Below, one piece after another: positions 1 through 64,000 of a stretch of DNA of 64,000 nt; within the stretch, counting starts at the first letter, position 1; each line of letters starts with the position of its first letter. A program made the position numbers and the translations under genes. This DNA is from Archaeoglobales archaeon (lineage in GTDB: Archaea; Halobacteriota; Archaeoglobi; Archaeoglobales; Archaeoglobaceae), in contig JAAOZI010000031.1 of assembly GCA_011605865.1 (NCBI GenBank), positions 1 through 64,000 on the forward strand, read 5' to 3'. The notes beneath the pieces were generated by a model. It was given only the letters and a program-made list of their open reading frames with translations. It made no database searches and had not been told where the DNA came from.

Positions 1-45
1 CTTCGGGGTGAACGGAAGCTCTGCATCCATCTGGTACCTGCGGGC

Positions 46-305
46 TTATAACCCCTTGCTCTTAGCATACTCGACAGGTCTTTGTTTCTGCCTCTCCAGA
101 TCTTCTCTCTGATCCGCTGAGCTTACCCTAGCATAAATCGCGACCCTACCTTTTGGTGCTTCGCCGAGAAGCCTCTTAATCTCGCTGTATTTACCGGGCG
201 TTTTAATGTACTTGATCTTCCCCGAGTAAGCCCACTCCTTCACAGCAACTAAGAAACGCCGAATATCTTGGCAACTTCACCGGTCGTGTAGGGCTTCTCA
301 GACAT
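46..305 (-). pseudogene. IS607-type serine recombinase (TnpA) relic
   Basis: Read on the minus strand from an ATG at 305, the first 18 codons give a MerR-like helix-turn-helix start (MSEKPYTTGEVAKIFGVS) and then meet a TAG stop. A shift of one base resumes the protein as VAVKEWAYSGKIKYIKTPGK and continues into RVAIYARVSSADQREDLERQ, the start of a serine-recombinase catalytic domain whose nucleophile would be the Ser of YARVSS. A TAA at 46-48 stops it again. Only about 85 residues remain of a family that usually has about 190-200. Frameshift plus early stop make it non-functional. It marks a former IS607-like insertion, and its tnpB partner, if any, lies beyond the left edge. Confidence 0.8.
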
Positions 306-359
306 CTGGGTTATTTAAGTAATTCAAGTTAATAAAACTACGCTAGAGAGAAACTGCTT

Positions 360-606
360 CATAACCCCAAACTTTTCGAGGGAGGTTTGGAAACCGCTTC
401 AGGACGGAGATTGAGAAGCCTAAATAAATAAAAAATGTAAAAATTGCAGATGCAGGCATGTTGCCCAAGATGAGGCTGCAACATGGCCAATGCCTTAATG
501 AGAGGCATGGGATGGGGAAGCTTGGCTTTAAACCTGCAGATAAAGGAAGCGTAAAGCCCCCTTAACGCCGAAAGCCTTGCTTTAAAGGCGGGGCATCTCA
601 CTAGAA
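360..606 (+). mobile_element. Deletion derivative of an IS200/IS605-family element
   Basis: About 250 bp without a real gene. The left part (about 392-432) has the subterminal motif cctaaataaataaa that is also seen at 28.4 and 56.5 kb. The right part (about 480-606) carries the decayed end of tnpB (ATGGCCAATGCCTTAATGAG region), the segment with GATAAAGGAAGCG, and the terminal palindrome around CTTTAAAGGCGGGGC, ending in CTCACT. It shares internal sequence with the relic at 56.5 kb (CAGATGC-GGCATGTTGCCCAAG), so the two descend from the same internally deleted copy. No transposase remains. The 80-codon minus-strand frame across it is a chance reading. Confidence 0.7.
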
Positions 607-648
607 CGACTCCGGAATACTTATTTGAAGCTAGTGAAAATTAGTTTT

Positions 649-1902
649 GTGAAAGTTGCGATAGAAACGTATGGATGCACGATGAATCAAGCAGATTCGG
701 ATATCATGAGAGCACTTATTTCGGAGAATTTTACTCTCTCTGATGTTTCGGAAGCAGATGTAGTTGTCATAAATTCATGTGGAGTAATCGATTTTACAGA
801 AAGGAAAATATTGAAGAGAATTCAAGAATTGAAAGGTCTGGGCAAGAAAGTTGTTCTCGCAGGTTGTCTTTCAAGGATTTCAAGGGAAGCTTTAAGATTA
901 TCAGACTCTGTGGTAGCTCCAGATAATCTTGACAAAATAGTAGATGCAATAAAAGGGGCTTACAATGGTGGGTCAGCTTTTCTCCAGTGGAGAGATTTAG
1001 ATAAAACCTTTTTACCAAAGCTTAGGTTAAGAGAAAATGTAATTGCTATTGTTTCGATTTCTGAGGGCTGCATGGGTCACTGCTCTTTTTGTGCGACGAA
1101 ATTTGCAAGAGGGAGGCTTAGAAGCTTCTCCCTAGAAAAAATAGTTGAAGAAGTCGAGAATGCAGTTAAACAGGGTTTCAAGGAAATCCAGATTACGTCT
1201 CAAGACACAGGTTGCTATGGTCTTGATAAAGGAAAGCTGATGTTACCAGAACTGCTTGAAAGGATTGGAAAGATTGAGGGAGATTTCAGAGTGAGAGTCG
1301 GAATGATGAACCCACAGTACGCTAAGGCTATGATTGAGGATCTTTTAAATGCGTTCGATAATGAAAAGATTTACAAATTCCTGCACTTGCCAGTTCAGAG
1401 CGGGGATAATGTGGTTTTAGATCATATGAAACGTGGACATACCGTTGAAGACTTCTTGGAGGTTGTAGACAGTTTCAGAAAAAGATTTGATATAACTTTG
1501 TCTACTGATATAATTGTTGGATATCCGACTGAAAATGAAGATTCGTTCTGGAAAACCTACGAGCTGATAGAAAAGGTTAGACCCGACATAGTGAATATAA
1601 CTAGATTTTCGAAAAGAGAAGGAACACTGGCTGGAAAATTGAAGCAGATACCTGGGTGGATTGTGAAAGAGAGATCTAGAAAACTCACAGAGCTCTGTGT
1701 CAAAATAGGTTTGGAGAACAACAGGAAGTACATTGGAAAAGATTTTAGAGTTCTAGTGACGAGTCACGGGAAGAAGTGGATGCTTTCAAGAACTGATTCT
1801 TACAGGGCCGTGATAACGAAGGGTAAATTGGGAGAATTTAGGAGAGTAAAGATAGGAGACTGCAGGCACAATTATTTATTGGACATAGAACTAAAAAGTT
1901 AA
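649..1902 (+). CDS. tRNA-t6A37 methylthiotransferase, MiaB/CDKAL1-like
   Basis: Radical-SAM enzyme that adds a methylthio group to N6-threonylcarbamoyl-A37 of tRNA (archaeal e-MtaB/CDKAL branch), cytosolic. Numbered from the GTG at 649 it has 417 residues. The N-terminal UPF0004 domain has three cluster cysteines, about C10, C44 and C73, in YGCTMNQ, NSCGV and AGCLS. The radical-SAM motif CMGHCSFC is at about 141-148, and a TRAM-like tail ends the protein. An upstream TTG at 625 would add eight residues, but family members start at the K-V-x-I-E-T-Y-G-C strand, so GTG 649 is preferred. It stands alone downstream of an IS relic. The exact substrate is inferred from the family. Confidence 0.88.
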   Translation: MKVAIETYGCTMNQADSDIMRALISENFTLSDVSEADVVVINSCGVIDFTERKILKRIQELKGLGKKVVLAGCLSRISREALRLSDSVVAPDNLDKIVDAIKGAYNGGSAFLQWRDLDKTFLPKLRLRENVIAIVSISEGCMGHCSFCATKFARGRLRSFSLEKIVEEVENAVKQGFKEIQITSQDTGCYGLDKGKLMLPELLERIGKIEGDFRVRVGMMNPQYAKAMIEDLLNAFDNEKIYKFLHLPVQSGDNVVLDHMKRGHTVEDFLEVVDSFRKRFDITLSTDIIVGYPTENEDSFWKTYELIEKVRPDIVNITRFSKREGTLAGKLKQIPGWIVKERSRKLTELCVKIGLENNRKYIGKDFRVLVTSHGKKWMLSRTDSYRAVITKGKLGEFRRVKIGDCRHNYLLDIELKS

Positions 1903-1910
1903 GAAAAATC

Positions 1911-1964
1911 TTTATATATCCGGACTCCGAAAAGTTTATATAGCTTTACGCAAAGCTTATATAT
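1911..1964 (+). promoter_or_regulatory. Triple TATA-like region before gar1-tfb
   Basis: Three TATA-like strings follow one another in the spacer: TTTATATAT at 1911-1919, TTTATATA at 1935-1942 and TTATATAT at 1957-1964. The middle one lies about 29 nt before the gar1 ATG at 1968, right for a nearly leaderless transcript. The third is too close to serve that ATG and, if used, would start transcripts inside gar1, which could feed tfb alone. Seen in sequence; usage is inferred. Confidence 0.5.
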
Positions 1965-1967
1965 TGC

Positions 1968-2270
1968 ATGAGAAAACTGATCAATCTTGGAAAACCCGCG
2001 AAAACGACGAAGTCTGGTTTCATTCTCGTTCCAGTATCTCCCACCAATATCCCGAAAATTGGAGATAGGGTTGTAACGAGGAAGATGGAAGAGGTGGGCG
2101 TAATTGTGGATTTAATAGGGCCAGTATCATCTCCATTTGCCTTGGTTAAGCCGAGCAAGGTTGTTAATGAGGATTTGTTTGTGGTGAGAGGTTATGGTGG
2201 AGATAGAAAAGGTGAAGGAGAAGGAGTTGGAAAAGGAAGTAGAAAAGGAAGTAGAAAGAAAGGAGATTGA
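1968..2270 (+). CDS. gar1: H/ACA RNP protein Gar1-like
   Basis: Small beta-barrel protein of the archaeal H/ACA ribonucleoprotein, which pseudouridylates rRNA with Cbf5, Nop10 and L7Ae. The core spans about residues 1-72: [13 protein letters not shown], then [19 protein letters not shown], and the [13 protein letters not shown] strand typical of Gar1. The last ~28 residues are a Gly/Lys/Arg-rich tail read from purine-rich DNA that also encodes the start of TFB in another frame, a 77 bp overlap. That tail resembles the RGG-like tails of eukaryotic Gar1 but may be a by-product of the overlap. The gar1-tfb order is common in Euryarchaeota. Confidence 0.85.
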
Positions 2271-3186
2271 AAGAGAGGAAGATATAGAAGTTTGTCCTGA
2301 ATGTGGGAGTCCCAGACTTATTCGCGATTATAAGCGGGGAGAGTTCATATGTCAGGACTGTGGTCTAGTAATTGAAGATCAGTACATAGATTCGGGTCCA
2401 GAATGGAGAGCTTTTGATAGTGAGCAGAGAGACAGAAGAGCCAGGGTGGGCGCTCCGGTAACGTTTACGATCCATGATAAAGGTCTCTCGACAATAATTG
2501 ACTGGAGCAACAAAGATTATTACGGAAAAGCCATTTCAGTCAGAAACAGAGCGCAACTTTTTAGACTCAGAAAGTGGCAACGCAGGATTAGAATAAGCAA
2601 TGCAGCTGAAAGAAACCTCGCATTTGCGCTTAGCGAGCTTGACAGAATGGCTTCAGCCCTAGGATTGCCGAAAAGTGTAAGGGAAGCCGCTTCAGTTATT
2701 TACAGAAAGGCAGTCGAAAAGAATCTTATCCGCGGGAGGAGCATCGAGGGAGTTGTAGCTGCAGCCCTTTACTGTGCATGCAGACAAGCTGGCGTTCCAA
2801 GGACTTTGGAAGAAATTGCGACGTATTCGAGGGTAGACAGAAAGGAAATTGGTAGGACTTATAGGTTCATAACTAGAGAACTGGGAATAAAGCTAATGCC
2901 AACTAGTCCGGCTGATTATGTTCCAAGATTCTGCGCTGCTTTGAATCTAAGCGGGGAAGTTCAGAGAAAAGCAATAGAGATAATAAAGAAAGCTGAGGAG
3001 AGAGAACTTACGAGCGGCAGAGGTCCGACTGGAGTTGCTGCCGCTGCTATTTACGTGGCTTCGATACTCTTGGGCGAAAGAAGAACACAAAGGGAAGTTG
3101 CTGAAGTTGCTGGTGTGACTGAGGTAACAATAAGAAATAGATACAAAGAGCTTACAGAAAAACTGGGAATAGAAATAATACTTTAA
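2194..3186 (+). CDS. tfb: Transcription initiation factor TFB
   Basis: Archaeal TFIIB homologue (330 aa) that binds the TBP-TATA complex and recruits RNA polymerase. A highly charged Glu/Lys N-terminal stretch (residues 1-32) precedes the zinc ribbon, with C34, C37, C53 and C56 in CPECG and CQDCG. The B-reader/linker follows (SGPEWRAFD, then [20 protein letters not shown]). Two cyclin repeats fill about 120-330, the second ending in the [23 protein letters not shown]. Its start lies inside gar1 in a different frame, implying coupled expression. The charged extension before the zinc ribbon is longer than in many TFBs. The start is the only ATG before the ribbon. Confidence 0.96.
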
Positions 3187-3431
3187 TCCTTAAGAAGCTC
3201 TTCAAGCTTTTCTCTGTTGAATCCAAGAACCCATTTATCCCCCTTTACAAGTAGGGGGACGGAATAGCTTTTTGATATGTTATATATTTTTTCGATCACT
3301 TTTTTTCTTTCTTCTCCTTCCAGTTTGTCCACCCATATAACTTCGAAGTCGGCTTTCGCGGTTTTGAGAAATTCCAAAGCCCTTTTGCAATGCGGACAGG
3401 TTGTTAAACCATACAAGGTTACTTTGGTCAT
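3183..3431 (-). CDS. Glutaredoxin-like thiol-disulfide protein
   Basis: An 82-residue thioredoxin-fold protein. The dithiol CPHC is at residues 12-15 directly after the first beta strand ([14 protein letters not shown]), and the cis-proline region SYSVPLLV follows the second helix, so the glutaredoxin/thioredoxin core is complete. It probably acts in cytosolic thiol redox chemistry; its electron donor is not evident here. ATG 3431 is chosen because upstream codons of the longer open frame belong to IS-relic sequence. It converges on tfb, and the two stops overlap by 4 bp. Confidence 0.85.
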
Positions 3432-3469
3432 AAATAAAGTATTCTTGAAATTTTTAAATTTTTGCGGCT

Positions 3470-4085
3470 TTTTCTGAATTTTGTCGCTGCAAGAGCAGGG
3501 AGTTTCGGGATTACATCTCCCCTCTTTGGGGGATTTAATCCCCTGGCCGGCCAATTACCCCTATCAATTTCAGGACTCGAGTTATGAGAATGTTGTATGC
3601 AGCTGCCAGATGTGTTGAAAACTTTTTCAGCCTTTAATCTTTTTCCCGCAGCTATCTCCATGTATCTGGCATTTTGGTGAGGTTTTTCCTCGTCAACGAA
3701 GGAAACCGCAGTGCTATATTCCTCAGCAACCTCATAGATTTTCCTGAGCAGGTAGCCATATGTCCAAACATGGACGTTGCTGAAGTTCCCCACTTTTCAT
3801 TTTTCTGAGCTTTTTGATGCTTTCAGGCCATATTTGTTCAGCGTAGACTGGTATTCTGCAAATCCTTTTTCCCCAGCTTCAGCTTCTTTTCAGCATTCTT
3901 ATCAATGAAAGCTCCAATGCTAGTCCTCTTCATCTTTGCCTCCCAGTTTTTTGTTCGGAGAGCATAAGACAAATACAGAGGTTCAATCAGCATCTTTATG
4001 GTTGGTTCTTCAGGACAACCCTAGAGGACAATCATAACAAACTTTTCCATCATCCCGCCCTGAAGGGTGGGACTTTCAGTTGTAA
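3470..4085 (-). pseudogene. Degenerate tnpB of an IS200/IS605-type element
   Basis: This 600 bp gap holds broken TnpB sequence on the minus strand. The element left end is recognisable at 4052-4085 (a cccgccctgaagggtggg hairpin followed by actttcagttgtaa). Downstream, fragments in shifting frames read RICRIPVYAEQIWPESIKK, NVHVWTYGYLLRKIYEVAEE, VSFVDEE and AAYNILITRVLKLIGVIGRP, which match the middle and C-terminal parts of TnpB. The zinc-finger block expected after VSFVDEE is scrambled. Several frameshifts and stops make it non-coding. The 121-codon frame at 3428-3793 is part of this relic, not a gene. Confidence 0.75.
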
Positions 4086-4099
4086 ACTGAATGCAAAAA

Positions 4100-4109
4100 C
4101 TTAAATTTT
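4100..4109 (+). promoter_or_regulatory. TATA box of the eIF5A-agmatinase operon
   Basis: CTTAAATTTT, preceded by a purine-rich BRE-like GCAAAAA, lies about 25 nt before the eIF5A ATG at 4130. That spacing implies a leaderless transcript. Confidence 0.5.
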
Positions 4110-4129
4110 CTTGTATTTTTTCGAGTCAC

Positions 4130-4516
4130 ATGAAAGAGCAGGTAGAAGTCCGACAGCTGAGGGAAGGGGGATATATAGTAATTGATGAAGAGCCCTGTGA
4201 GATAATTAGCATTTCTGTTAGTAAACCAGGAAAGCATGGGGCTGCTAAGGCTCGAATAGATGCTATTGGTATCTTCGATTCCCAAAAAAGGAGCATAGTT
4301 GAACCGGTCACAGCAAAGGTTTATGTTCCACTTGTCGAAAGAAAAAGAGCACAAGTTTTGAGCGTTACAAAAGAGAACGCACAGCTGATGGATCTGAATA
4401 CTTTTGAGACATTTGAACTTCCGATTCCAGAGAACTTGAAGGATAAAATTCAAGCAGGAGTCGAAGTGGTTTATCTGGAATCTCTCGGAAAGAGAAAAAT
4501 TGAGAGGCTAGCGTAA
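4130..4516 (+). CDS. eif5A: Translation factor aIF5A
   Basis: Archaeal/eukaryal initiation and elongation factor 5A, 128 residues, which rescues ribosomes stalled at difficult peptide bonds. The KOW-like N-domain contains the loop SKPGKHGAAK, where K35 is the residue expected to be converted to deoxyhypusine/hypusine. The C-domain is an OB fold. ATG 4130 matches the family start and the TATA spacing; the upstream in-frame ATG at 4091 would place the start before the TATA box. The agmatinase gene begins on the last base of its stop codon, which joins the factor to the pathway making the polyamine used for its own modification. Confidence 0.95.
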   Translation: MKEQVEVRQLREGGYIVIDEEPCEIISISVSKPGKHGAAKARIDAIGIFDSQKRSIVEPVTAKVYVPLVERKRAQVLSVTKENAQLMDLNTFETFELPIPENLKDKIQAGVEVVYLESLGKRKIERLA

Positions 4517-5340
4517 TGCATATTGATTCATATTTTTCAATTTCTAATTCTGAAATAGAGAAAGCCGATTACGTTATATATGGTATTCCATACGATGCAA
4601 CACAGTCTTTTAAACCTGGAGCTAGATTCGCTCCAAATGCGATAAGAGAGGCGAGTTGGAATCTTGAATCGTATTCTCAGTTCTTCTCCTTTGATTTGTC
4701 GTTAGCAAAAGTTTGCGATGCAGGAAATATTCTTTGTGATGGTAATTTCTTAGACATAGGAAAAAGGATCGACGAATTTTTGGTTAAAGTTAAGGGTATA
4801 CCAATTGCACTGGGTGGGGAACATAGCGTGAGCATCTTAACAACTAAAAGATTCAGAAAATCCTGTTTTGTTGTTTTTGATGCCCATTTCGATCTTAGAG
4901 ATGAATTCGATGGTAACAGATTCAACCATGCATGCACTAGTAGGAGGGTATTTGAAGAGGGTTTTGAGGTTGTTATATTGGGTGTTAGGAGTGGTTGTAA
5001 AGAGGAGAGGGAGTTTGCGGACAAAAATGGGGTAGTTTACAGATTTTCTTGGAATATAGAAAAACCTTTAGATTTACTCGAAATTTTGGGAGTATATGAC
5101 AGGATTTATTTATCCATTGACATGGATGTTTTTGATCCATCTTTTGCCCCTGGTGTTTCGACTCCGGAACCCTTTGGGATAGATCCGAGAATAATTTTGC
5201 CTATTTTTTCCGAGATTGCTAAGAAAGTCGTTGCAATGGACATTGTGGAAGTCGTTCCGGATGAAAACAAGATAACTCAGACACTTGCTGCTAAATTAAT
5301 TTTTGAATTTATTTCGGCAAGAGAAAGCAAAAATTTTTAA
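4516..5340 (+). CDS. speB: Agmatinase (agmatine ureohydrolase)
   Basis: Manganese ureohydrolase of 274 residues that splits agmatine into putrescine and urea in archaeal polyamine synthesis. The metal-binding set is complete: H103 in GGEHSVS; D122, H124 and D126 in DAHFDLRD; D202 and D204 in SIDMDVFDPSFAPGVSTPEP. This last block is diagnostic for the arginase/agmatinase family. The start overlaps the eIF5A stop by one base (TAATG), so translation is probably coupled. Agmatinase rather than arginase is inferred from the archaeal context and from eIF5A coupling. Confidence 0.92.
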   Translation: MHIDSYFSISNSEIEKADYVIYGIPYDATQSFKPGARFAPNAIREASWNLESYSQFFSFDLSLAKVCDAGNILCDGNFLDIGKRIDEFLVKVKGIPIALGGEHSVSILTTKRFRKSCFVVFDAHFDLRDEFDGNRFNHACTSRRVFEEGFEVVILGVRSGCKEEREFADKNGVVYRFSWNIEKPLDLLEILGVYDRIYLSIDMDVFDPSFAPGVSTPEPFGIDPRIILPIFSEIAKKVVAMDIVEVVPDENKITQTLAAKLIFEFISARESKNF

Positions 5341-5357
5341 TTCTTTCCAATTTTTTA
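5333..5357 (+). terminator. T-run terminator after speB
   Basis: Two T-runs (AATTTTTAATTCTTTCC then AATTTTTTAG) span and follow the speB stop. Archaeal transcription ends at such U-tracts, so this is a reasonable terminator for the eIF5A-speB transcript. Confidence 0.4.
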
Positions 5358-5365
5358 GCCATTGA

Positions 5366-5400
5366 ATCCGAGGTGAGCCACCTCGCCTTTAAAGGCGGTA
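5366..5400 (-). mobile_element. Solo right end of an IS200/IS605-family element
   Basis: The string GTGAGCCACCTCGCCTTTAAAGGCGG carries the same terminal palindrome (CGCCTTTAAAGGCG) and the terminal GTGAG as the derivative at 28.24 kb, read in minus orientation. Nothing else of the element remains. It lies just before a truncated thi4 fragment and may mark the deletion that removed the front of that gene. Confidence 0.55.
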
Positions 5401-5435
5401 GCTCAGAGAGAGTAGAGCAGTTGTAGACACAACAT

Positions 5436-5685
5436 GACATGATGCAGAAGCGATCGCAGTAGCTGCCTTCAAATAGCAGTTCTTGGTGAGAGATCAGCTT
5501 TTGTAGAAAAATCTGAGAAACTCGTTGTTGAAAAAACCGGGAAGATCTTTGATGGCCTCTACGTTGCAGGGATAGCTGTGGCTGCGGTCAATTCATTGCC
5601 CCGAATGGGTCCAATTTTTGGCGGAATGCTCCTGAGCGGCAAAAGAATAGCCGAAATTGTTGCAAAGGATTTAAGTTCGAAATAG
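5436..5685 (+). pseudogene. Thi4 (thiazole/ribose-1,5-bisphosphate isomerase family) C-terminal remnant
   Basis: Only the last ~80 residues of a Thi4-family flavoprotein survive. One frame reads [12 protein letters not shown] (5436-5471) and meets a TAG. After a one-base shift the frame continues through [19 protein letters not shown] and [16 protein letters not shown] to a stop at 5683-5685. The [14 protein letters not shown] block is the FAD/product-binding tail of Thi4. The N-terminal ~180 residues, including the Rossmann motif, are missing; an IS right end lies directly upstream. No start codon remains, so it cannot be expressed as a protein. Confidence 0.8.
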
Positions 5686-5690
5686 AAATT

Positions 5691-5715
5691 TTTATAAATC
5701 TTAAGAATATCTTAA
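5691..5715 (+). promoter_or_regulatory. TATA box and inverted-repeat operator candidate
   Basis: TTTATAAA at 5691-5698 lies about 26 nt before the ATG at 5720, suggesting a leaderless start. Between them, TTAAGAATATCTTAA (5701-5715) is an inverted repeat with 6-nt arms TTAAGA/TCTTAA around a 3-nt spacer. Its position between TATA and start would let a bound protein block initiation. The regulator is unknown. Confidence 0.4.
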
Positions 5716-5719
5716 TTTC

Positions 5720-6706
5720 ATGTCAGAAAAATTTGATTTCAGAAAAGCCCTATTTTTATTAGTTGTGGGTAATACGAAGACGGCTGAAATCCCGGGAATT
5801 ACGATTGCAGGTGCGAATGAAGAACTGATAAAATATACGCCTCCTGCAGATGCGGAGTTGCTTTATTATGGAAGATGCCTTAGTATTGATTCAATTCCCG
5901 CAACCCCAGATGGTAAGCCTACTCCGGCTCTGATAACATACACCGCTTTGAGGCTTACAGGTATTCCTTTGCTTGTTGTGGATTCGGGGCTTATGGTAAA
6001 ACCCAAGATTCCGTATATTTCCCTTGACGCTCCTGTTGGGGAAAATATAGCCATTAATCCTGCGATGAAAGTAGAAGATGTTGAGAGAGTTGTAAGAAAT
6101 GGAAAAATACTTGGGGAACAACTTTCCAAGCTTGCCGATTTGATCGTAATAGGTGAAAGCATTCCGGCTGGAACTACAACTGCCGGAGCTGTCCTGAAAG
6201 CGCTTGGATTTGAACCTAAAGTTTCTTCAAGCATGCCAAACAATCCAATCGAGCTTAAGCAGAGAGTTATAAACGAAGCTGTTAAAAGAGTAAAGGGCAG
6301 AGATCCGACAGAAATAATAGCCTCAGTTGGTGATCCCGTAATGGCGGGAATTTATGGCATACTAAACGGATGCAAGAAAGCTTTGCTTGCGGGAGGCACT
6401 CAAATGGTGGCAATTGCAAATTTGGCAAAGAATTTGGACTGTGAATTCTCCATAGCCACTACAGAATTTGTTGCAAATGACAGAAATGCAGATTTATCAT
6501 TAGCTCCTTGCAGGGTTCATGTTGCGAGAATTCCGCTTAAAAAATCGAAGTATGAGGGGCTGAGAGCTTATGCTTACGGATTCGTTAAGGAGGGTGTCGG
6601 AGCTGGAGGAATGGCATTTATTGCGCATCAAATGGGGATAGATGAAGAAGTGTTGCTGAGAGAGATCGAGAGAGATTATGAAAGGATAGTTTTGAGATTA
6701 GGTTGA
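5720..6706 (+). CDS. UPF0284 / archaeal CobT-like phosphoribosyltransferase
   Basis: A 328-residue member of the TIGR00303/UPF0284 family, related to nicotinate-nucleotide:dimethylbenzimidazole phosphoribosyltransferase (CobT), which activates the lower-ligand base of cobamides. Family-like blocks are [19 protein letters not shown] (about 149-167), [16 protein letters not shown] (about 200-215), a Gly-rich [12 protein letters not shown] (about 225-236) and [19 protein letters not shown] near the C-terminus. The first two resemble the product-binding loop and Gly-rich helix of CobT. The substrate in archaea is not settled; a cobamide role is inferred. Its promoter holds an inverted repeat. gatB follows. 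Confidence 0.8.
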
Positions 6707-6735
6707 GAATTTTTTTAAACAATGTAACTTCTTTT

Positions 6736-8148
6736 ATGGACGTCATCATAGGACTTGAGGTTCATGCGCAGTTGAACAAACTTAAAAGTAAGCTTTTCTG
6801 CTCATGCTCAACGAGTTATCATAAAAGCCCTCCAAACACTCATGTCTGTCCGGTTTGCCTTGGTATGCCCGGAGCAATGCCGGTTGTGAATAAAGAAGCT
6901 GTAAAAGCCGGAATAAAAGTTGCATTGGCTTTAAATGCAAAGATACAACCGATGATGGTCTTCGACAGAAAGAATTATTTTTATCCTGATCTTCCCAAGA
7001 ACTTCCAGATAAGTCAGTATGATCGTCCCCTTGCGCTTGGGGGACATGTAATTATAGAATCAGACGGAAAAGAAAAGAAAATCACGCTGAAGAGAATTCA
7101 TTTGGAAGAAGATCCCGGAAAGCTTAGTTACAAAGGCTCCATAACCACCGCGAGCTATTCGCTTATAGACTACAACAGGAGCGGAATGCCTCTACTGGAA
7201 ATCGTAACCGAACCTGTGATAAGCTCCCCCAGAGAGGCAAGGATTTTTCTCAACAAACTTAGAATGATTTTGGAGTATCTAGACGTCTTTAATGGCGAAC
7301 TGGAGGGAGCTATGAGAGTTGATGCAAATGTATCAATAGCCGGTGGTGCAAGAGTGGAGATAAAGAACATATCTTCCTTCAAGGGAGTTGAAAAGGCTTT
7401 AAATTATGAAATAATGAGGCAGAGAAACCTGATAAAGAGAGGCAAATCCGTTTTGAGAGAGACTAGACATTTTGATGAGGCCCAAGAAATTACCGTTTCT
7501 TTGAGGAGCAAAGAGGAGGAGCAGGATTACAGGTACTTCCCTGAGCCAGATCTGCCGGTTATCTATACAGAAGAACTCGTGAAAGAGGTAATTGGAACGC
7601 TTCCAGAAATGCCTGAGGAAAAGAGAGAAAGACTGAAAGCGGAGTATGGAATTCCTGACAATTACGCAAGAGTTCTGATTTTGGATCTTAAGATGGCAGA
7701 ATATTTCGAAAAAGTAGCGAAATTGGTTTCTCCAAGGATTGCAGTTACTTGGATTGTTGATATTCTTCGCGGGGAACTTAACTATCGCGATCTTAGTTTT
7801 TATGAATGCTTCAATCTCATGAGCCCGGAGGAATTTGCAAGACTTCTTAGCTTCTTCATCGAGGAGAAAATAACTGAAAAAGGTGTCGTTGAAGTTATAA
7901 GAACGAAACTTGATGAGGGAGGAGAGATAGAGGAGATAATCGAGAAAAAGGGATTGTTTGCGATTCCGAAAAGCGAGATAGAGAGGTTTTGCAGAGAAGC
8001 AATTGAGGAAAATCCAAAGGCAGTTCAGGATTATTACAGCGGAAAAAAGCAAGCATTGAACTTTCTAGTTGGGCAGGTGATGAAGAAGACAAAAGGTAGG
8101 GCTGATCCGGAGGAAACTGCAAAAATAATAGCAAGAATGTTGGGATGA
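6736..8148 (+). CDS. gatB: Asp-tRNA(Asn)/Glu-tRNA(Gln) amidotransferase subunit B
   Basis: tRNA-binding kinase subunit (470 aa) of the GatCAB amidotransferase, which converts mischarged Asp-tRNA(Asn), and possibly Glu-tRNA(Gln), to the amide form. It starts with the family signature [13 protein letters not shown]. It has zinc ligands in [14 protein letters not shown] and [10 protein letters not shown], the cradle motif [20 protein letters not shown], and [15 protein letters not shown]. Helical and YqeY-like tail domains complete it. Archaea use GatDE for Gln, so here it most likely serves Asn. GatA and GatC are not in the window. ATG 6736 is preferred over an in-frame ATG at 6703 because the family begins there. 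Confidence 0.95.
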
Positions 8149-9069
8149 GATTGGCAATTGTGGTTCCGGTCTCCCCTTTTGAGCCAGAAAAGGCTTTGAA
8201 AGACAGCATAGAACATGTAAAGGGGATTGCAAAACACTTTAATTGTAGTATTGTTTACGTTATTGACAAAAATTCTGAAAAAGATGAAAGGGTGAGGATT
8301 GCAAAGGAAATGGGAGTTGAAGTTATAGAGAGGAACGGAAGAAGGGGTAAAAGAGCAGGAGCTATAAACGATGCTATTGATTATTTGAAGAAAAATCCGC
8401 CGGATTTTGTGCTTATATTGGATATAGACTCGAGAACTGACGTGGAAACGATTTCAAACTGCATCAAAGCCCTTTCGATGGATAGTGAAGTATACATAGC
8501 TTCTGCAAGGAGATTTGTCTTGAATGGCTCAGGTCTCCTGCCCGAAACAATCGAGGCCGAGTACAGGTTTATAAATTTTCTACTTAAAAAAAGCTCATTC
8601 AAGCAGTTTAATGGTTTAATAGGAGTTTTAAGATACGAAATTCTCTGCGAGAGATTGAATGAAGATGCAGTGGCTGAAGATGCCGATTTTGCTACGAGAA
8701 TGCATGCTAAACGCCTAAGAGGGCTAATGGTTGAGGGTGCCTTTTTCGAACAGGCTCCAATAAGCTGGAAAGATTTTTATAAACAAAGAAAAAGATGGTA
8801 CTATGGCGGTTTGCAACTCTGGAAATACAGAAAAGAAATAATAAAGAACGAGGAGGTAAGATTATCATGGTTTTTGGCATTAACGGTTACCTATTTTCCA
8901 ATTCTCTTAATTCCTCTGTTACCTATTGCATTTTTTGCAATCCTGATTTATTACAGGAAAGTATCCAAGCTGAAGATAGCGATCGGTCTGATTGTTTATT
9001 CGATGGTTCTACAGGTTTCTGCGATTTCGGCCCTTTGGGACTTTTTAAGAAAAAAGGAGGCAGAATGGG

Positions 9070-9089
<20 letters not shown>
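8145..9089 (+). CDS. Membrane-bound family 2 glycosyltransferase
   Basis: A 314-residue inverting GT-A glycosyltransferase. The N-terminal strand [14 protein letters not shown] opens the nucleotide-sugar domain, [10 protein letters not shown] holds the metal-binding DxD-type motif, [12 protein letters not shown] is the ED acceptor motif, and QRKRWYYGG fits the Q-x-x-R-W motif of processive or membrane GT2 enzymes. Two hydrophobic segments near 245-300 should anchor it in the membrane. The ATG overlaps the gatB stop (ATGA), and the next gene encodes a membrane-anchored extracytoplasmic protein, suggesting a role at the cell surface. Donor and acceptor cannot be told from sequence. Confidence 0.82.
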
Positions 9090-11149
<2,060 letters not shown>

Positions 11150-11153
<4 letters not shown>

Positions 11154-13141
11154 GTTGGTTAATCATAACCGAGAAACAGAAGGCAGCAGAAAGAATTGCA
11201 AATATATTATTTAATGATATTAAAAGATTAAAAAAAGGAAATATAGTCTTTTTTTATTCCCCTTCATCTAATGCGTATGTAATCGGGCTGAAGGGACATA
11301 TAGTTGAACTAGATTTTCCAAAAGAGTACAGCAATTGGATTAAAACTGATTTAAATGAGCTGATAAATGCAAAACCTATCAGAGTTGAGAAAGAAAAGGA
11401 AATAATAACCCTTCTAAAGGAAATCGCAAAAAAAGTAGAGAAAGTTACAATTGCAACTGATTACGACAGGGAAGGAGAGTTAATCGGTTTAGAAGCCCTT
11501 GAAGTTCTTAGAGGAGTTAACAGGAATATTAAGTTTGATAGAGCACGATTTAGCGCGATAACTAGGGAAGAAATACTTAAAGCCTTTTCAAACCTTGAGA
11601 AAGTCGATTTTAATCTTGCTTTTTCCGCTCTTGCTAGGCATGAGATAGATCTTGTATGGGGCGCAGTTTTAACAAGGTTAGTTTCCTTAAGCTCGGGAAG
11701 ACTTGGTAAAGATTTTCTAAGTGTTGGTAGGGTTCAGACTCCCACTTTAAGGCTTATAGTTGAGAGGGAGAGAGAAATAGAAAATTTTAAGCCCGAAAAA
11801 TACTATGAGATATTCATAGATCTGGGTTTCCTTGCAAGGCATCCCTCGAGGTACAAGGATCTGGAATCGGCAAAGAAGGTTTTATCCCAGATAGGGGATT
11901 TTGCAACTGTAAAGGAATTCGAAGTGAAAAGAAAAATCGAGTCGAAGCCAATACCATTCAACACAACCGAATTTCTGCGAGAGGCTTCCAGGATCATGTC
12001 CCCGCATAGAGCAATGGAAATAGCTGAGAACCTGTATATCAACGGGTACATCAGCTATCCAAGGACTGATAACACAGTTTATCCGGAAACCCTTGACTTG
12101 ATCGGAATTGTAAGGAGTTTTTTGAACAGTTATTTTTCAAAGGAAGCGAAATATGTTTTGGGTCAGAAGAAAATCGAACCCTCTAGAGGTAAAAAGAAGA
12201 CAACAGATCATCCGCCGATACATCCAACTGCTGTTGCGGATAAAGGCAATCTTACAAGGGAGGAATGGGCTATTTATGAGCTCATTGTTCGTAGGTTTTT
12301 TGCGACTCTGGCAAGTGATGCGATTTGGGAAATAAGAGTTGCAGAGCTGGAGAGCAATGGAATAAAATTCATATCTGTCGGAAGAAAGTTAGTCGAGTTG
12401 GGTTGGAGAAAAGTCTATCCGTACTCGAATGTCGAGGAAGTGGAGATACCCGTACTTAAGATTGGGGATAAATTGAGAATAAGGGAGAAAAAAATCGAAG
12501 AAAAGAAGACAAAACCCCCTCCAAGATTCACACCTTCTGCCTTGATAAAGCTAATGGAGAGATTGAATCTTGGGACTAAATCCACAAGACATGAGATAAT
12601 AAAGAAGCTGATCAGCAGAGGATATATAAAAGGAAATCCGTACAGAGCTACTCCTTTGGCCTTTGCAGTTATAGATGTCTTAAAGGAAAAAGTTGAGACA
12701 ATTACGCTTCCAGAGATGACAGCAAAGCTTGAGAAGGAATTGGATGAGATTGCTGAGGGGAAAAAAACAAAATCTGAGGTAGTTTTAGGATCTAGAAAAA
12801 TTCTGGCAGAAATAATAGGCAGGATGGGTAACTTGGAGAAACTTAAGGCACTCAAAACACTTAAAAGCTTGGAGCCCGGGAAGAATGAGAAAGTTATTGG
12901 AAAATGTCCGGTCTGCGGAAAAGAAATAGCTATAAAAAGAGCGAGAAAAAGGTTTGTTGGATGTACGAATTATCCAAATTGCAGGTTTTCTGTTCCTTTA
13001 CCTCAAAAAGGAACGATTTACATAACCTCGAGGACTTGTGAAAAACATGGTGTCAGAATTCTGAAAATCAGGGGGAGTAAGTGGGCTTTTTGTCCAATCT
13101 GCAACTATGAAAATTTGAGTGGAGGTATTCAGGCCCAATAA
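11150..13141 (+). CDS. topA: Type IA DNA topoisomerase
   Basis: A 663-residue DNA topoisomerase I/III that relaxes negative supercoils through a 5'-phosphotyrosine link. The Toprim domain opens with LIITEKQKAAERIA and has the metal triad in ATDYDREGELIG (residues 102-113). The catalytic tyrosine is Y303 in GYISYPRTDNTVYPE, and the gate domain includes LSVGRVQTPTL (190-200) and LGTKSTRHEIIKKLISRGYI. The C-terminal tail has zinc-ribbon cysteines: CPVCG, CTNYPNC, then CEKHG and CPICN. No helicase domain is present, so it is not reverse gyrase. It overlaps the KH gene by 4 bp. Confidence 0.93.
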
Positions 13142-13149
13142 ACCAAAAG

Positions 13150-13290
13150 TGCTTAAGTGAGCTGCTCCATGGCTAAAGCCGGGAGCTTCCAGCGTTTAGC
13201 TGGGGCTTTACGCCTCCAGCCTCATCTGCTATTTAAGTTTTGCCCATTCATCCAGAGCTAAAGCTCTGGGTTTTCTGTGCACCTATTCTT
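13150..13290 (-). mobile_element. IS200/IS605-type deletion derivative, second subfamily
   Basis: About 140 bp. In minus orientation the left end holds the hairpin CAGAGCTTTAGCTCTG followed by a short AT-rich stretch (aaaacttaaata). The right part reads GATGAGGCTGGAGGCGTAAAGCC and then CGCTGGAAGCTCC and ends in CAGCTCACTT. The plan is the same as in the derivatives at 0.4, 28.3 and 56.5 kb, but the hairpins differ (GGAGCTTCCAGCG and CCATGGCTAAAGCCGGG instead of CGCCTTTAAAGGCG), so it comes from a different source element. No coding sequence remains. Confidence 0.6.
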
Positions 13291-13486
13291 ATAAAACGCT
13301 CAACGAGTACTTCGAACTTTTAAATGGTATGAGCTACAATTCGAAATCAAAAACTTTTCTCCACAAAAAATGCTAGGAAGTTCTTCAATCTGAACAGCCT
13401 TAATCCAGACAGCAAGGAATAAGCAGTCAAGATTCTGAAGAACTTTGAAGGAAAACAAGAAAGAGATTGTGAAACAAACTCACTTT
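13291..13486 (+). other. Non-coding gap with a decayed open frame
   Basis: Plus strand frames read YKTLNEYFELLNGMSYNSK and, after shifts, KILKNFEGKQERDCETN, which look like pieces of one former protein. Stops occur every 20-30 codons. I cannot assign the family; it may be the former cargo or transposase of the neighbouring element. Nothing functional is visible. Confidence 0.3.
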
Positions 13487-14206
13487 TCATAGATTAGAGC
13501 CTAGAACTTTTATGGCCTCTTTAACAATTTCAACACAATTCTTTGCACTTTCTTTTGCCCTCTTTATTATTTCTTCGTAGTCCACGCTTGCGCTCCTTAC
13601 TCCATGGGCGTAATTGTCGATTGTGCAAATTATGGCGTATTTAATTCCCAACTCTTTTGCGACAGTTGCCTCACTTCCCGCAGTCATCCCAACGCAGTCT
13701 GCAAAATTCTTTATCATCGCTATCTCTGCCCTAGTCTCAAGCCTTGGTCCCCTTGTCTGGAAGTAGACCCCTCTGTCAATAACCGGGAGCTTTGAAATTC
13801 TTTTGGCGATGTCTATTAGGGTTCTCCTTATCTCTTCGTCAAACCCGGGTGTTATGTAAACGAGGGAGTTATTGAAAACGGTTACACCGCTAAAAAAGTC
13901 AATGTAATCGTGTGGAATCATTACGGCTGGAATTTCTATGTCTTCTCTCAGACTGCCAGCGGAACCCATAGCAACGACTTTCCTTACGCCGAGGGACTTT
14001 AGGGCATAGAAATTGGCCTGATGGTTTATTCTGTGCGGCGGTCTATCTTTTTTTCTTCCATGTCTCTGAATCAACGCTACTTTTATACCGTTCAAAATTC
14101 CCACATCGATTTCCGCTAGACCAAAAGGGGTCTGAACCTCAAGCTCTTTTTTGTCTTCTAGTAGGTTTGCCTCTAATAGATGGGTACCCCCTATTACTCC
14201 TATCAT
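13487..14206 (-). CDS. mtnP: 5'-methylthioadenosine/6-oxopurine nucleoside phosphorylase
   Basis: A 239-residue PNP/MTAP-family phosphorylase that splits a purine nucleoside (methylthioadenosine, methylthioinosine or inosine/guanosine) with phosphate, for methionine and purine salvage. The phosphate loop is IGVIGGTHLL with QRHGRKKDRPPHRINHQANF, followed by VVAMGSAGSL, TRGPRLETRAEI and GMTAGSEATVAKE. The base-binding loop reads TIDNYAHG; an Asn here, where MTAPs have Asp-x-Asp, hints at 6-oxopurine bases, but that is inference. It begins after a clear GGAGG ribosome-binding site, 15 bp below a small ORF in the DNA polymerase D operon. Confidence 0.85.
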   Translation of the reverse strand: MIGVIGGTHLLEANLLEDKKELEVQTPFGLAEIDVGILNGIKVALIQRHGRKKDRPPHRINHQANFYALKSLGVRKVVAMGSAGSLREDIEIPAVMIPHDYIDFFSGVTVFNNSLVYITPGFDEEIRRTLIDIAKRISKLPVIDRGVYFQTRGPRLETRAEIAMIKNFADCVGMTAGSEATVAKELGIKYAIICTIDNYAHGVRSASVDYEEIIKRAKESAKNCVEIVKEAIKVLGSNL

Positions 14207-14221
14207 CTTCTCAGCCTCCTG

Positions 14222-14416
14222 TCAGAGTCTTGACATCTTTCTGCAACCTTTTTCATCTCGAGAATTCTCGAAATTTAGCACTAGCGCTGATATGTTTCCC
14301 ACGAGGTTCCACAGTGCAATTATTTTTTTGGATCGAAAGCTGTCTTCGAGTACCTGCATTGCAACTTTTCTGCCAAGTCTTTCTGCGTAATTCCAATCCA
14401 TTACTGCAAATTTCAT
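14222..14416 (-). CDS. Small conserved-position hypothetical protein
   Basis: A 64-residue frame whose ATG directly follows the PolD small-subunit TGA without a gap, and whose stop lies 15 bp before the next gene. This placement in a tight operon supports it being real, although the protein is not recognised. It starts MKFAVMDWNYAERLG, has an amphipathic helix-like middle (RSKKIIALWNLVGNISALVL) and a basic tail (DEKGCRKMSRL). No motif or membrane signal is evident. It could instead be a translated leader for the downstream phosphorylase. Confidence 0.45.
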   Translation of the reverse strand: MKFAVMDWNYAERLGRKVAMQVLEDSFRSKKIIALWNLVGNISALVLNFENSRDEKGCRKMSRL

Positions 14417-15907
14417 TCAACCACCGCCGAAATTTATCCTGTAAACTTTATCTCCAAAGTAAACTGCAACATTGCAAGGTATCGGGTTCAGATTTATCTT
14501 TTTTTGAAACTCTGTTTGCGCCTGCCAAGTGGAAGAGTTCACCAAAAAGACACCCCTATAAAATCCCGTGCCATAAGTGTGGACGTGTCCACTATGCAAA
14601 ACGTCGGGAAGTTCATCAATAACGAGCAAGTCTTCTTTTGAGGGAGCTATTGGGCTTCTTCCGCCGTATAGTGGACAGAGATGCCTCCTCTTAAGGAGTT
14701 CTTCCATTGCTTTATGCGGATATTCATAACTGAGCCTTGGTATTTTGGTGACCAAATCATCAAGACTTCTTCCATGGTAGATCAAAACCCTTAAACCCTC
14801 AAGTTCGACGAAGGCTGGATTGCCTAGATTTTTCACATTACTCGGGAAAAGGTTTGAGAACTCTTTTGGCAGACACGGTTGCGGTTCGGCCTGTCTGACA
14901 GCATCGTGATTTCCTGGAGAGATTAGGACTGTTATATCTTTTCTTATATCGTCTAAATGCATTGCAGCAACTTCGTACTGTTCGTAAACATCGATTATGG
15001 CCAACTCTTTTTCCTGATCGGGATAAACGCCCACACCATCAACTATGTCTCCGGCAACTATCAAATACTTCACTTTTTCTGCTATTTTGTTAAGTTCAGC
15101 ATTCTCACTTTCGCAGTTGAGCCATTCTATAAAGTTTTTCCAGCTATCTTCTAGAAAGCCTTTGCTACCGAAGTGCGTATCGGAAATAAAGACTACTCCA
15201 AAATCGATGGGTTTTATCTCTCCATTTGTTGGACAATCAGGGAAAACTATTCTGTCTACGATCATTGAACTTCCTTTCAAAGTACCCGTTACTGCTATCA
15301 CTTCGTCTCCTAGCAGTTCTCTCGCTACCTCTGCACATTTTCCAGAAGCAATACAGTTTATAGTACCTGTCTGGTCCTCCAGTTCAATCACAACGCTTTC
15401 TTTCTTGTCAAAAACGTTATTGACCATTCCAATTACACTAACATTTTCTCCGCGGATTCTGCCAAGGTCTTTTATTTTAACTGAGTGAACTCTTCCTCTA
15501 AAGATTCTGCCAATCTTTTCCAGCCGTGAGTTAAAATAAGCAACAAAGTCTTCGATTGTTCCTTGCACGAAACTATTGTTTACATCTTTCAAAATCTTCA
15601 CTCTCTCTATTTTTTCCTCTTTTTTATCCTCTTTAGTTACCTCTCTTTTCTTTGGGGCTTTTTCTAAATTTTTCAAGGCCATTAGGACGTCTTCTTCACA
15701 TATTATGAACTTGTTTTTTGAAATCTTGCATATTTCGGCTATTAGTAGATCCGGATCACTAAAGGAGACTACCATTTTTGCCGCTTCTGGGCTAACGTTG
15801 AAACCACGGACCAAGAATTTTTTAACAACCATCGTTGTATCGATACCTTTAACAGTCTTTTGCAAGCTTTCGTTCATGTCAAGCAACTCTAAAGCTTTCA
15901 GGTTCAT
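14417..15907 (-). CDS. polB: DNA polymerase D small subunit (DP1)
   Basis: The 496-residue proofreading subunit of the euryarchaeal replicative polymerase PolD. An N-terminal helical region is followed by a charged linker (residues ~105-125, Lys/Glu-rich), an OB fold (about 155-235, NVSVIGMVNNVFDKKESVV) and a calcineurin-like 3'-5' exonuclease domain. The exonuclease motifs are complete: FISDTHFGSKGF, VAGDIVDGVGVYPDQ, ISPGNHDAVR, LIYHGRSLDD and LHSGHVHTYGTGFY. ATG 15907 is preferred; a second ATG at 15877 would avoid overlap with the divergent signal peptidase. The catalytic subunit DP2 is not in the window. Confidence 0.95.
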   Translation of the reverse strand: MNLKALELLDMNESLQKTVKGIDTTMVVKKFLVRGFNVSPEAAKMVVSFSDPDLLIAEICKISKNKFIICEEDVLMALKNLEKAPKKREVTKEDKKEEKIERVKILKDVNNSFVQGTIEDFVAYFNSRLEKIGRIFRGRVHSVKIKDLGRIRGENVSVIGMVNNVFDKKESVVIELEDQTGTINCIASGKCAEVARELLGDEVIAVTGTLKGSSMIVDRIVFPDCPTNGEIKPIDFGVVFISDTHFGSKGFLEDSWKNFIEWLNCESENAELNKIAEKVKYLIVAGDIVDGVGVYPDQEKELAIIDVYEQYEVAAMHLDDIRKDITVLISPGNHDAVRQAEPQPCLPKEFSNLFPSNVKNLGNPAFVELEGLRVLIYHGRSLDDLVTKIPRLSYEYPHKAMEELLKRRHLCPLYGGRSPIAPSKEDLLVIDELPDVLHSGHVHTYGTGFYRGVFLVNSSTWQAQTEFQKKINLNPIPCNVAVYFGDKVYRINFGGG

Positions 15908-16433
15908 AAAGGATTTGGTCTCCACAGTTTTAATGTTGGTAGCTGTAATCGCCATTGGAATAGCAATAACCGGTTGTTGGCCTTTTATGGTAGCCGTGGA
16001 ATCGGGAAGTATGCAGCCAAATCTAATGCCGGGTGACGTTGTCATTTTGATGCATCCGAGTAGGGTTGGATTAGTTACTTGGGAGGAAGGGAAAGAAAAA
16101 GGTTACAAAAGTTTTGGGGACTATGGTGATGTAATTGTTTATTACCCAAATGGAAACGGAAAGCCGGTGATACACAGAGCGATTGCATATGTTGAGAAGG
16201 GAGAGAAAATTCCGATTCTTTCTAAAGGAGAACTAGTTTACTCCGAAAATGTGGCAATTATCTCCGGATATATAACACAGGGGGATGCAAATAGAATTCC
16301 GGATCAGCTCGCTTTGGTTAAAATTTCTGGGAAAACTGAACAGTTGATGCCCGTTCAGAAGGATTGGATCATAGGAGTTGCAAAATTTAGGATACCCCTG
16401 ATAGGGTATTTCAGACTTCTCATTCCCATATAG
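15876..16433 (+). CDS. Signal peptidase I (archaeal Sec11-type)
   Basis: Membrane serine protease of 185 residues that removes signal peptides. An N-terminal transmembrane helix (VSTVLMLVAVIAIGIAITG) is followed by the catalytic serine in VESGSMQPNLMPGDVVIL, the partner histidine in GKPVIHRAIAYV (archaeal/ER type uses Ser-His, not Ser-Lys), and the conserved YITQGDANRIPDQ. A second hydrophobic stretch ends the protein (IPLIGYFRLLIPI). The start overlaps the divergent DP1 gene, and the stop overlaps the end of sepS by 14 bp. The frame is open much further upstream, but that part is antisense to DP1 and not part of the protein. Confidence 0.9.
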   Translation: MSSNSKAFRFIKDLVSTVLMLVAVIAIGIAITGCWPFMVAVESGSMQPNLMPGDVVILMHPSRVGLVTWEEGKEKGYKSFGDYGDVIVYYPNGNGKPVIHRAIAYVEKGEKIPILSKGELVYSENVAIISGYITQGDANRIPDQLALVKISGKTEQLMPVQKDWIIGVAKFRIPLIGYFRLLIPI

Positions 16434-18024
16434 CCCTAACTTTCACAAACATTGGACCGCGGATATCTATTTTACCTCCTTTCCATACTATGTATCTCCT
16501 AACATTTTCCTGAATCTGCAGGTTTATGCTTGACAGCCCCTCAACGTTCCTCACTCTTATTACTACCTCTCCTTCCCCTTTAATAGCTGAATCCTCTATT
16601 CTCTTTGAAGCTAGGAAAGCAAAGGAATCTATATACCTGATCCCGCAGTTTACACCCTCATCGAAGATTTTTTTAAATTCCTCAGATCTTGGAATACCAT
16701 ATACACTGCCGTTGTATACTACAATTTCGTTTGCGAATGCCGGACCGCATAGATTGGCACCCTCTTCATTCTCTTCAACGAAAACCCTCAATTTTTTACC
16801 GTAAATCTCCCCTTCAAATGCTAGGAAACTGCAGGGTCCTTTAGCGTTGGCGTTCTCTTCAGCTATTTTTGCTATCCTTTTGGCAATTTCATAACCAACA
16901 TCTGTCTTTGGGACTTCTTTTATTTTTATGGATCTGGCTATATCCAAATCGCTGAGCTTAATTTCTCCGTAAAGCTGTGGATAAACCAGCTTTCTTATAT
17001 CGTCGTATCCAAATAGAATCATTGCAAGTCTCTCTACACCCAGTCCAAGGTTCATGACTGGATATTCTATTCCATATTCAGCTAAAGCTGTAGGAGAATA
17101 AATTCCAAAAGTTGCAATTTCAACCCAACCATCACTGTATTTTGTTTTTGACCCAACAAGTTTTGGATGAAAGGCGTAAACTTCTGTTTGTGTGAAAGGA
17201 ATGTAATATTTACTTCTTTTTTCATCTAGCCTGAACCTGAATTTCTCGAATCCAAATTGTTTAAGCAAAGATTCTGCTACGGCTTTTCCATCGTCGACGT
17301 TTACATCTTCATCAACGACAACGCAGCTTGCGGAAAAGTAGCTGTAGAGCCTTGTAGCATCCTCTCCCTGTTCTTTTCTAAAACATCTGTCAATGCTGAA
17401 GAGTTTTATCGGTAAAGGAAGCTTGTCTGCCAGTTCACTTAAAGTTATAAACCACCCGGTGGTCATATGGCTTCTAAGCGTAAGCTTGCTCGGTTCTGGT
17501 TTGAGTTCCTTGAATTCTGGAAACACTTCATCAAGAATCCTGATAGCTGTCAGGTCATCCGTTCCCAGTTTTTTTGCGATTTCGTAACTTAGATCATCTC
17601 CGTCTATCTTTCCCTTTTTGTATAGGTGGAAAATTCTCCTAAGCTCCTCTTCGCTGAAATCTTTGCCTATAATATCCCTTATTTTCTGCACTTTTTCGGC
17701 AGAAATTCCGATATTTGGTTTTGGAAGAGATGCAAGATAAAAGCAGCGATCCAAAACGGCCAAAGCCTCTTTTCCAAACTGCTTTTTAACGTGAACATCT
17801 TCAACTATTATTGGATTGACAACTTCTCTGAAGCCCATGGATATATATGCTCTCCTGAGCATTTCTATGGTTTTGAAAACTGGATGCTCTTCTCCGTAAT
17901 GGTAGCCGATTCTTGGGTAGAGCTTGTTTGGATCCCTAGTTGAGATTATTTCTTGGCCTGCAAGCCAAGCCTTCTCGAAGTCTCTCTCTGCAAGCTCCTT
18001 GAACTTTCTCGCATCAAATCTCAT
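16420..18024 (-). CDS. sepS: O-phosphoseryl-tRNA(Cys) synthetase (SepRS)
   Basis: Class II synthetase of 534 residues that charges tRNA(Cys) with O-phosphoserine, the first step of the indirect cysteine route found in methanogens and Archaeoglobus. The start RFDARKFKELAERDFEKAW is characteristic. Motif 2 and the phosphoserine pocket lie in LRSHMTTGWFITLSELADKL and SIDRCFRKEQGEDATRLYSY, and motif 3 in PVMNLGLGVERLAMILFG. The C-terminal anticodon-binding region is complete. SepCysS, the partner that makes Cys-tRNA, is not in this window. The gene is convergent with the signal peptidase and divergent from rnp4 across a 46 bp spacer. Confidence 0.95.
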   Translation of the reverse strand: MRFDARKFKELAERDFEKAWLAGQEIISTRDPNKLYPRIGYHYGEEHPVFKTIEMLRRAYISMGFREVVNPIIVEDVHVKKQFGKEALAVLDRCFYLASLPKPNIGISAEKVQKIRDIIGKDFSEEELRRIFHLYKKGKIDGDDLSYEIAKKLGTDDLTAIRILDEVFPEFKELKPEPSKLTLRSHMTTGWFITLSELADKLPLPIKLFSIDRCFRKEQGEDATRLYSYFSASCVVVDEDVNVDDGKAVAESLLKQFGFEKFRFRLDEKRSKYYIPFTQTEVYAFHPKLVGSKTKYSDGWVEIATFGIYSPTALAEYGIEYPVMNLGLGVERLAMILFGYDDIRKLVYPQLYGEIKLSDLDIARSIKIKEVPKTDVGYEIAKRIAKIAEENANAKGPCSFLAFEGEIYGKKLRVFVEENEEGANLCGPAFANEIVVYNGSVYGIPRSEEFKKIFDEGVNCGIRYIDSFAFLASKRIEDSAIKGEGEVVIRVRNVEGLSSINLQIQENVRRYIVWKGGKIDIRGPMFVKVRAIWE

Positions 18025-18070
18025 ATCACTCCTTACTCGGATAGTTATTTATTCTTGTCGTATTTTCTAT

Positions 18071-18373
18071 ATGCTCAAGAGGGAGAGAGAAAAAGAGAGG
18101 CAGATTGCAATGGAGAGGATAATTTACTTAATAGAAAGAGCTCAGAAATTCAAAAACATCGATTATGAGCTCGCTCGAAGATACATCGAGCTTGCAAGGA
18201 ATATTTCTATGAAATATCGTATTAGAATTCCAAAGAAATACAAACTTTTATTCTGCAAAAAATGTCTTTATCCTTATCGTTCGGATCGTTTCAGGGTTAG
18301 AATTCACAAATCTTCTGTGATAATAACCTGTTTGAACTGCTCAAATGTGAGGAGATTCCAACTGAGGGGATGA
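18071..18373 (+). CDS. rnp4: RNase P protein component 4 (Rpp21 homologue)
   Basis: A 100-residue subunit of archaeal RNase P, which trims the 5' leader of pre-tRNA together with the catalytic RNA and Rpp29. N-terminal helices (KREREKERQIAMERIIYLIE and DYELARRYIELARNI) lead to a zinc ribbon with CKKC and CLNC and the intervening basic strand YPYRSDRFRVRIHK. This is the standard Rpp21/Rnp4 arrangement. ATG 18071 fits the family length; the open frame further upstream is antisense to sepS. The next gene starts one base after the stop. Confidence 0.9.
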   Translation: MLKREREKERQIAMERIIYLIERAQKFKNIDYELARRYIELARNISMKYRIRIPKKYKLLFCKKCLYPYRSDRFRVRIHKSSVIITCLNCSNVRRFQLRG

Positions 18374-18374
18374 G

Positions 18375-19676
18375 ATGGATTTAGGAGAATTTGAGGTTTA
18401 CAGGATAGACAGCTATGGATACGACGAAACCCCTAAGACAATCGCCCCAAAGAGCAGGAATTTCATTGTTTTTAAGCCAAGAAATGCGATTGAAGTATCA
18501 AAAATACTGAAATTTGCAAATGAGAGAAAAATTCCGGTTTTTGTTAGGGGAGGAGGTACGGGGCTAAGTGCAGGAGCTGTTCCGACGCTAGATGGAATTC
18601 TTATCTCGACCGAGAGGATGAAAGAAATAGAAATCGATGTTCGGAACAGATTAGCCATATGTGAGGCAGGCGTCACTCTCGATGAGCTTACGAAAGCAGC
18701 AGAAAAGCATGGGCTCAGTTTTCCGCCAAAACCGGGAGCCGAAAATGCTACAGTGGGAGGCATGATAGCAACAAATGCCGGGGGAGTTAGGGCGATGAAA
18801 TTTGGAGTTATTAGGAACTACGTTCTTGGACTTGAAATCGTCTTGCCGGATGGTAGGATTATGAAGTTTGGCGGAAAGACAATTAAAAATTCCGCTGGTT
18901 ATCCTTTACTCCAGCTTTTTATCGGCAGTGAGGGGACTCTTGGAGTTATAACTAAGGCAATAATCCGCCTTTTTCCTCAGTTAAGGGATATGAGCATGCT
19001 GGCTATTCCTTTCAGAAACATCGAGGATGCGATGGAATATTCAATTGAGACTTGTAGAAAATTGACCCCACTTGGACTTGAATACATGGAAAAAAGGGCT
19101 GTAGAAATCGGAGAAAGTGTTAGCGGGAAAAGATGGGTTAGCAAGGAGGGTGAAGCTCATATTCTTTCCATATTTGAACACAAATGGGAAGCCGAGGAAA
19201 GTGCTGAAATAGCATACAGCTGTAATGCCGTAGATGTTTTTCTGGCCAGTCCAAAGGAGCAGAGGGATCTATTAGACATAAGAAGCAAGATTTACCTTGG
19301 AATTAAAAATAGGATCATCGAAATCCTGGATATCTGCGTTCCACCGGCATCAATATTAGAATACCTTCGAAAAAGCGACGAAATTGCAAGAAAGTATGGT
19401 ATAGATGTTATAACCTACGGCCACGTTGGTGACGGTAATTTGCATCAGCATCCGTTAATCTTTGAAGGCTGGGAAAGGGTTTACTGGAATTTTAGGAGAG
19501 AAATAATGAGACTTGCAGTTGAAATGGACGGAACCATAAGCGGAGAACATGGAATCGGAGAAATAAAGAGAGATGAGCTCGCAGAGCTTTTTCCTGAGCA
19601 GTACAGTATAATGAGAAAAATAAAAGAAATCTTTGATCCTAACGGTATTCTGAATCCTGGAAAGATATTTAAATGA
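18375..19676 (+). CDS. FAD-linked oxidase, D-lactate/glycolate dehydrogenase-like
   Basis: A 433-residue VAO-family flavoprotein. The FAD-binding PP-loop is VFVRGGGTGLSAGAVP (about 53-68); KPGAENATVGGMIATNAGG and GSEGTLGVITKAIIRL complete the N-terminal domain. The cap/C-terminal part has VITYGHVGDGNLHQHP, with catalytic metal-site histidines, and SGEHGIGEIKRDEL. These match D-lactate dehydrogenase (cytochrome-type) and GlcD. Archaeoglobales use such enzymes in lactate oxidation, but here the gene lies alone after rnp4, without an FeS partner or lactate permease, so the substrate (D-lactate, glycolate or another 2-hydroxy acid) is open. Confidence 0.85.
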   Translation: MDLGEFEVYRIDSYGYDETPKTIAPKSRNFIVFKPRNAIEVSKILKFANERKIPVFVRGGGTGLSAGAVPTLDGILISTERMKEIEIDVRNRLAICEAGVTLDELTKAAEKHGLSFPPKPGAENATVGGMIATNAGGVRAMKFGVIRNYVLGLEIVLPDGRIMKFGGKTIKNSAGYPLLQLFIGSEGTLGVITKAIIRLFPQLRDMSMLAIPFRNIEDAMEYSIETCRKLTPLGLEYMEKRAVEIGESVSGKRWVSKEGEAHILSIFEHKWEAEESAEIAYSCNAVDVFLASPKEQRDLLDIRSKIYLGIKNRIIEILDICVPPASILEYLRKSDEIARKYGIDVITYGHVGDGNLHQHPLIFEGWERVYWNFRREIMRLAVEMDGTISGEHGIGEIKRDELAELFPEQYSIMRKIKEIFDPNGILNPGKIFK

Positions 19677-20325
19677 CTAAGGTTCCGATTTTTTCCCCAT
19701 TGACGATTCTCTTTATGTTTTCAGGCTCTCCTCTGAATACTACTGCTTTAATCTTACTTCTTTCTAAAATCTTCACAGCAAGAATATCCATCACAACATT
19801 AACGCCGGCCTTTGCCTGCTCTTTAGCAACGAGCATCAGCAATTCTCTTGGGCTTATCTTTTCGAACTTATAAGCATTGGGATTTTTTCTTGGATCTTCG
19901 GAATATATTCCGTCAACAGAAGTAGCGTTTAAGAACAAATCAGCTCCGACGAATTCGGCAAGCAACGCTGCAGTGGCGTCAGTCGTGTGCCCCGGAAAAG
20001 TTCCACCCATCACAACAGCTTTGTAATTTTTACTTAATTCTTCAGCTTCTATAAAATTTTCTGGTATCCTTTTTGCCGAATTCTTCATTGCAAATGCCAA
20101 AAGCATCGCATTTATTCTTGTAACTGCAATTCCTAAATAATCGCACATAACTTCATTTGCTCCCAGATTTCTGGCTTTCTCTATTAGTTCTCTTGCCATT
20201 TTACCCCCGCCGACTACGACGAATAGTTTGTTCTCTTCGGCTATTTCATCTAGGACGTTTGCAAACTCTCTAATTCTCTCAACCCCTTCAAAAACTGAAC
20301 CGCCTAATGACAACACGATTTTCAT
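19669..20325 (-). CDS. pyrH: UMP kinase
   Basis: Amino-acid-kinase-fold UMP kinase (218 aa) making UDP from UMP and ATP. It has LSLGGSVFEG at the nucleotide loop, VVGGGKMARELIEKAR, the UMP-binding LGIAVTRINAMLLA, GGTFPGHTTDATAALLAE, which binds phosphate and UMP, and NATSVDGIYSEDPRKNPNA. Archaeal-type PyrH lacks the bacterial allosteric extension, consistent with the short length. It is the last gene of the operon starting with the NrfD-type gene; it overlaps the DUF763 gene by 4 bp and converges on the flavoprotein gene with an 8 bp overlap. Confidence 0.94.
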   Translation of the reverse strand: MKIVLSLGGSVFEGVERIREFANVLDEIAEENKLFVVVGGGKMARELIEKARNLGANEVMCDYLGIAVTRINAMLLAFAMKNSAKRIPENFIEAEELSKNYKAVVMGGTFPGHTTDATAALLAEFVGADLFLNATSVDGIYSEDPRKNPNAYKFEKISPRELLMLVAKEQAKAGVNVVMDILAVKILERSKIKAVVFRGEPENIKRIVNGEKIGTLVI

Positions 20326-21353
20326 ACTCTCAACCTATCCAAGGCCTTTTCCTTTTCAAAACTGCTTAGCTGTGTCTGCTTTAAAACATCGCTCAAAAAC
20401 CGGATTACCTCATCGTAAACTTCTCTTCTAATCGGAAACGGGACTCCATCTTTTCCTCCGACAGCGAAGCAGTATTTTGCGGGATCTTGCTTGTCGTATT
20501 CAACGTTGTAAATTAAGTCAGATATCAATGCCAACGCTCTTATGGTCTCTCTCCCGATTCCCCTTATAAGAAGCAGATCTTCGAAGTTCTCCACTTGTAA
20601 GTTATACGCTTTTTCTACGGCTTTCCAGTCTATTTTTCTGGGTACGTAGAAGGCATTTCCTTTTCTGGAGATTGAAATTAGTTTTTCATAGTCCTTTCTA
20701 AATGTTCCATCTCGCACTAAATCGACTATTAACTTTCTGGATTCTTTGCTTCTTTTTGAAACCATGTTTATTACTCTTTCTTCGAATCTCTCAGTTATTA
20801 TTCCGCTGTGCACATCATCGAGTTCTGGAATTTTGGTATACACTTCCCAGTGATATCTCCTAGCCATCTTTTCTTCGGGATTCATCCCTTGCTGGACAAC
20901 GGTGAAATGTTTTTTTGTGAAAAAGACGGCGTGATGGTAAAGGGTATATCCGTCTATCAATGCAGAATTGTCGGCTTTGGCAGCTAATCTGCTGAACTTG
21001 ATTAGCATTTCCGCATCCGCACCAACTTCTTCGGACATTTTCATTATTTCTTCGGGCGTTTTTAAACTGTTCTCTCCTTTCCCACCAGCGACTCTTATTT
21101 CGAATTCGGGATTATTGAGCACAGCCTTTAGAACTCCTGTCAGAACAGTTGTAGAGCCGCTAGAATTCCAGTCAAAGCCGAGAACATTTGAAAAAGATTG
21201 GAAGAATATCGGATCTGAAATTCTTTTTAAGAACTCAAGTTCCCCATATTCTATAATTATTATTTTTACAATTTGATTCGCAAGCTTTTTCATTTTGCTC
21301 AGAAGCCAGTAAGGAGCTTTGCCGTCGTGGAGAGGCAGATAAATCTCCTTCAT
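20322..21353 (-). CDS. DUF763-family protein
   Basis: A 343-residue member of DUF763 (PF05559), a family of unknown function in archaea and some bacteria. Visible marks are the N-terminal LPLHDGKAPYWLLSKMKKLA, the phrase FQSFSNVLGFDWNSSGSTTV, a HAVFFTKKHFTVVQQGMNPE strand, ARRYHWE, VHSGI, and a helix-hairpin-helix-like stretch FEDLLLIRGIGRETIRALAL that suggests nucleic-acid binding. It overlaps archease (4 bp) and pyrH (4 bp), so it is cotranscribed with tRNA/RNA-processing genes. A nucleic-acid role is inferred from the HhH-like motif and context only. Confidence 0.8.
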   Translation of the reverse strand: MKEIYLPLHDGKAPYWLLSKMKKLANQIVKIIIIEYGELEFLKRISDPIFFQSFSNVLGFDWNSSGSTTVLTGVLKAVLNNPEFEIRVAGGKGENSLKTPEEIMKMSEEVGADAEMLIKFSRLAAKADNSALIDGYTLYHHAVFFTKKHFTVVQQGMNPEEKMARRYHWEVYTKIPELDDVHSGIITERFEERVINMVSKRSKESRKLIVDLVRDGTFRKDYEKLISISRKGNAFYVPRKIDWKAVEKAYNLQVENFEDLLLIRGIGRETIRALALISDLIYNVEYDKQDPAKYCFAVGGKDGVPFPIRREVYDEVIRFLSDVLKQTQLSSFEKEKALDRLRV

Positions 21354-21754
21354 ATATCAACGACTATGAAAGCTGCGAGTTTTCCGTTCTCTCTTCTTAT
21401 GCCGAACTTGTGCATTGTTATGGCTTTTGGCTCTACTTTCACAGCTTCTCTGCCAAATTTGCTGCCAACTATTGTCCCTTCAGCTTTCATGTTCTTGATC
21501 CTGACTTTTACTTTTTTTCCAGCAAAGAATTGAGTTTCAAAAAGGAAGAGAAGCTCGTTAAGCCATCTGTAGAGAAGCAAATCTTCTTCATCAGCTTCAA
21601 CTTCTACAGTTCGCGTTTCAGCTTCTTTTATTGCATCAACCTTTACAAAAGCTTCATAGAAAGCATAGGCTGAGTTTTCAAGAAGCTCTTCTAAGCTATT
21701 ACCGTATACCTCAAAAGCTATGTCTGCTGTATGGTCAATAAAGCGGTATTTCAT
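21350..21754 (-). CDS. Archease (RtcB tRNA ligase activator)
   Basis: A 134-residue archease, which stimulates guanylylation and turnover of the RtcB tRNA-splicing ligase and widens NTP use. It starts with the signature KYRFIDHTADIAFEVYG. The conserved metal-binding Asp of DHTAD is present, as are EEDLLLYRWLNELLFLFET and the ending KAITMHKFGI-to-FIVVDI. Its ATG overlaps the TGA of the out-of-frame trmJ tail (ATGA), and its stop overlaps DUF763. RtcB itself is not in the window. Confidence 0.92.
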   Translation of the reverse strand: MKYRFIDHTADIAFEVYGNSLEELLENSAYAFYEAFVKVDAIKEAETRTVEVEADEEDLLLYRWLNELLFLFETQFFAGKKVKVRIKNMKAEGTIVGSKFGREAVKVEPKAITMHKFGIRRENGKLAAFIVVDI

Positions 21755-21913
21755 GATGTTAAATTTTCCTCTTTGGATTTTTCTTTTTCGGTCCTGAGTT
21801 TCTTTATGAATGATATCGTTTTTGTAAAAATTCCCATAAGGCTTTCGAATTCGTAGTCTCTCATCCTGGCCCTACCGAGAACCCTTCTTAGTGTTACTAT
21901 CTCTCTTTCTCCT
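21751..21913 (-). other. Out-of-frame C-terminal tail of trmJ
   Basis: In the +1 frame relative to trmJ, the sequence reads REIVTLRRVLGRARMRDYEF and continues about 30 residues to a TGA at 21753-21751 that overlaps the archease ATG. REIVTLRRVLGRA is the usual TrmJ C-terminal helix, and the ATGA overlap is the normal operon junction. The break is therefore a single-base indel near an AAA run, either recent or a sequencing error. Confidence 0.75.
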
Positions 21914-22468
21914 TACAGCTGGGAAATCTATCAGCTCCATCAGTTCCGAAACTTTGCTTATCATTATTTCTATATCTCCCGCTGTGGCAAGCTTTTCTTC
22001 GCTGGTTTTTTTGCTACTCAGTTCGTATAATATAACGGCAACTGCATGACTAACGTTCATCACAGGATAAATATCACTGGTTGGTATTTTCACCAATACG
22101 TGGCACATTTCAAGTTCTTCGTTCAGCAGTCCATAGTCTTCCCTGCCAAAAAGAATTGCAACTTCTCCTTCTATAAACTCCTTTAATTCATTGGGGGTTA
22201 ACATTGGTTTTCTGAAGTACCTGTACTCTCCTCCTGAGATACCAGTTGTTCCAACAACCAGATTGAACTTTGAAAGGAAAGAATTTAGATCCTCAATTTT
22301 CCTAGCCTTTTCGAGCAATTCTCTGGCATTTGCGGCAGTTTTGAAACTTTCTTCGGTCACCTTGCATTTATAAAGCCAGAGGTTTTCATACCCGAAATTC
22401 TTTAAAACTCTGGCTATAAACCCAACGTTTTCCGGGATTTTTAGCTCCACTAGTACAACATGGATCAT
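21872..22468 (-). CDS. trmJ: tRNA (cytidine/uridine-2'-O-)-methyltransferase TrmJ, frameshifted
   Basis: SPOUT-class methyltransferase that methylates the ribose at position 32 of tRNA. The open frame has 198 residues: HVVLVELKIPENVGFIARVL at the start, VVGTTGISGG, the SAM-knot region EVAILFGREDYGLLNEELE, and YPVMNVSHAVAVILYEL. It then ends abruptly in an atypical NTKKGSR tail. One base of shift near 21905-21915 restores a typical C-terminus running to the archease start (see next feature). The catalytic SPOUT core is intact, so a truncated but folded enzyme is possible. The start overlaps the cytochrome stop by 4 bp. Confidence 0.85.
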   Translation of the reverse strand: MIHVVLVELKIPENVGFIARVLKNFGYENLWLYKCKVTEESFKTAANARELLEKARKIEDLNSFLSKFNLVVGTTGISGGEYRYFRKPMLTPNELKEFIEGEVAILFGREDYGLLNEELEMCHVLVKIPTSDIYPVMNVSHAVAVILYELSSKKTSEEKLATAGDIEIMISKVSELMELIDFPAVRRKRDSNTKKGSR

Positions 22469-22878
22469 CTATGTGGATCATGACAGTAAGTGCATATAAC
22501 TCCGCTTCCATGGCCTTCATCAACGACTTTTATTGCGGTTCTTCCCGCAATTTCTTTGTGACAGATGAGGCAACTATCTCTGCTTTTTTCGACGATCACG
22601 CTTTCTTTGGTTCTGAGCTTTACGTGTTCAGCCCCGTATCCGTGACAGACTTCACACTCTACGCTTGAATGATTCCCGGAGATCCAAGTTCTGTAGACCT
22701 TCAAATGACACTCCCTGCAAACTTCGCTTTGTACAAAACTGACTTTTCTCTCTTTTTCCTTTTCTACCCAGTTTTCTACGCTTCTCTCTTTCACTACGGG
22801 GGACAAATGGAAAGTGTACACATATAGTGCTCCGTAAACGAGAATTGCAAAGATTAAAACAATTTGCCAGGCTTTCAT
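22465..22878 (-). CDS. Membrane-anchored tetrahaem cytochrome c
   Basis: A 137-residue protein with one N-terminal transmembrane helix (QIVLIFAILVYGALYVYTF) and four haem-binding CxxCH motifs: CRECH (54-58), CEVCH (75-79), CLICH (103-107) and CTYCH (129-133). Further histidines at about 70, 85, 123 and 136 could be axial ligands. It should face outside the membrane and pass electrons to or from the NrfD/FeS pair encoded directly upstream (4 bp overlap). The layout resembles NapC/NrfH or NrfB-type electron carriers in miniature. The final acceptor or donor is not in the window. Confidence 0.87.
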   Translation of the reverse strand: MKAWQIVLIFAILVYGALYVYTFHLSPVVKERSVENWVEKEKERKVSFVQSEVCRECHLKVYRTWISGNHSSVECEVCHGYGAEHVKLRTKESVIVEKSRDSCLICHKEIAGRTAIKVVDEGHGSGVICTYCHDPHR

Positions 22879-23546
22879 TCAACCACCGTATCCAAGTTTA
22901 GGTAGAAAACTCTCGGATTAGTTCCGGCTTCAGGTTTCAGGACGCTGAATCTTTTAGATTTTAGAATTTCATAAACTTCACTCCCCTCTTTGAATTCTCC
23001 GAATTTTCTCGCACCAGTTGGACAAACTAGCACACAGGCAGGCTTTAAACCCCTTCTTATTCTGTGGTAACAGAATGTGCATTTGTCCGTGACCTTTTCT
23101 TCGGGATGTACAAAAGTAGCACCATATGGACAGGCTATAATGCAGTACTTGCAACCTATGCATACGTCTTTATCCACTAAAACGATGCCATCAACGTGGA
23201 ATCTTGCTGATACTGGGCAAACATTTACGCATGGAGCATTTGAGCAGTGATTGCAGAGTTTCGGAACGAAAAATCCATTTTTGGCTTTTATCTTTATGAA
23301 TGGGTTATCTTTTGTGTTCATTACGATCTTTTTCCCATCTAAATAACTCTCGATCCAGGTTCTGGATATCGGTAACTCTAGGGGGACTCCATTTTCTATT
23401 TTGCAGGCAATTACGCACTTACCGCAGCCTATACACTTCTCAACATCGATTATCATCGCATAACCCTTGCTACTTTTCAGAGAAGCGATTGAAACCGATG
23501 CTAAGGGAAGTGAAAGGATTAACTTCAGAAAGTCTCTACGATTCAT
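22875..23546 (-). CDS. Exported four-cluster ferredoxin subunit (NrfC/HybA/DsrO type)
   Basis: A 223-residue electron-transfer subunit with cysteines for four [4Fe-4S] clusters in CIGCGKCVIACK, CNHCSNAPCVNVCP, CIGCKYCIIACPYG and CTFCYHRIRRGLKPACVLVC. The N-terminus NRRDFLKLILSLPLASVS resembles a Tat signal, but the twin arginine is followed by D-F-L-K (RRDFLK), the standard Tat consensus, so export to the outer face is likely. ATG 23546 starts exactly at this signal. It overlaps the NrfD gene (11 bp) and the cytochrome gene (4 bp), making a three-subunit membrane complex without a catalytic molybdopterin subunit. Confidence 0.9.
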   Translation of the reverse strand: MNRRDFLKLILSLPLASVSIASLKSSKGYAMIIDVEKCIGCGKCVIACKIENGVPLELPISRTWIESYLDGKKIVMNTKDNPFIKIKAKNGFFVPKLCNHCSNAPCVNVCPVSARFHVDGIVLVDKDVCIGCKYCIIACPYGATFVHPEEKVTDKCTFCYHRIRRGLKPACVLVCPTGARKFGEFKEGSEVYEILKSKRFSVLKPEAGTNPRVFYLNLDTVVE

Positions 23547-24753
23547 GTTCCACCTCCATTGGAAGGAGCTTGTATAGGATGTAGTACAGCAGCAAAGCAA
23601 GAGAAATCGCCCCAACGGCGAAAATGGCTTCCAACGGATGTACGGGAGGTGTTACGCTCATTCCTGAAATCTGCTTGGACGTCTGTCCTGCATAGACGAA
23701 ATCGAATCTGAATGCAAAGATACCAACAAGCGATAGGAATGATGCTACAAAGAGGGCATCTAAGTTCTTTCTACCAGCGATTATGGCTAGGATGGGTGCT
23801 ATTATTCCGACGAAAATTTCCAGGAACCAGAAATTCAATGCAAACTTTCCGAAAATCAAATTATTAACAGAATAGCTCGCCAAATAGGACACAGCCGGAT
23901 ATCCGATTATCACTGTCCTCCATAGGATGAAGATTGAAGATGCGAAAAGGGAATAGAGAAGCAGTTTTCCTAGAAGGAAGACCGCTTTCATTTTTCTTTC
24001 ATCTGACTTTCCGGTTGTCCAAGATGTGATTATCGTCGAAAAGATTAGGACGGCTGAACCGGCAGTAATTGCTGTTAATACAAAGTAAACTGGATTTGAA
24101 GCATCATTCCATAAGGGAATGTAACTCGCAGAGAAAAGAGCACCAAGATTGCTGTATGCAAGAATAGCCGTGATTAAGGCTAGAAAACCGATTGATTTTG
24201 CAAAGCTCATGTCTAAATCCCTGTTTTGTTTGGAAAAGAAACCTCCAAGGAATTTAAGGGAAAGAAGTTTTGAAATGAATGCCTTAAATCCTCTCTTTTC
24301 GGATTGTTTAAGCAGATCTGCTCTGAAATAAAACCAGCCCTCAAGAATCAGAAAGAGCAGTTCCAGAACATAGAAAATTATCATCCAGTACATAACACTC
24401 ATCGGATTTGCGTAGCCGAGCAACGCATTGCCCGCCCGCTCGATTCTCTCTAGATCTACGGCGATCGTTATCAGTCCAACCGAAATCGTAACTATTGATA
24501 TTAAAATTGCTTCTTTGATAATTGGCTCGAGCTCCTTTATTCCCAGTATTTCCCCAGCTGAGGCGATCGCTCCGGTGCCTATGAGAACCAAAAAGACGTA
24601 TAGGGCAACCAGAAGACGCCAGGGATTTCCAACCGCAGATTCGTATGGTTCTATCGGAATTACGGTACCAAAGTGCATCTGATAGGCCGCAAGAAGACCA
24701 GAAGCAACTAAGACTAGCAGAGCTGAAATTAAAATAAATTCTCTGGTCTTCAA
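23536..24753 (-). CDS. NrfD/PsrC-type quinone-interacting membrane subunit
   Basis: A 405-residue polytopic protein with about ten predicted transmembrane helices, beginning REFILISALLVLVASGLLAA. Family marks include NPWRLLVALYVFLVLIGTG near the start and DLERIERAGNALLGYANPMS with a conserved arginine pattern around helix 3-4, typical of NrfD/PsrC menaquinone sites. It exchanges electrons between menaquinone and the FeS subunit. It is the first gene of the operon; its promoter lies in the 92 bp divergent spacer shared with mtd. The complex could oxidise menaquinol toward the cytochrome, or do the reverse. Confidence 0.88.
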   Translation of the reverse strand: MKTREFILISALLVLVASGLLAAYQMHFGTVIPIEPYESAVGNPWRLLVALYVFLVLIGTGAIASAGEILGIKELEPIIKEAILISIVTISVGLITIAVDLERIERAGNALLGYANPMSVMYWMIIFYVLELLFLILEGWFYFRADLLKQSEKRGFKAFISKLLSLKFLGGFFSKQNRDLDMSFAKSIGFLALITAILAYSNLGALFSASYIPLWNDASNPVYFVLTAITAGSAVLIFSTIITSWTTGKSDERKMKAVFLLGKLLLYSLFASSIFILWRTVIIGYPAVSYLASYSVNNLIFGKFALNFWFLEIFVGIIAPILAIIAGRKNLDALFVASFLSLVGIFAFRFDFVYAGQTSKQISGMSVTPPVHPLEAIFAVGAISLALLLYYILYKLLPMEVEHES

Positions 24754-24845
24754 ACTCTCACCTCTGCAAAGATCTTTTAACGCTTTTTAAGTTTTTCCAA
24801 ACTTAAATAGGAAAGGTTAAATAGTAGTTAAAAGATTCATCATAC
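24754..24845. promoter_or_regulatory. Divergent promoter region between nrfD-like operon and mtd
   Basis: The 92 bp spacer serves both directions. For mtd, CTTAAATAG at 24801-24809 lies about 40 nt before the ATG at 24846. On the other strand AACTTAAAAAGCG (about 24782-24794) is a TATA candidate for the NrfD operon. Respiratory and F420-dependent carbon genes thus share one control region. Confidence 0.4.
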
Positions 24846-25670
24846 ATGAGCAAAGTTAAAGTTGGAGTTTTGAAAATGGGTGCAATTGGGACAGCCGTAA
24901 TTCTTGAATACCTTTTCGACGAGAGAGCGGATAGGGAAGATATTGAGGTTAGAGTTGTAACAAGTGGAGCGAAAATGCAACCCGAAGAGGCTGTTGTTGC
25001 AGAGAAATTAAAAGAATTTAATCCAGATCTAATAATAGTAGCATCACCAAACGCAGCCCTTCCAGGTCCTAAAGCAGCTAGAGAGGCTTTTGCTGGAAAA
25101 CCTGTTATTGTGATCAGCGATGCTCCGGCTAAAAAAGCGAAGGATGAACTGAAAGAGAAGGGCTTTGGATACATATTCATAAACGCGGATTCGATGATAG
25201 GAGCAAGAAGAGAATTCTTGGATCCAACAGAAATGGCTTTGTTTAATGCAGATGTTTTGAAAGTTCTGGCGGCAACAGGGGCTTTAAGAGCCGTACAGGA
25301 AGCCATCGACAAGGTTATAGAAGACATAAAGGCTGGAAAGAAGCCTGAGTTGCCTCAGCTAATAATAACGGCTGAAAAGGCGGTAGAAGCAGGAAAATTC
25401 AGCAACCCATATGCAAGGGCAAAAGCAATAGCCGCTTATTATATTGCTGAAAAAGTTTCAGATCTGACGACGCGTGGCTGCTTTGTGGAGAAAGACTACA
25501 ATGTATACGTCCCATTGATAGCTGCTGCACATGAAATGATGAGGGTTGCGGCAATATTGGCCGATGAGGCCAGAGAAATAGAGAAGTATGGAGACAAAGT
25601 CTACAGAAATCCACACGCAAGGGATGGAAAGGTTCTTTCGAAAGTTGAACTTATAAGTAAGCCTCAGTAA
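24846..25670 (+). CDS. mtd: F420-dependent methylene-tetrahydromethanopterin dehydrogenase
   Basis: Cytosolic enzyme of 274 residues that interconverts methylene-H4MPT and methenyl-H4MPT with coenzyme F420, a central step of C1 metabolism (lactate or acetyl-CoA oxidation, or CO2 fixation). The start VKVGVLKMGAIGTAVILEYL, RVVTSGAKMQPEEA, VASPNAALPGPKAAREAFA and DSMIGARREFLDPTEMALFN are characteristic of Mtd. The length is that of the family. It is a single-gene unit with its own promoter, and a T-run follows the stop. Other H4MPT genes are not in the window, but cdhDE at 60-63 kb belong to the same pathway. Confidence 0.97.
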   Translation: MSKVKVGVLKMGAIGTAVILEYLFDERADREDIEVRVVTSGAKMQPEEAVVAEKLKEFNPDLIIVASPNAALPGPKAAREAFAGKPVIVISDAPAKKAKDELKEKGFGYIFINADSMIGARREFLDPTEMALFNADVLKVLAATGALRAVQEAIDKVIEDIKAGKKPELPQLIITAEKAVEAGKFSNPYARAKAIAAYYIAEKVSDLTTRGCFVEKDYNVYVPLIAAAHEMMRVAAILADEAREIEKYGDKVYRNPHARDGKVLSKVELISKPQ

Positions 25671-25686
25671 TTTTTACTATTTTTTC
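25671..25686 (+). terminator. T-run terminator after mtd
   Basis: TTTTTACTATTTTTTC begins at the second base after the mtd stop; two T-runs of 5-6 residues fit an archaeal U-tract terminator. It runs right up to the next start codon. Confidence 0.4.
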
Positions 25687-25687
25687 C

Positions 25688-26191
25688 ATGGAAGTCGAAG
25701 CGAAGTTTAGGTTGAAAGAAGGGGTTTTTGAGAAAGTTGAAAAATTTGCTAGGTTTTTGGAGGAGAAGGAAGAATTTGATTTATACTTTAATCATCCTTG
25801 TAGAGACTTTGCAAAGACGGATGAGGCACTAAGACTTAGAGTTGAAAAGAAAATAAAGATGACTTACAAGGGTCCTAAAATCGACAAAGATACGAAATCT
25901 AGAGAGGAAGTGAATTTAGTTGTTGACAGCTTTGAAAATGCATTGGAGCTTTTGGAGAAGTTGGGTTTCAGAAAATTTGGAACTGTTAGAAAAAGAAGAA
26001 GGATTTACGAAATGAATGGAGCTCTCATTTGTGTTGACTTTGTGGAAGGTCTTGGAAACTTTTTGGAAATCGAAGTAAAAGAATTGGATGAGAAGGAAAA
26101 AATATTTGAAATAGCTGCTTTTTTAGGCTATTCCAGAGAGGAAAGTATAAGGCTGTCCTATCTGGAAATGTTGTTAAATAGGAAAGTATAG
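25688..26191 (+). CDS. CYTH-domain protein (class IV adenylate cyclase-like, CyaB)
   Basis: A 167-residue CYTH/triphosphate tunnel protein. It starts with the eponymous MEVEAKFRLKE (ExExK), followed by basic and acidic strands lining the tunnel: DEALRLRVEKKIKMTYKGPK, REEVNLVV, KFGTVRKRRRIYEM, CVDFVEGLGNFLEIEVKEL. In archaea these proteins are annotated as CyaB adenylate cyclase, but thiamine-triphosphatase or polyphosphatase activity is equally possible; metal-dependent triphosphate chemistry is the safe inference. It converges with the ferredoxin gene (18 bp overlap). Confidence 0.85.
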   Translation: MEVEAKFRLKEGVFEKVEKFARFLEEKEEFDLYFNHPCRDFAKTDEALRLRVEKKIKMTYKGPKIDKDTKSREEVNLVVDSFENALELLEKLGFRKFGTVRKRRRIYEMNGALICVDFVEGLGNFLEIEVKELDEKEKIFEIAAFLGYSREESIRLSYLEMLLNRKV

Positions 26192-26557
26192 GGCCATAGT
26201 TGGGCAAACTTTTATACAAGCACTGCAGTGAATGCATTTTTCAGTTCTAATCTCTACTTTCATTTCTTCATTCAGTCTGAAGACTTCTGTTGGGCAAATG
26301 CTTACACAAAGCCCGCAGTGAACGCAGTTATCGTTTCTTGCTATCGTTCTCGTAACTTCATGGACTTCAACACCCATCTCATTAAAGAGTCTCTCTATTT
26401 CCTTAGATTTTTCATCTGGGATTTCTACTATGATCTCCCCCTTTCTTGCTCCAACGTCTGCTCTGAGAATATTTATTGGAACCCCAGTTTTTATGGCAAC
26501 TCTAGATATTATAGGTTCTCTAACTGTTTTTGAATCGAAAAGAAGCTGCAGGAGCAT
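26174..26557 (-). CDS. NIL-domain ferredoxin (homocysteine sulfur-insertion partner)
   Basis: A 127-residue protein: NIL ligand-binding domain (about 1-75, LLQLLFDSKTVREPIISRVA) followed by a two-cluster ferredoxin with CVHCGLCVSICP and CIHCSACIKVCP. It is the counterpart of MA1822 of Methanosarcina, which works with the COG1900 protein to turn aspartate semialdehyde into homocysteine with sulfide. The COG1900/DUF39 gene lies 2 bp upstream in the same direction, so the pair is complete. The two [4Fe-4S] clusters probably deliver reducing electrons. Confidence 0.9.
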   Translation of the reverse strand: MLLQLLFDSKTVREPIISRVAIKTGVPINILRADVGARKGEIIVEIPDEKSKEIERLFNEMGVEVHEVTRTIARNDNCVHCGLCVSICPTEVFRLNEEMKVEIRTEKCIHCSACIKVCPTMALYFPI

Positions 26558-26559
26558 TT

Positions 26560-28032
26560 TTACACCCCCAGCATTTTGCTTATGGTCTCACTTGTCACTA
26601 TCCCTAAAACCCTCTTCTTGGAATCTATAACTGGCAGGGCAGAGATGTCGTATTTCTCGAGTTTTGAAATCGCTATTGCTATTGGTTCTTCTGGAAATAC
26701 GGTTATGACTTCTCTCGTCATAACTTCTTTTACTGTCTTTGCTCCCTTTGTGACAGCTTTTGCTATATCCCAGGAAGTCACGATTCCTTTCAGAATTCCT
26801 TCATCATCAACGACCGGCAGATGATTCACGTTTTTGTTTATCATTAGCATTGCAGCATCTTCAATCCTTGAATCTTCTCTTATTGTTATAGCCTTGGTCA
26901 TAAACTCTCTCACGATCCTTATCTCCTTCTGTTTCATTGGCTTGAATAGTTCCTTACCTTTTAGCCTCTCAACTGGCAAGCTGAGTAGAAATTCCCCTTT
27001 CTCTATCATCCTCTTTAGTTCTTTCATGACCTTTTCTGCCATATAAAAGCTCGAAAGTGGTGAAACTCGTACCTCCTCTCTGTTTATCTCAACTTTACCA
27101 CTTTTCAGTTCAGCATACGTGACTTCCCTGACAACCGGTCGATCCCTCCTCGGAACCCCGAAGTCGATTATCGTCGTCTTTATTTCCCAATCTCTAATAG
27201 CAGTTGACTTTGCAATTTCAGCATCCAGAATTGGGATTGGAATTCCGATGCCCAGAAAAATTGATGGAGCATAGCCGGGGAAATAACAAGCTTTTAGAAA
27301 TTCTGCCTTCATGTCCTTCAAGTTCCCCTTAACCATAAGCGTTCCGAAAGGCGGAGAGTGCTGGGTCCCTTCACCGATAATATAGCCTTTTGCACCGCAC
27401 AGAAATATCCTAGTTCCAACACCTATTGTTCTAAACTCGGGATCGTTGTTCAGTGGAGAAATCTCCCCTGTTCCCGCAAAAGTCACGTTGCCGTAGTTTG
27501 GAAGCAGAGTTCCCATATATGTCCTTAAGACTTTATCAGAAGAATTTGTCGCAGCTCTGTATCTCTGATATGCGTTTCTGGGATTTACCATCACTGCTTG
27601 GTTTACATCTTCAAGAGAGACTGCAGTTTCTATTTCTTTTCTGGGATAGCAATCTGTTCCAAAACCAATAGCTCTGAGCTCAACTTCTCTTCCAAAGACA
27701 AGTTCTTCGATAACATGCGCTCCTCCATAATTTTCTCTCGTTTCTGAGGGCTTGGTTGCACCCAAAAAAGCGTCTACTGCTGCTAATCCTGTGTAAACTT
27801 CGACGTCGTTAAGCCAAGCTCTTCTGAATTTTATGGGAGGGTCGGAATGTCCAAAGTTGATGAAAACACCCGTAGAACACATTGCCCCGAATGTTCCTGT
27901 TGTAACCACGTCAACTTCTTTAGCAGCTTTTTCGGGGCCAAGTTCTGAAACTATGTCCTTCATTTCCTTGGCAGTAACAACGCAGACACTACCTTCTCTT
28001 ATCTTCTCATTTATTTGCTCTATAGTTTTCAT
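26560..28032 (-). CDS. L-aspartate semialdehyde sulfurtransferase (DUF39/COG1900 + CBS)
   Basis: A 490-residue protein with an N-terminal DUF39 catalytic domain (1 to about 360) and two CBS domains (about 365-490, MTKAITIREDSRIEDAA and VMTREVITVFPEEP). DUF39 marks include VVTTGTFGAMCSTGVFINFG, where the Cys is the expected persulfide-forming residue, and ARKGYIIGEGTQHSPPFGTL-like text (GAKGYIIGEGTQHSPPFG). With the NIL-ferredoxin it makes homocysteine without O-acylhomoserine, the route in methanogens and relatives. The CBS pair probably senses adenosyl ligands such as SAM. No nearby promoter is obvious beyond the AT-rich 28033-28100 stretch. Confidence 0.9.
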   Translation of the reverse strand: MKTIEQINEKIREGSVCVVTAKEMKDIVSELGPEKAAKEVDVVTTGTFGAMCSTGVFINFGHSDPPIKFRRAWLNDVEVYTGLAAVDAFLGATKPSETRENYGGAHVIEELVFGREVELRAIGFGTDCYPRKEIETAVSLEDVNQAVMVNPRNAYQRYRAATNSSDKVLRTYMGTLLPNYGNVTFAGTGEISPLNNDPEFRTIGVGTRIFLCGAKGYIIGEGTQHSPPFGTLMVKGNLKDMKAEFLKACYFPGYAPSIFLGIGIPIPILDAEIAKSTAIRDWEIKTTIIDFGVPRRDRPVVREVTYAELKSGKVEINREEVRVSPLSSFYMAEKVMKELKRMIEKGEFLLSLPVERLKGKELFKPMKQKEIRIVREFMTKAITIREDSRIEDAAMLMINKNVNHLPVVDDEGILKGIVTSWDIAKAVTKGAKTVKEVMTREVITVFPEEPIAIAISKLEKYDISALPVIDSKKRVLGIVTSETISKMLGV

Positions 28033-28152
28033 GAACTATGTGAGCTACCAGGATATATAAATATTTGGAAACTTTAACATTGTAAATATTCCTACTGTTA
28101 ATAAGATAGAAAATCGAAACCGATTGTTTCTAAAGCGATAACGAAGAAAGTA

Positions 28153-28168
28153 ACATCAAAAACAAAAT
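28153..28168 (-). terminator. T-rich tract after tRNA-Ala
   Basis: On the minus strand ATTTTGTTTTTGATGT begins 2 nt after the tRNA 3' end; two T-runs (4 and 5) are enough for archaeal termination. Confidence 0.35.
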
Positions 28169-28170
28169 AC

Positions 28171-28242
28171 TGGACTCGCCGGGATTTGAACCCGGGGCCT
28201 CCGCCTCGCGAAGGCGGCGCTCTACCGCTGAGCTACGAGCCC
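28171..28242 (-). tRNA. tRNA-Ala (anticodon CGC)
   Basis: A 72-nt cloverleaf on the minus strand. The acceptor stem GGGCTCG pairs with CGAGTCC (one G-T pair), followed by discriminator A. D arm: GCTC-AGCGGTA-GAGC. Anticodon arm: CCGCC-TTCGCGA-GGCGG, giving anticodon CGC, alanine codon GCG. T arm: CCGGG-TTCAAAT-CCCGG. CCA is not encoded and there is no intron. An IS derivative begins about 4 nt upstream of the 5' end, so the native promoter has been replaced or displaced. A T-rich stretch follows the 3' end. Confidence 0.95.
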
Positions 28243-28245
28243 TTA

Positions 28246-28461
28246 AGTGAGTACCCCGCCTTTAAAGGCGAGGCTTCCGGCGTTAAGGGAGGGCTTTATG
28301 CCCTTCCCTCATCTGCCGGTTCAAAAGCCAAGCTCCCCTATCCCATGCCCCTCGCTAAGGCATGGGCTATGTTTATGCATGTTTGGACATTCTATTCAGA
28401 CTTTCTATTTATTTAAGCTTTTTCATCCCCGCCCTGAAGGACGAGGTTTTCGGTTATAAAA
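28246..28461 (-). mobile_element. IS200/IS605-type deletion derivative upstream of tRNA-Ala
   Basis: About 215 bp, minus orientation. The left end (28461 downward) reads TAACCGAAAACCTCGTCC, then a hairpin CCTTCAGGGCGGGG, then CTTAAATAAATA. The right part contains the last codons of tnpB (CATAAACATAGCCCATGCCT, encoding INIAHALARGMG), GCAGATGAGGGAAGGGC and the terminal palindrome CGCCTTTAAAGGCG, and ends CTCACTT. The middle of the element is deleted. It fills the space between the tRNA and the DUF2298 gene. No protein is encoded; the 70-76 codon frames here are chance. Confidence 0.75.
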
Positions 28462-30309
28462 TCATTCTGGTTTTTTTAAACTTTCGTCTTTTTCAGCGCT
28501 GAAGATCTTTACTTTACCGTCGTCAAATACCTTATAAAAGCATTTTTCGAAGCGCTCGTCATCAATGGAGAAGAATTTCCTCTCCTCGTGGCCTATAAAA
28601 ATGTAGGAGACGTTGTATTTCTTTACAATTCTTCTCATTTCCTCACAGTTGCTGAAAGAAAAGAAATTCCTGACATCTTTTGCTCTTTCGGATATGATCT
28701 CGTAATCCCTTCTCCACTGGAACTCGTGATTTGTCCATGCGATTACAGCAGGATTTCCCGTAAAAACCGCAACCCTTCCACCGTAACTGTATCCACACAA
28801 AATCCCGTGCGTGCATCCTTCTTCTATCACTACACCCTCCCTCTTTTTTAGCCATTCTAAGGCCCCATATTCCCCGAAAGTTTCGGTGAATTTCATACCA
28901 TCAAAGCTGAATGTTGCGGAATGGTAACGGATAGGCGTGGCCGCTAGAGGGTAAGAAAGGCTGACGAAGAGCAGAGTAGCGATTAATATCTTCTTTTTTC
29001 CGTTTTGTATATCTTTAAGTTTTATTAGAGCTCCAATCGATATGAAAATCCAGGCAATTAAGTAAAACTTGAAAATGGTGTTCATTCTCGAGTCTATGGT
29101 TAGAAAATCGGGTATGAGAAATGCCAATGTTCCAGTAAAGATTAGCGCAGCACTTTTGTCTCTAGTGATTAGCGATGCTGCTGAAGGTGGGATGAGCACT
29201 GGCAGTATTGGGGATATAATATAGAATGGTATGGAAATAGGAACCAAATAAATAGCCTTTTTTCCCAAAGCGATGAATGCAAGTGCTAAAATTGTTGCGG
29301 AATAGTAAAGAAATTGGATTGGATCGGTTTTTTCTGTAGAAAGGAAAATATTTACTTTTGGTAGATTCATAGATTCATAATAAAACGCAATTGGGATCAG
29401 AGAGATGATGGAATAAATTATTGGGTCTTTCTCCCGATGGAATACTGAAAAAAGTACTGTTAAAAGGAAAGAAAATGGAAAATCCCATGGATTTGTGGCA
29501 AAAATAGCAAATAAAGCAATTGGCAGCAAGAAATAGATTTTTTCGAGTAGTAAAGCTATTAGAAAGACCTTCATCGGAATTGCAAATACATGTGCATGTA
29601 GGTCTGCGTGGATGAAGCTGAAGTATGGAAACTCAGTGATGGCCCCTTCTATGACTCTTGTGGAATTCCAGTAATAAAGATAATCCAGCGTGAGAGGGCG
29701 GGAAATTAAGTCAATGAAAGCATAAAGGTTTCCGGAGAAGATTGTTAAAACAACGGCAATCACTGCGAATCTTTTGTTTTCCCTGAAAATTCCATAGATG
29801 AGCGATGCTGTATAAGCGGGAAGAGAGGCGACAACTATGTTATATCCGATTTCCGGAGTAGATAGAGATAGAAGGACTATGGAAGCTCCCAGTGCGTGTC
29901 CGAAGTAGTAATAGCAGTCGAGTTTTGCGTTTGCAAGAAAAAGGTCGTTTGGCGGAAGTGAAGGAGATTTTAGGATGGAATTTATAATCGCCAAATCCAT
30001 AAATTTCTCAGAATCAAATATGCTCGGATCTATGAATCTAAGAAGAGAAAAAAATGCAAATACGGTAGCAAATACTATCTCAGACTCATCAAGCTTTAGC
30101 TCGAATCTTTTGAACCCAAAAATGGGAAGTAACAGTACTAAAATGGCGAGTAAAAAAGCCATTTTAAAGCTCATAAAATGAGCTAGGAGGAAAGATATGG
30201 TTGTTAGGATAAGAAGGGATGCAAATCTTGAAATTGGAAATTTGAAGAACCTTGTAAGCGGGATGGATATTAGAAGAGAAAGAATGTAAAAGATAATGGG
30301 TTCAATCAA
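28462..30309 (-). CDS. DUF2298 (YYY-type) multi-pass membrane protein
   Basis: A 615-residue membrane protein with roughly 12-14 hydrophobic segments. It carries the DUF2298 signatures: KLDCYYYFGHALGASIVLLS, which gives the YYY name, and FPYFSFIHADLHAHVFAIP in an extracytoplasmic loop, with LSRPLTLDYLYYWNSTRVI. A soluble domain of about 130 residues ends the protein (VVIEEGCTHGILCGYSYGG to the C-terminus). The fold resembles GT-C glycosyltransferases or flippases; actual activity is undescribed. It overlaps the GT2-flippase fusion by 4 bp, supporting a lipid-linked sugar or envelope polymer role. Confidence 0.82.
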   Translation of the reverse strand: MIEPIIFYILSLLISIPLTRFFKFPISRFASLLILTTISFLLAHFMSFKMAFLLAILVLLLPIFGFKRFELKLDESEIVFATVFAFFSLLRFIDPSIFDSEKFMDLAIINSILKSPSLPPNDLFLANAKLDCYYYFGHALGASIVLLSLSTPEIGYNIVVASLPAYTASLIYGIFRENKRFAVIAVVLTIFSGNLYAFIDLISRPLTLDYLYYWNSTRVIEGAITEFPYFSFIHADLHAHVFAIPMKVFLIALLLEKIYFLLPIALFAIFATNPWDFPFSFLLTVLFSVFHREKDPIIYSIISLIPIAFYYESMNLPKVNIFLSTEKTDPIQFLYYSATILALAFIALGKKAIYLVPISIPFYIISPILPVLIPPSAASLITRDKSAALIFTGTLAFLIPDFLTIDSRMNTIFKFYLIAWIFISIGALIKLKDIQNGKKKILIATLLFVSLSYPLAATPIRYHSATFSFDGMKFTETFGEYGALEWLKKREGVVIEEGCTHGILCGYSYGGRVAVFTGNPAVIAWTNHEFQWRRDYEIISERAKDVRNFFSFSNCEEMRRIVKKYNVSYIFIGHEERKFFSIDDERFEKCFYKVFDDGKVKIFSAEKDESLKKPE

Positions 30310-31919
30310 CTCCTCACCTCTTTCAAAGTCAGATTCGTCGCTGAAAGTGAGAAGAAACCGAGAACAATTGTTGCAAGATTTTTGAGCGCATGATCAGCAA
30401 AGGCAATTGCAAACGCAGAGGAGGGGTTTTGAAGAGAAATAACAGCAGTTACCGCGAGCTCGTATGTCCCTATCCCACCGGGTGTTATCGGAATTGCCTT
30501 GACTATGTTTCCAATTGCAACCGCGAGCGCGACTAATGCAATGCTAATTCCAAAGCCTGCCGAAATTAGGTAGCATACAATAATATCGCAAAGCCAGATT
30601 AAAGTTGAAAGTAAAAAAACAGTAATGGAACTGGCCGGACTCAGAATAATCCGAGCCTTTTGCATGATTTTTCCCAGAAGGTTCTTCATTCTTGAGAGAA
30701 GTAGAATCAAGAAAAACATCAGAATCGCAAATGCGATTGCATAGTAAGTTTCTACATTTCTTGTTCCTAAGTATATAGAGAAGAGGAGAGCTATGAGGCC
30801 TATAGAAAGAATATCAAATGATCTCTCTGCCGCAATTCCCCCAAGGGATGCTGTGTATGGAATTCCGTATTTTTTGAATACATAAGCCCTTGCGAGATCT
30901 CCCAGTCTTACGGGAGTTATAACATTGACTGTTTGTCCAATGTTAACTGCCAATATTGCTTTTTTTAATGAGCTGTTTTCGCCAATTCTTTTCATTAGGT
31001 AATGAAATCTATATCCTCGAATTATAAAAGATAAAAAATATATTATAGATGCAGAGATCAAGAATTCTGGATTTATCAGAGAAAGACTTGTGAGGAAATT
31101 CGAGACTCCGGTTGTGAGAGCCAAAAAGATGAGCAATACTGTTGCGAGCAAAGTTGCAAAAGCGTAAAACTTTCTACTTCTTGCTATATCTTCTAGAAAC
31201 ATTCTAATAATTTGAGAGAACATGTAAAACACATCTTTTCCGAATCTGACTTTGGTATCCCTTCCTTGGACCCATCTAACTGGGATCTCCTTGACGCTAT
31301 ATCCAAGCCTTTGAGCGACTACGAGAGTTTCCGTATCCCAGAACCAGTGCGTATCCCTTACTTTTTCTGAAATCTTCAATATTGCATCCTTTTTGAAGGC
31401 CTTAAAGCCACATTGATGATCATGAATCTTCGAACGGAGAAGCAAGCGGACTAAGAAGTTGTAGCTCCTTGATGCTATATCCCTCTTTAGAGGTCTCTTT
31501 GTTTTGCTCCCCTTAACTAGTCTCGAACCTGTTGCTACATCATAGCCATCCAGAATCGCGTTAATCAATTCTTTTAAATGTTCCAAGTCTGTGGACAAAT
31601 CGACGTCCATGTAAACAACTATATTCCCCTTTGCTTCTTTAAATGCCCTTGTTAAAGCTCTTCCTCTACCCAGCCTTTCATCGGAATGTATGTGTCTAAT
31701 TCTGGGGTTATCTCTTGCTAAGCGTCTTGCAATTTCGTCAGTACCATCTGTTGACCCATCCTCGGCTATAATTATTTCGTAATCATACCCCAACTTCTTT
31801 AGATACTCCTCAACTTTTCTAACAGCATTTTCCAGTCTTTTTGCTTCATTGTAGGCTGGGAGAACGATACTAACTCTTTGGTCTGTAGATGCAGCAGGGT
31901 TCTTCTGCAAGATAATCAC
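30306..31919 (-). CDS. GT2 polyprenyl-phosphate sugar synthase fused to a flippase-like domain
   Basis: A 537-residue two-part protein. Residues ~15-240 form a dolichyl-phosphate glucose/mannose synthase-like GT-A domain: VSIVLPAYNEAKRLENAVRK, IIAEDGSTDGTDEIARRL, VVYMDVDLSTDLEHLKEL (DxD type), HDHQCGFKAFKKDA, and DTHWFWDTETLVVAQRLGY. Residues ~250-537 are a UPF0104/LPG-synthase transmembrane domain with about eight helices and the ITPVRLGDLARAYVFKKYG and TPGGIGTYELAVTAV motifs. The combination suggests that a sugar is charged onto a polyprenyl phosphate and translocated. The ATG at 31919 lies 50 bp inside the radical-SAM gene; no better start precedes the first strand. Confidence 0.88.
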   Translation of the reverse strand: MIILQKNPAASTDQRVSIVLPAYNEAKRLENAVRKVEEYLKKLGYDYEIIIAEDGSTDGTDEIARRLARDNPRIRHIHSDERLGRGRALTRAFKEAKGNIVVYMDVDLSTDLEHLKELINAILDGYDVATGSRLVKGSKTKRPLKRDIASRSYNFLVRLLLRSKIHDHQCGFKAFKKDAILKISEKVRDTHWFWDTETLVVAQRLGYSVKEIPVRWVQGRDTKVRFGKDVFYMFSQIIRMFLEDIARSRKFYAFATLLATVLLIFLALTTGVSNFLTSLSLINPEFLISASIIYFLSFIIRGYRFHYLMKRIGENSSLKKAILAVNIGQTVNVITPVRLGDLARAYVFKKYGIPYTASLGGIAAERSFDILSIGLIALLFSIYLGTRNVETYYAIAFAILMFFLILLLSRMKNLLGKIMQKARIILSPASSITVFLLSTLIWLCDIIVCYLISAGFGISIALVALAVAIGNIVKAIPITPGGIGTYELAVTAVISLQNPSSAFAIAFADHALKNLATIVLGFFSLSATNLTLKEVRS

Positions 31920-32934
31920 CTGTTAGGGCGTAGGCTCTAGCCCTACTACCTCCGCAAATGTATCTGAATTCGCAGATACCACACTTACCTTTTAAGTTGT
32001 TTGGGTCTTTTAGTTTGATGAAGATTTCAGATTTTCTGTAAATTTCTTCGATTTTTCCTTTTCTTACATTTCCAGCAGGAATTTGAAGAAATCCACTAGG
32101 ATAGATCTCTCCCGTATGGCTTATAAAAAACATTCCCCTCCCGTCTGTAACATAAGCTCTTTTTTCAGAAAACTCAACTTTTTTCGGTTTCAGACCATCT
32201 ATTTCTTTTAGGAGGTCATAGTATAGCTCGCTGACTTTTGGCATGATTCCTTCATTTCTCATTTTCTCTATTCTTCTGAAATGGACGGCTGCAGAGCTTT
32301 TGACATTCATAAGATGTTTCAGATCGTAAAGCCAGCAAAGAATGTCTTCAAATTCCTGAGCATCGGGCATCATATCAGCTTTTGCTCTTCCAGTTGGGAC
32401 AAGGAAAAAAACATCCCACATCTCCGCTCCAAGGCTCATACAGAGCTTTGCAACTTCAGGAAGTTCTCTTATATTGTTTTTTGTTACTGTGGTGTTTATC
32501 TGAAACGGCAGGCCAATTTTCTTTGCGTTTTCAATAACTTCTAGACTTTTTTTAAATGTCCCCTTTATACCCCTTATTTCGTCATGCGTCTTTTCTAGGC
32601 CATCTATACTGACAGCTATTCTTGAAACTCCGGCATCCTTTAATTCCTTCAGTTTGTCTAGCGTTGCAAGCTCAGTCCCACTAAAAGCAATTGAAACTCT
32701 GAATTCCTGCGAGGCGTACGAGAGTATCTCAACCAAATCCTCCCTCATCAGGGGATCTCCACCGGTGAAAATTATTAGCGGTTTGGCAAATGAAGCTATT
32801 TCGTCGAGTATCTTAAAGCACTCTTGAGTTGTTAACTCTTCTGGATGCCTTTTTGTCACAGCTTTTGCTCTGCAATGTTTGCAAGCCAATTTGCAGGCTC
32901 TAGTGAGTTCCCAGAATACTATAAATGGGTCCAT
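31870..32934 (-). CDS. Radical SAM/SPASM protein
   Basis: A 354-residue radical-SAM enzyme with the cluster motif CKLACKHCRAKA (CxxxCxxC) near residue 14 and the fold signatures IIFTGGDPLMREDLVEIL, AVSIDGLEKTHDEIRG and QINTTVTKNNIREL. A SPASM-type auxiliary cluster region follows: CGICEFRYICGGSRARAYAL with a final CC pair. The text DVFFLVPTGRAKADMM fits the TIGR04053-like group, related to the alternative haem-synthesis enzymes AhbC/AhbD, but I cannot assign that function. It heads an operon with the GT2-flippase and DUF2298 genes, which suggests modification of an envelope component or peptide. Confidence 0.82.
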   Translation of the reverse strand: MDPFIVFWELTRACKLACKHCRAKAVTKRHPEELTTQECFKILDEIASFAKPLIIFTGGDPLMREDLVEILSYASQEFRVSIAFSGTELATLDKLKELKDAGVSRIAVSIDGLEKTHDEIRGIKGTFKKSLEVIENAKKIGLPFQINTTVTKNNIRELPEVAKLCMSLGAEMWDVFFLVPTGRAKADMMPDAQEFEDILCWLYDLKHLMNVKSSAAVHFRRIEKMRNEGIMPKVSELYYDLLKEIDGLKPKKVEFSEKRAYVTDGRGMFFISHTGEIYPSGFLQIPAGNVRKGKIEEIYRKSEIFIKLKDPNNLKGKCGICEFRYICGGSRARAYALTGDYLAEEPCCIYRPKS

Positions 32935-32986
32935 ATTCTAGCACCTTTTCCGTGAAAGTTATTAATTTGGCGATAAAAGTTTTTCT

Positions 32987-33889
32987 GTGATAACTGTTGA
33001 AAAACTCGTTAAAGAATTCGGAAACTTCCGCGCGGTTGATGAAGTGAGCTTTGAAGTTAAAGAGGGGGAAATATTTGGGATACTTGGTCCTAATGGAGCT
33101 GGAAAGACGACACTTGTAATGATTTTGGCAACTCTTCTCAAACCAACAAAGGGGAAGGCGAGTGTTGCAGGTTATGACATCGTTAGAGAAGCTTCTAACG
33201 TTAGGAAAAAGATAGGAATCGTTTTTCAAGAAACAACGCTAGACCTTGAGCTGACAGCTAGAGAGAATTTGGACTTCCATGCAAGGCTTTATGGGATGGA
33301 GAAGAAGGAAAGAGGAAAAAGAATTGCAGAAGTTCTTGAACTTGTAGGATTGAGTGATAACGCTGATACCGTTGTAAAAAAATTCAGTGGGGGGATGAAA
33401 AGACGTCTCGAGATTGCAAGAGGTTTGATACATTCTCCGGAAGTTCTTTTTTTAGATGAGCCAACTTTAGGTTTGGATGCGATAACTAGGAGAAAAATAT
33501 GGGATTATATAGCGGAAGCTAGGAAAGATACAACGATAGTTCTTAACACAAACTACATCGATGAAGCTGAAAGACTCTGTGACAGGGTTGCAATAATGAA
33601 CAGAGGCAAGATAATTGCGTTAGAGGAACCTAAAAAGCTTATAAATCTGGCGGAGAGTGTTATAATACTCGAAGGAATAGGATTTGAGAAATTAAAAGAT
33701 CTATTGGAAAATTATAGATATGTTCTCTCTGGAAACGCTCTCCGAATTTATACAAAGGAGGGAAATAGAATTCTTCCGGAGATAATCTCTTCGGCGATTA
33801 AAAAAGGTGTGGAGATAACTTCCGCCAGAATCGAAAAGCCAACTCTTGAAGACGTTTTCATTCAAATAACAAAGAAGTGGGCAGAGTAG
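32987..33889 (+). CDS. ABC transporter ATP-binding protein (DrrA/NatA type), no permease nearby
   Basis: A 300-residue ATPase with Walker A GPNGAGKTT, Q-loop VFQETTLDLELT, signature FSGGMKRRLEIARGL, Walker B VLFLDEPTLGLD, and an H-loop replaced by Asn in IVLNTNYIDEAERLCDRVA (N where His is usual). The C-terminal extension (~230-300) is of the DrrA/CcmA type. Such subunits pair with a membrane permease encoded next door, but the following genes encode a PRC-barrel protein and a broken DUF1614 protein. It starts with GTG 32987, 52 bp from the divergent radical-SAM gene. Confidence 0.85.
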   Translation: MITVEKLVKEFGNFRAVDEVSFEVKEGEIFGILGPNGAGKTTLVMILATLLKPTKGKASVAGYDIVREASNVRKKIGIVFQETTLDLELTARENLDFHARLYGMEKKERGKRIAEVLELVGLSDNADTVVKKFSGGMKRRLEIARGLIHSPEVLFLDEPTLGLDAITRRKIWDYIAEARKDTTIVLNTNYIDEAERLCDRVAIMNRGKIIALEEPKKLINLAESVIILEGIGFEKLKDLLENYRYVLSGNALRIYTKEGNRILPEIISSAIKKGVEITSARIEKPTLEDVFIQITKKWAE

Positions 33890-33895
33890 AGCAAA

Positions 33896-33905
33896 ATTTT
33901 TATAT
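33896..33905 (+). promoter_or_regulatory. TATA box before the PRC-barrel gene
   Basis: ATTTTTATAT lies about 30 nt upstream of the ATG at 33933, just after the ABC gene stop, so the PRC-barrel gene can be transcribed on its own. Confidence 0.4.
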
Positions 33906-33932
33906 TCGTTTTAGGTTTAAAAAGTTAGAGGG

Positions 33933-34181
33933 ATGGAGATGAGAATACCGGTAAGAAGTCTTTCTAGGAAAACAGTTGTTTTGACAGATGGGACAGTAGT
34001 GGGTGCTCTCTACAACATAACGGTCGACTTCAAAACAGGAGCTTTGGTTAACTTGATAGTTAAACCGCTGAATGAAATCCCAGAACTTAGAAAAGAAGAA
34101 AATATGTATATAATACCGTTTACCGCTGTGACATCACTTAAGGATTATATAGTGGTTGACAAGGGGAAGCTGAGAATGTGA
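33933..34181 (+). CDS. PRC-barrel domain protein
   Basis: An 82-residue single PRC-barrel: RIPVRSLSRKTVVLTDGTVV, GALYNITVDFKTGALVNLIV, and YIIPFTAVTSLKDYIVVD. The domain occurs in archaeal proteins binding RNA, photosynthetic or division partners (for example CdvA, RimM), so the role is open. A second ATG at 33939 would give MRIPV and matches many homologue starts. It overlaps the start of the DUF1614 gene by 4 bp, which places both in one transcript. Confidence 0.82.
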   Translation: MEMRIPVRSLSRKTVVLTDGTVVGALYNITVDFKTGALVNLIVKPLNEIPELRKEENMYIIPFTAVTSLKDYIVVDKGKLRM

Positions 34182-34876
34182 GGGATTACGTTTTTCCCCC
34201 AATAATTTTTCCCCTGTTTTTGATACTGGTAGTCTTACCTTTTCTAATTCTTTTTTTGGTTTTTGCGGGCTCAGCTGTTTTTGAGATCATTTTTGGAATT
34301 GAGAGCGAAAAAGCTCTGATTATTTTCGCTATGATCGTGATAGGAAGTCTTGTAAATATCCCTCTATTTGAAAAAAAAGGGTCGAGGTTGTAAGGAGATA
34401 TGAGATTTTTGGTGTTATCTATGCTATAAGAAGTAGGAAAAATCTAACTATCGCGGTAAACTTGGGTGGTTGTGTAATCCCAGCCATTTTGGCCTTTAAA
34501 GTACTTTACGATATAATTAGTTTGATACCTTTCATCGTCTTTCTTGGTTCATTTTTGCTTTCATCAATTGGTAATCTATGCTTTCTCTAGGCCCATCCCC
34601 GGGGTTGGAATTGTCGTACCCATGTTTTTGCCACCATTGGTAGCTACATTAGCTGCTTTCTTGGCATTAGCAATTTCAAATGCCTCAACAATTTTGTTAC
34701 CGAAAGTATCTTTCGCAATAGGCGTTTTATCTGCTCTTTTTGGGGCGGATATATTGCATCTCAAGGACATAGAAAAAGTTGGTTATGGTATCGTTAGCAT
34801 AGGTGGAGCCGGGACTTTTGACGGAATATTTCTGACCGGAATTTTTGCTGTTCTTTTCTCAGTACTTTTCATCTAG
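34178..34876 (+). pseudogene. DUF1614 membrane protein, broken by two frameshifts
   Basis: Three consecutive frames together make one DUF1614-like membrane protein of about 230 residues. Frame one (34178-34393) gives two transmembrane helices and ends NIPLFEKKGSRL. After an A8 run (34371-34378), a shifted frame continues VEVVRRYEIFGVIYAIRS and IAVNLGGCVIPAILAFKVLY to a TAG at about 34588. A second one-base change near 34570 joins it to IYAFSRPIPGVGIVVPMFLP and IVSIGGAGTFDGIFLTGIFA, the family's most conserved C-terminal part. Either the gene is dead or the sequence has two homopolymer/indel errors. Confidence 0.8.
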
Positions 34877-35767
34877 TAAATCTCTGACGGCCCTTCTTAC
34901 TGCTTCCTCACTTCTGTATTTCGGTTTCCATCCCAATTTTTTCAACTTTTCTATCGAGAGAAGCATTACTGGTATATCCCCTATCCAACCTCTGTCTCCT
35001 CCTGTGAATTTAAAAACAGGATTCAATTTCATCTCTTCGCAGACAATTTCGGCAATTCTTTTGACTTTTATTTGATCTTCGCTGCCAATGTTAAAGATAT
35101 TTATGGGCTCATTGGCTTTTAATCCGGTGAACATAGCGTTTATGCAGTCATCTATGTATATGTAAGACTTGTTTTGTTCTCCGTTTCCAAGAATCTCCAG
35201 CTCGTTTGGATTTGATTTTAGCTTTCTTATAAAGTCGTAGATCACTCCGTGAGTACTCCTTTTTCCTATTACATTAGCAAACCTGTAAATGTAGGCGGTA
35301 ATTCCGAATGTGTGGCAGTAAGATTCTATTAAGGCTTCGCATGCAAGCTTTGAAGCGCCATAAATGCTTATAGGATGTGGCGGATATTCTTCAGGAGTTG
35401 GGATAATTTTTGCCTCTCCGTATACAGTCGAAGTAGAAGTGAAAATGATTTTATTAACCCCAAACTTTCTCATCGCCTCTAAAAGTCTAAAAGTTGCGAG
35501 AATGTTATTTCTATAAATTTCCTCGGGTTTTTCAAAACCGATTCTGACGTCTGGATTTGCCGCTAGATGCCATACTTCGTCGGCTTTTTTTAGATAATCT
35601 GAGAGATCATCCTTTGCTAAATCTACCAGAAAAAATTCGGCTTCTTTGTTTAGAAACTCTCTCTTTCCACTTGAAAGATTGTCCAGAACGATCACTCTGT
35701 CCATCTCGACGAGTCTGTCGACTAAATGGCTACCTATGAAACCAGCACCACCAGTTACAAGGATCAT
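34859..35767 (-). CDS. galE: NAD-dependent sugar epimerase/dehydratase (UDP-glucose 4-epimerase-like)
   Basis: A 302-residue extended short-chain dehydrogenase. The NAD-binding loop is VTGGAGFIGSHLVDRL at the N-terminus, followed by VIVLDNLSSGKREFL, HLAANPDVRIG, FTSTSTVYGEAK, the catalytic YGASKLACEALIESY (Tyr-x-x-x-Lys), and FRFANVIG-like YRFANVIGKRSTHGVIYDFI. The sugar-binding C-terminal part is present. GalE is the closest well-known enzyme; other UDP-sugar epimerases are possible. ATG 35767 starts at the beta strand; the longer open frame includes promoter sequence. It converges on the DUF1614 relic (18 bp overlap). Confidence 0.85.
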   Translation of the reverse strand: MILVTGGAGFIGSHLVDRLVEMDRVIVLDNLSSGKREFLNKEAEFFLVDLAKDDLSDYLKKADEVWHLAANPDVRIGFEKPEEIYRNNILATFRLLEAMRKFGVNKIIFTSTSTVYGEAKIIPTPEEYPPHPISIYGASKLACEALIESYCHTFGITAYIYRFANVIGKRSTHGVIYDFIRKLKSNPNELEILGNGEQNKSYIYIDDCINAMFTGLKANEPINIFNIGSEDQIKVKRIAEIVCEEMKLNPVFKFTGGDRGWIGDIPVMLLSIEKLKKLGWKPKYRSEEAVRRAVRDLLDEKY

Positions 35768-35775
35768 TAGCAAAG

Positions 35776-35818
35776 CTTTTATATGTTTGTTGATATACTT
35801 TTTTCCACTTCGGAGGTG
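35776..35818 (+). promoter_or_regulatory. TATA box and Shine-Dalgarno of SmAP
   Basis: CTTTTATAT at 35776-35784 and a perfect GGAGGTG at 35812-35818, 6 nt before the ATG at 35825, give a leadered mRNA, in contrast to the leaderless starts elsewhere in the window. The divergent galE start lies at 35767, on the other side. Confidence 0.5.
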
Positions 35819-35824
35819 TAAGAG

Positions 35825-36043
35825 ATGCTTCCGAATCAAATGGTAAAATCATTGCTCGGAAAAACGATCAGGGTTGAAATGAAAGGCGAGGAAAACGAGT
35901 TGGTTGGAAGACTGGAGGGAGTGGATGAGTACATGAACCTTTTTCTCACAAACGCGACTGAATGCAAAGGCGATAAAAAAATAAGGAACCTTGGAAATAT
36001 AATCCTTAGAGGAAACAATGTAGTTTTAATAAGACCTGAATGA
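35825..36043 (+). CDS. Sm-like archaeal protein (SmAP/LSm)
   Basis: A 72-residue LSm protein forming ring complexes that bind U-rich RNA. The Sm1 motif covers LLGKTIRVEMKGEENELVGR and EYMNLFLTNATE; the Sm2 motif is IILRGNNVVLIRP. The length is exactly that of archaeal SmAP1/2. It has a strong ribosome-binding site. The downstream HTH gene begins at 36040, overlapping its stop by 4 bp (ATGA). Confidence 0.93.
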   Translation: MLPNQMVKSLLGKTIRVEMKGEENELVGRLEGVDEYMNLFLTNATECKGDKKIRNLGNIILRGNNVVLIRPE

Positions 36044-36423
36044 CAGACTTTCAGATTGTTGATACCCGTGAAGAAATTTTGAGAATACTTGAGGAGAAAG
36101 GAGAAATTTTGCAGAAAGATCTCTGGAAAGAGCTGAAAATAGACAGCAGCAAGTGTTCTAGGATTCTCAGAAAACTGGAGAAGGAGGGTCTGATAAGAAG
36201 GGTGGAAGTTGTAGTAGACGGTGTAAAGACATTTAAGATAGTATCGGCAAAGTTTGAAGAGAGGAAAGCAGAGGAGGAGAAGCTGGATTTAAAGACGATA
36301 ATGGATAGAATGGAGCAAGTCACAAAGCTTCCGCCTTGCTATGGTTGCTTGGACTTGGAATGTGAAGCTGAGAGGTGTTTAAAACTTGAGGTATGGTTTT
36401 TGAAGTTGTGTAAAGTGAGATAA
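36040..36423 (+). CDS. Winged-helix regulator with a C-terminal cysteine cluster
   Basis: A 127-residue protein. Residues ~8-75 form a winged helix: TREEILRILEEKGEILQKDL, KIDSSKCSRILRKLEKEGLI (recognition helix) and a wing RRVEVVVDGVKTFKIV. After a Glu/Lys-rich helix the tail holds C100, C103, C108 and C113 in PPCYGCLDLECEAERCLKLE, a spacing suited to an Fe-S cluster or zinc, plus C124. This suggests a redox- or metal-sensing transcription regulator. It is coupled to SmAP and sits 35 bp before lonB, a possible target. Not matched to a named family. Confidence 0.75.
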   Translation: MTDFQIVDTREEILRILEEKGEILQKDLWKELKIDSSKCSRILRKLEKEGLIRRVEVVVDGVKTFKIVSAKFEERKAEEEKLDLKTIMDRMEQVTKLPPCYGCLDLECEAERCLKLEVWFLKLCKVR

Positions 36424-36448
36424 ATATTTAAGGAGTAATGTGTATTTA
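36424..36448 (+). promoter_or_regulatory. Promoter of lonB
   Basis: ATATTTAAG, starting within the stop region of the HTH gene (36424-36432), lies about 27 nt before the lonB ATG at 36459, and a second TATA-like ATTTATAT is at 36441-36448. Separate transcription of lonB with little or no leader is likely. Confidence 0.4.
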
Positions 36449-36458
36449 TATTTCAAAA

Positions 36459-38324
36459 ATGGAAGACGTAAGGGCGTTGCTAGGAGGATTGGATTTTGAG
36501 GACACGAGTCAGATAAAGGTCCCCGAGAGACTGATAGATCAAGTTATAGGCCAGGATCATGCAGTTGAGGCAATAAAAAAGGCTGCGGTACAGAAAAGAC
36601 ACGTGATGCTCATAGGTTCCCCGGGAACGGGAAAGTCGATGCTAGCAAAGGCCATGGCAGAACTTCTTCCAAAGGAAGAACTGGAAGATATACTTGTCTA
36701 TCCAAATCCGCAGGATCCAAATCAACCAAAAATAAAGGTTGTTCCGGCTGGGAAAGGGAAGGAAATAGTCGAAGCCTATAAGCAGGAAGCGATGAAAAAA
36801 GCCCAAGCTAGGAATTTCATGATCTTTTCGTTGGTGATGCTTGTAATACTGTATACAATTATAACAAATCCTGCGAACTTCATTTGGGGACTAATAGCTG
36901 CCATTCTCCTTCTAATGGTTGCAAGGTATTTTGTGCCAAGAGAGGAAAGAAATGTTCCGAAACTTCTTGTTGATAACTCCGAGAGAAAAACAGCCCCATT
37001 TGAGGATGCAACGGGTGCACATGCAGGTGCTTTGTTTGGCGATGTTAGGCATGATCCTTTCCAGAGCGGCGGTCTTGAAACTCCTGCTCATGAAAGAGTT
37101 GAAGCAGGTGCGATTCACAGGGCCCATAAAGGAGTCCTCTACATCGATGAAATAAACACTCTTACGATAGAGTCGCAGCAAAAACTTCTGACTGCTTTAC
37201 AGGATAAAAAGTTCCCAATAACCGGGCAGAGTGAAAGAAGTAGTGGAGCAATGGTGAGAACGGAACCGGTTCCATGTGATTTTATACTGGTCGCTGCAGG
37301 AAATCTCGATGCTTTGATGGGCATGCATCCCGCATTGAGGAGCAGGATTGAAGGTTACGGTTACGAAATTTACATGAACGATACGATGCCAGACACACCT
37401 GAGAACAGACAAAAGCTCGTAAGATTTGTAGCACAGGAAGTGGTAAAGGATGGCAAGATTCCGCATTTTGACAAATATGCTGTTGCTGAAATTATAAGGG
37501 AAGCGATGAGAAGGGCTGGGAGAAGAAACCATCTTACTTTGAGATTAAGAGAGCTTGGGGGGTTGATAAGAACAGCTGGAGACATAGCAAAGAGCGAAGG
37601 ATCGAATCTTGTAAGGCTTGAGCATGTTTTAAAGGCAAAAAAGATTGCAAAAACGATCGAAGAGCAACTTGCTGATAAATATATAGAAAGAAGAAAAGAT
37701 TACAGACTTTTCTTAACCGAGGGATACGAAATTGGGAGAGTAAATGGTCTGGCTGTCATCGGAGAAACTGCTGGAATAGTTTTGCCGATAATAGCTGAAG
37801 TGACTCCGGCGATGAGTAAGTCAGAGGGAAAGGTTATTGCAACCGGCAGACTGCAAGAAATTGCTAGAGAGGCTGTAATGAATGTATCTGCGATAATAAA
37901 GAGGATTATAGGAAAAGATACCTCGAACTACGACATACACATTCAGTTTGTTGGAACCTATGAGGGGGTTGAGGGAGATTCCGCAAGCATAAGCATAGCT
38001 ACCGCTGTAATTTCAGCAATAGAGGGGATTCCGGTAGATCAATCGGTTGCGATGACTGGAAGCCTCTCGGTTCGTGGTGACGTTTTACCGGTTGGAGGAG
38101 TGACACAAAAAATCGAGGCAGCAATTCAGGCCGGACTTAGAAAGGTGATAATTCCGAAGGGAAACATAGATGACGTCCTACTCGACGCTGAACATGAGGG
38201 GAGAATTGAGATAATTCCAGTTTCAAGGATAGAAGAAGTCCTAGAACACGCTTTAGCAGACAGCGAAAAGAAGTTAAAACTGATTGCAAAATTCAGGGAG
38301 CAGGCTTACGCTTTGGCAAGTTGA
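36459..38324 (+). CDS. lonB: Archaeal membrane-anchored Lon protease (LonB)
   Basis: ATP-dependent AAA+ protease of 621 residues on the cytoplasmic face of the membrane. Walker A is GSPGTGKSMLAKAMAE; two transmembrane helices (about 120-160, NFMIFSLVMLVILYTIITNP and FIWGLIAAILLLMVARYF) are inserted into the AAA domain, as in LonB. Walker B/sensor text is VLYIDEINTL and FILVAAGNLDALMG. The C-terminal protease domain has the catalytic serine (about S508, EGDSASISIATA) and lysine (about K551, GGVTQKIEAAI). ATG 36459 is chosen because the promoter occupies the upstream codons. It converges with ino1 (19 bp overlap). Confidence 0.95.
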   Translation: MEDVRALLGGLDFEDTSQIKVPERLIDQVIGQDHAVEAIKKAAVQKRHVMLIGSPGTGKSMLAKAMAELLPKEELEDILVYPNPQDPNQPKIKVVPAGKGKEIVEAYKQEAMKKAQARNFMIFSLVMLVILYTIITNPANFIWGLIAAILLLMVARYFVPREERNVPKLLVDNSERKTAPFEDATGAHAGALFGDVRHDPFQSGGLETPAHERVEAGAIHRAHKGVLYIDEINTLTIESQQKLLTALQDKKFPITGQSERSSGAMVRTEPVPCDFILVAAGNLDALMGMHPALRSRIEGYGYEIYMNDTMPDTPENRQKLVRFVAQEVVKDGKIPHFDKYAVAEIIREAMRRAGRRNHLTLRLRELGGLIRTAGDIAKSEGSNLVRLEHVLKAKKIAKTIEEQLADKYIERRKDYRLFLTEGYEIGRVNGLAVIGETAGIVLPIIAEVTPAMSKSEGKVIATGRLQEIAREAVMNVSAIIKRIIGKDTSNYDIHIQFVGTYEGVEGDSASISIATAVISAIEGIPVDQSVAMTGSLSVRGDVLPVGGVTQKIEAAIQAGLRKVIIPKGNIDDVLLDAEHEGRIEIIPVSRIEEVLEHALADSEKKLKLIAKFREQAYALAS

Positions 38325-39490
38325 AGGAACCACTTTTTAAGTATCTGGAACTGTTCATGGGTGTTCATAGTTTCGCACTCCATTGGACTCTTGAAGAAGA
38401 AGGCAAGTTCTTTAACTACCCCTCCAACTTCTTTTTTCTTTGCCAAGAGCAGAAACCTTGCTATGTCAAGTATGAGAGGTGACGCTACTATTGCATCTAT
38501 AGCATCCCAGATGAAGTAGAATTTCATAAGTTTCCCAAGAAATCCTTTGAAGTGAACGAAATCAAAAGCCGTCTTATTATCAACTAGGCTTGGGAAAAAT
38601 GCAATATCTGTTATGCTAAACGGAGAATAGCCGAGAATTTTTTCTAAAACTTTATCCTTGCTTATTATTTTGCTTTCTTTATTCTCTTTTGCAGATAAAA
38701 CTTTTCCATCAAAATCACCCAATATGTTATAGCTCATCCATCCAACAACCTTCAAATTTCTGTATACAAACATCGGAGCGATGGTAGTTTTAACTAAGGT
38801 CTCACCAGTCTTTCCATCGTTTCCCGCATGGGGTACGTTCTTGTCTTCAGCAAGTTTCTTTAAAGCGGGAATTGAAGATCCTACACTCGGTGTGAAGTTT
38901 GCGTATGGCAATCCCAGTTTAATTGCTGAATAGGCGTATAGCATGCTGGCTGTTGCAAACTCCTTGGCATCTCTGTCTATCATTTCTTCAAATCCTTCTA
39001 CGCTGTAGTGGAATTTCTCATTAAGCTTCGGTAGCGGTTCTGTTGATGCTACATTTATTACAACCGTCTCGTCGTCAGCGAAGCTCTTCATGTCCTTCAT
39101 CAGTCTTTCAACTATCTCCTTGAGACTCAGCTCCTCATCTTCTAGTGTGTGAATTTTGCCCAGTTCTTTTATCCCTGGGCCACAGTTCAGGGCAGTTCCT
39201 TTGGAAGCTGAGATCTTCTCAAGATCATCTTTTACGGCGTTCAGCAGTTCAAAATCAAAATGTCTGTTTAGCTCCCAGTGCTCTTTGCAGGCAACAAAAG
39301 CATTCGGTAACAGTCTTATCTCATGCCCTCCAAAATCGAATCTGAAAGGAATTATTCTCTCTATTTCGTTAAAAGGTTCCATTGCAGTTATTAGTCCAGT
39401 ATTTTCTACCAGCCCCCTCTCTATCGCTTTTGCACCTACCATTGCCGTTGTTGAAACTATACCGTATGCGCCAATAATCCAGATCTTCAT
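38306..39490 (-). CDS. ino1: myo-Inositol-1-phosphate synthase
   Basis: NAD-dependent enzyme (394 aa) that cyclises glucose-6-phosphate to inositol-1-phosphate, for archaeal phosphatidylinositol lipids and the heat solute di-inositol phosphate. Visible are the N-terminal Rossmann start KIWIIGAYGIVSTTAMVGAK, VVINVASTEPLP, FTPSVGSSIPALKKLAEDKN, HAGNDGKTGETLVKTTIAPM (catalytic lysine) and WMSYNILGDFDGKVLS. The length matches the Archaeoglobus-type archaeal enzyme. It forms an operon with an M42 peptidase and the hexuloisomerase, with 4 bp overlaps. Confidence 0.95.
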   Translation of the reverse strand: MKIWIIGAYGIVSTTAMVGAKAIERGLVENTGLITAMEPFNEIERIIPFRFDFGGHEIRLLPNAFVACKEHWELNRHFDFELLNAVKDDLEKISASKGTALNCGPGIKELGKIHTLEDEELSLKEIVERLMKDMKSFADDETVVINVASTEPLPKLNEKFHYSVEGFEEMIDRDAKEFATASMLYAYSAIKLGLPYANFTPSVGSSIPALKKLAEDKNVPHAGNDGKTGETLVKTTIAPMFVYRNLKVVGWMSYNILGDFDGKVLSAKENKESKIISKDKVLEKILGYSPFSITDIAFFPSLVDNKTAFDFVHFKGFLGKLMKFYFIWDAIDAIVASPLILDIARFLLLAKKKEVGGVVKELAFFFKSPMECETMNTHEQFQILKKWFLQLAKA

Positions 39491-40533
39491 TCCTCCACCC
39501 TGAAGTAATCTCCCACACTCTCGATGGATTTCGTTACCAATTTAACGGCCCAGTTGACGTCGTTCAGATCCACGATTTCTACAGGGCTGTGGATGTATCT
39601 TGCCGGAATGCTTATAACGCCCGAAGGAATTCCCTCCTTTGTCAAACTTATAGCCGTGGCATCAGTAGTACCACCTTCTGCAACTTCCAGCTGGTATTGT
39701 ATCCCATTTTTTTCTGCTGTCTCCTTCAGCCATGTCAGTACCCTTTGTGAGACTATTAAACCTCTGCCAGATGCGTCTACGATGGTTATTACAGGTCCTT
39801 TTCCGAGAGCAACATCCATATGAACTGCTTCGCTTCCAGGAAAATCCGTGGCGGGACATGAATCGACCGCAATCGCAACATTTGGTTCCAATTTGTACGC
39901 TGAAACCTTAGCACCTTTCAATCCAACTTCTTCTTGAGAAGTTGCAACTAGATGGACAGTTGCTGAATTCTTACAGTTCTTGAAGCTCTCTATAGCAACT
40001 GCCAATCCCACACGATTATCGAAGGCTTTTCCGGATATTCTATCGTTTGCAAGCACGATGACTTCCCTGTCTATCGCAATTGGAGTTCCAACGTTTATTC
40101 CAAGGTTCAAAACCTCCTCCCTGTTTCTGGCCCCAACATCTATGAACATGTCGCTGATTTCGATGGCTTTCTTTCTTTCTTCCTCCTTCATGACATGCGG
40201 CGGTTTGCAGCCTATTACACCGTAGATTTTCTTTTTCCCATAAAGGACAACTCTCTGGGCTAAAGCAATTTGCGAGAACCAGCCACCAATGGGTGCAAAT
40301 CTTATGAAACCTTTTTCATCTATTTTTTTAACCACAAATCCGATCTCATCCATGTGGGCAGATACCATTAGGCTCAAATCCTTTCCGTTTTTGGTTGCTA
40401 TGAGATTTCCGAAATTGTCAATCTTTATTTCGTCCGCAAAGTCTTCAATTTCCGCTTTTATAACTTCTCTTATCTCGTCTTCAAATCCGCTGACCCCATG
40501 AGCATTACTGAGCTTTTTTATCAATTCTATCAT
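39487..40533 (-). CDS. M42-family aminopeptidase (TET-like)
   Basis: A 348-residue cobalt/zinc peptidase of the M42 family, which forms tetrahedral dodecamers and degrades peptides released by the proteasome or Lon. The metal ligands and catalytic residues are in VSAHMDEIGFVV (His, Asp), RISGKAFDNRVGLAVAIESF (Asp), ATSQEEVGLKGAKVSAYKLE (Glu pair), AVDSCPATDFPGS (Asp) and IPARYIHSPVEIVDLND (His). The family was earlier annotated as endoglucanase. It overlaps ino1 and hxlB by 4 bp each. Confidence 0.92.
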   Translation of the reverse strand: MIELIKKLSNAHGVSGFEDEIREVIKAEIEDFADEIKIDNFGNLIATKNGKDLSLMVSAHMDEIGFVVKKIDEKGFIRFAPIGGWFSQIALAQRVVLYGKKKIYGVIGCKPPHVMKEEERKKAIEISDMFIDVGARNREEVLNLGINVGTPIAIDREVIVLANDRISGKAFDNRVGLAVAIESFKNCKNSATVHLVATSQEEVGLKGAKVSAYKLEPNVAIAVDSCPATDFPGSEAVHMDVALGKGPVITIVDASGRGLIVSQRVLTWLKETAEKNGIQYQLEVAEGGTTDATAISLTKEGIPSGVISIPARYIHSPVEIVDLNDVNWAVKLVTKSIESVGDYFRVEE

Positions 40534-41072
40534 AGTCCCACCTCGTTTTCTATGCTATGTCTTCTTGCTAGTTTGTCTTCACTGATATTCTTTTTTTCCA
40601 TTATCTCAGCCACAATGCCATCTAAAAAGATTAACGCCGTTATCTCAAAAAGCGTTCCAAGGGGTGCAAATTTCGATATTTCTTTGCCAAACTTGCTTTT
40701 CAGCACTATTGTCAAATCTGCGATCTTTGCAATGCTCGAATCCGCTTTAGAAGTCACAGCAACTACCTTTGCCCCTATTTCTTTTGTCTTCTTTGCAAAG
40801 GCAACTATTATCGGCGTCTCACCGCTACCAGATACTGCAATTAAAAGATCTCCAAGTTCAATTCTTGGTGTTATGGTTTCTCCGATAACATAGGCTTCAT
40901 ATCCAAGGTGCATCAGACGCATCGCAAAGGCCCTAGCAACAAGCCCACTTCGTCCGATTCCTGAACAGAATATCCTTTTAGATCCCTCTATAGCATCGAT
41001 GAACTTTTCAACTTTTTTTTGATCGTAAAGATCCTTCAGACTTTCACTTATTACGGCAAATAACTTTTGCAT
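40530..41072 (-). CDS. hxlB: 6-Phospho-3-hexuloisomerase
   Basis: SIS-domain isomerase of 180 residues that interconverts 3-hexulose-6-phosphate and fructose-6-phosphate in the ribulose-monophosphate pathway, used by archaea to make pentoses. It has [20 protein letters not shown] (sugar phosphate loop), [39 protein letters not shown] and [20 protein letters not shown], all typical of PHI. Its partner synthase is the Hps-RraA fusion at 55.1 kb. ATG 41072 is used; it overlaps nothing and heads the ino1 operon. Confidence 0.93.
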
Positions 41073-41118
41073 GAAACGAGAAATCAAAAAGTTTTATAAG
41101 TGTATTTCTTCTTATTTT

Positions 41119-42132
41119 ATGGATCCTACTATAATTTTTGCGCTCATCGTATCTTTTTATGTAGCATGGAACATAGGTGCAAATGATGCAGCAAATTCAA
41201 TAGCAACATCATACGGTAGCAGGGCGCTTACTTTGAGGCAATTAGTAATTCTCTGCGCAATACTGGAATTCCTCGGAGCATCTCTTTTTGGCAAAAACGT
41301 CGTAAAAACGATAGCGAAGGGGATCGTACCTATCGAAATTCTTGAACCACACCTCGTTGTATATGGAATGATTGCAGCTTTGCTTTCTGCCGGTGTTTGG
41401 ATAACAATTGCAACCTACATGCATTTGCCCATCTCCACAACCCATTCAATAGTTGGCGCGGTTCTCGGCTTTGGCATTGCGGCAGCATCACAGGGGCATT
41501 TGAAGGTTGAGATGATAAAATGGTCAGAAATATTTGGAATAATGCTAAGCTGGATTATTTCACCTATAGTGGGTGCAATTTTAGCTTTTTCTGTATTTTT
41601 ACTTATAAGGTATATTCTTTTCTCAAAATTTGGATCAAAGAAGGTCGAAGGCGTTTTCAGATATCTCCAAGTTTTTACAGCTTGCTATGTTGCCTTTGCA
41701 CACGGAAGCAATGATGTGGCGAATGCCGTAGCGCCTCTGGCGCCGATTTTCGGTTACAGTGCAGCTGGATACTATGAAATTCCGAGGGAAATTCTTATCT
41801 TTGGGGGAATCGGGATTGCAGTAGGTGTTGCCACGTGGGGTTATAGAGTGATAAAAATGGTGGGAGAAAGGATTACTGAGCTGACGTACACAAGAGGATT
41901 TTCAGCTGAGTTTGCGACTGCTACAACTGTACTGTCAGCATCAGCTCTTGGCTTGCCGATATCAACAACCCACACTCTTGTTGGAAGCGTCATTGGCGTT
42001 GGATTGGCTGGAGGCTTGGCAAGCATTAATTTAAGAGTTGTCTATAAAATCATACTCAGCTGGTTTTTAACATTGCCGGTGGCGATGTTTTTATCCATCG
42101 GACTTTATTCCATTATGGTGGTCTTCCTATGA
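41119..42132 (+). CDS. pit: PiT-family inorganic phosphate transporter
   Basis: A 337-residue membrane transporter with about ten helices. Both PiT repeats are present: [20 protein letters not shown] (N-terminal) and [20 protein letters not shown] (middle), and [20 protein letters not shown] is echoed by [20 protein letters not shown]. It imports phosphate (or sulfate in related members) with H+ or Na+. ATG 41119 starts just before the first helix; the earlier ATG at 41071 overlaps the divergent hxlB promoter. The following DUF47 gene overlaps by 4 bp. Confidence 0.93.
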
Positions 42133-42809
42133 AGTTCTTTAGGTCTGTCACTGAAGTCTTCGGATACTCACCGTTCAAACCACTAGTGCAGCATGCGATA
42201 CTTTGCGGAAGAGCTCTCGGTTTGCTTCAAAAACAGTTCGAAGCTTATAGGAGGTGCGATTTTTCATCTGTTGAGAGGCTTAGAGATGAAATCGATGAAC
42301 TTGAAAGCGAGGCGGATAATATAAAAGAAGAAATAAGGATGAAACTGAGTAGATCGCTAATTCTCCCCGTAGATAGACACGATTTGCTCGAATTTCTAAA
42401 GGTTCAAGATGAAATAATAAACAACTGTGAGCACGTTGGACACATGCTTACTTTCAGGAAAATGAAAATTAAAGATAAGATTATGTTCGAATTCGATGTC
42501 CTCCTTGCAAAGATAATGGAATGCATAAATGAGTACGAGGAGATGATAGCCCATTTTAGTAGTCTACTGGAATCCTCATTTGATAAGAAAGAGATAGAAA
42601 GGGCAATGGAGCACGTTAAAACAATTGAAAAAATTGAGCACGAATGCGATGAGATTCAAATTGGGCTTCACACTATTCTATTTAACTCTGAAGATCTTCA
42701 TCCATTGGACGTTCATCTGATGGAGGAGTGGGTAGTTCATTTGGGATACATTGCAAACTCAGCGGCAAGAGCTGCAGACAGGTTCAGGATAATGATATTG
42801 GGCAGGTAG
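42129..42809 (+). CDS. DUF47/PhoU-like partner of PiT
   Basis: A 226-residue all-helical protein of the TIGR00153/DUF47 family, PhoU-like, encoded almost always with PiT and thought to control it. It starts with [20 protein letters not shown] and has the helix pairs [20 protein letters not shown] and [20 protein letters not shown], and the second repeat [20 protein letters not shown]. Acidic metal-binding E-x-x-x-D motifs fit PhoU. Its 3' end overlaps an antisense open frame of a truncated acyl-CoA synthetase. Confidence 0.88.
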
Positions 42810-43165
42810 TTCTGGGAGACGTTGATTACTTTTTCTTCGCTCCTTTCCTTTAGCACCCTCCTCAGTATTTCTCCCACAGCGGATTTCGGAAGCTCATCCC
42901 TGAACTCTATTATCCTCGGCACCTTGTAAGCTGCGAGCCTTTCGCGGCAGAACTTAACTATCTCCTCAGCCGTAACCTTCCCCCTGTATTCGGGCTTTAG
43001 CACTATGAAGGCTTTCACGGTTTCTTCCCTGGAGGGATCGGGAACGCCTATAACAGCAGCCTCAAGCACAGCTGGATGCTCGTAGAGAACCTCTCCAACC
43101 TTGCTTTCCATCTTCCAGTAACTCTTCAGCTTCTCCTCAGTTTTGCTGTTAACTGAAAGTTCCAA
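42780..43165 (-). pseudogene. Acyl-CoA synthetase C-terminal remnant
   Basis: Minus-strand frame keeps only the C-terminal AMP-binding subdomain of an acetate/fatty acid-CoA ligase: [56 protein letters not shown] and [15 protein letters not shown]. The usual catalytic lysine position near PKSAVGKI is Glu here (VGEI). The ~400 upstream residues are missing, and the 22 residues before the homology are unrelated. An IS left end lies at 43.17-43.21 kb, directly upstream. The open frame runs on to 42737, into DUF47. It is a relic. Confidence 0.8.
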
Positions 43166-43169
43166 CGCT

Positions 43170-43215
43170 AGTCCATCCTGTTTTTTGTCCCGGAGGGCAT
43201 AAGAGGCTTTCAGTT
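43170..43215 (-). mobile_element. Solo left end of an IS200/IS605-family element
   Basis: On the minus strand TTACAACTGAAAGCCTC, followed by a decayed hairpin around TGCCCTCCGGGACA, matches the left end at 4052-4085 (tttacaactgaaagtcccac). It abuts the broken end of the acyl-CoA synthetase remnant, so a past insertion and deletion are likely. Confidence 0.5.
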
Positions 43216-43508
43216 GTAACTTCTGAAAGGTCTCGAAATTTGCAGAAATCGATGCGTTTGCGTTTTCGGTTTTGTTAAATTCTAAAGTCGCGTAAGCGTT
43301 TGGGTCTTTCTAAAACAATTTTGCCACGCATTCTCTTTCAATTTCCTTTTTCCAGTAGTTGGCCGATAATGTTTGCGAGATCTGAATCGGATATTTCATG
43401 AAAAAATATGAGTCGATGATCTAATAGAAATTAAAAAAGATTGGAATTGTGGAATATATAGCTTGCAGTTAGGATAACAGTTATATTCCCATAAAGTTCT
43501 CAAAAAAC
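43216..43508. other. AT-rich gap without recognised gene
   Basis: About 290 bp between the IS end and the Trm112-like gene. No frame of useful length or RNA fold was recognised. A TATA-like GAATATATAG at about 43451-43460 lies about 55 nt before the ATG at 43509 and probably drives the Trm112-pyrG unit. Confidence 0.4.
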
Positions 43509-43682
43509 ATGAGAAGATCCTTGCTTGATATACTTGCATGTCCAAAGTGCAAGTCCGATCTTGAGCTGGAAGTTTTTCAGGAGGAAAATGAGGAAATAAT
43601 ATCTGGTAGGCTAATTTGCAAATCATGCAAGGCTGCTTATCCGATAGAAGAGGGAATTCCAAATTTCTTACCGGAGTTATGA
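43509..43682 (+). CDS. Trm112-like zinc-ribbon protein
   Basis: A 57-residue Trm112/UPF0434-type protein. It begins [20 protein letters not shown] and ends [20 protein letters not shown], with zinc ligands C11, C14, C37 and C40. In archaea and eukaryotes Trm112 is the activating partner of several tRNA, rRNA and protein methyltransferases. The gene is short and easily missed. Its TGA overlaps the pyrG ATG (ATGA), which supports both starts. No partner methyltransferase is adjacent. Confidence 0.82.
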
Positions 43683-45271
43683 AGTTTATAGTTGTTACGG
43701 GAGGAGTGATGAGTGGACTGGGAAAAGGAATAACGGCAGCCTCCATAGGTAGGCTTTTAATTGACCAAGGCTACAAAGTCGTTCCAATTAAAATAGATCC
43801 GTATATAAACATCGATGCAGGAACGATGAATCCGTTCCAGCATGGCGAAGTTTTCGTTCTTAAAGATGGAACCGAAGTTGATCTCGATCTCGGGCATTAT
43901 GAGAGGTTCATGGGAGTGGAGCTGACTGGAGAGCATAACATAACAACTGGGAAAATATACAAGAGAGTGATTGAGAAGGAAAGGAAAGGGGAATATCTTG
44001 GACAAACTGTGCAGATAATTCCGCATGTTACGGACGAAATAAAGTCTTGGATAAGAGAGGTTGCTAGAAAAAACAACGCTGAGATCTGTCTTATAGAGAT
44101 TGGCGGGACTGTTGGGGACATAGAAAGCATGCCGTTTCTCGAAGCTATAAGGCAAATGAGAATGGAGGAAAAAGAGGAGGACTTCTTGTTAGTTCATGTT
44201 ACATTAGTTCCATTGGATGCTGGAGGGGAGCAGAAAACCAAGCCGACTCAGCACAGTGTGAAGGAATTGCGAGAGCTCGGGCTTTATCCCGATGTGATTG
44301 TGGGCAGATGCAAGGAAAAACTTAAGGATTCAACGAAGAGGAAAATAGCCCTTTTTTGCGATGTGGAAGTGGATGCTGTAATAAGCAATGAGGACTGTGA
44401 TATATATGAAGTCCCAATTAAATTCAAAGAGGAAAAGCTTGACCAGGTCATTCTAGAAAAACTGAAGCTTGAAAAGAGGAGGGAAAGCGACGAATGGGAG
44501 AAGTTGGTAAAAAGAATGAGAGAGCTAAAGGAAGAAGTGGACATTGCAATTGTTGGAAAGTATGTAGACGTCAAGGATGCCTATTTGAGCATTAGAGAAG
44601 CTCTGAAACACGCGGGGATAAGCGTGGGTTGTAGGGTGAACTGCATCTGGATCGATGCTGAAAGGCTTGAAAGAGAGAGTGTTCCCTTGGATTATGATGG
44701 CATTTTAATACCCGGTGGATTTGGAAAAAGGGGAGCAGAAGGAAAAATTAGGGCCATTAAATACGCCAGGGAGAGAAATATTCCATTCCTTGGAATTTGT
44801 TTTGGATTTCAGCTTGCGGTGGTGGAATTTGCAAGGAATGTTTGCAAATTAAATGCTAGCAGTGCTGAGATAGATCAAAGCGAGCATTGTGTCATCGATT
44901 TACTACCGGAGCAGAAAAAAATTAGCGAACTCGGCGGAACAATGAGGTTGGGTGAGATTGAAGTTACTATAAAGCCAGGAACCATCCTTCATGAACTCTA
45001 CGGAAAGGAAAAAGTTTACGAAAGACATAGGCATAGATTTGAAGTTAATCCAGAATACGTCCCGCTCTTCGAAAAAATGGGACTTGTTTTTAGCGCATTC
45101 TCTGATAATGGTAAGAGAATGGAGGCCTTGGAAATTTCCAAACACAGGTTTTTCATCGGAACACAATTCCATCCTGAATTCAAGTCGAGACCTCTTTCGC
45201 CATCCCCTCCATTTGTTGGATTCGTGAGAAGTGCTCTGCTATTTAGAAAGGAAAGGGTAAACCTTTGCTGA
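43679..45271 (+). CDS. pyrG: CTP synthase
   Basis: A 530-residue enzyme converting UTP, ATP and glutamine to CTP. The synthetase domain begins [20 protein letters not shown] and holds [31 protein letters not shown] and [20 protein letters not shown]. The glutaminase domain has [20 protein letters not shown], the nucleophile Cys in [17 protein letters not shown], and the His-Glu pair in [14 protein letters not shown]. It starts within the Trm112-like stop; upstream codons of the longer open frame belong to that gene. Confidence 0.97.
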
Positions 45272-45346
45272 ATAGCGAGAATTTGGTAATACTAAAAAAC
45301 GAAAAGTTAATATGTTCTATATGAGATTTTCTGTGGGTGATACTAT

Positions 45347-46408
45347 ATGGTCTTCGAGGTCAAACCCGTTGGTATAGTAAGATTCCCTTATAAGAGAGAT
45401 GGCGAAGCCCCGCATCAGGGAAGGTTTTCGGAGGAGATTTCAGAGATAGAAATCTTTCCGGAATTCGAACAAGGTCTTAAAGACATTGAAACCTGTACGC
45501 ATTTAATCGTTCTATATTGGTTTGACAGAGCAAGGAGAGACAAGCTCATAGCAATTCCTCCCCACGACAGGCCGAATCGACCAAACCCCATAGGTTTTTC
45601 CGTTGTTAAGCTGCTTAAAAGAGAGGGGAGAGTATTGAGAGTTAAATGGCTTGACGCGTTAGATGGAACTCCTGTTTTGGATATCAAGCCGTACTCTTCA
45701 CAGATAGACAGCATCGAAGATGCAAAAATAGGCTGGTTTGGGGAGAATAAGATGAGGAATCTTCTGATGAAGGCAAAGGAATTCCACGGGCATATCTGTC
45801 CCTTTTTAGCACTCGGGGTTAGAATTTCAATTTTGGCAATGGAAGAGCTCGGGATTAAAAAGGAAGAGTTTGCAAGTGTGACTGAAGACTTGCTTGCAAT
45901 TGTGGAATGCAATAACTGCCTTACCGATGGTGTCCAAGTTGCTACCGGTTGTACTCTGGGAAACAATAGTCTTTTGTATCTTGACCTAGGAAAAAACGCT
46001 CTCACACTTGTTAGAAGGAAGGACTGGAAAGGTGTTAGAATTTATGTCGATGCTGAAAGTTTGAGGCAAAAGTATTTCGACAAGGAAGCTCTGGAACTCT
46101 TTAATAAAGTTATAGTAGAAAGACGGGGGGGCGAGGAAGATATAAGGAAATTGTCCGCATTGTGGGAAAATATAGGATGGAAAATGCTTGAATTGCCAAA
46201 AGAAGAGTTTAAAATAGATTTTGTTGAAATAGAACCGATTGAGAGGGCTCCAATTTTCGAAAACAGGAAGTGTAGTAGATGCGGCGAAATTGCAATGGTA
46301 ACTAGAATCAAAGATGGCCTGTGCCTAAAATGCGCGGGTAGTTATTATGCTGTTGTTGGCAGGGGAATTGTTAAGTTTGAGAACGGGAAGTTTTTTGAGG
46401 TGATTTGA
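45347..46408 (+). CDS. TrmO-like methyltransferase fused to an FmdE-like domain and zinc ribbon
   Basis: A 353-residue three-part protein. Residues 1-130 are a TsaA/TrmO domain (UPF0066), which N6-methylates t6A37 of tRNA: VKPVGIVRFPYKRDGEAPHQ, LIVLYWFDRA, PPHDRPNRPNPIGFSVVKLL and DGTPVLDIKPY. Residues ~135-290 are an FmdE domain: FHGHICPFLALGVRISILAM, with cysteines in VECNNCLTDGVQVATGCTLG. A treble-clef zinc ribbon at 309-329 (CSRCG, CLKCA) ends it. FmdE-type proteins occur with formylmethanofuran dehydrogenase genes and metal uptake. The stop overlaps the following binding-protein gene, so it may lead the ABC importer operon. Confidence 0.87.
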   Translation: MVFEVKPVGIVRFPYKRDGEAPHQGRFSEEISEIEIFPEFEQGLKDIETCTHLIVLYWFDRARRDKLIAIPPHDRPNRPNPIGFSVVKLLKREGRVLRVKWLDALDGTPVLDIKPYSSQIDSIEDAKIGWFGENKMRNLLMKAKEFHGHICPFLALGVRISILAMEELGIKKEEFASVTEDLLAIVECNNCLTDGVQVATGCTLGNNSLLYLDLGKNALTLVRRKDWKGVRIYVDAESLRQKYFDKEALELFNKVIVERRGGEEDIRKLSALWENIGWKMLELPKEEFKIDFVEIEPIERAPIFENRKCSRCGEIAMVTRIKDGLCLKCAGSYYAVVGRGIVKFENGKFFEVI

Positions 46409-47505
46409 TGAAGAGAGTGTTTATCATTTTAGCTTTGCTTTTTATAGTCTTTTTTAGCGGCTGCGTTCAGCAAACACAAGTTCAAAGTGCTGAGAAGATC
46501 AAAGTCAAGGATCTTGCAGGAAGAACCGTAGATGCGCCAAAAAATGTTAGCAAGGTAGTTGCAATAGGTCCGGGTGCTCTTAGGCTTGTTGTCTATTTGC
46601 AAGCCGTTGATAAGGTTGTTGGCATTGAAGATGCTGAGAAAAGATGGGAAGTTTACACTCGTCCTTATAGGCTCGCGAATCCCATGTTGGCAGAGTTGCC
46701 TACAATAGGTGTTGGCGGTCCGGACGACCCAAAGCCAAATGTAGAAGAAATTCTGAAACTCAAACCTGATGTCATTTTTGCAGTTGTGAGCGCGCAGTAT
46801 GCCGAAAGTTTGCAAGAAAAGACCGGAATTCCCGTAATTGTTCTTGATTATGGCACTTTGGGCAACTTCAGAACTGCCCAGCTATTTGAATCCATAAGGT
46901 TAGTGGGAACAGTTCTTGGAAAAGAGAAGAGGGCTGAAGAGGTGATTTCTTACATACAGGAAGCGGTTAAAGACTTAGAAAACAGAACAAGAAATGCAGA
47001 GAAACCCTCAAAAGTTTACGTCGGAGCGCTTGGTTTTAAGGGACAGCACGGAATTACCTCTACCACCTGCAGATTTCCGCCGTTTGAAGTGAACAACATT
47101 TTTAGTGAGAACATAGCTTGCAAGGTTAACACAACGGCTAATATTTTCATCGACAAGGAGTTCTTGCTTAAGGAACAGCCCCAGATAATATTTCTCGATC
47201 TCGGAAATCTCTTCCTTGTAAGAGAAGATTACTCAAAAGATAGGAATTTCTATGAATCGCTAAATGCGTTTAAAGAAAGAAGAATCTATGGGATTTATTC
47301 GTTCAATTTCTACAACACCAACATAGAACAGGCTTTGGTTGACAGTTATTGGGTTGGAAAAGTGCTATATCCAGAAAAGTTCAAAGACATAGAGATTAAG
47401 GATAAAGCAAACGAAATATACAAGTTCTTTGTGGGAAAGCCGCTCTACGAAGAAATAGCCTCAAATTACGGAGAACTTGGAAAGATAGATGTCAGTAGCT
47501 GGTGA
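46408..47505 (+). CDS. ABC importer substrate-binding lipoprotein (iron/cobalamin class)
   Basis: A 365-residue class III (BtuF/FepB/FhuD-type) binding protein. The signal peptide and lipobox are FIILALLFIVFFSGCVQQTQ, with the cysteine as lipid anchor. The mature protein has VKDLAGRTVDAPKNVSKVVA, IGPGALRLVVYLQAVDKVVG, VEEILKLKPDVIFAVVSAQY and the backbone helix linking two lobes. The ligand could be an iron(III) complex, haem, cobalamin or tungstate-like metal; sequence does not decide. ATG 46408 follows one codon after the overlapping TTG. Permease and ATPase genes follow with overlaps. Confidence 0.9.
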   Translation: MKRVFIILALLFIVFFSGCVQQTQVQSAEKIKVKDLAGRTVDAPKNVSKVVAIGPGALRLVVYLQAVDKVVGIEDAEKRWEVYTRPYRLANPMLAELPTIGVGGPDDPKPNVEEILKLKPDVIFAVVSAQYAESLQEKTGIPVIVLDYGTLGNFRTAQLFESIRLVGTVLGKEKRAEEVISYIQEAVKDLENRTRNAEKPSKVYVGALGFKGQHGITSTTCRFPPFEVNNIFSENIACKVNTTANIFIDKEFLLKEQPQIIFLDLGNLFLVREDYSKDRNFYESLNAFKERRIYGIYSFNFYNTNIEQALVDSYWVGKVLYPEKFKDIEIKDKANEIYKFFVGKPLYEEIASNYGELGKIDVSSW

Positions 47506-48532
47506 ATACAAAAAACTGATTTGGAGAAGGACCTTTTTTGGTATTTTTTCTCTCTTTTTACTTCTCATACTCTCTCTAGTTGCCTTAACCCTTGGTTCAT
47601 ACAACATATCGTTCCAAGATATTCTGGGGGAGATTGTAGATGGGAATCCCGTTCTTTGGAATGTTAGAATTCCGAGAATTCTGACGTCAATTTTTGTTGG
47701 TTCAAGTTTGGCTTTGAGTGGAGCTGTTATGCAATGTGTTTTAAGGAATCCACTAGCTTCACCATTTACTCTGGGAATTTCTCAAGGAGCGGCATTTGGG
47801 GCAGCGATTGCGATAGTTTTTTTCGGTGCTGGGCAAGTGCACAGAATTGGCGAGTCTTTGACAATTTTTAACCCATATCTTGTTCTAATATTTGCTTTTT
47901 TAGGTTCATTGATCAGCGCCATCGTTATACTGATTCTGGCAAAACTTAGGGATTTGTCTCCGGAGGCAATAATTCTTGCTGGAGTTGCAATGTCAGCTCT
48001 TTTCCAAGCTGCTGTGATGCTTATTCAGTACTTTGCAACTGACGTTCAAGTTGCATCCATAGTTTTTTGGACTTTCGGCGATGTCGGAAGAGCTAGATGG
48101 ATCGAAATTTACCTAATAGTAGCTTCATTTATAATTTGTTTTCTATACTTTTTATACCATAGATGGGACTACAACTCGCTTCTAGCTGGAGACGAAACAG
48201 CGATCTCTATGGGTGTAAACACCCAAAAAATTAGATTGGAGGGGATGATTGTATCTTCATTTCTGACTGCAGTTTGTATCTCTTTTACAGGGATAATAGG
48301 GTTTGTCGGCCTGATTGCTCCTCATGTTGTCAGGTTGCTCATAGGAGGAGATTATAGATTTCTAATTCCAAACTGCGCAGTTGTTGGGGCAGTCGTTTTG
48401 TTGATCTCAGATACGGTCGGCAGAATTGCTTTATCTCCGGTGATAATTCCCGTCGGTATAATAACGTCTATTCTCGGAGCACCGATGTTCATTTATTTAT
48501 TATTGAGAGGTGGTAAGGGTGTTAGAGGTTGA
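47489..48532 (+). CDS. FecCD/BtuC-family ABC permease
   Basis: A 347-residue permease with about ten transmembrane helices for the class of importers carrying iron complexes, haem or cobalamin. Family marks are VRIPRILTSIFVGSSLALSG, AVMQCVLRNPLASPFTLGIS, PEAIILAGVAMSALFQA, GDETAISMGVNTQKIRLEGM and GLIAPHVVRLLIGGDYRFLI, the last two forming the ATPase-coupling region. It overlaps the binding-protein gene by 17 bp and the ATPase gene by 23 bp. Confidence 0.94.
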   Translation: MSVAGEYKKLIWRRTFFGIFSLFLLLILSLVALTLGSYNISFQDILGEIVDGNPVLWNVRIPRILTSIFVGSSLALSGAVMQCVLRNPLASPFTLGISQGAAFGAAIAIVFFGAGQVHRIGESLTIFNPYLVLIFAFLGSLISAIVILILAKLRDLSPEAIILAGVAMSALFQAAVMLIQYFATDVQVASIVFWTFGDVGRARWIEIYLIVASFIICFLYFLYHRWDYNSLLAGDETAISMGVNTQKIRLEGMIVSSFLTAVCISFTGIIGFVGLIAPHVVRLLIGGDYRFLIPNCAVVGAVVLLISDTVGRIALSPVIIPVGIITSILGAPMFIYLLLRGGKGVRG

Positions 48533-49268
48533 GGGCCTTTCCTTTTCTTATGGAAATAGGGAAGTTCTGCGCAAGATAGCATTTTCTGTAAAAGAAGGTG
48601 AAATGCTTTTTATCCTCGGTCCCAACGGCAGTGGAAAGACAACCTTGCTAAAATGTCTAAACAGAATCTTAAAACCAAAGGGTGCAATTTATGTAGATAA
48701 GGTGGATTTAGGAAAGATTTCCAGTTTTGAGATAGCTAAAAAATTTGGTTATGTCCCACAGAGGGGAGAAATTAGTTTCTTGACAGTATTCGATGCGGTT
48801 TTGCTTGGTAGAAGGCCGTACATAAAATGGGAAGCTAAAAAAGAAGATTTAATGATAGTGGAGGAAACTATAAGGATGCTCGGAATAGAGCATTTAGCAT
48901 TGAGAAAACTGAACGAATTGAGTGGTGGGGAATTGCAGTTAGTTCTTATTGCGAGGGCTTTCGCTCAGCGGCCCAAATATTTGCTTCTAGATGAGCCAAC
49001 AAATAATCTAGATATAAAGAACCAAGTTGAAGTTATGAGAATTATAAGGAAAGCTGTTAAGGAAAAGGGTATTTCTGCAATTGTGAGCATGCACGACGTA
49101 AACATTGCGCTGAGTTATGCAGATAAAATGATGCTGCTAAAAGATGGAAAAATTTTCGCATTTGGTGGAGTTGAAATATTGGATGGAAAGATGCTGAAAG
49201 AGGTTTTTGGGATAGAAGCTGAAATAGTTAGGTATAATGGAAGGATGCTTGTCGTTCCGGAAGTTTAA
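48510..49268 (+). CDS. FecE/BtuD-family ABC ATPase
   Basis: A 252-residue ATPase completing the importer. Walker A is LGPNGSGKTTLLKCLNRIL, Q-loop VPQRGEISFLTVFDAVLLG, signature LSGGELQLVLIARAFAQRP, Walker B LLLDEPTNNLDIKNQVEV, and the switch His is in VSMHDVNIALSYADKM. The C-terminus (EVFGIEAEIVRYNGRMLVVP) is the usual regulatory strand of this class. The next gene (bud32) starts 25 bp later and is probably separate in function. Confidence 0.94.
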   Translation: MVRVLEVEGLSFSYGNREVLRKIAFSVKEGEMLFILGPNGSGKTTLLKCLNRILKPKGAIYVDKVDLGKISSFEIAKKFGYVPQRGEISFLTVFDAVLLGRRPYIKWEAKKEDLMIVEETIRMLGIEHLALRKLNELSGGELQLVLIARAFAQRPKYLLLDEPTNNLDIKNQVEVMRIIRKAVKEKGISAIVSMHDVNIALSYADKMMLLKDGKIFAFGGVEILDGKMLKEVFGIEAEIVRYNGRMLVVPEV

Positions 49269-49293
49269 AGAATTTTGACCAGGCATTTTTTCT

Positions 49294-49869
49294 ATGATTT
49301 ACTTAGGTGGAGAGGCTGAAGTGGTAATTGGGGAAGTCGTAGTAAAGAAGAGACGACCAAAAAGATACAGGATAAGGGAGATAGACGAAATTCTAAGGCT
49401 TAGAAGAACAAGAACTGAAGCAAAGCTGATCTCCCTCGCAAGGAGAATTGGAGTACCTACTCCAATAGTTCTGGATGTTGAGGGGGATACGATTGTCATG
49501 GAGAGAATTTATGGAACACCTGTAAAGGATTGCATGAGCGAGGAAATAAGCAGAGAAATTGGAAGACTGGTTGCAAAACTCCACAATGCAAACATCGTTC
49601 ATGGGGATATAACGCCTATGAATATGATTTTAAGTGAAGGAAAAATATACTTTGTCGATTTTGGACTGGCTTTTGTAGATAATCGGGTTGAGGCTAAGGG
49701 TGTAGATGTGCATGTTTACTTCGAATCGCTAAAAGCTGGTTTTGAAAACTGGGAAAGCTTGAAGAAGGCTTTTGTCGAAGGATACCTTGAGCTTGGGAAA
49801 GAAGAGGTTATTAAAAGAGCTGAGGAGATTGAAGAAAGAGGCAGATATGTTGAGAGAAGGCTAAAGTGA
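49294..49869 (+). CDS. bud32: KEOPS complex kinase/ATPase Bud32
   Basis: A small 191-residue atypical kinase that, with Kae1, Cgi121 and Pcc1, forms N6-threonylcarbamoyl-adenosine at tRNA position 37. The N-lobe start is IYLGGEAEVVIGEVVVKKRR (nucleotide loop and lysine), the C-lobe has GRLVAKLHNANIVHGDITPM (catalytic loop) and IYFVDFGLAFVDNRVEAKGV (DFG), and the basic C-terminal tail ends ERGRYVERRLK. In many methanogens it is fused to Kae1; here it stands alone. Kae1 is not in the window. Confidence 0.95.
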   Translation: MIYLGGEAEVVIGEVVVKKRRPKRYRIREIDEILRLRRTRTEAKLISLARRIGVPTPIVLDVEGDTIVMERIYGTPVKDCMSEEISREIGRLVAKLHNANIVHGDITPMNMILSEGKIYFVDFGLAFVDNRVEAKGVDVHVYFESLKAGFENWESLKKAFVEGYLELGKEEVIKRAEEIEERGRYVERRLK

Positions 49870-50616
49870 CTTTTTTACGGTTTCAAGGTACTCTATTATT
49901 CCATTTACAGCTTCTCTGAGGACTTCTTTGTTGTCGTATTCTTCTAGGATTTTCTTCAGTTCTTCTTTGCTAGTATTTTTCATCTCTCTTGCGATCTCCA
50001 CCATTTTCGGAACGGCTCTTATAACGTTGTCGACTATTGTAATGTCGGCCATTCTCGCTGTCCTTGAAAGTGGGTTCAAATCAATTGCAATGACTTTCTT
50101 GCGGTGTTTTTTGAGTATCTCGCATCTGTCTCCATCCTCGAGTGGGACAAGTACTACGTCTGCAATCAGGATTCCTTTACTATCTACTATCCTTCTGGCC
50201 GAGCTGAGACCTTTAAGCTCTGCATCGCATGCGTGGAGAGCATTTATTCCAAAACTGGATAAGTATTCTGCAATTTTTTTAACCCTTTCTTTGCTAAAAT
50301 GGAAAACGTTAATTTCTACCTTTGCGTTTACTTCTTCGGCTAATTCTTTTATCTCTTTCGGTACAAGAACTGCCACATTTCCGTTAACGCTGATTACTGG
50401 ATGCTTTGCAAGTAAGAGTGCAGCTACAGCTGCTTTTTCAGCTTTTAAGGCGAATTCCCTTGTTTTTTCACCCAAAATATAATCAAATGCCTCACCCCTA
50501 CCGTGGGCTATAAGGCCTTGTAATGCAGTTACCCCTAGCTTTACACCTTCTACAAGCTTTTCCCTAGTAACCAGCGATTCATATCTTGGATGGTCCTTCG
50601 GTATCATTCCTATCAC
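49861..50616 (-). CDS. 4-Phosphopantoate--beta-alanine ligase (archaeal PPS)
   Basis: A 251-residue archaeal enzyme (COG1701, formerly DUF137) that joins phosphopantoate to beta-alanine in coenzyme A synthesis, replacing bacterial pantothenate synthetase. Typical text is [20 protein letters not shown] at the start, GLIAHGRGEAFDYILGEKT, PVISVNGNVAVLVPKEI, and VVLVPLEDGDRCEILKK with AIDLNPLSRTARMADITIVD. A start at the fourth codon (50607) is also possible. It is convergent with bud32 (9 bp overlap) and overlaps the HAD gene by about 38 bp. Confidence 0.92.
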   Translation of the reverse strand: MIGMIPKDHPRYESLVTREKLVEGVKLGVTALQGLIAHGRGEAFDYILGEKTREFALKAEKAAVAALLLAKHPVISVNGNVAVLVPKEIKELAEEVNAKVEINVFHFSKERVKKIAEYLSSFGINALHACDAELKGLSSARRIVDSKGILIADVVLVPLEDGDRCEILKKHRKKVIAIDLNPLSRTARMADITIVDNVIRAVPKMVEIAREMKNTSKEELKKILEEYDNKEVLREAVNGIIEYLETVKKSL

Positions 50617-51193
50617 CCAGAAATTCTGCGAATTCTTTTAATGAATAAAAAATGTAGTCAGCGTATGGTTTAAAGCTTTTTAGCATCCCCAAATTTCTGC
50701 TGTGAACTATTAGTGCTGTCCTTGCTCCTGCCTTTTTTCCGGCTAGTAAATCAAAAAGAAAATCTCCAACGACAAGAGTTTCATCACCTTTAACACCAAA
50801 TCTGCTCATAAGTATTCTTATTGGTTCATCTGATGGCTTAGGTTTTGCGTCATCCCTTGAAACTATGAAATCGAACTTCAGATTGAACTTCTTTGCTATC
50901 ACTTCAACGCTGCGTCTGCTATTCCTTGTAACGATCCCATGAATTATTCCCGATTTTCTTAGAAAATTTAGCAGTTCTAAAGCGTAAAATGCGAGTTTAG
51001 CATTTTTTGCGCTCTCTAACTCAAAATCCTCGAGAATTCTGAGCATTTCGAGTTTTTTCTTTTCGTCCCTTTCCTCCATAATTCTCTCAAGGATAAATCT
51101 CTCTTTTATACCTAGCTTTTCTCTTATCAATTCGAAGGGTATGTTGAATTCTACGAGCGTCCCGTCAAGGTCTAGTGCTATAAGTCTGAACAA
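50579..51193 (-). CDS. HAD-superfamily phosphatase
   Basis: A 204-residue haloacid-dehalogenase-like hydrolase with motif [16 protein letters not shown], motif [11 protein letters not shown], motif III around [20 protein letters not shown] and motif [22 protein letters not shown]. The small helical cap is of the phosphoglycolate phosphatase/PGMB type. Substrate unknown. It overlaps pyrF by 29 bp and the CoA ligase gene by 38 bp, larger overlaps than usual here, so its last codons may not matter. Confidence 0.85.
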
Positions 51194-51809
51194 GGTTCCT
51201 CAACTCCTTTGCAGTTTCTCTTGGATTATCTGCCATGTAAACGCTTCTTCCAACTATTATGCCGTCAGCAAATTTCAAGGCATCCAAACTACCACCCTGT
51301 GCGCCAATTCCTGGACAAAGAATCTTCATGTCCCCAATAGCCTCTCTTATCTCCTTCAGCTTTTCGATTCTTGTTGCCGGTGCTATTAGCCCATGACAAC
51401 CGCTCTCTTTTGCCAATTTTGCTATTTCAACTGAAAATTTACCCATAAACTCTCTTCCTCCCTCGCTGCTAAGCTCTGTAACTGCATAAACTTCGCAATC
51501 ATAGCGTTTTGCAACGTTTAATACAGCCCTCATCATATCGCTACCAGCGAATCCGTGGATTATTACAGCCTTTGCATCGTTTCTAAAGGCTATTTCTGCA
51601 ATCTTTGTGGCGATGTGTGGGACATCTGCAATCTTCAAATCAGCGATGACAGGTTTTAGTTCGGAAATTTCGGAAATTATTCTTACACCGGCTGAGAGTA
51701 TCAGCGGATAGTTCACCTTAAATTTGTCGACAATGTCTGAAAGGTTTTCGGCGATTTTCAGGGCATTCCTTCTATCTTCCAAATCCAAGGCAAGCACGAG
51801 TTCTTTCAT
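51165..51809 (-). CDS. pyrF: Orotidine 5'-phosphate decarboxylase
   Basis: TIM-barrel enzyme (214 aa) forming UMP from OMP. It starts [20 protein letters not shown]; the active site is [12 protein letters not shown] (Lys) and [20 protein letters not shown], the D-x-K-x-x-D catalytic array. [14 protein letters not shown] and [16 protein letters not shown] bind phosphate. ATG 51809 matches the family start; upstream codons in the frame are not conserved. It is followed by overlapping HAD and CoA genes, and adds to the pyrimidine genes pyrH and pyrG in the window. Confidence 0.95.
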
Positions 51810-51868
51810 GAAACTCCTAAACATGGAAGAAATAAAAATTTTCAATCCTAAAGAAGAAAGTTAAAAAA

Positions 51869-52222
51869 TCAGATGATCGGAACAAACTTTGTTCCGTAAT
51901 ATATTATTCCAGCTTCACCGTCTTCCCCGTATCTCCTGAAGGCCTTTTTTACCCTGCTTCCGATCTCTATATCCCCACATACCTCTGCCAGCATTCTTGT
52001 GCCATTTTTAAACTCTATTAAAGCTATTTTTCTGCCATTAACGACCGTGTAGCTCAGAACTGTGCCCTCATCGTTTATCTCGACCTCTTTTACAATCCCT
52101 CTCCTTCTGCATTTTGGGCAGATCTCTCTTTGTGGATAGTAGTAGCTACCGCAACTCTCACAATAGCTTGCTATAACGTTGTATCTGTATCTTATCCTCC
52201 TCCAAATTCTCGGAACCATCAA
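51869..52222 (-). CDS. DUF35 zinc-ribbon/OB-fold partner of thiolase-HMGCS
   Basis: A 117-residue DUF35 protein: rubredoxin-like zinc ribbon CESCGSYYYPQREICPKCRR (C-x2-C, C-x2-C) followed by an OB fold (GTVLSYTVVNGRKIALIEF, AEVCGDIEIGSRVKKAFRRY). In archaea it bridges acetoacetyl-CoA thiolase and HMG-CoA synthase in one complex that channels the unfavourable thiolase product. The thiolase gene ends 1-2 bp upstream, and HMGCS precedes it, so the full set is present in the expected order. Confidence 0.92.
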   Translation of the reverse strand: MMVPRIWRRIRYRYNVIASYCESCGSYYYPQREICPKCRRRGIVKEVEINDEGTVLSYTVVNGRKIALIEFKNGTRMLAEVCGDIEIGSRVKKAFRRYGEDGEAGIIYYGTKFVPII

Positions 52223-52223
52223 A

Positions 52224-53375
52224 TCACCTCGATAAAATGCTTACAACAGCTGTCGCTCCGCTTCCACCAATGTTCAGAGCAAGAGCGTTTTCCGCATTTA
52301 CCTGTCTTTTTCCAGCTTCTCCGCGTAGCTGGATCACTAAGTCGACGATCTGTCTTATTCCTGTTGCACCAACCGCGTGCCCGCAAGCCTTCAAACCACC
52401 GGAAGTGTTTACGGGAATTCTTCCACCTATTTCTGTTTCTCCTTCCCTAATCAGTTTTGCCCCTTCTCCCTTCTTTGCAAAGCCCAGATCTTCATACGCA
52501 ATGAGTTCGGCTATGGTGAAGGAATCGTGAACTTCGGCTATGTTTATATCCTTCGGCTCTATTTTTGAAATCTTGTAAGCTTTTCTCGAGGCTTTTACGA
52601 CTGCCTCGAAAGTCAAAATGTCTCTTCTATTCTGGATTGAAAAGTAATCGCTGGCCTGAGTACAGGCCTTGACGTACACAGGTGTATCGCAAAGTCTTTT
52701 TGCAATCTCTTCATTTGCTAGTACTACGGCTGAGGCTCCATCACTCAGCGGAGCGCAGTCTAAGACCTTTAGAGGTTCCGCAACATACGGGGAACTCATC
52801 ACGTCTTCTATGCTTATTTCTTTCCTGAACTGGGCTTTTGGGTTATGGACGGCGTTTTTGTGGTTCTTTACTGCTATCATGGCAAGATCTTCTTCTTTAG
52901 TACCGAATTTGTGCATGTGAAGCCGTGCTATTATTGCATAGATTGCCGGCAAATTTGCACCAACAAATCTCTCCCATTCCTGGTCTATTGCTGACGAGAG
53001 AACTTCCATGGGATCGCTTGCATCGCTCACCTTTTCAATTCCGGCTGCAATTACTATATCATGCATACCAGATGCTACTGCCATATAAGCCTGCCTGAAG
53101 GCAGATCCGCCACTGGCGTCAGCATTTTCGACTCTGATAGCTGGAATTCCAAATTCTGCTAGGCCGGCATGATCGGCTATTAATGCGGCAATATGTTCCT
53201 GGTCTACAAATTTTCCCGCGCTCATATTGCCAATGTAAATAGCTTCTATTTCTTTTCCACTTATTCCAGCATCTTCAAGTGCTGAAAGACCAGCAGAAAG
53301 GAAAAGACTTCGGAAGCTTTCGTCCCAGAGTTCCCCAAATTCGGTAGTTCCAACTCCTATAATTGCAACCTTCAT
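52224..53375 (-). CDS. Thiolase-family protein (acetoacetyl-CoA thiolase position)
   Basis: A 383-residue SCP2/archaeal-type thiolase, expected to condense two acetyl-CoA for the mevalonate pathway. It begins [20 protein letters not shown], has [20 protein letters not shown], the His of [20 protein letters not shown] and the C-terminal [20 protein letters not shown]. In the N-terminal active-site loop the text is [17 protein letters not shown]: the residue where thiolases carry their nucleophilic cysteine (usually ACASG) is Asp here. A cysteine does occur in KACGHAVG. Catalytic competence is therefore uncertain; the operon context strongly favours the isoprenoid role. Confidence 0.85.
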
Positions 53376-54400
53376 TTTATCATCCTCCTATGTTTTAGAT
53401 AGAGAGCATAATCTATGTAAACGCAGTTTTTCACTTTATCCCAGACTCTCCTGTTTCTTGGGTAATCAAGAATTTTTTCAGTTACACGAATTGCAAAGGC
53501 ATCACTTCCAGCTCCGGAGCCAAAAGAGACAAGCAGAATTCTCTGATCTGGCATAGCTTTATCCAAGATTCCGCAAAGACCTAGAAGAGATGATGCAGAG
53601 TAGGTGTTACCAACGACTTTCACGAGCATACCGTCAGCTATTTTTTCTTCATTGAATCCCAACATGGAGGCAACTCTTTGCGGAAATTTCGCATTTGGCT
53701 GATGAAAAACTGCAAAATCGAAATCCTTTGCAGAGTAACCGAAATCTTCCATTAATTTCTTTGCAGCCGAAACTATGTGCCTAAAGTATGCCGGAGAGCC
53801 GGTAAATCTACCGCCATGGCTTGGATAGGGTTGTAGATCTCTTCTCCAAAAGTCAGGAGTATCGCTTGTGTACGAAACTGTGGCTTCTATCTCTGCAATA
53901 GGGTCCTTTCCAACCAATATTGCCACAGCTCCAGCCCCAGCAGTATATTCCAGCGCATCCCCCGGTCTTGCTTGTGCGACGTCAGAGCCAATAGAGAGAC
54001 CGTACTCTATCATACCAGCTTTAACCATCGCGTAACATATCTGGATACCTGCTGTCGCTGCTTTGCATGCAAATTCCAGATCGGCGGAGAAATAGTAATT
54101 TCCAATTCCAAGGGCTTCTCCGACTATAGTGGCGGTTGGCTTTACAGCATATGGATGGCTTTCTGAACCAACAAAGACAGCACCTATTTTTTCCGGTCTT
54201 ATCCTGACCCTTGAAATTGCCTCCCTTCCAGCTTCAACAGCCATAGTTGCTGTATCCTCATCCACATCGGGAACCGCTTTTTCGAAAACTCCGAGATTCT
54301 GTTTTATCGCATTTGCATCTTCGTTCCAGATTCTTGCTATCTCTTCTACTTTAATCCTGAACTTTGGTATGTAAGTTCCATAAGAGACGATTCCGATCAT
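53372..54400 (-). CDS. Hydroxymethylglutaryl-CoA synthase
   Basis: A 342-residue archaeal HMG-CoA synthase condensing acetoacetyl-CoA with acetyl-CoA. The catalytic glutamate lies in [20 protein letters not shown] or in [20 protein letters not shown], the nucleophilic cysteine in [20 protein letters not shown], and the His in [38 protein letters not shown] completes the site. It overlaps thiolase (4 bp) downstream and the HTH regulator (4 bp) upstream, a conserved four-gene archaeal arrangement. Confidence 0.95.
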
Positions 54401-55077
54401 ATAAAATTCCTCCTCAGATTTTCGACGATCTGGGACACTTCCAGATCCGTTTTGATAAGCGGGATCTTTTCTACGTTCGCAATTTTTAGGGCTATCTCAT
54501 CAACTTTCGAAACCCCGTGTAAGACTACAGTTGAAGGCTTCAAGCTTGAAACCCTGACTGCCACCATTGGTGACCTTCCAGTAGTAACTTTTGTGAAAAT
54601 CAGGGCCCTTTCAGTAGTAAGTCCGAATAATCGGTAAAAATCGTAGGAGCTAAACCTCATTATTGCACCTAGGCTATCTATTATTGTATGACCATTAACG
54701 TCTCTTTCAAACTCGTTCAGCCTAACACCGTCGATAGCCCTACAGAATTCGTCTATTTCAACGCTTCTTGAGTATTCTACTATATCAATGACGGCTGGAG
54801 GAAGATCCAGTAGATCAACAAACCTAGACAGAATTTTTTCCCCTCTTTCCTTATCTATATCTATTAACGCTTTCACGAATCTCCTCAAAAAAGAAACTCC
54901 GGGACTCCTCCTATTCGCCTCGTAATCGCTTATCACCGAAGGGGATATATCGAGTTTTTTTGCGAGTTCTGTTTGGGTAACAGAAAAAATATGTCTCCAT
55001 TTTTTCATTGTCTCTCCGCTGTTTTCGGATAAAACGATCTCGCCGCAGATTTTCTCTGCAAACCTTCTTTCATCCAT
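54397..55077 (-). CDS. HTH transcription regulator of the mevalonate operon (COG1709-like)
   Basis: A 226-residue regulator. Residues ~25-75 form a Cro/XRE helix-turn-helix: [20 protein letters not shown] followed by [20 protein letters not shown]. The C-terminal half (about 95-226) contains [20 protein letters not shown] and a ligand-binding-like domain [20 protein letters not shown]. Its stop overlaps the HMGCS start, so it heads the HTH-HMGCS-thiolase-DUF35 operon and probably regulates it, perhaps in response to a pathway intermediate. The ligand is unknown. Confidence 0.85.
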
Positions 55078-55135
55078 AGTAAAAGTATGCAGATTGTTTA
55101 TAACTTTAACTGATTGTCTAAATTAAAATCGACAT

Positions 55136-56422
55136 TTATCGAACCTTCTCCCATTTGTACAATTCAATGACGTCCGCTAGTGTTCTGCCCCTCTCTTCTA
55201 TTTCCCCTCTAATTCTGTCCTCGGCTTTTTTCACTTCTAGAGCTCTTCTTGCAATCTCATAGGCCCTTTGTTTTGGAATAACCATTACCCCATTATCATC
55301 CGCGATTATCCAGTCACCGGGGTTGACTTCTATTCCTCCGCAGAAAATCCTGACATTTATTTCCCCAAATCCTTTCGGTTCTCCTGCATTTGGGACTTCT
55401 CTTCTAGCAAAAACCGGAAAACCGAGCGATCTGATGTCGTCAACATCTCTGACGGCTCCGTCGATGATCACTCCCGCTATCTTTCTGTTTATACAACTCC
55501 TCGTAGCCAGCTCACCCCATACGGCTGTAGTATCCCCGGAACACTTTATAACAATGACTTCTCCCTCCTTTGCAACGTTTATCGCTTCAACTGGTTTTGC
55601 CCAGTCTCCATCCATGGTGCTAACCGTTACAGCCTTTCCAACTACTTTTTTCCCGCGTACTAGAGGATATATACCTTCCATAGCCTTTGCTCTGTGCATT
55701 GCATCGCTAACGTTTGGAGTTGAAACTTTCATCAGAATTTCTCTTATTTCATCATCCATGCTCTTTCTGACATATTCTCCGATCTTCTTGTCTATGGCCT
55801 CTCTAACCTTTCTTGCCGACTCTGTTACATTCCTAGACTTTACTATGTTGCTCCCAACGATAACAATCTTTGCCCCTAAGGAAACGCAAATTGCAGCCCT
55901 TTCGGCATCCAGCCCCCCAGCTGTAGCAACAGGAATGCTAACACTATTGACAACCTCTTTCAGGACTTCTATCGGATCCTGTCCTATCATTTGCTGATCA
56001 ACACCTACATGTACATTTATGTAATCTGCACCCATTCTTTCAATTTCCTTTGCCCTTTCAACGGGCTTGGGATGGTTTATTAGGTCTACCATTACTTGAC
56101 AACCGTATTTTCTACCTGCTCTTATAGCTTCGGCAATTGTTGCATCATTCGAAAGCGCCAAAATTATTACAACATCAGCTCCACTTTTTGCGGCCATTTC
56201 AACCTCAACCGCTCCCGTATCTATGGTTTTCATATCTGCGACGATCTTATGATCTTTGAACTTCTTTTTTAATTCTCTGACGGCATTCATCCCTTCGCTC
56301 TTTATCAGCGGAGTGCCGGCTTCTATCCAATCGGCCCCTCCAATTATTGCCTCTTCAGCGATTTCCAAAGCCCTTTTCAGCTCCACAAGGTCGAGAGCGA
56401 CTTGAAGGATTGGTTTTTCCAT
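55136..56422 (-). CDS. 3-Hexulose-6-phosphate synthase fused to RraA-like domain
   Basis: A 428-residue two-domain protein. Residues 1-~210 are a TIM-barrel HPS of the OMP-decarboxylase suprafamily: LQVALDLVELKRALEIAEEA, KIVADMKTIDTGAVEVEMAA (D-x-K-x-x-D), YINVHVGVDQQM and VPVATAGGLDAERA-like SIPVATAGGLDAERAAICVS. Residues ~220-428 are RraA/4-hydroxy-4-methyl-2-oxoglutarate aldolase-like: VSTPNVSDAMHRAKAMEGIY, GDWAKPVEAINVAKEGEVIV, GVIIDGAVRDVDDIRSLGFP and GDWIIADDNGVMVIPK. HPS makes hexulose phosphate from or to formaldehyde and ribulose-5-phosphate; hxlB is at 40.5 kb. The role of the RraA half is not known. Confidence 0.93.
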   Translation of the reverse strand: MEKPILQVALDLVELKRALEIAEEAIIGGADWIEAGTPLIKSEGMNAVRELKKKFKDHKIVADMKTIDTGAVEVEMAAKSGADVVIILALSNDATIAEAIRAGRKYGCQVMVDLINHPKPVERAKEIERMGADYINVHVGVDQQMIGQDPIEVLKEVVNSVSIPVATAGGLDAERAAICVSLGAKIVIVGSNIVKSRNVTESARKVREAIDKKIGEYVRKSMDDEIREILMKVSTPNVSDAMHRAKAMEGIYPLVRGKKVVGKAVTVSTMDGDWAKPVEAINVAKEGEVIVIKCSGDTTAVWGELATRSCINRKIAGVIIDGAVRDVDDIRSLGFPVFARREVPNAGEPKGFGEINVRIFCGGIEVNPGDWIIADDNGVMVIPKQRAYEIARRALEVKKAEDRIRGEIEERGRTLADVIELYKWEKVR

Positions 56423-56461
56423 GGTTAACCCTCTGTGTTAGAGTTTTTATATTTAATTATA

Positions 56462-56745
56462 ACCGAAAATCTGCCCCTCGGGATTGGATGAGAAAAAGCC
56501 TAAATAAATAAACATGTAGAAATTAACAGATGCCGGGCATGTTGCCCAAGTCAATGGAAGGGGGATTCAGATGCCCGAGATGCGGGCTTATATATAATAG
56601 GGATTTAAATGCGTGCATAAACATAGCCCATGCCTTAGCGAGAGGCATGGGGGGAGCTTGGCTTTGAACCGGCAGATGAGGGAAGGGCATAAAGCCCTCC
56701 CTTAACGCTGGAAGCCTCGCCTTTAAAGGCGGGGCAGCCCACTTT
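56462..56745 (+). mobile_element. IS200/IS605-type deletion derivative with tnpB zinc-finger tail
   Basis: About 285 bp in plus orientation. The left end reads AACCGAAAATCTGCCCC, followed by CCTAAATAAATAAACATGTA. The middle keeps the end of TnpB in one open frame (56563-56655): GFRCPRCGLIYNRDLNACIN then IAHALARGMG, covering the second half of the zinc finger and the last RuvC aspartate (RDLNA). After it come GCAGATGAGGGAAGGGC and the terminal palindrome CGCCTTTAAAGGCG, ending GCCCACTT. The rest of tnpB and tnpA are gone. It shares internal sequence with the copy at 0.4 kb. Confidence 0.8.
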
Positions 56746-56763
56746 TTGGCATGAAGAGGAAAA

Positions 56764-56774
56764 ATTTTTAAAAA
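56764..56774 (+). promoter_or_regulatory. TATA box of the Lrp-domain/top6B/tgt operon
   Basis: AATTTTTAAAA about 20-28 nt before the ATG at 56793, just after the IS right end, with an upstream purine-rich GAGGAAAA as BRE. A leaderless start is likely. Confidence 0.45.
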
Positions 56775-56792
56775 GAGTAGAAACATGCTCTT

Positions 56793-57023
56793 ATGGTAGT
56801 TGGAGTCACACTGGTAAACGTATTGGCCGGAAAAGAGAAGGAGGTTTATGTTAAAATGAAAGAAATAGAGAAAGTTAAGGATGTTTACCACGTTTTTGGA
56901 GAGTTCGATTTCGTCGTAATAATACACGCAAATTCTCTCTCTGAGCTTAACAAAACTGTCGACGAAATTCGAAAAATCCCGGGCGTAACCAAGACTCAGA
57001 CAGTCGTGGGAGCAGAAATATGA
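56793..57023 (+). CDS. Stand-alone Lrp/AsnC effector (RAM) domain protein
   Basis: A 76-residue protein equal to the C-terminal RAM domain of Lrp regulators, without a DNA-binding part: [20 protein letters not shown], then [20 protein letters not shown] and [12 protein letters not shown]. Such stand-alone domains bind amino acids or partner with full-length Lrp proteins. Its stop overlaps the top6B start by 4 bp, so it is cotranslated with a topoisomerase subunit. A link to topoisomerase function is unproven. Confidence 0.88.
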
Positions 57024-58840
57024 CTGATCTCAGGGAGATAAGTGTTGCAGAGTTTTTTGAAAAAAACAAACATATCTTGGGATACACTAATCCTGCGAAA
57101 GCACTCATCACTGTTGTTAAGGAAGCAGTTGACAACTCATTAGATGCCTGTGAGGAAGCGGGGATTCTGCCTGATATCTTTGTTAGGATAAACAATGTCG
57201 GCGAGAATTTTTACAGGGTAACCGTTGAGGACAATGGCCCGGGAATAAAGAAAGAGTTCGTATCGAGAGCATTCGGGAAGCTTTTGTATGGTTCAAGATT
57301 TCACCTGGTAAAGCAGAGCAGAGGTCAGCAGGGTATAGGAATATCCGGAGCAGTGCTATATGCTCAGTTAACTACTGGAAAGCCTGCGGTTATTTTGACA
57401 AAAACTAAAGATTCCCAGAAGGCTTACAGGGTTCAGATATATATAGATACGAAGAAAAACGAACCCATCGTCGAAAAAGAGGATGAAGAAGACTGGTATA
57501 TGCCACATGGAACTAGAATAGAGCTTGAAATCTTGGGTAGCTATGTGAAAGACAAAAAGCAGAGCGTCTATGAGTATCTAAAAGAGACCTCTGTGATAAA
57601 TCCCCATGCAAGGATAACCTTTGTAGATCCAGAAGGAAATGTTTTCGAATTTAAAAGAACTTCAAACGAGATACCCAGAATCCCGAAGGCAATTAAACCG
57701 CATCCACACGGAATAGAACTTGGAAAACTAATGTCAATGCTCAGGGAAACAAAGATGAACACCCTCAGAAAATTTCTTAAAGAGGAATTCGTAAGAATCG
57801 GGGATAAGATTGCTGAAGAAATATTAAAAATCGCAGATTTTTCAGGTGAGGAAGATCCTAAAACGCTTGGAAGAGCAGAAGCTCAGAGGCTATTGGACGC
57901 ATTTAGGAGCATCGATCTTTTGCCTCCTCCGATGGACTGTCTTTCCCCCATCGGTGAAGAACTTTTGATGAGAAGCATAGTTCAGGAATATTCGCCGGAA
58001 TTTGTTTATGCGATAACGAGAAAACCAAAAGTTTACAGCGGTCATCCATTCTTTGTAGAAGTCGCAATAGCTTATGGTGGTGAGATAAAGGGGGAAAAAG
58101 TCACTCTGCTTAGATTTGCAAATAAGGTTCCACTTCTCTATCAGCAGAGTGGTTGCGCTTTAACTAAGGCCGTAGAAAGCATAAATTGGAAGAATTACGG
58201 TCTCGAACAGGCTAAGGATGAGTTACCGATGGGAAATGCGATTATACTAATCCATTTGGGTTCGACAAATATACCCTACACATCCGAATCAAAGGAAGCA
58301 ATAGCTCCCATACCTGAAATAGTGGAAGAAGTTAGACTAGCACTTCAGGAAGCTGGGAGAAAGTTAAAAGAATATATAGAAAAGAAGAACAGACAGCAAG
58401 CTAAAAAGAAAAAAGAGGAAGTGATGGAGAGGATTTTACCGCTAATCGCTCAAAAAGTTTGTGAGGTTCTTGAAAAGGATAAGATAGAGGTTGAAAGAAT
58501 AGTCGCTAGGATAATGGGATATCTTCACTTTGAAAGGAGCATTAACGAGAAAGACGGCCTTAAAGACGTTACTTTGAGAGTTTGCAACTTTACAAAGACT
58601 AAAAAGGATTTTAGACTAATTGAGAGTTGCGAGGGGGAAGTTTTCGTGGAAAATGCTAGAGTAGTTCGTGGTAAATACGCCTCCATTACTTGGGATATAT
58701 CTATTGCTCCAAACGAGGAATTGGAGCTGAGATATGCCGTTAAAGGCCGGATATTGAACAGAAATCCTATTGTGGAGGGAGTTGATCCCGCAATTCTTAG
58801 TGGGGCAATTTCAAGTTTTTCTTTTAAAGATGAAGCTTGA
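57020..58840 (+). CDS. top6B: DNA topoisomerase VI subunit B
   Basis: The 606-residue ATPase subunit of the type IIB topoisomerase. The GHKL ATPase has [20 protein letters not shown] (N-box, E35 and N39), [20 protein letters not shown] (G1) and [20 protein letters not shown] (G2). An H2TH-like middle domain ([20 protein letters not shown]) and the transducer with the switch lysine region ([20 protein letters not shown]) follow. A C-terminal extension (about 490-606) is present. Subunit A is not adjacent; instead tgt follows with an overlapping start. Confidence 0.97.
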
Positions 58841-60028
58841 ATTCAATGTGATAGCGAAAACGGAAATGCTAGATCTGGAATTGTTAGGGTTAGGGGGAAG
58901 AAATTTAAAACTCCGGCATTTTTGCCTGTAGCGACAGTTGGTAGTGTGAGAGCTTTGGATTATAGAGATCTTAAGGAAATTGGAGTTGAAATAATAATGG
59001 CCAACACTTTTCACCTCCATCTAAAGCCTGGTGACGAGTTAATAAAGAAACTCGGGGGGATTCACAAGTTTATGGGTTTTGACGGGGTGATAGCAACAGA
59101 TTCTGGCGGTTTCCAGGTTTTTTCACTTGGTTTTGGAATGGAACATGGGATTGGTAAAATCGCTGATAACATTTTTCTCGAAAGGATGAAGTCTAACATC
59201 ACAAAGAAGGGTGAGAAATGGATTGAAGTCGACGATGAGGGGATAACATTTCGAAACCCATTAGATGGATCGAAGATGCGTTTAACACCAAGAAAGTCGA
59301 TGGAAATTCAATCGAATCTCGGCTCAGACATAGTTTTTGTATTCGATGAATGCACCTCTCCCCTTTCTGATAAAGAATATACTGCAAAAGCTCTTGAGAG
59401 AACGATGAAGTGGACTCTTGAATGCCTTGAAAGCTATGATAAAAATCAGGCTATTTTCGGAATTGTCCAGGGGGGTGAATACAGAGATCTGCGCATAAAA
59501 TCTGCCGAATTCGTCTCGTCTCTAGATTTCGACGGCTACGGAATTGGCGGGTCTCTTGGAAAAAGCAAGCAAGACATGCTTAATATAATAAGTTGGGTAA
59601 TCCCAGTTTTGCCAGATGATAGACCAAGGCATTTACTTGGCATAGGAGCTGTCGAGGACATTTTTAACTGCGTCGAAAGGGGTATTGATATGTTCGACTG
59701 TGTTTCCCCGACCAGGTGGGCTAGGCGGGGCCATCTTTACGTGTCTCCGGAGTCGGGTGGGAGCAGAGAAAATAAGTTCAGAATTCATATAAAGAATTCC
59801 GAATTCAGGGAAGATGAATCACCAGTTGATGAATCCTGTGATTGCTTTGTTTGCAGGAAGTATTCGAGGGCCTATCTCCATCATCTTTTTGTGGCTAATG
59901 AGCTTACTTATTTCCGACTTTCTGCTTATCATAACGTTTACTTTATGATAAGGCTGATGGAGGGAATAAGAAAGGCGATCGAGAATAATTATTTTTCAGA
60001 ATTGAAAGATGAGGGGCTTAAAAGCTAA
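58830..60028 (+). CDS. tgt: Bacterial-type tRNA-guanine transglycosylase, frameshifted near its start
   Basis: TIM-barrel base-exchange enzyme. The natural ATG at 58830 overlaps the top6B stop and reads [10 protein letters not shown]; then a missing base at the AAAA run 58857-58860 shifts the frame, which resumes [13 protein letters not shown] and [18 protein letters not shown]. An internal ATG-less start would otherwise be needed (the longest clean frame starts at a non-ATG near 58922). The catalytic motifs are [27 protein letters not shown] and [16 protein letters not shown] (nucleophile Asp); zinc ligands are in [18 protein letters not shown]. No PUA domain, so it is of the queuine/preQ1 type and not archaeosine ArcTGT. 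Confidence 0.87.
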
Positions 60029-60069
60029 AATTTGCTCTAAGTGTTTTTGATCATAACTCTTTCGAAAAT

Positions 60070-60180
60070 CAACATAGCCCCCTTAACAGAGGCATGGGGG
60101 AGCGGGCTTTTGAACCGGCAGATAAAGGAAGCGTAAAGCCCTTAACGCTGAAGCCTTTCAAGGCAAAGCGCGGATAAACG
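60070..60180 (+). mobile_element. Partial right-end relic of an IS200/IS605-family element
   Basis: About 110 bp reading AACATAGCCCCCTTAACAGA, then GGCATGGGGGAGCGGGCTTT, GGCAGATAAAGGAAGCGTAA and a damaged terminal palindrome (GCCTTTCAAGGCAAAGC). It equals the tnpB-tail and right-end part of the other copies; no left end is present. Confidence 0.6.
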
Positions 60181-60368
60181 CTTAAGAAGTGTTCAACTTC
60201 CTCTTCTAGTGCGTATCTTCTCTTGAACTCTTCCTTGCTTTCTATCGCTTTTGTATCCATTCATTCGCTAGAACTATCTTTGCACCGTTCATGGCTAAGG
60301 ATATAGTTTGAGAAGGGGTATTTTCCTTTTTGTCTGCCGTAAAATTAAAAAATTTCATGAAAGTCTCA
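60181..60368 (-). other. Gap with decayed open frames
   Basis: Minus-strand frames read MNGAKIVLANEWIQKR and, in a second frame, MDTKAIESKEEFKRRYALEE and VEHFLSVYP, which look like neighbouring pieces of one former protein cut by the IS relic at 60.18 kb. I do not recognise the family. No functional element is visible apart from AT-rich sequence before cdhE's end. Confidence 0.3.
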
Positions 60369-61781
60369 TCACTTTTTGGGAGGCCAGTTCTTCTCCATCC
60401 AGCCCTTTATCCTTCCGGAATCTATAGGACCTACAAGAACCTTCCAGCCAGTTTCGTCTTCTATAGATCCCTGAAGCCTTGCTGCGAGTCCGGGAATAAT
60501 AAGGTAGCGGTGTTTAACTTTTTCTGCGATCTTTGTTTCGTTTATTAGTTCTTTAACCTTGCTTGCAGTAAATTTTCCTCCAGCTACGCTTGCCTCGACG
60601 CAGATACCTTCTGTATTCAGTACAAGAAGCCAGGCTCTTATTTTTGCGCTGCCCAAGTCATTCTCCACGGTGTAATAAGTTAGGGCAAAGTTCGTCGTAA
60701 TCATGACCGGGTCGTCTGGGGTTGGATTGTTGATCTCTCTCAATCCCGGGGCTACTTGTACAGGTGTTCTGGGATCGGTGTAGATATTAAAGCGAAGCGT
60801 TAGCGTTGGCATTACCACATGTTGATCTAAGCTGTGGAAAATCATTGCGTCTGCGTACTTTACGATGAATATTCCTGCTATTACAGCTTCCCAGTAGGAC
60901 TTTGTGACTTCGTCCCCTTCTATTAGCCACGCCGCTATTGGTGTGACCATTATCGGATAGGCTACATCTTTATCCCCATCGAGTATCGCTTTTCTCCTCA
61001 GCTGAATCACTCTCTCGAATGTGCCCTGCAAACCTTCTCCCAGTGGCTCAGTAACCGGATCAAGAACAATATCTTTTACCCCAGCTGACTTGAACGTTAC
61101 TGCCAGACTTTTAAGAAGGTTCAAGTCTTTCGCTCTTAGTACTACTGGTACTTTGTAATCTAGCGCAAGTTTGAGAAATTCCTTCCAGTTTCCTTCGGTG
61201 GCAGCATAGATCAAAGGTCTCTGCTCCGCACAAACATCGAGGGCAGCTTTCATGCATTCTGGATTGAGTGCAATGAGAACCATTGGCTTTCCGTATCCGG
61301 CGACTTTTTTAACAACCTCTGCATACCTTTTTGGATCATTTGATGTGCATCGAACAGCAAATCCATCTAAAGTTAGATATTTACCCACATAGAATTTCTT
61401 GTAGCTTACAACTCTGTCGCAGCGTTCATCTATTTTCTTATCGTCCAGCGAATCCCAAACATCGTAGAAGAAAGCTGTTGGATTGAAAAACGTCAGCTCA
61501 TGGCGGTGCAAGACTTCTTCCCCGCCTATTTTTATGGCTGAACTCCCAACACCTATAACCACTTCTGCAATTTCTGGTGCGGTTAGTTCTAGGAGCTTTT
61601 CTAGCTTTTCTTTTGCTTTACTGTCCTTTTCCGCATCTCTTACCAAAGGTTTGCAGTCCGTAACTTTTGCGGATCTATCGAGGATGTGTGAAGCGAAGCT
61701 CATGCAAGTCTCATAGCCGCACTCTTTGCAGTTTGTTCTCGGTAGGAAATTGTAGATTTCGAGGGGGCTTTTTACTTTCAT
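60369..61781 (-). CDS. cdhE: CODH/acetyl-CoA synthase corrinoid protein gamma subunit
   Basis: The 470-residue large subunit of the corrinoid iron-sulfur protein, which carries the methyl group between H4MPT and acetyl-CoA synthase. The N-terminal [4Fe-4S] motif is LPRTNCKECGYETCMSFASH followed by TDCKP. The TIM-barrel middle has KEFLKLALDYKVPVVLRAKD and VKDIVLDPVTEPLGEGLQ; the corrinoid-binding C-terminal domain has GICVEASVAGGKFTASKV and RYLIIPGLAARLQGSIED. ATG 61781 follows an AGGTG-type ribosome-binding site; the open frame upstream is antisense-like sequence in cdhD. It starts 3 bp after the cdhD stop. Confidence 0.96.
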   Translation of the reverse strand: MKVKSPLEIYNFLPRTNCKECGYETCMSFASHILDRSAKVTDCKPLVRDAEKDSKAKEKLEKLLELTAPEIAEVVIGVGSSAIKIGGEEVLHRHELTFFNPTAFFYDVWDSLDDKKIDERCDRVVSYKKFYVGKYLTLDGFAVRCTSNDPKRYAEVVKKVAGYGKPMVLIALNPECMKAALDVCAEQRPLIYAATEGNWKEFLKLALDYKVPVVLRAKDLNLLKSLAVTFKSAGVKDIVLDPVTEPLGEGLQGTFERVIQLRRKAILDGDKDVAYPIMVTPIAAWLIEGDEVTKSYWEAVIAGIFIVKYADAMIFHSLDQHVVMPTLTLRFNIYTDPRTPVQVAPGLREINNPTPDDPVMITTNFALTYYTVENDLGSAKIRAWLLVLNTEGICVEASVAGGKFTASKVKELINETKIAEKVKHRYLIIPGLAARLQGSIEDETGWKVLVGPIDSGRIKGWMEKNWPPKK

Positions 61782-61783
61782 TT

Positions 61784-63139
61784 TCACACCTCCGCAAAAA
61801 TCCATTTGCCAGGATCTGCAACTCCCCCCTTCACCTTTCCTCCAAGTGTGTTGAAAACTTCTTTGAGCACAGCAACGGCGAGCGGATGCATCATCATGAA
61901 AACATCGACTCCCGCCAGCGAAAGCGTCAGTCCAGTTATTATCTCCCAAATCGGGCCGCGAAGTTCCCTCGGACCCCATGGTGTATCTCCCTCGATTGGC
62001 GATTCGGTCATCCAAGCCTCTCTGGCACCCCAGGCATTGGTTGTTCCGCTGGAAATTGGGAAGTTCAGCTCTTCATCCCCTTTGAGCCCACTTATCCTTA
62101 TTCTCTCCATGTTTGTGAATGCGTAGTCAAGACCATAGCCGAGAGCGGCAGTCGTTGGATCCATTACGATACTATTTCTTGGCATGTTTGCCCTTTTTAG
62201 AAGATATCTATTTAGCATCTTCTGGTTGTTTATATCTAACTGGGTCCAGCTTAGAACCACGTGCCCGTATTTTTTAGCTGCTTCGCAAATTCTTTGCCAG
62301 TCTGTGTCCAGCGTCGCGCTTGCAAGCATGACTCTTTCTCCTTCGGCTACTTCAGCTGCCTTTTCCAAAACTTCGGGATCTTTGTCTTTGTTTCCGCTTC
62401 CTCCAATGATGATTGGGCACTTTACCGCCTGCAGAACATCTTCGACAACTTTAGCGGCCTCGCTTGCTGGTGTGTTCTCGAGCAGGGGATCTGTGCTTAC
62501 TAGGTGTATCGTTACCATATCGGCACCAAACTTTTTCACACACTTTTTCGCCCACTCGGCAGGGCTACCCACAACATCTTCGTAGTGAACTTTTACGGCT
62601 TTTGCCAAAGCTGGAGGACGATCAAAGACATCTATTGCTATTGCAGGTAAATTTGGTTGCGGTTTATCGAATATGTAAAATGGAAGACTTTTCTCACCTC
62701 CAAGCTTAATCACGTAATCTCTTGTACCTCCATCGGCTCTAGTTGCTCCGAGTACGACTTCCTCTATATAGCCTGTGTACTCAACCTTTGCAGGTTCGAA
62801 TCTCGCTTCAATGAGTTTCTCTGGAATAGCTGGCTTTGCCGGAACTTCAACTTTGGCAACTGGGGCTGCTATCTGTGTTGGAACTTGTAACTGGAAGGGC
62901 ATCTGTATTCCCAGCATTGAGGACAACCTCTGCATGTATGTTAGGGCCATGTTTGCATGGTATAGGAAATTTCCCAGCTCGCTCAAAAGCGAATAAAGTG
63001 CTGTAAATGCTGTTAGGTCTACTGCAGAACCTTCAAGCTCGATCTCGAGGTCTCCATCTATTTTTACGTCCTCTATAACTTCTACGTCGTATTTCTTGAG
63101 CAAAGCCAAAAAATCTTCAAGCGTGAATCTTTTCGCCAA
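61784..63139 (-). CDS. cdhD: CODH/acetyl-CoA synthase corrinoid protein delta subunit
   Basis: The 451-residue small subunit of the corrinoid protein of the acetyl-CoA decarbonylase/synthase. After an N-terminal region (1-~110) and an Ala/Pro/Val-rich linker (VPTQIAAPVAKVEVPAKPA), the TIM barrel holds DYVIKLGGEKSLPFYIFDKP, CPIIIGGSGNKDKDPEVLEK, RNSIVMDPTTAALGYGLDYA and EGDTPWGPRELRGPIWEIIT. The N-terminal extension is part of the archaeal form. It lies between cooC and cdhE on one transcript. Confidence 0.96.
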   Translation of the reverse strand: MAKRFTLEDFLALLKKYDVEVIEDVKIDGDLEIELEGSAVDLTAFTALYSLLSELGNFLYHANMALTYMQRLSSMLGIQMPFQLQVPTQIAAPVAKVEVPAKPAIPEKLIEARFEPAKVEYTGYIEEVVLGATRADGGTRDYVIKLGGEKSLPFYIFDKPQPNLPAIAIDVFDRPPALAKAVKVHYEDVVGSPAEWAKKCVKKFGADMVTIHLVSTDPLLENTPASEAAKVVEDVLQAVKCPIIIGGSGNKDKDPEVLEKAAEVAEGERVMLASATLDTDWQRICEAAKKYGHVVLSWTQLDINNQKMLNRYLLKRANMPRNSIVMDPTTAALGYGLDYAFTNMERIRISGLKGDEELNFPISSGTTNAWGAREAWMTESPIEGDTPWGPRELRGPIWEIITGLTLSLAGVDVFMMMHPLAVAVLKEVFNTLGGKVKGGVADPGKWIFAEV

Positions 63140-63143
63140 TATC

Positions 63144-63896
63144 TCACCCCTTCAAAAATACTTCAGCAACCTTACGCATCCTCCTATAAACTTCCGAACT
63201 TTCATCAAGATTAACTACAGGTAAACCTTTCAGGTCAAGTTCTACAACTCTCTCATCATAGGGCAAAACTTCCAGAAGCTTCATTTTCTCTCTTTCAGAA
63301 AACTCCCTAATTCTTTTTTCGGCTTCTTCGCTTGAAATTCTATTCGCTATGAGCATTATATCTTTAAAGTTCAGCTTCAATTCCTTCACCAGTTGTTTAA
63401 TTCTGCTTGCAGTGGCTAAGCCTTTCTTTGACATGTCAGTTACAACTATGACGTAGTCTGCACTGTCTATTGTCTTTCTGCTAAAATGCTCAAGCCCCGC
63501 TTCACTGTCTATTATAACGAATTCATAGTGCCTGGTTAGCTTTCTGAGGATTCCTCTGAGTAAAGAATTTGCAAAGCAGTAGCAACCTTCTCCTTCGGGA
63601 CGACCCATAACAAGCAAATCAAAGCCGTTGCACTCACAAATAGTTTCATAGATTTTTCCTTCGAGCCACTGCTCCTTGTTCATGGTTCCCATTTCGTCTC
63701 GGCTCACTTGAAATATTTCTCTAACATCACCCAGTGTTCTCTCAACTTCAACACCCAGTGCATCGCTCAGATTGCTGTCCGGGTCTGCATCAACCGCTAG
63801 AACCTTTCTCGATTTTTTTGAAATAAAATGGATGAGCAGAGCTGATACCAACGTTTTTCCTGTTCCTCCTTTGCCAGTTACAGCAATTGCTGTCAT
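63144..63896 (-). CDS. cooC: CooC-type CODH nickel-insertion ATPase
   Basis: A 250-residue MinD/ParA-class ATPase that helps insert nickel into CO dehydrogenase or acetyl-CoA synthase. The deviant Walker A is AIAVTGKGGTGKTLVSALLI, switch I is VLAVDADPDSNLSDALGVEV, and the dimer region has the cysteine pair in PEGEGCYCFANSLLRGILRK, the C-x-C that binds nickel in CooC. FVIIDSEAGLEHFSRKTIDS is the switch II. It starts inside the preceding gene's stop (ATGA) and is followed 4 bp later by cdhD. Confidence 0.94.
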   Translation of the reverse strand: MTAIAVTGKGGTGKTLVSALLIHFISKKSRKVLAVDADPDSNLSDALGVEVERTLGDVREIFQVSRDEMGTMNKEQWLEGKIYETICECNGFDLLVMGRPEGEGCYCFANSLLRGILRKLTRHYEFVIIDSEAGLEHFSRKTIDSADYVIVVTDMSKKGLATASRIKQLVKELKLNFKDIMLIANRISSEEAEKRIREFSEREKMKLLEVLPYDERVVELDLKGLPVVNLDESSEVYRRMRKVAEVFLKG

Positions 63897-64000
63897 TCCT
63901 CTTCCTCAATTATCAGCTCAGGGATTTTTATTTCAGCCCCGACTAGGATAAGCTTAATTTTCTTGATTTCCTTCTCCATCACTTCTCCCCCTTCTTTTTC
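63893..64000 (-). CDS. C-terminal end of a gene upstream of cooC (possibly cdhC)
   Basis: The last 35 codons of a minus-strand gene that runs off the right edge. It reads KEGGEVMEKEIKKIKLILV then GAEIKIPELIIEEEE and stops in an ATGA overlap with cooC. The acidic tail and the position directly before cooC-cdhDE fit the end of the acetyl-CoA synthase beta subunit (CdhC), whose C-terminal ends in a similar lysine/isoleucine-rich strand pair, but too little is present to be sure. Confidence 0.45.
   Translation of the reverse strand, partial: EKEGGEVMEKEIKKIKLILVGAEIKIPELIIEEEE

Follow-up and report, generated by a model that had tools for sequence, protein, structure and literature searches.

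A NrfD, iron–sulfur and cytochrome gene trio in an Archaeoglobaceae archaeon as the probable outward-facing half of a six-subunit transmembrane redox complex

The window, which is the whole 64,000-nucleotide stretch of DNA analysed here, lies on contig C31 of a metagenome-assembled genome of Archaeoglobaceae (G000; 1.27 Mb, 45 contigs, 84% complete). It holds a gene trio encoding a NrfD-type membrane protein, an Fe-S protein and a tetrahaem cytochrome, which is probably one half of a six-subunit complex spanning the membrane, namely the half that faces outward and reacts with quinone; the remaining subunits are encoded on contig C45. This proposal was built from sequence comparisons, namely gene content, an operon shared in relatives, co-occurrence and intact motifs.

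The trio and its flanking genes

The following features were recognised in the window:
23536..24753, minus strand: integral membrane subunit of the NrfD family (PF03916), 405 aa from a TTG start, with some 10 hydrophobic segments
22875..23546, minus strand: exported Fe-S subunit, 223 aa from the ATG at 23546, Tat-type signal MNRRDFLK (Fer4_11, E=1.5e-25)
22465..22878, minus strand: tetrahaem cytochrome c (cyt4), 137 aa, membrane-anchored (Cytochrome_C7, E=2e-6)
21872..22468, minus strand: trmJ, TrmJ/YjtD-family RNA methyltransferase gene (TIGR00050, 203 bits, above cut-off)
24754..24845, no strand: 92-bp spacer (measured gap) separating the divergent trio and mtd, containing AT-rich, TATA-like stretches

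A sequence-only reading of this DNA had proposed a NrfD-type protein, an exported four-cluster Fe-S protein and a membrane-anchored tetrahaem cytochrome encoded by genes overlapping by 4-11 bp, and both the composition and the overlaps (11 bp for NrfD/Fe-S and 4 bp for Fe-S/cyt4) were borne out. The NrfD protein belonged to the NrfD family by its match to PF03916 (E=1.1e-32, 114.4 bits, gathering score 25.8), many of its ionisable residues were invariant in an 11-sequence alignment, and a Shine-Dalgarno-like GAGGTGA was found upstream of its TTG at 24753. AlphaFold gave a pLDDT of 45 for NrfD alone, and a phmmer search of NrfD against solved structures returned no match. The Fe-S subunit presented 16 Cys in four 4-Cys [4Fe-4S] sites, conserved in homologues together with the RR motif, and its closest solved relative was 2vpw_B, a Psr-type NrfC chain (E=2.6e-42), while its best NCBIfam matches, TtrB (184.3 bits) and DsrO (158.3 bits), both fell below the cut-off. 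The cyt4 protein included one N-terminal helix and CXXCH motifs at residues 54, 75, 103 and 129, and four CXXCH were observed in 20/20 homologues. Paralogues of the trio in the same genome were DsrO (35% identity) and DsrP (27%), and PADLOC found nothing. The further description of the trio as a quinone-linked outward module agreed with the NrfD family membership, the Tat signal, the c-haems and the presence of PF02621 menaquinone-biosynthesis genes in the genome.

Regarding the flanks, trmJ overlapped the cyt4 gene by 4 bp and adjoined the trio in 9/10 genomes of the window's genus (g1) and in G033; it is probably co-transcribed with the trio and no part of the redox complex. The operon had been described as running into tRNA genes. 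However, the genes downstream of cyt4 (trmJ, archease, DUF763 and pyrH) all code for proteins, the next one being that of a tRNA methylase, and the sole tRNA gene of the window (tRNA-Ala, 28171-28242) is placed on the other side of the trio. As for a 92-bp control region shared with mtd, the gap itself was confirmed, but not a conserved link, as G000 and G047 were the only ones of the relatives examined with mtd next to the trio; a functional link between the trio and mtd was rejected because this adjacency is not conserved. At the scale of the locus, it held true that none of the genes adjacent to the trio encodes a Mo, nitrite or sulfite reductase.

The second half and its linkage to the trio in relatives

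A CXXCH scan of the whole genome revealed further multihaem genes, and a cluster on C45 (L056:7486-10180) was found to encode a 644-aa Fe-S protein and two cytochromes:
L056:9830-10180, minus strand: trihaem cytochrome (cyt3), lipoprotein-type
L056:9427-9825, minus strand: pentahaem cytochrome (cyt5)

The 644-aa protein corresponded to a fused HdrE-HdrD (HdrDE), comprising a membrane region that resembles QmoC and in which three His are invariant, two Fe-S sites and two CCG domains (1.7e-38). The C-terminal CCG five-Cys motif, CX(n)CCX(n)CXXC, was present in 23/24 sequences, and the protein thus combined the b-type membrane domain and the HdrD part with a CCG non-cubane cluster motif that are expected from HdrDE.

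Both cytochromes displayed unusual motifs. In 18 cyt3 homologues, an invariant CQCH (CXCH) was followed by a conserved YxxH, as found after CXXCH in cyt5, and a lipobox-like Cys was observed in 17/18 of them. This CQCH may represent an unconventional haem site, and a literature search retrieved no paper using 'CXCH' together with heme and cytochrome c. Besides five CXXCH, cyt5 and its homologues harbored an invariant lone Cys-His (around residues 79-80), which may be a haem site with a single thioether bond. Upstream of cyt3, the remnant of an ABC-transporter ATPase gene (49 aa with 63% identity) was detected at about L056 10237-10374 (minus strand), and an ABC transporter cluster occupied the matching site in G047 and G054.

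The gene-neighbourhood survey of the trio, proposed along with the earlier reading, revealed an operon linked to HdrDE in three other genera. The order NrfD-FeS-cyt4-cyt3-cyt5-HdrDE formed one operon in G003, G006, G010, G013 and G022, and a contig of G012 began with the operon fragment cyt4-cyt3-cyt5-HdrDE, amounting to six genomes from three genera other than the window's in which the set was linked. In 11 genomes, namely the 10 of genus g1 and G033 from one sister genus, both halves were present and unlinked, and cyt3-cyt5-HdrDE were contiguous in all of them. The trio stayed together in the 17 Archaeoglobaceae genomes having it, the G054 NrfD being cut by a contig break, and in the window's genome the two halves sit on different contigs. 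The six linked genomes, in which the trio is joined to cyt3, cyt5 and HdrDE, speak against a minimal three-subunit complex devoid of a catalytic partner. The absence of a catalytic subunit is true of the locus, though probably not of the genome, HdrDE on the other contig is a strong candidate for this role, and the orphan-complex reading was probably an artefact of the split locus, an example of how a cluster read in isolation can pass for an orphan complex. That reading had itself named a distant but coregulated catalytic subunit of a known reductase as the observation that would speak against it, and a distant subunit is largely what was encountered, because the second half was always present, although unlinked, in genus g1 and G033.

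Two side observations concerned the copy number of these modules. In the cluster of G013 (L047:7294-14553), NrfD was preceded by a further cyt3-cyt5 pair. G012 (L048:341-9398) carried an additional, divergent copy of the trio without cyt3/cyt5, behind which lay genes for a small protein and for hydrogenase-maturation-like proteins, which suggests another partner for the same module.

Co-occurrence was assessed in 57 genomes of the order, with thresholds of E < 1e-70 for the trio-type NrfD and E < 1e-20 for cyt5. The NrfD was found in 18/57 genomes and cyt5 in 17, all within those 18; the exception was G055, from another family, in which the trio was placed among 10- and 12-haem cytochromes without cyt3/cyt5. 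Among the 56 Archaeoglobaceae genomes, 17 had both the trio and cyt5 and 39 had neither, with no exception. The association, including G055, reached a Fisher p=1.3e-13, a value uncorrected for phylogeny, as genomes are not independent; in the six-gene genera co-occurrence follows trivially from linkage, and the independent cases come mainly from one genus and G033. In genomes without the trio and cyt3-cyt5, such as G001, G002, G014, G027 and G032, a fused HdrDE (57-60% identical) occurred alone, the one in G001 lying next to a pyrophosphatase-like gene in the arrangement reported for AF0755/AF0756 (PMC3949148).

In the HdrDE tree, the sequences found alone, those from six-gene operons and those from split loci were each placed on one side of a branch, whereas the NrfD and Fe-S trees were less tidy. 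G047 grouped with G048 near the six-gene genera in the NrfD tree and with G000 and G054 in the HdrDE tree, and co-evolution by tree congruence was dropped owing to this conflict. The trio of G047 (L045:7989-14171, compared with window positions 19669-25670) was found in an identical mtd/trmJ setting, with a NrfD only 42-45% identical and flanks 75-91% identical, a configuration that suggests either in-place replacement or uneven rates and separate evolution of the trio. A phylum-wide profile search of 394 genomes found close NrfD relatives only in Archaeoglobales: the best matches outside this order reached about 1e-47, compared with 1e-126 or lower for trio NrfDs within Archaeoglobales. A scan of public genomes for relatives retrieved one locus, L032, probably G054 itself, which leaves room for relatives in bacteria.

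Predicted electron path and alternative partners

NrfD-family subunits bind quinone, with outward-facing Fe-S and c-haem subunits, and proteins of the HdrDE type link quinol in the membrane to the reduction of disulfides in the cytoplasm. If the two halves assemble physically, electrons would pass between NrfD and menaquinone/menaquinol and travel along the outer face through the four-cluster Fe-S subunit and the 4+3+5 c-haems (12), and HdrE-HdrD, by its b-type membrane domain and its Fe-S/CCG domains, would connect them, in whichever direction, to a cytoplasmic disulfide/thiol couple. This substrate could be CoM-S-S-CoB in mcrA-bearing relatives, and DsrC or another thiol in the dsrAB-bearing and apparently mcrA-lacking genome of the window.

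The genomic background is relevant here. The window's genome carries dsrAB, seen as DsrA with a DsrB-like neighbour and also present in G054, and a full dsrO-P-M-K-J cluster at L054. No mcrA was found in this 84%-complete genome, 16% of which is missing, so genome-wide absences refer to the recovered part. McrA was found in 5/10 genomes of the genus, and these mcrA-bearing members were without DsrA; each of them had one full-length fused HdrDE. This pattern of genes is compatible with the genus being that to which the cultivated methanogen Ca. Methanoglobus hypatiae belongs (PMC10945360). Another member, G048 (99% complete, 1.2 Mb), had neither McrA nor DsrA and retained the trio, the HdrDE set and an octahaem cytochrome.

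Fused hdrDE genes have been studied in this group: that of A. fulgidus (AF0755) was co-induced with the Vht hydrogenase (PMC3949148), and that of Ca. M. hypatiae was highly expressed (PMC10945360). The latter is probably an orthologue of the genus HdrDE described here, given the single full-length copy in each mcrA-bearing genome. In published reconstructions of methanogenic Archaeoglobi, the fused HdrDE acts as the membrane heterodisulfide reductase and the electron transport chain was left unresolved (PMC10945360). If the trio and the two cytochromes belong to it, this heterodisulfide reductase would be a six-subunit, cytochrome-rich enzyme with a second, NrfD-type quinone site, which would change the proton accounting and open a route to extracellular partners. 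NrfD-like subunits have also been proposed as ion-pumping modules (PMC8076601). A far-reaching version of this proposal, quite unlikely to hold in full, would have an Archaeoglobales-specific Hmc-like complex with at least 12 c-haems connect the heterodisulfide pool of the cytoplasm, by electron exchange, with menaquinone or with acceptors/donors outside the cell. It would be a so far unrecognised part of energy conservation shared, within one genus, by methanogens (mcrA-bearing) and sulfite reducers, with the cyt3 CQCH and the cyt5 lone CH as unconventional haem sites.

Alternatively, the trio could work on its own as a menaquinol:cytochrome c oxidoreductase in extracellular electron transfer, passing electrons from NrfD through cyt4 to an octahaem lipoprotein, with Fe(III), a further cytochrome or a partner cell as the final acceptor:
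L055:10616-11710, minus strand: octahaem lipoprotein-type cytochrome, with homologues in G023 (56%) and G027 (51%)

The window's genome encodes this octahaem protein and an extracellular-type pentahaem cytochrome, the octahaem is full-length in 8/10 genomes of the genus, the related trio of G055 lies among its 10- and 12-haem cytochromes, and clusters of NrfD, FeS and multihaem proteins in Methanoperedenaceae were described as menaquinone:cytochrome c oxidoreductases (PMC7327174). However, beyond the genus the octahaem and the trio do not go together, the former being absent from the trio-bearing G003, G006, G010, G012, G013, G022 and G033; within the genus, it was not found in G047, and in G054 (G054:C146:1413-2132) it was reduced to fragments with stops and is probably decayed. 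Moreover, the trio and HdrD share one operon in three genera. As an account of the trio this alternative is doubtful, while extracellular electron transfer may occur, given the octahaem lipoprotein in most of the genus.

A second alternative takes the trio as a substitute for DsrJOP, providing periplasm-side subunits for DsrMKJOP or for another resident partner, such as a hydrogenase. This would accord with the dsrAB and full dsrOPMKJ genes of the genome, with the resemblance of the Fe-S subunit to the DsrO model and to the resident DsrO, and with the location of the extra G012 trio near hyp genes. It becomes highly improbable considering that DsrO, DsrP and DsrJ are already encoded in the genome, that the trio is retained in the DsrA-less genus members (G046-G053), and that its operon partner elsewhere is HdrDE and not DsrMK. 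Finally, a Mo-enzyme partner is unlikely, since a FwdB-like protein was the only molybdopterin protein found in the recovered genome and 8/10 genomes of the genus have a single one.

Comparison with known systems

The six-gene set, of which a literature search found no description, was compared with several known systems. As regards the Nrf nitrite reductase and the Psr, Ttr, Arr and other Mo reductases, the Fe-S subunit scored below the cut-offs of the NrfC (139.5 bits, cut-off 377.6) and TtrB (cut-off 416) models, and no gene for a catalytic NrfA or Mo-bisPGD subunit was adjacent to the trio. The NrfD-type menaquinone:cytochrome c oxidoreductases of Methanoperedenaceae also combine NrfD, a 4Fe-4S protein and multihaem cytochromes, but with no HdrD partner described. 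The trio alone resembles Nhc (NhcABCD), a simplified Hmc with NrfD, a four-cluster Fe-S protein and a multihaem cytochrome without an adjacent catalytic subunit (PMC8076601, PMC4215793); however, Nhc has a nine-haem cytochrome, an extra NhcD and no HdrD partner, whereas here HdrD is linked to the trio in relatives.

The HdrDE proteins of Archaeoglobus (AF0755) and Ca. Methanoglobus hypatiae are fusions of the same kind, but they have been treated as a stand-alone menaquinol-linked Hdr, while the present one has two cytochromes joined to it, along with the trio in relatives. DsrMKJOP offers counterparts in P (NrfD), O (Fe-S), J (c cytochrome), M (b cytochrome) and K (CCG protein), and a genuine copy is present separately in the window's genome (L054). 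It differs in having three c-haems on DsrJ, in contrast to twelve on three proteins and a fused HdrE-HdrD here, and scores remained below the cut-offs of DsrO (200 bits) and, for HdrDE, of DsrK (66.7 bits, cut-off 400), with no match of trio members to the DsrP and DsrJ models.

The Hmc complex of Desulfovibrio (HmcABCDEF) likewise joins a multihaem c cytochrome, a four-cluster periplasmic Fe-S protein and a NrfD-like subunit to b-type membrane and CCG (HdrD-like) subunits, thereby spanning the membrane. Subunits of these types are encoded together in G003, G006, G010, G013 and G022, and are split over two contigs in the window's genome. Unlike Hmc, with its single 16-haem HmcA, the haems here number 4+3+5 by CXXCH on three small cytochromes, the HmcE- and HmcF-like parts are fused, and no HmcD-like gene was noted; HmcB (99.7 bits, cut-off 420) and HmcF (63.3 bits, cut-off 750) scores were also far below their cut-offs. 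Failing both sets of models, which sets it apart from the known Hmc and Dsr, the predicted complex would be a distinct version of the Hmc/Dsr-type transmembrane redox complex.
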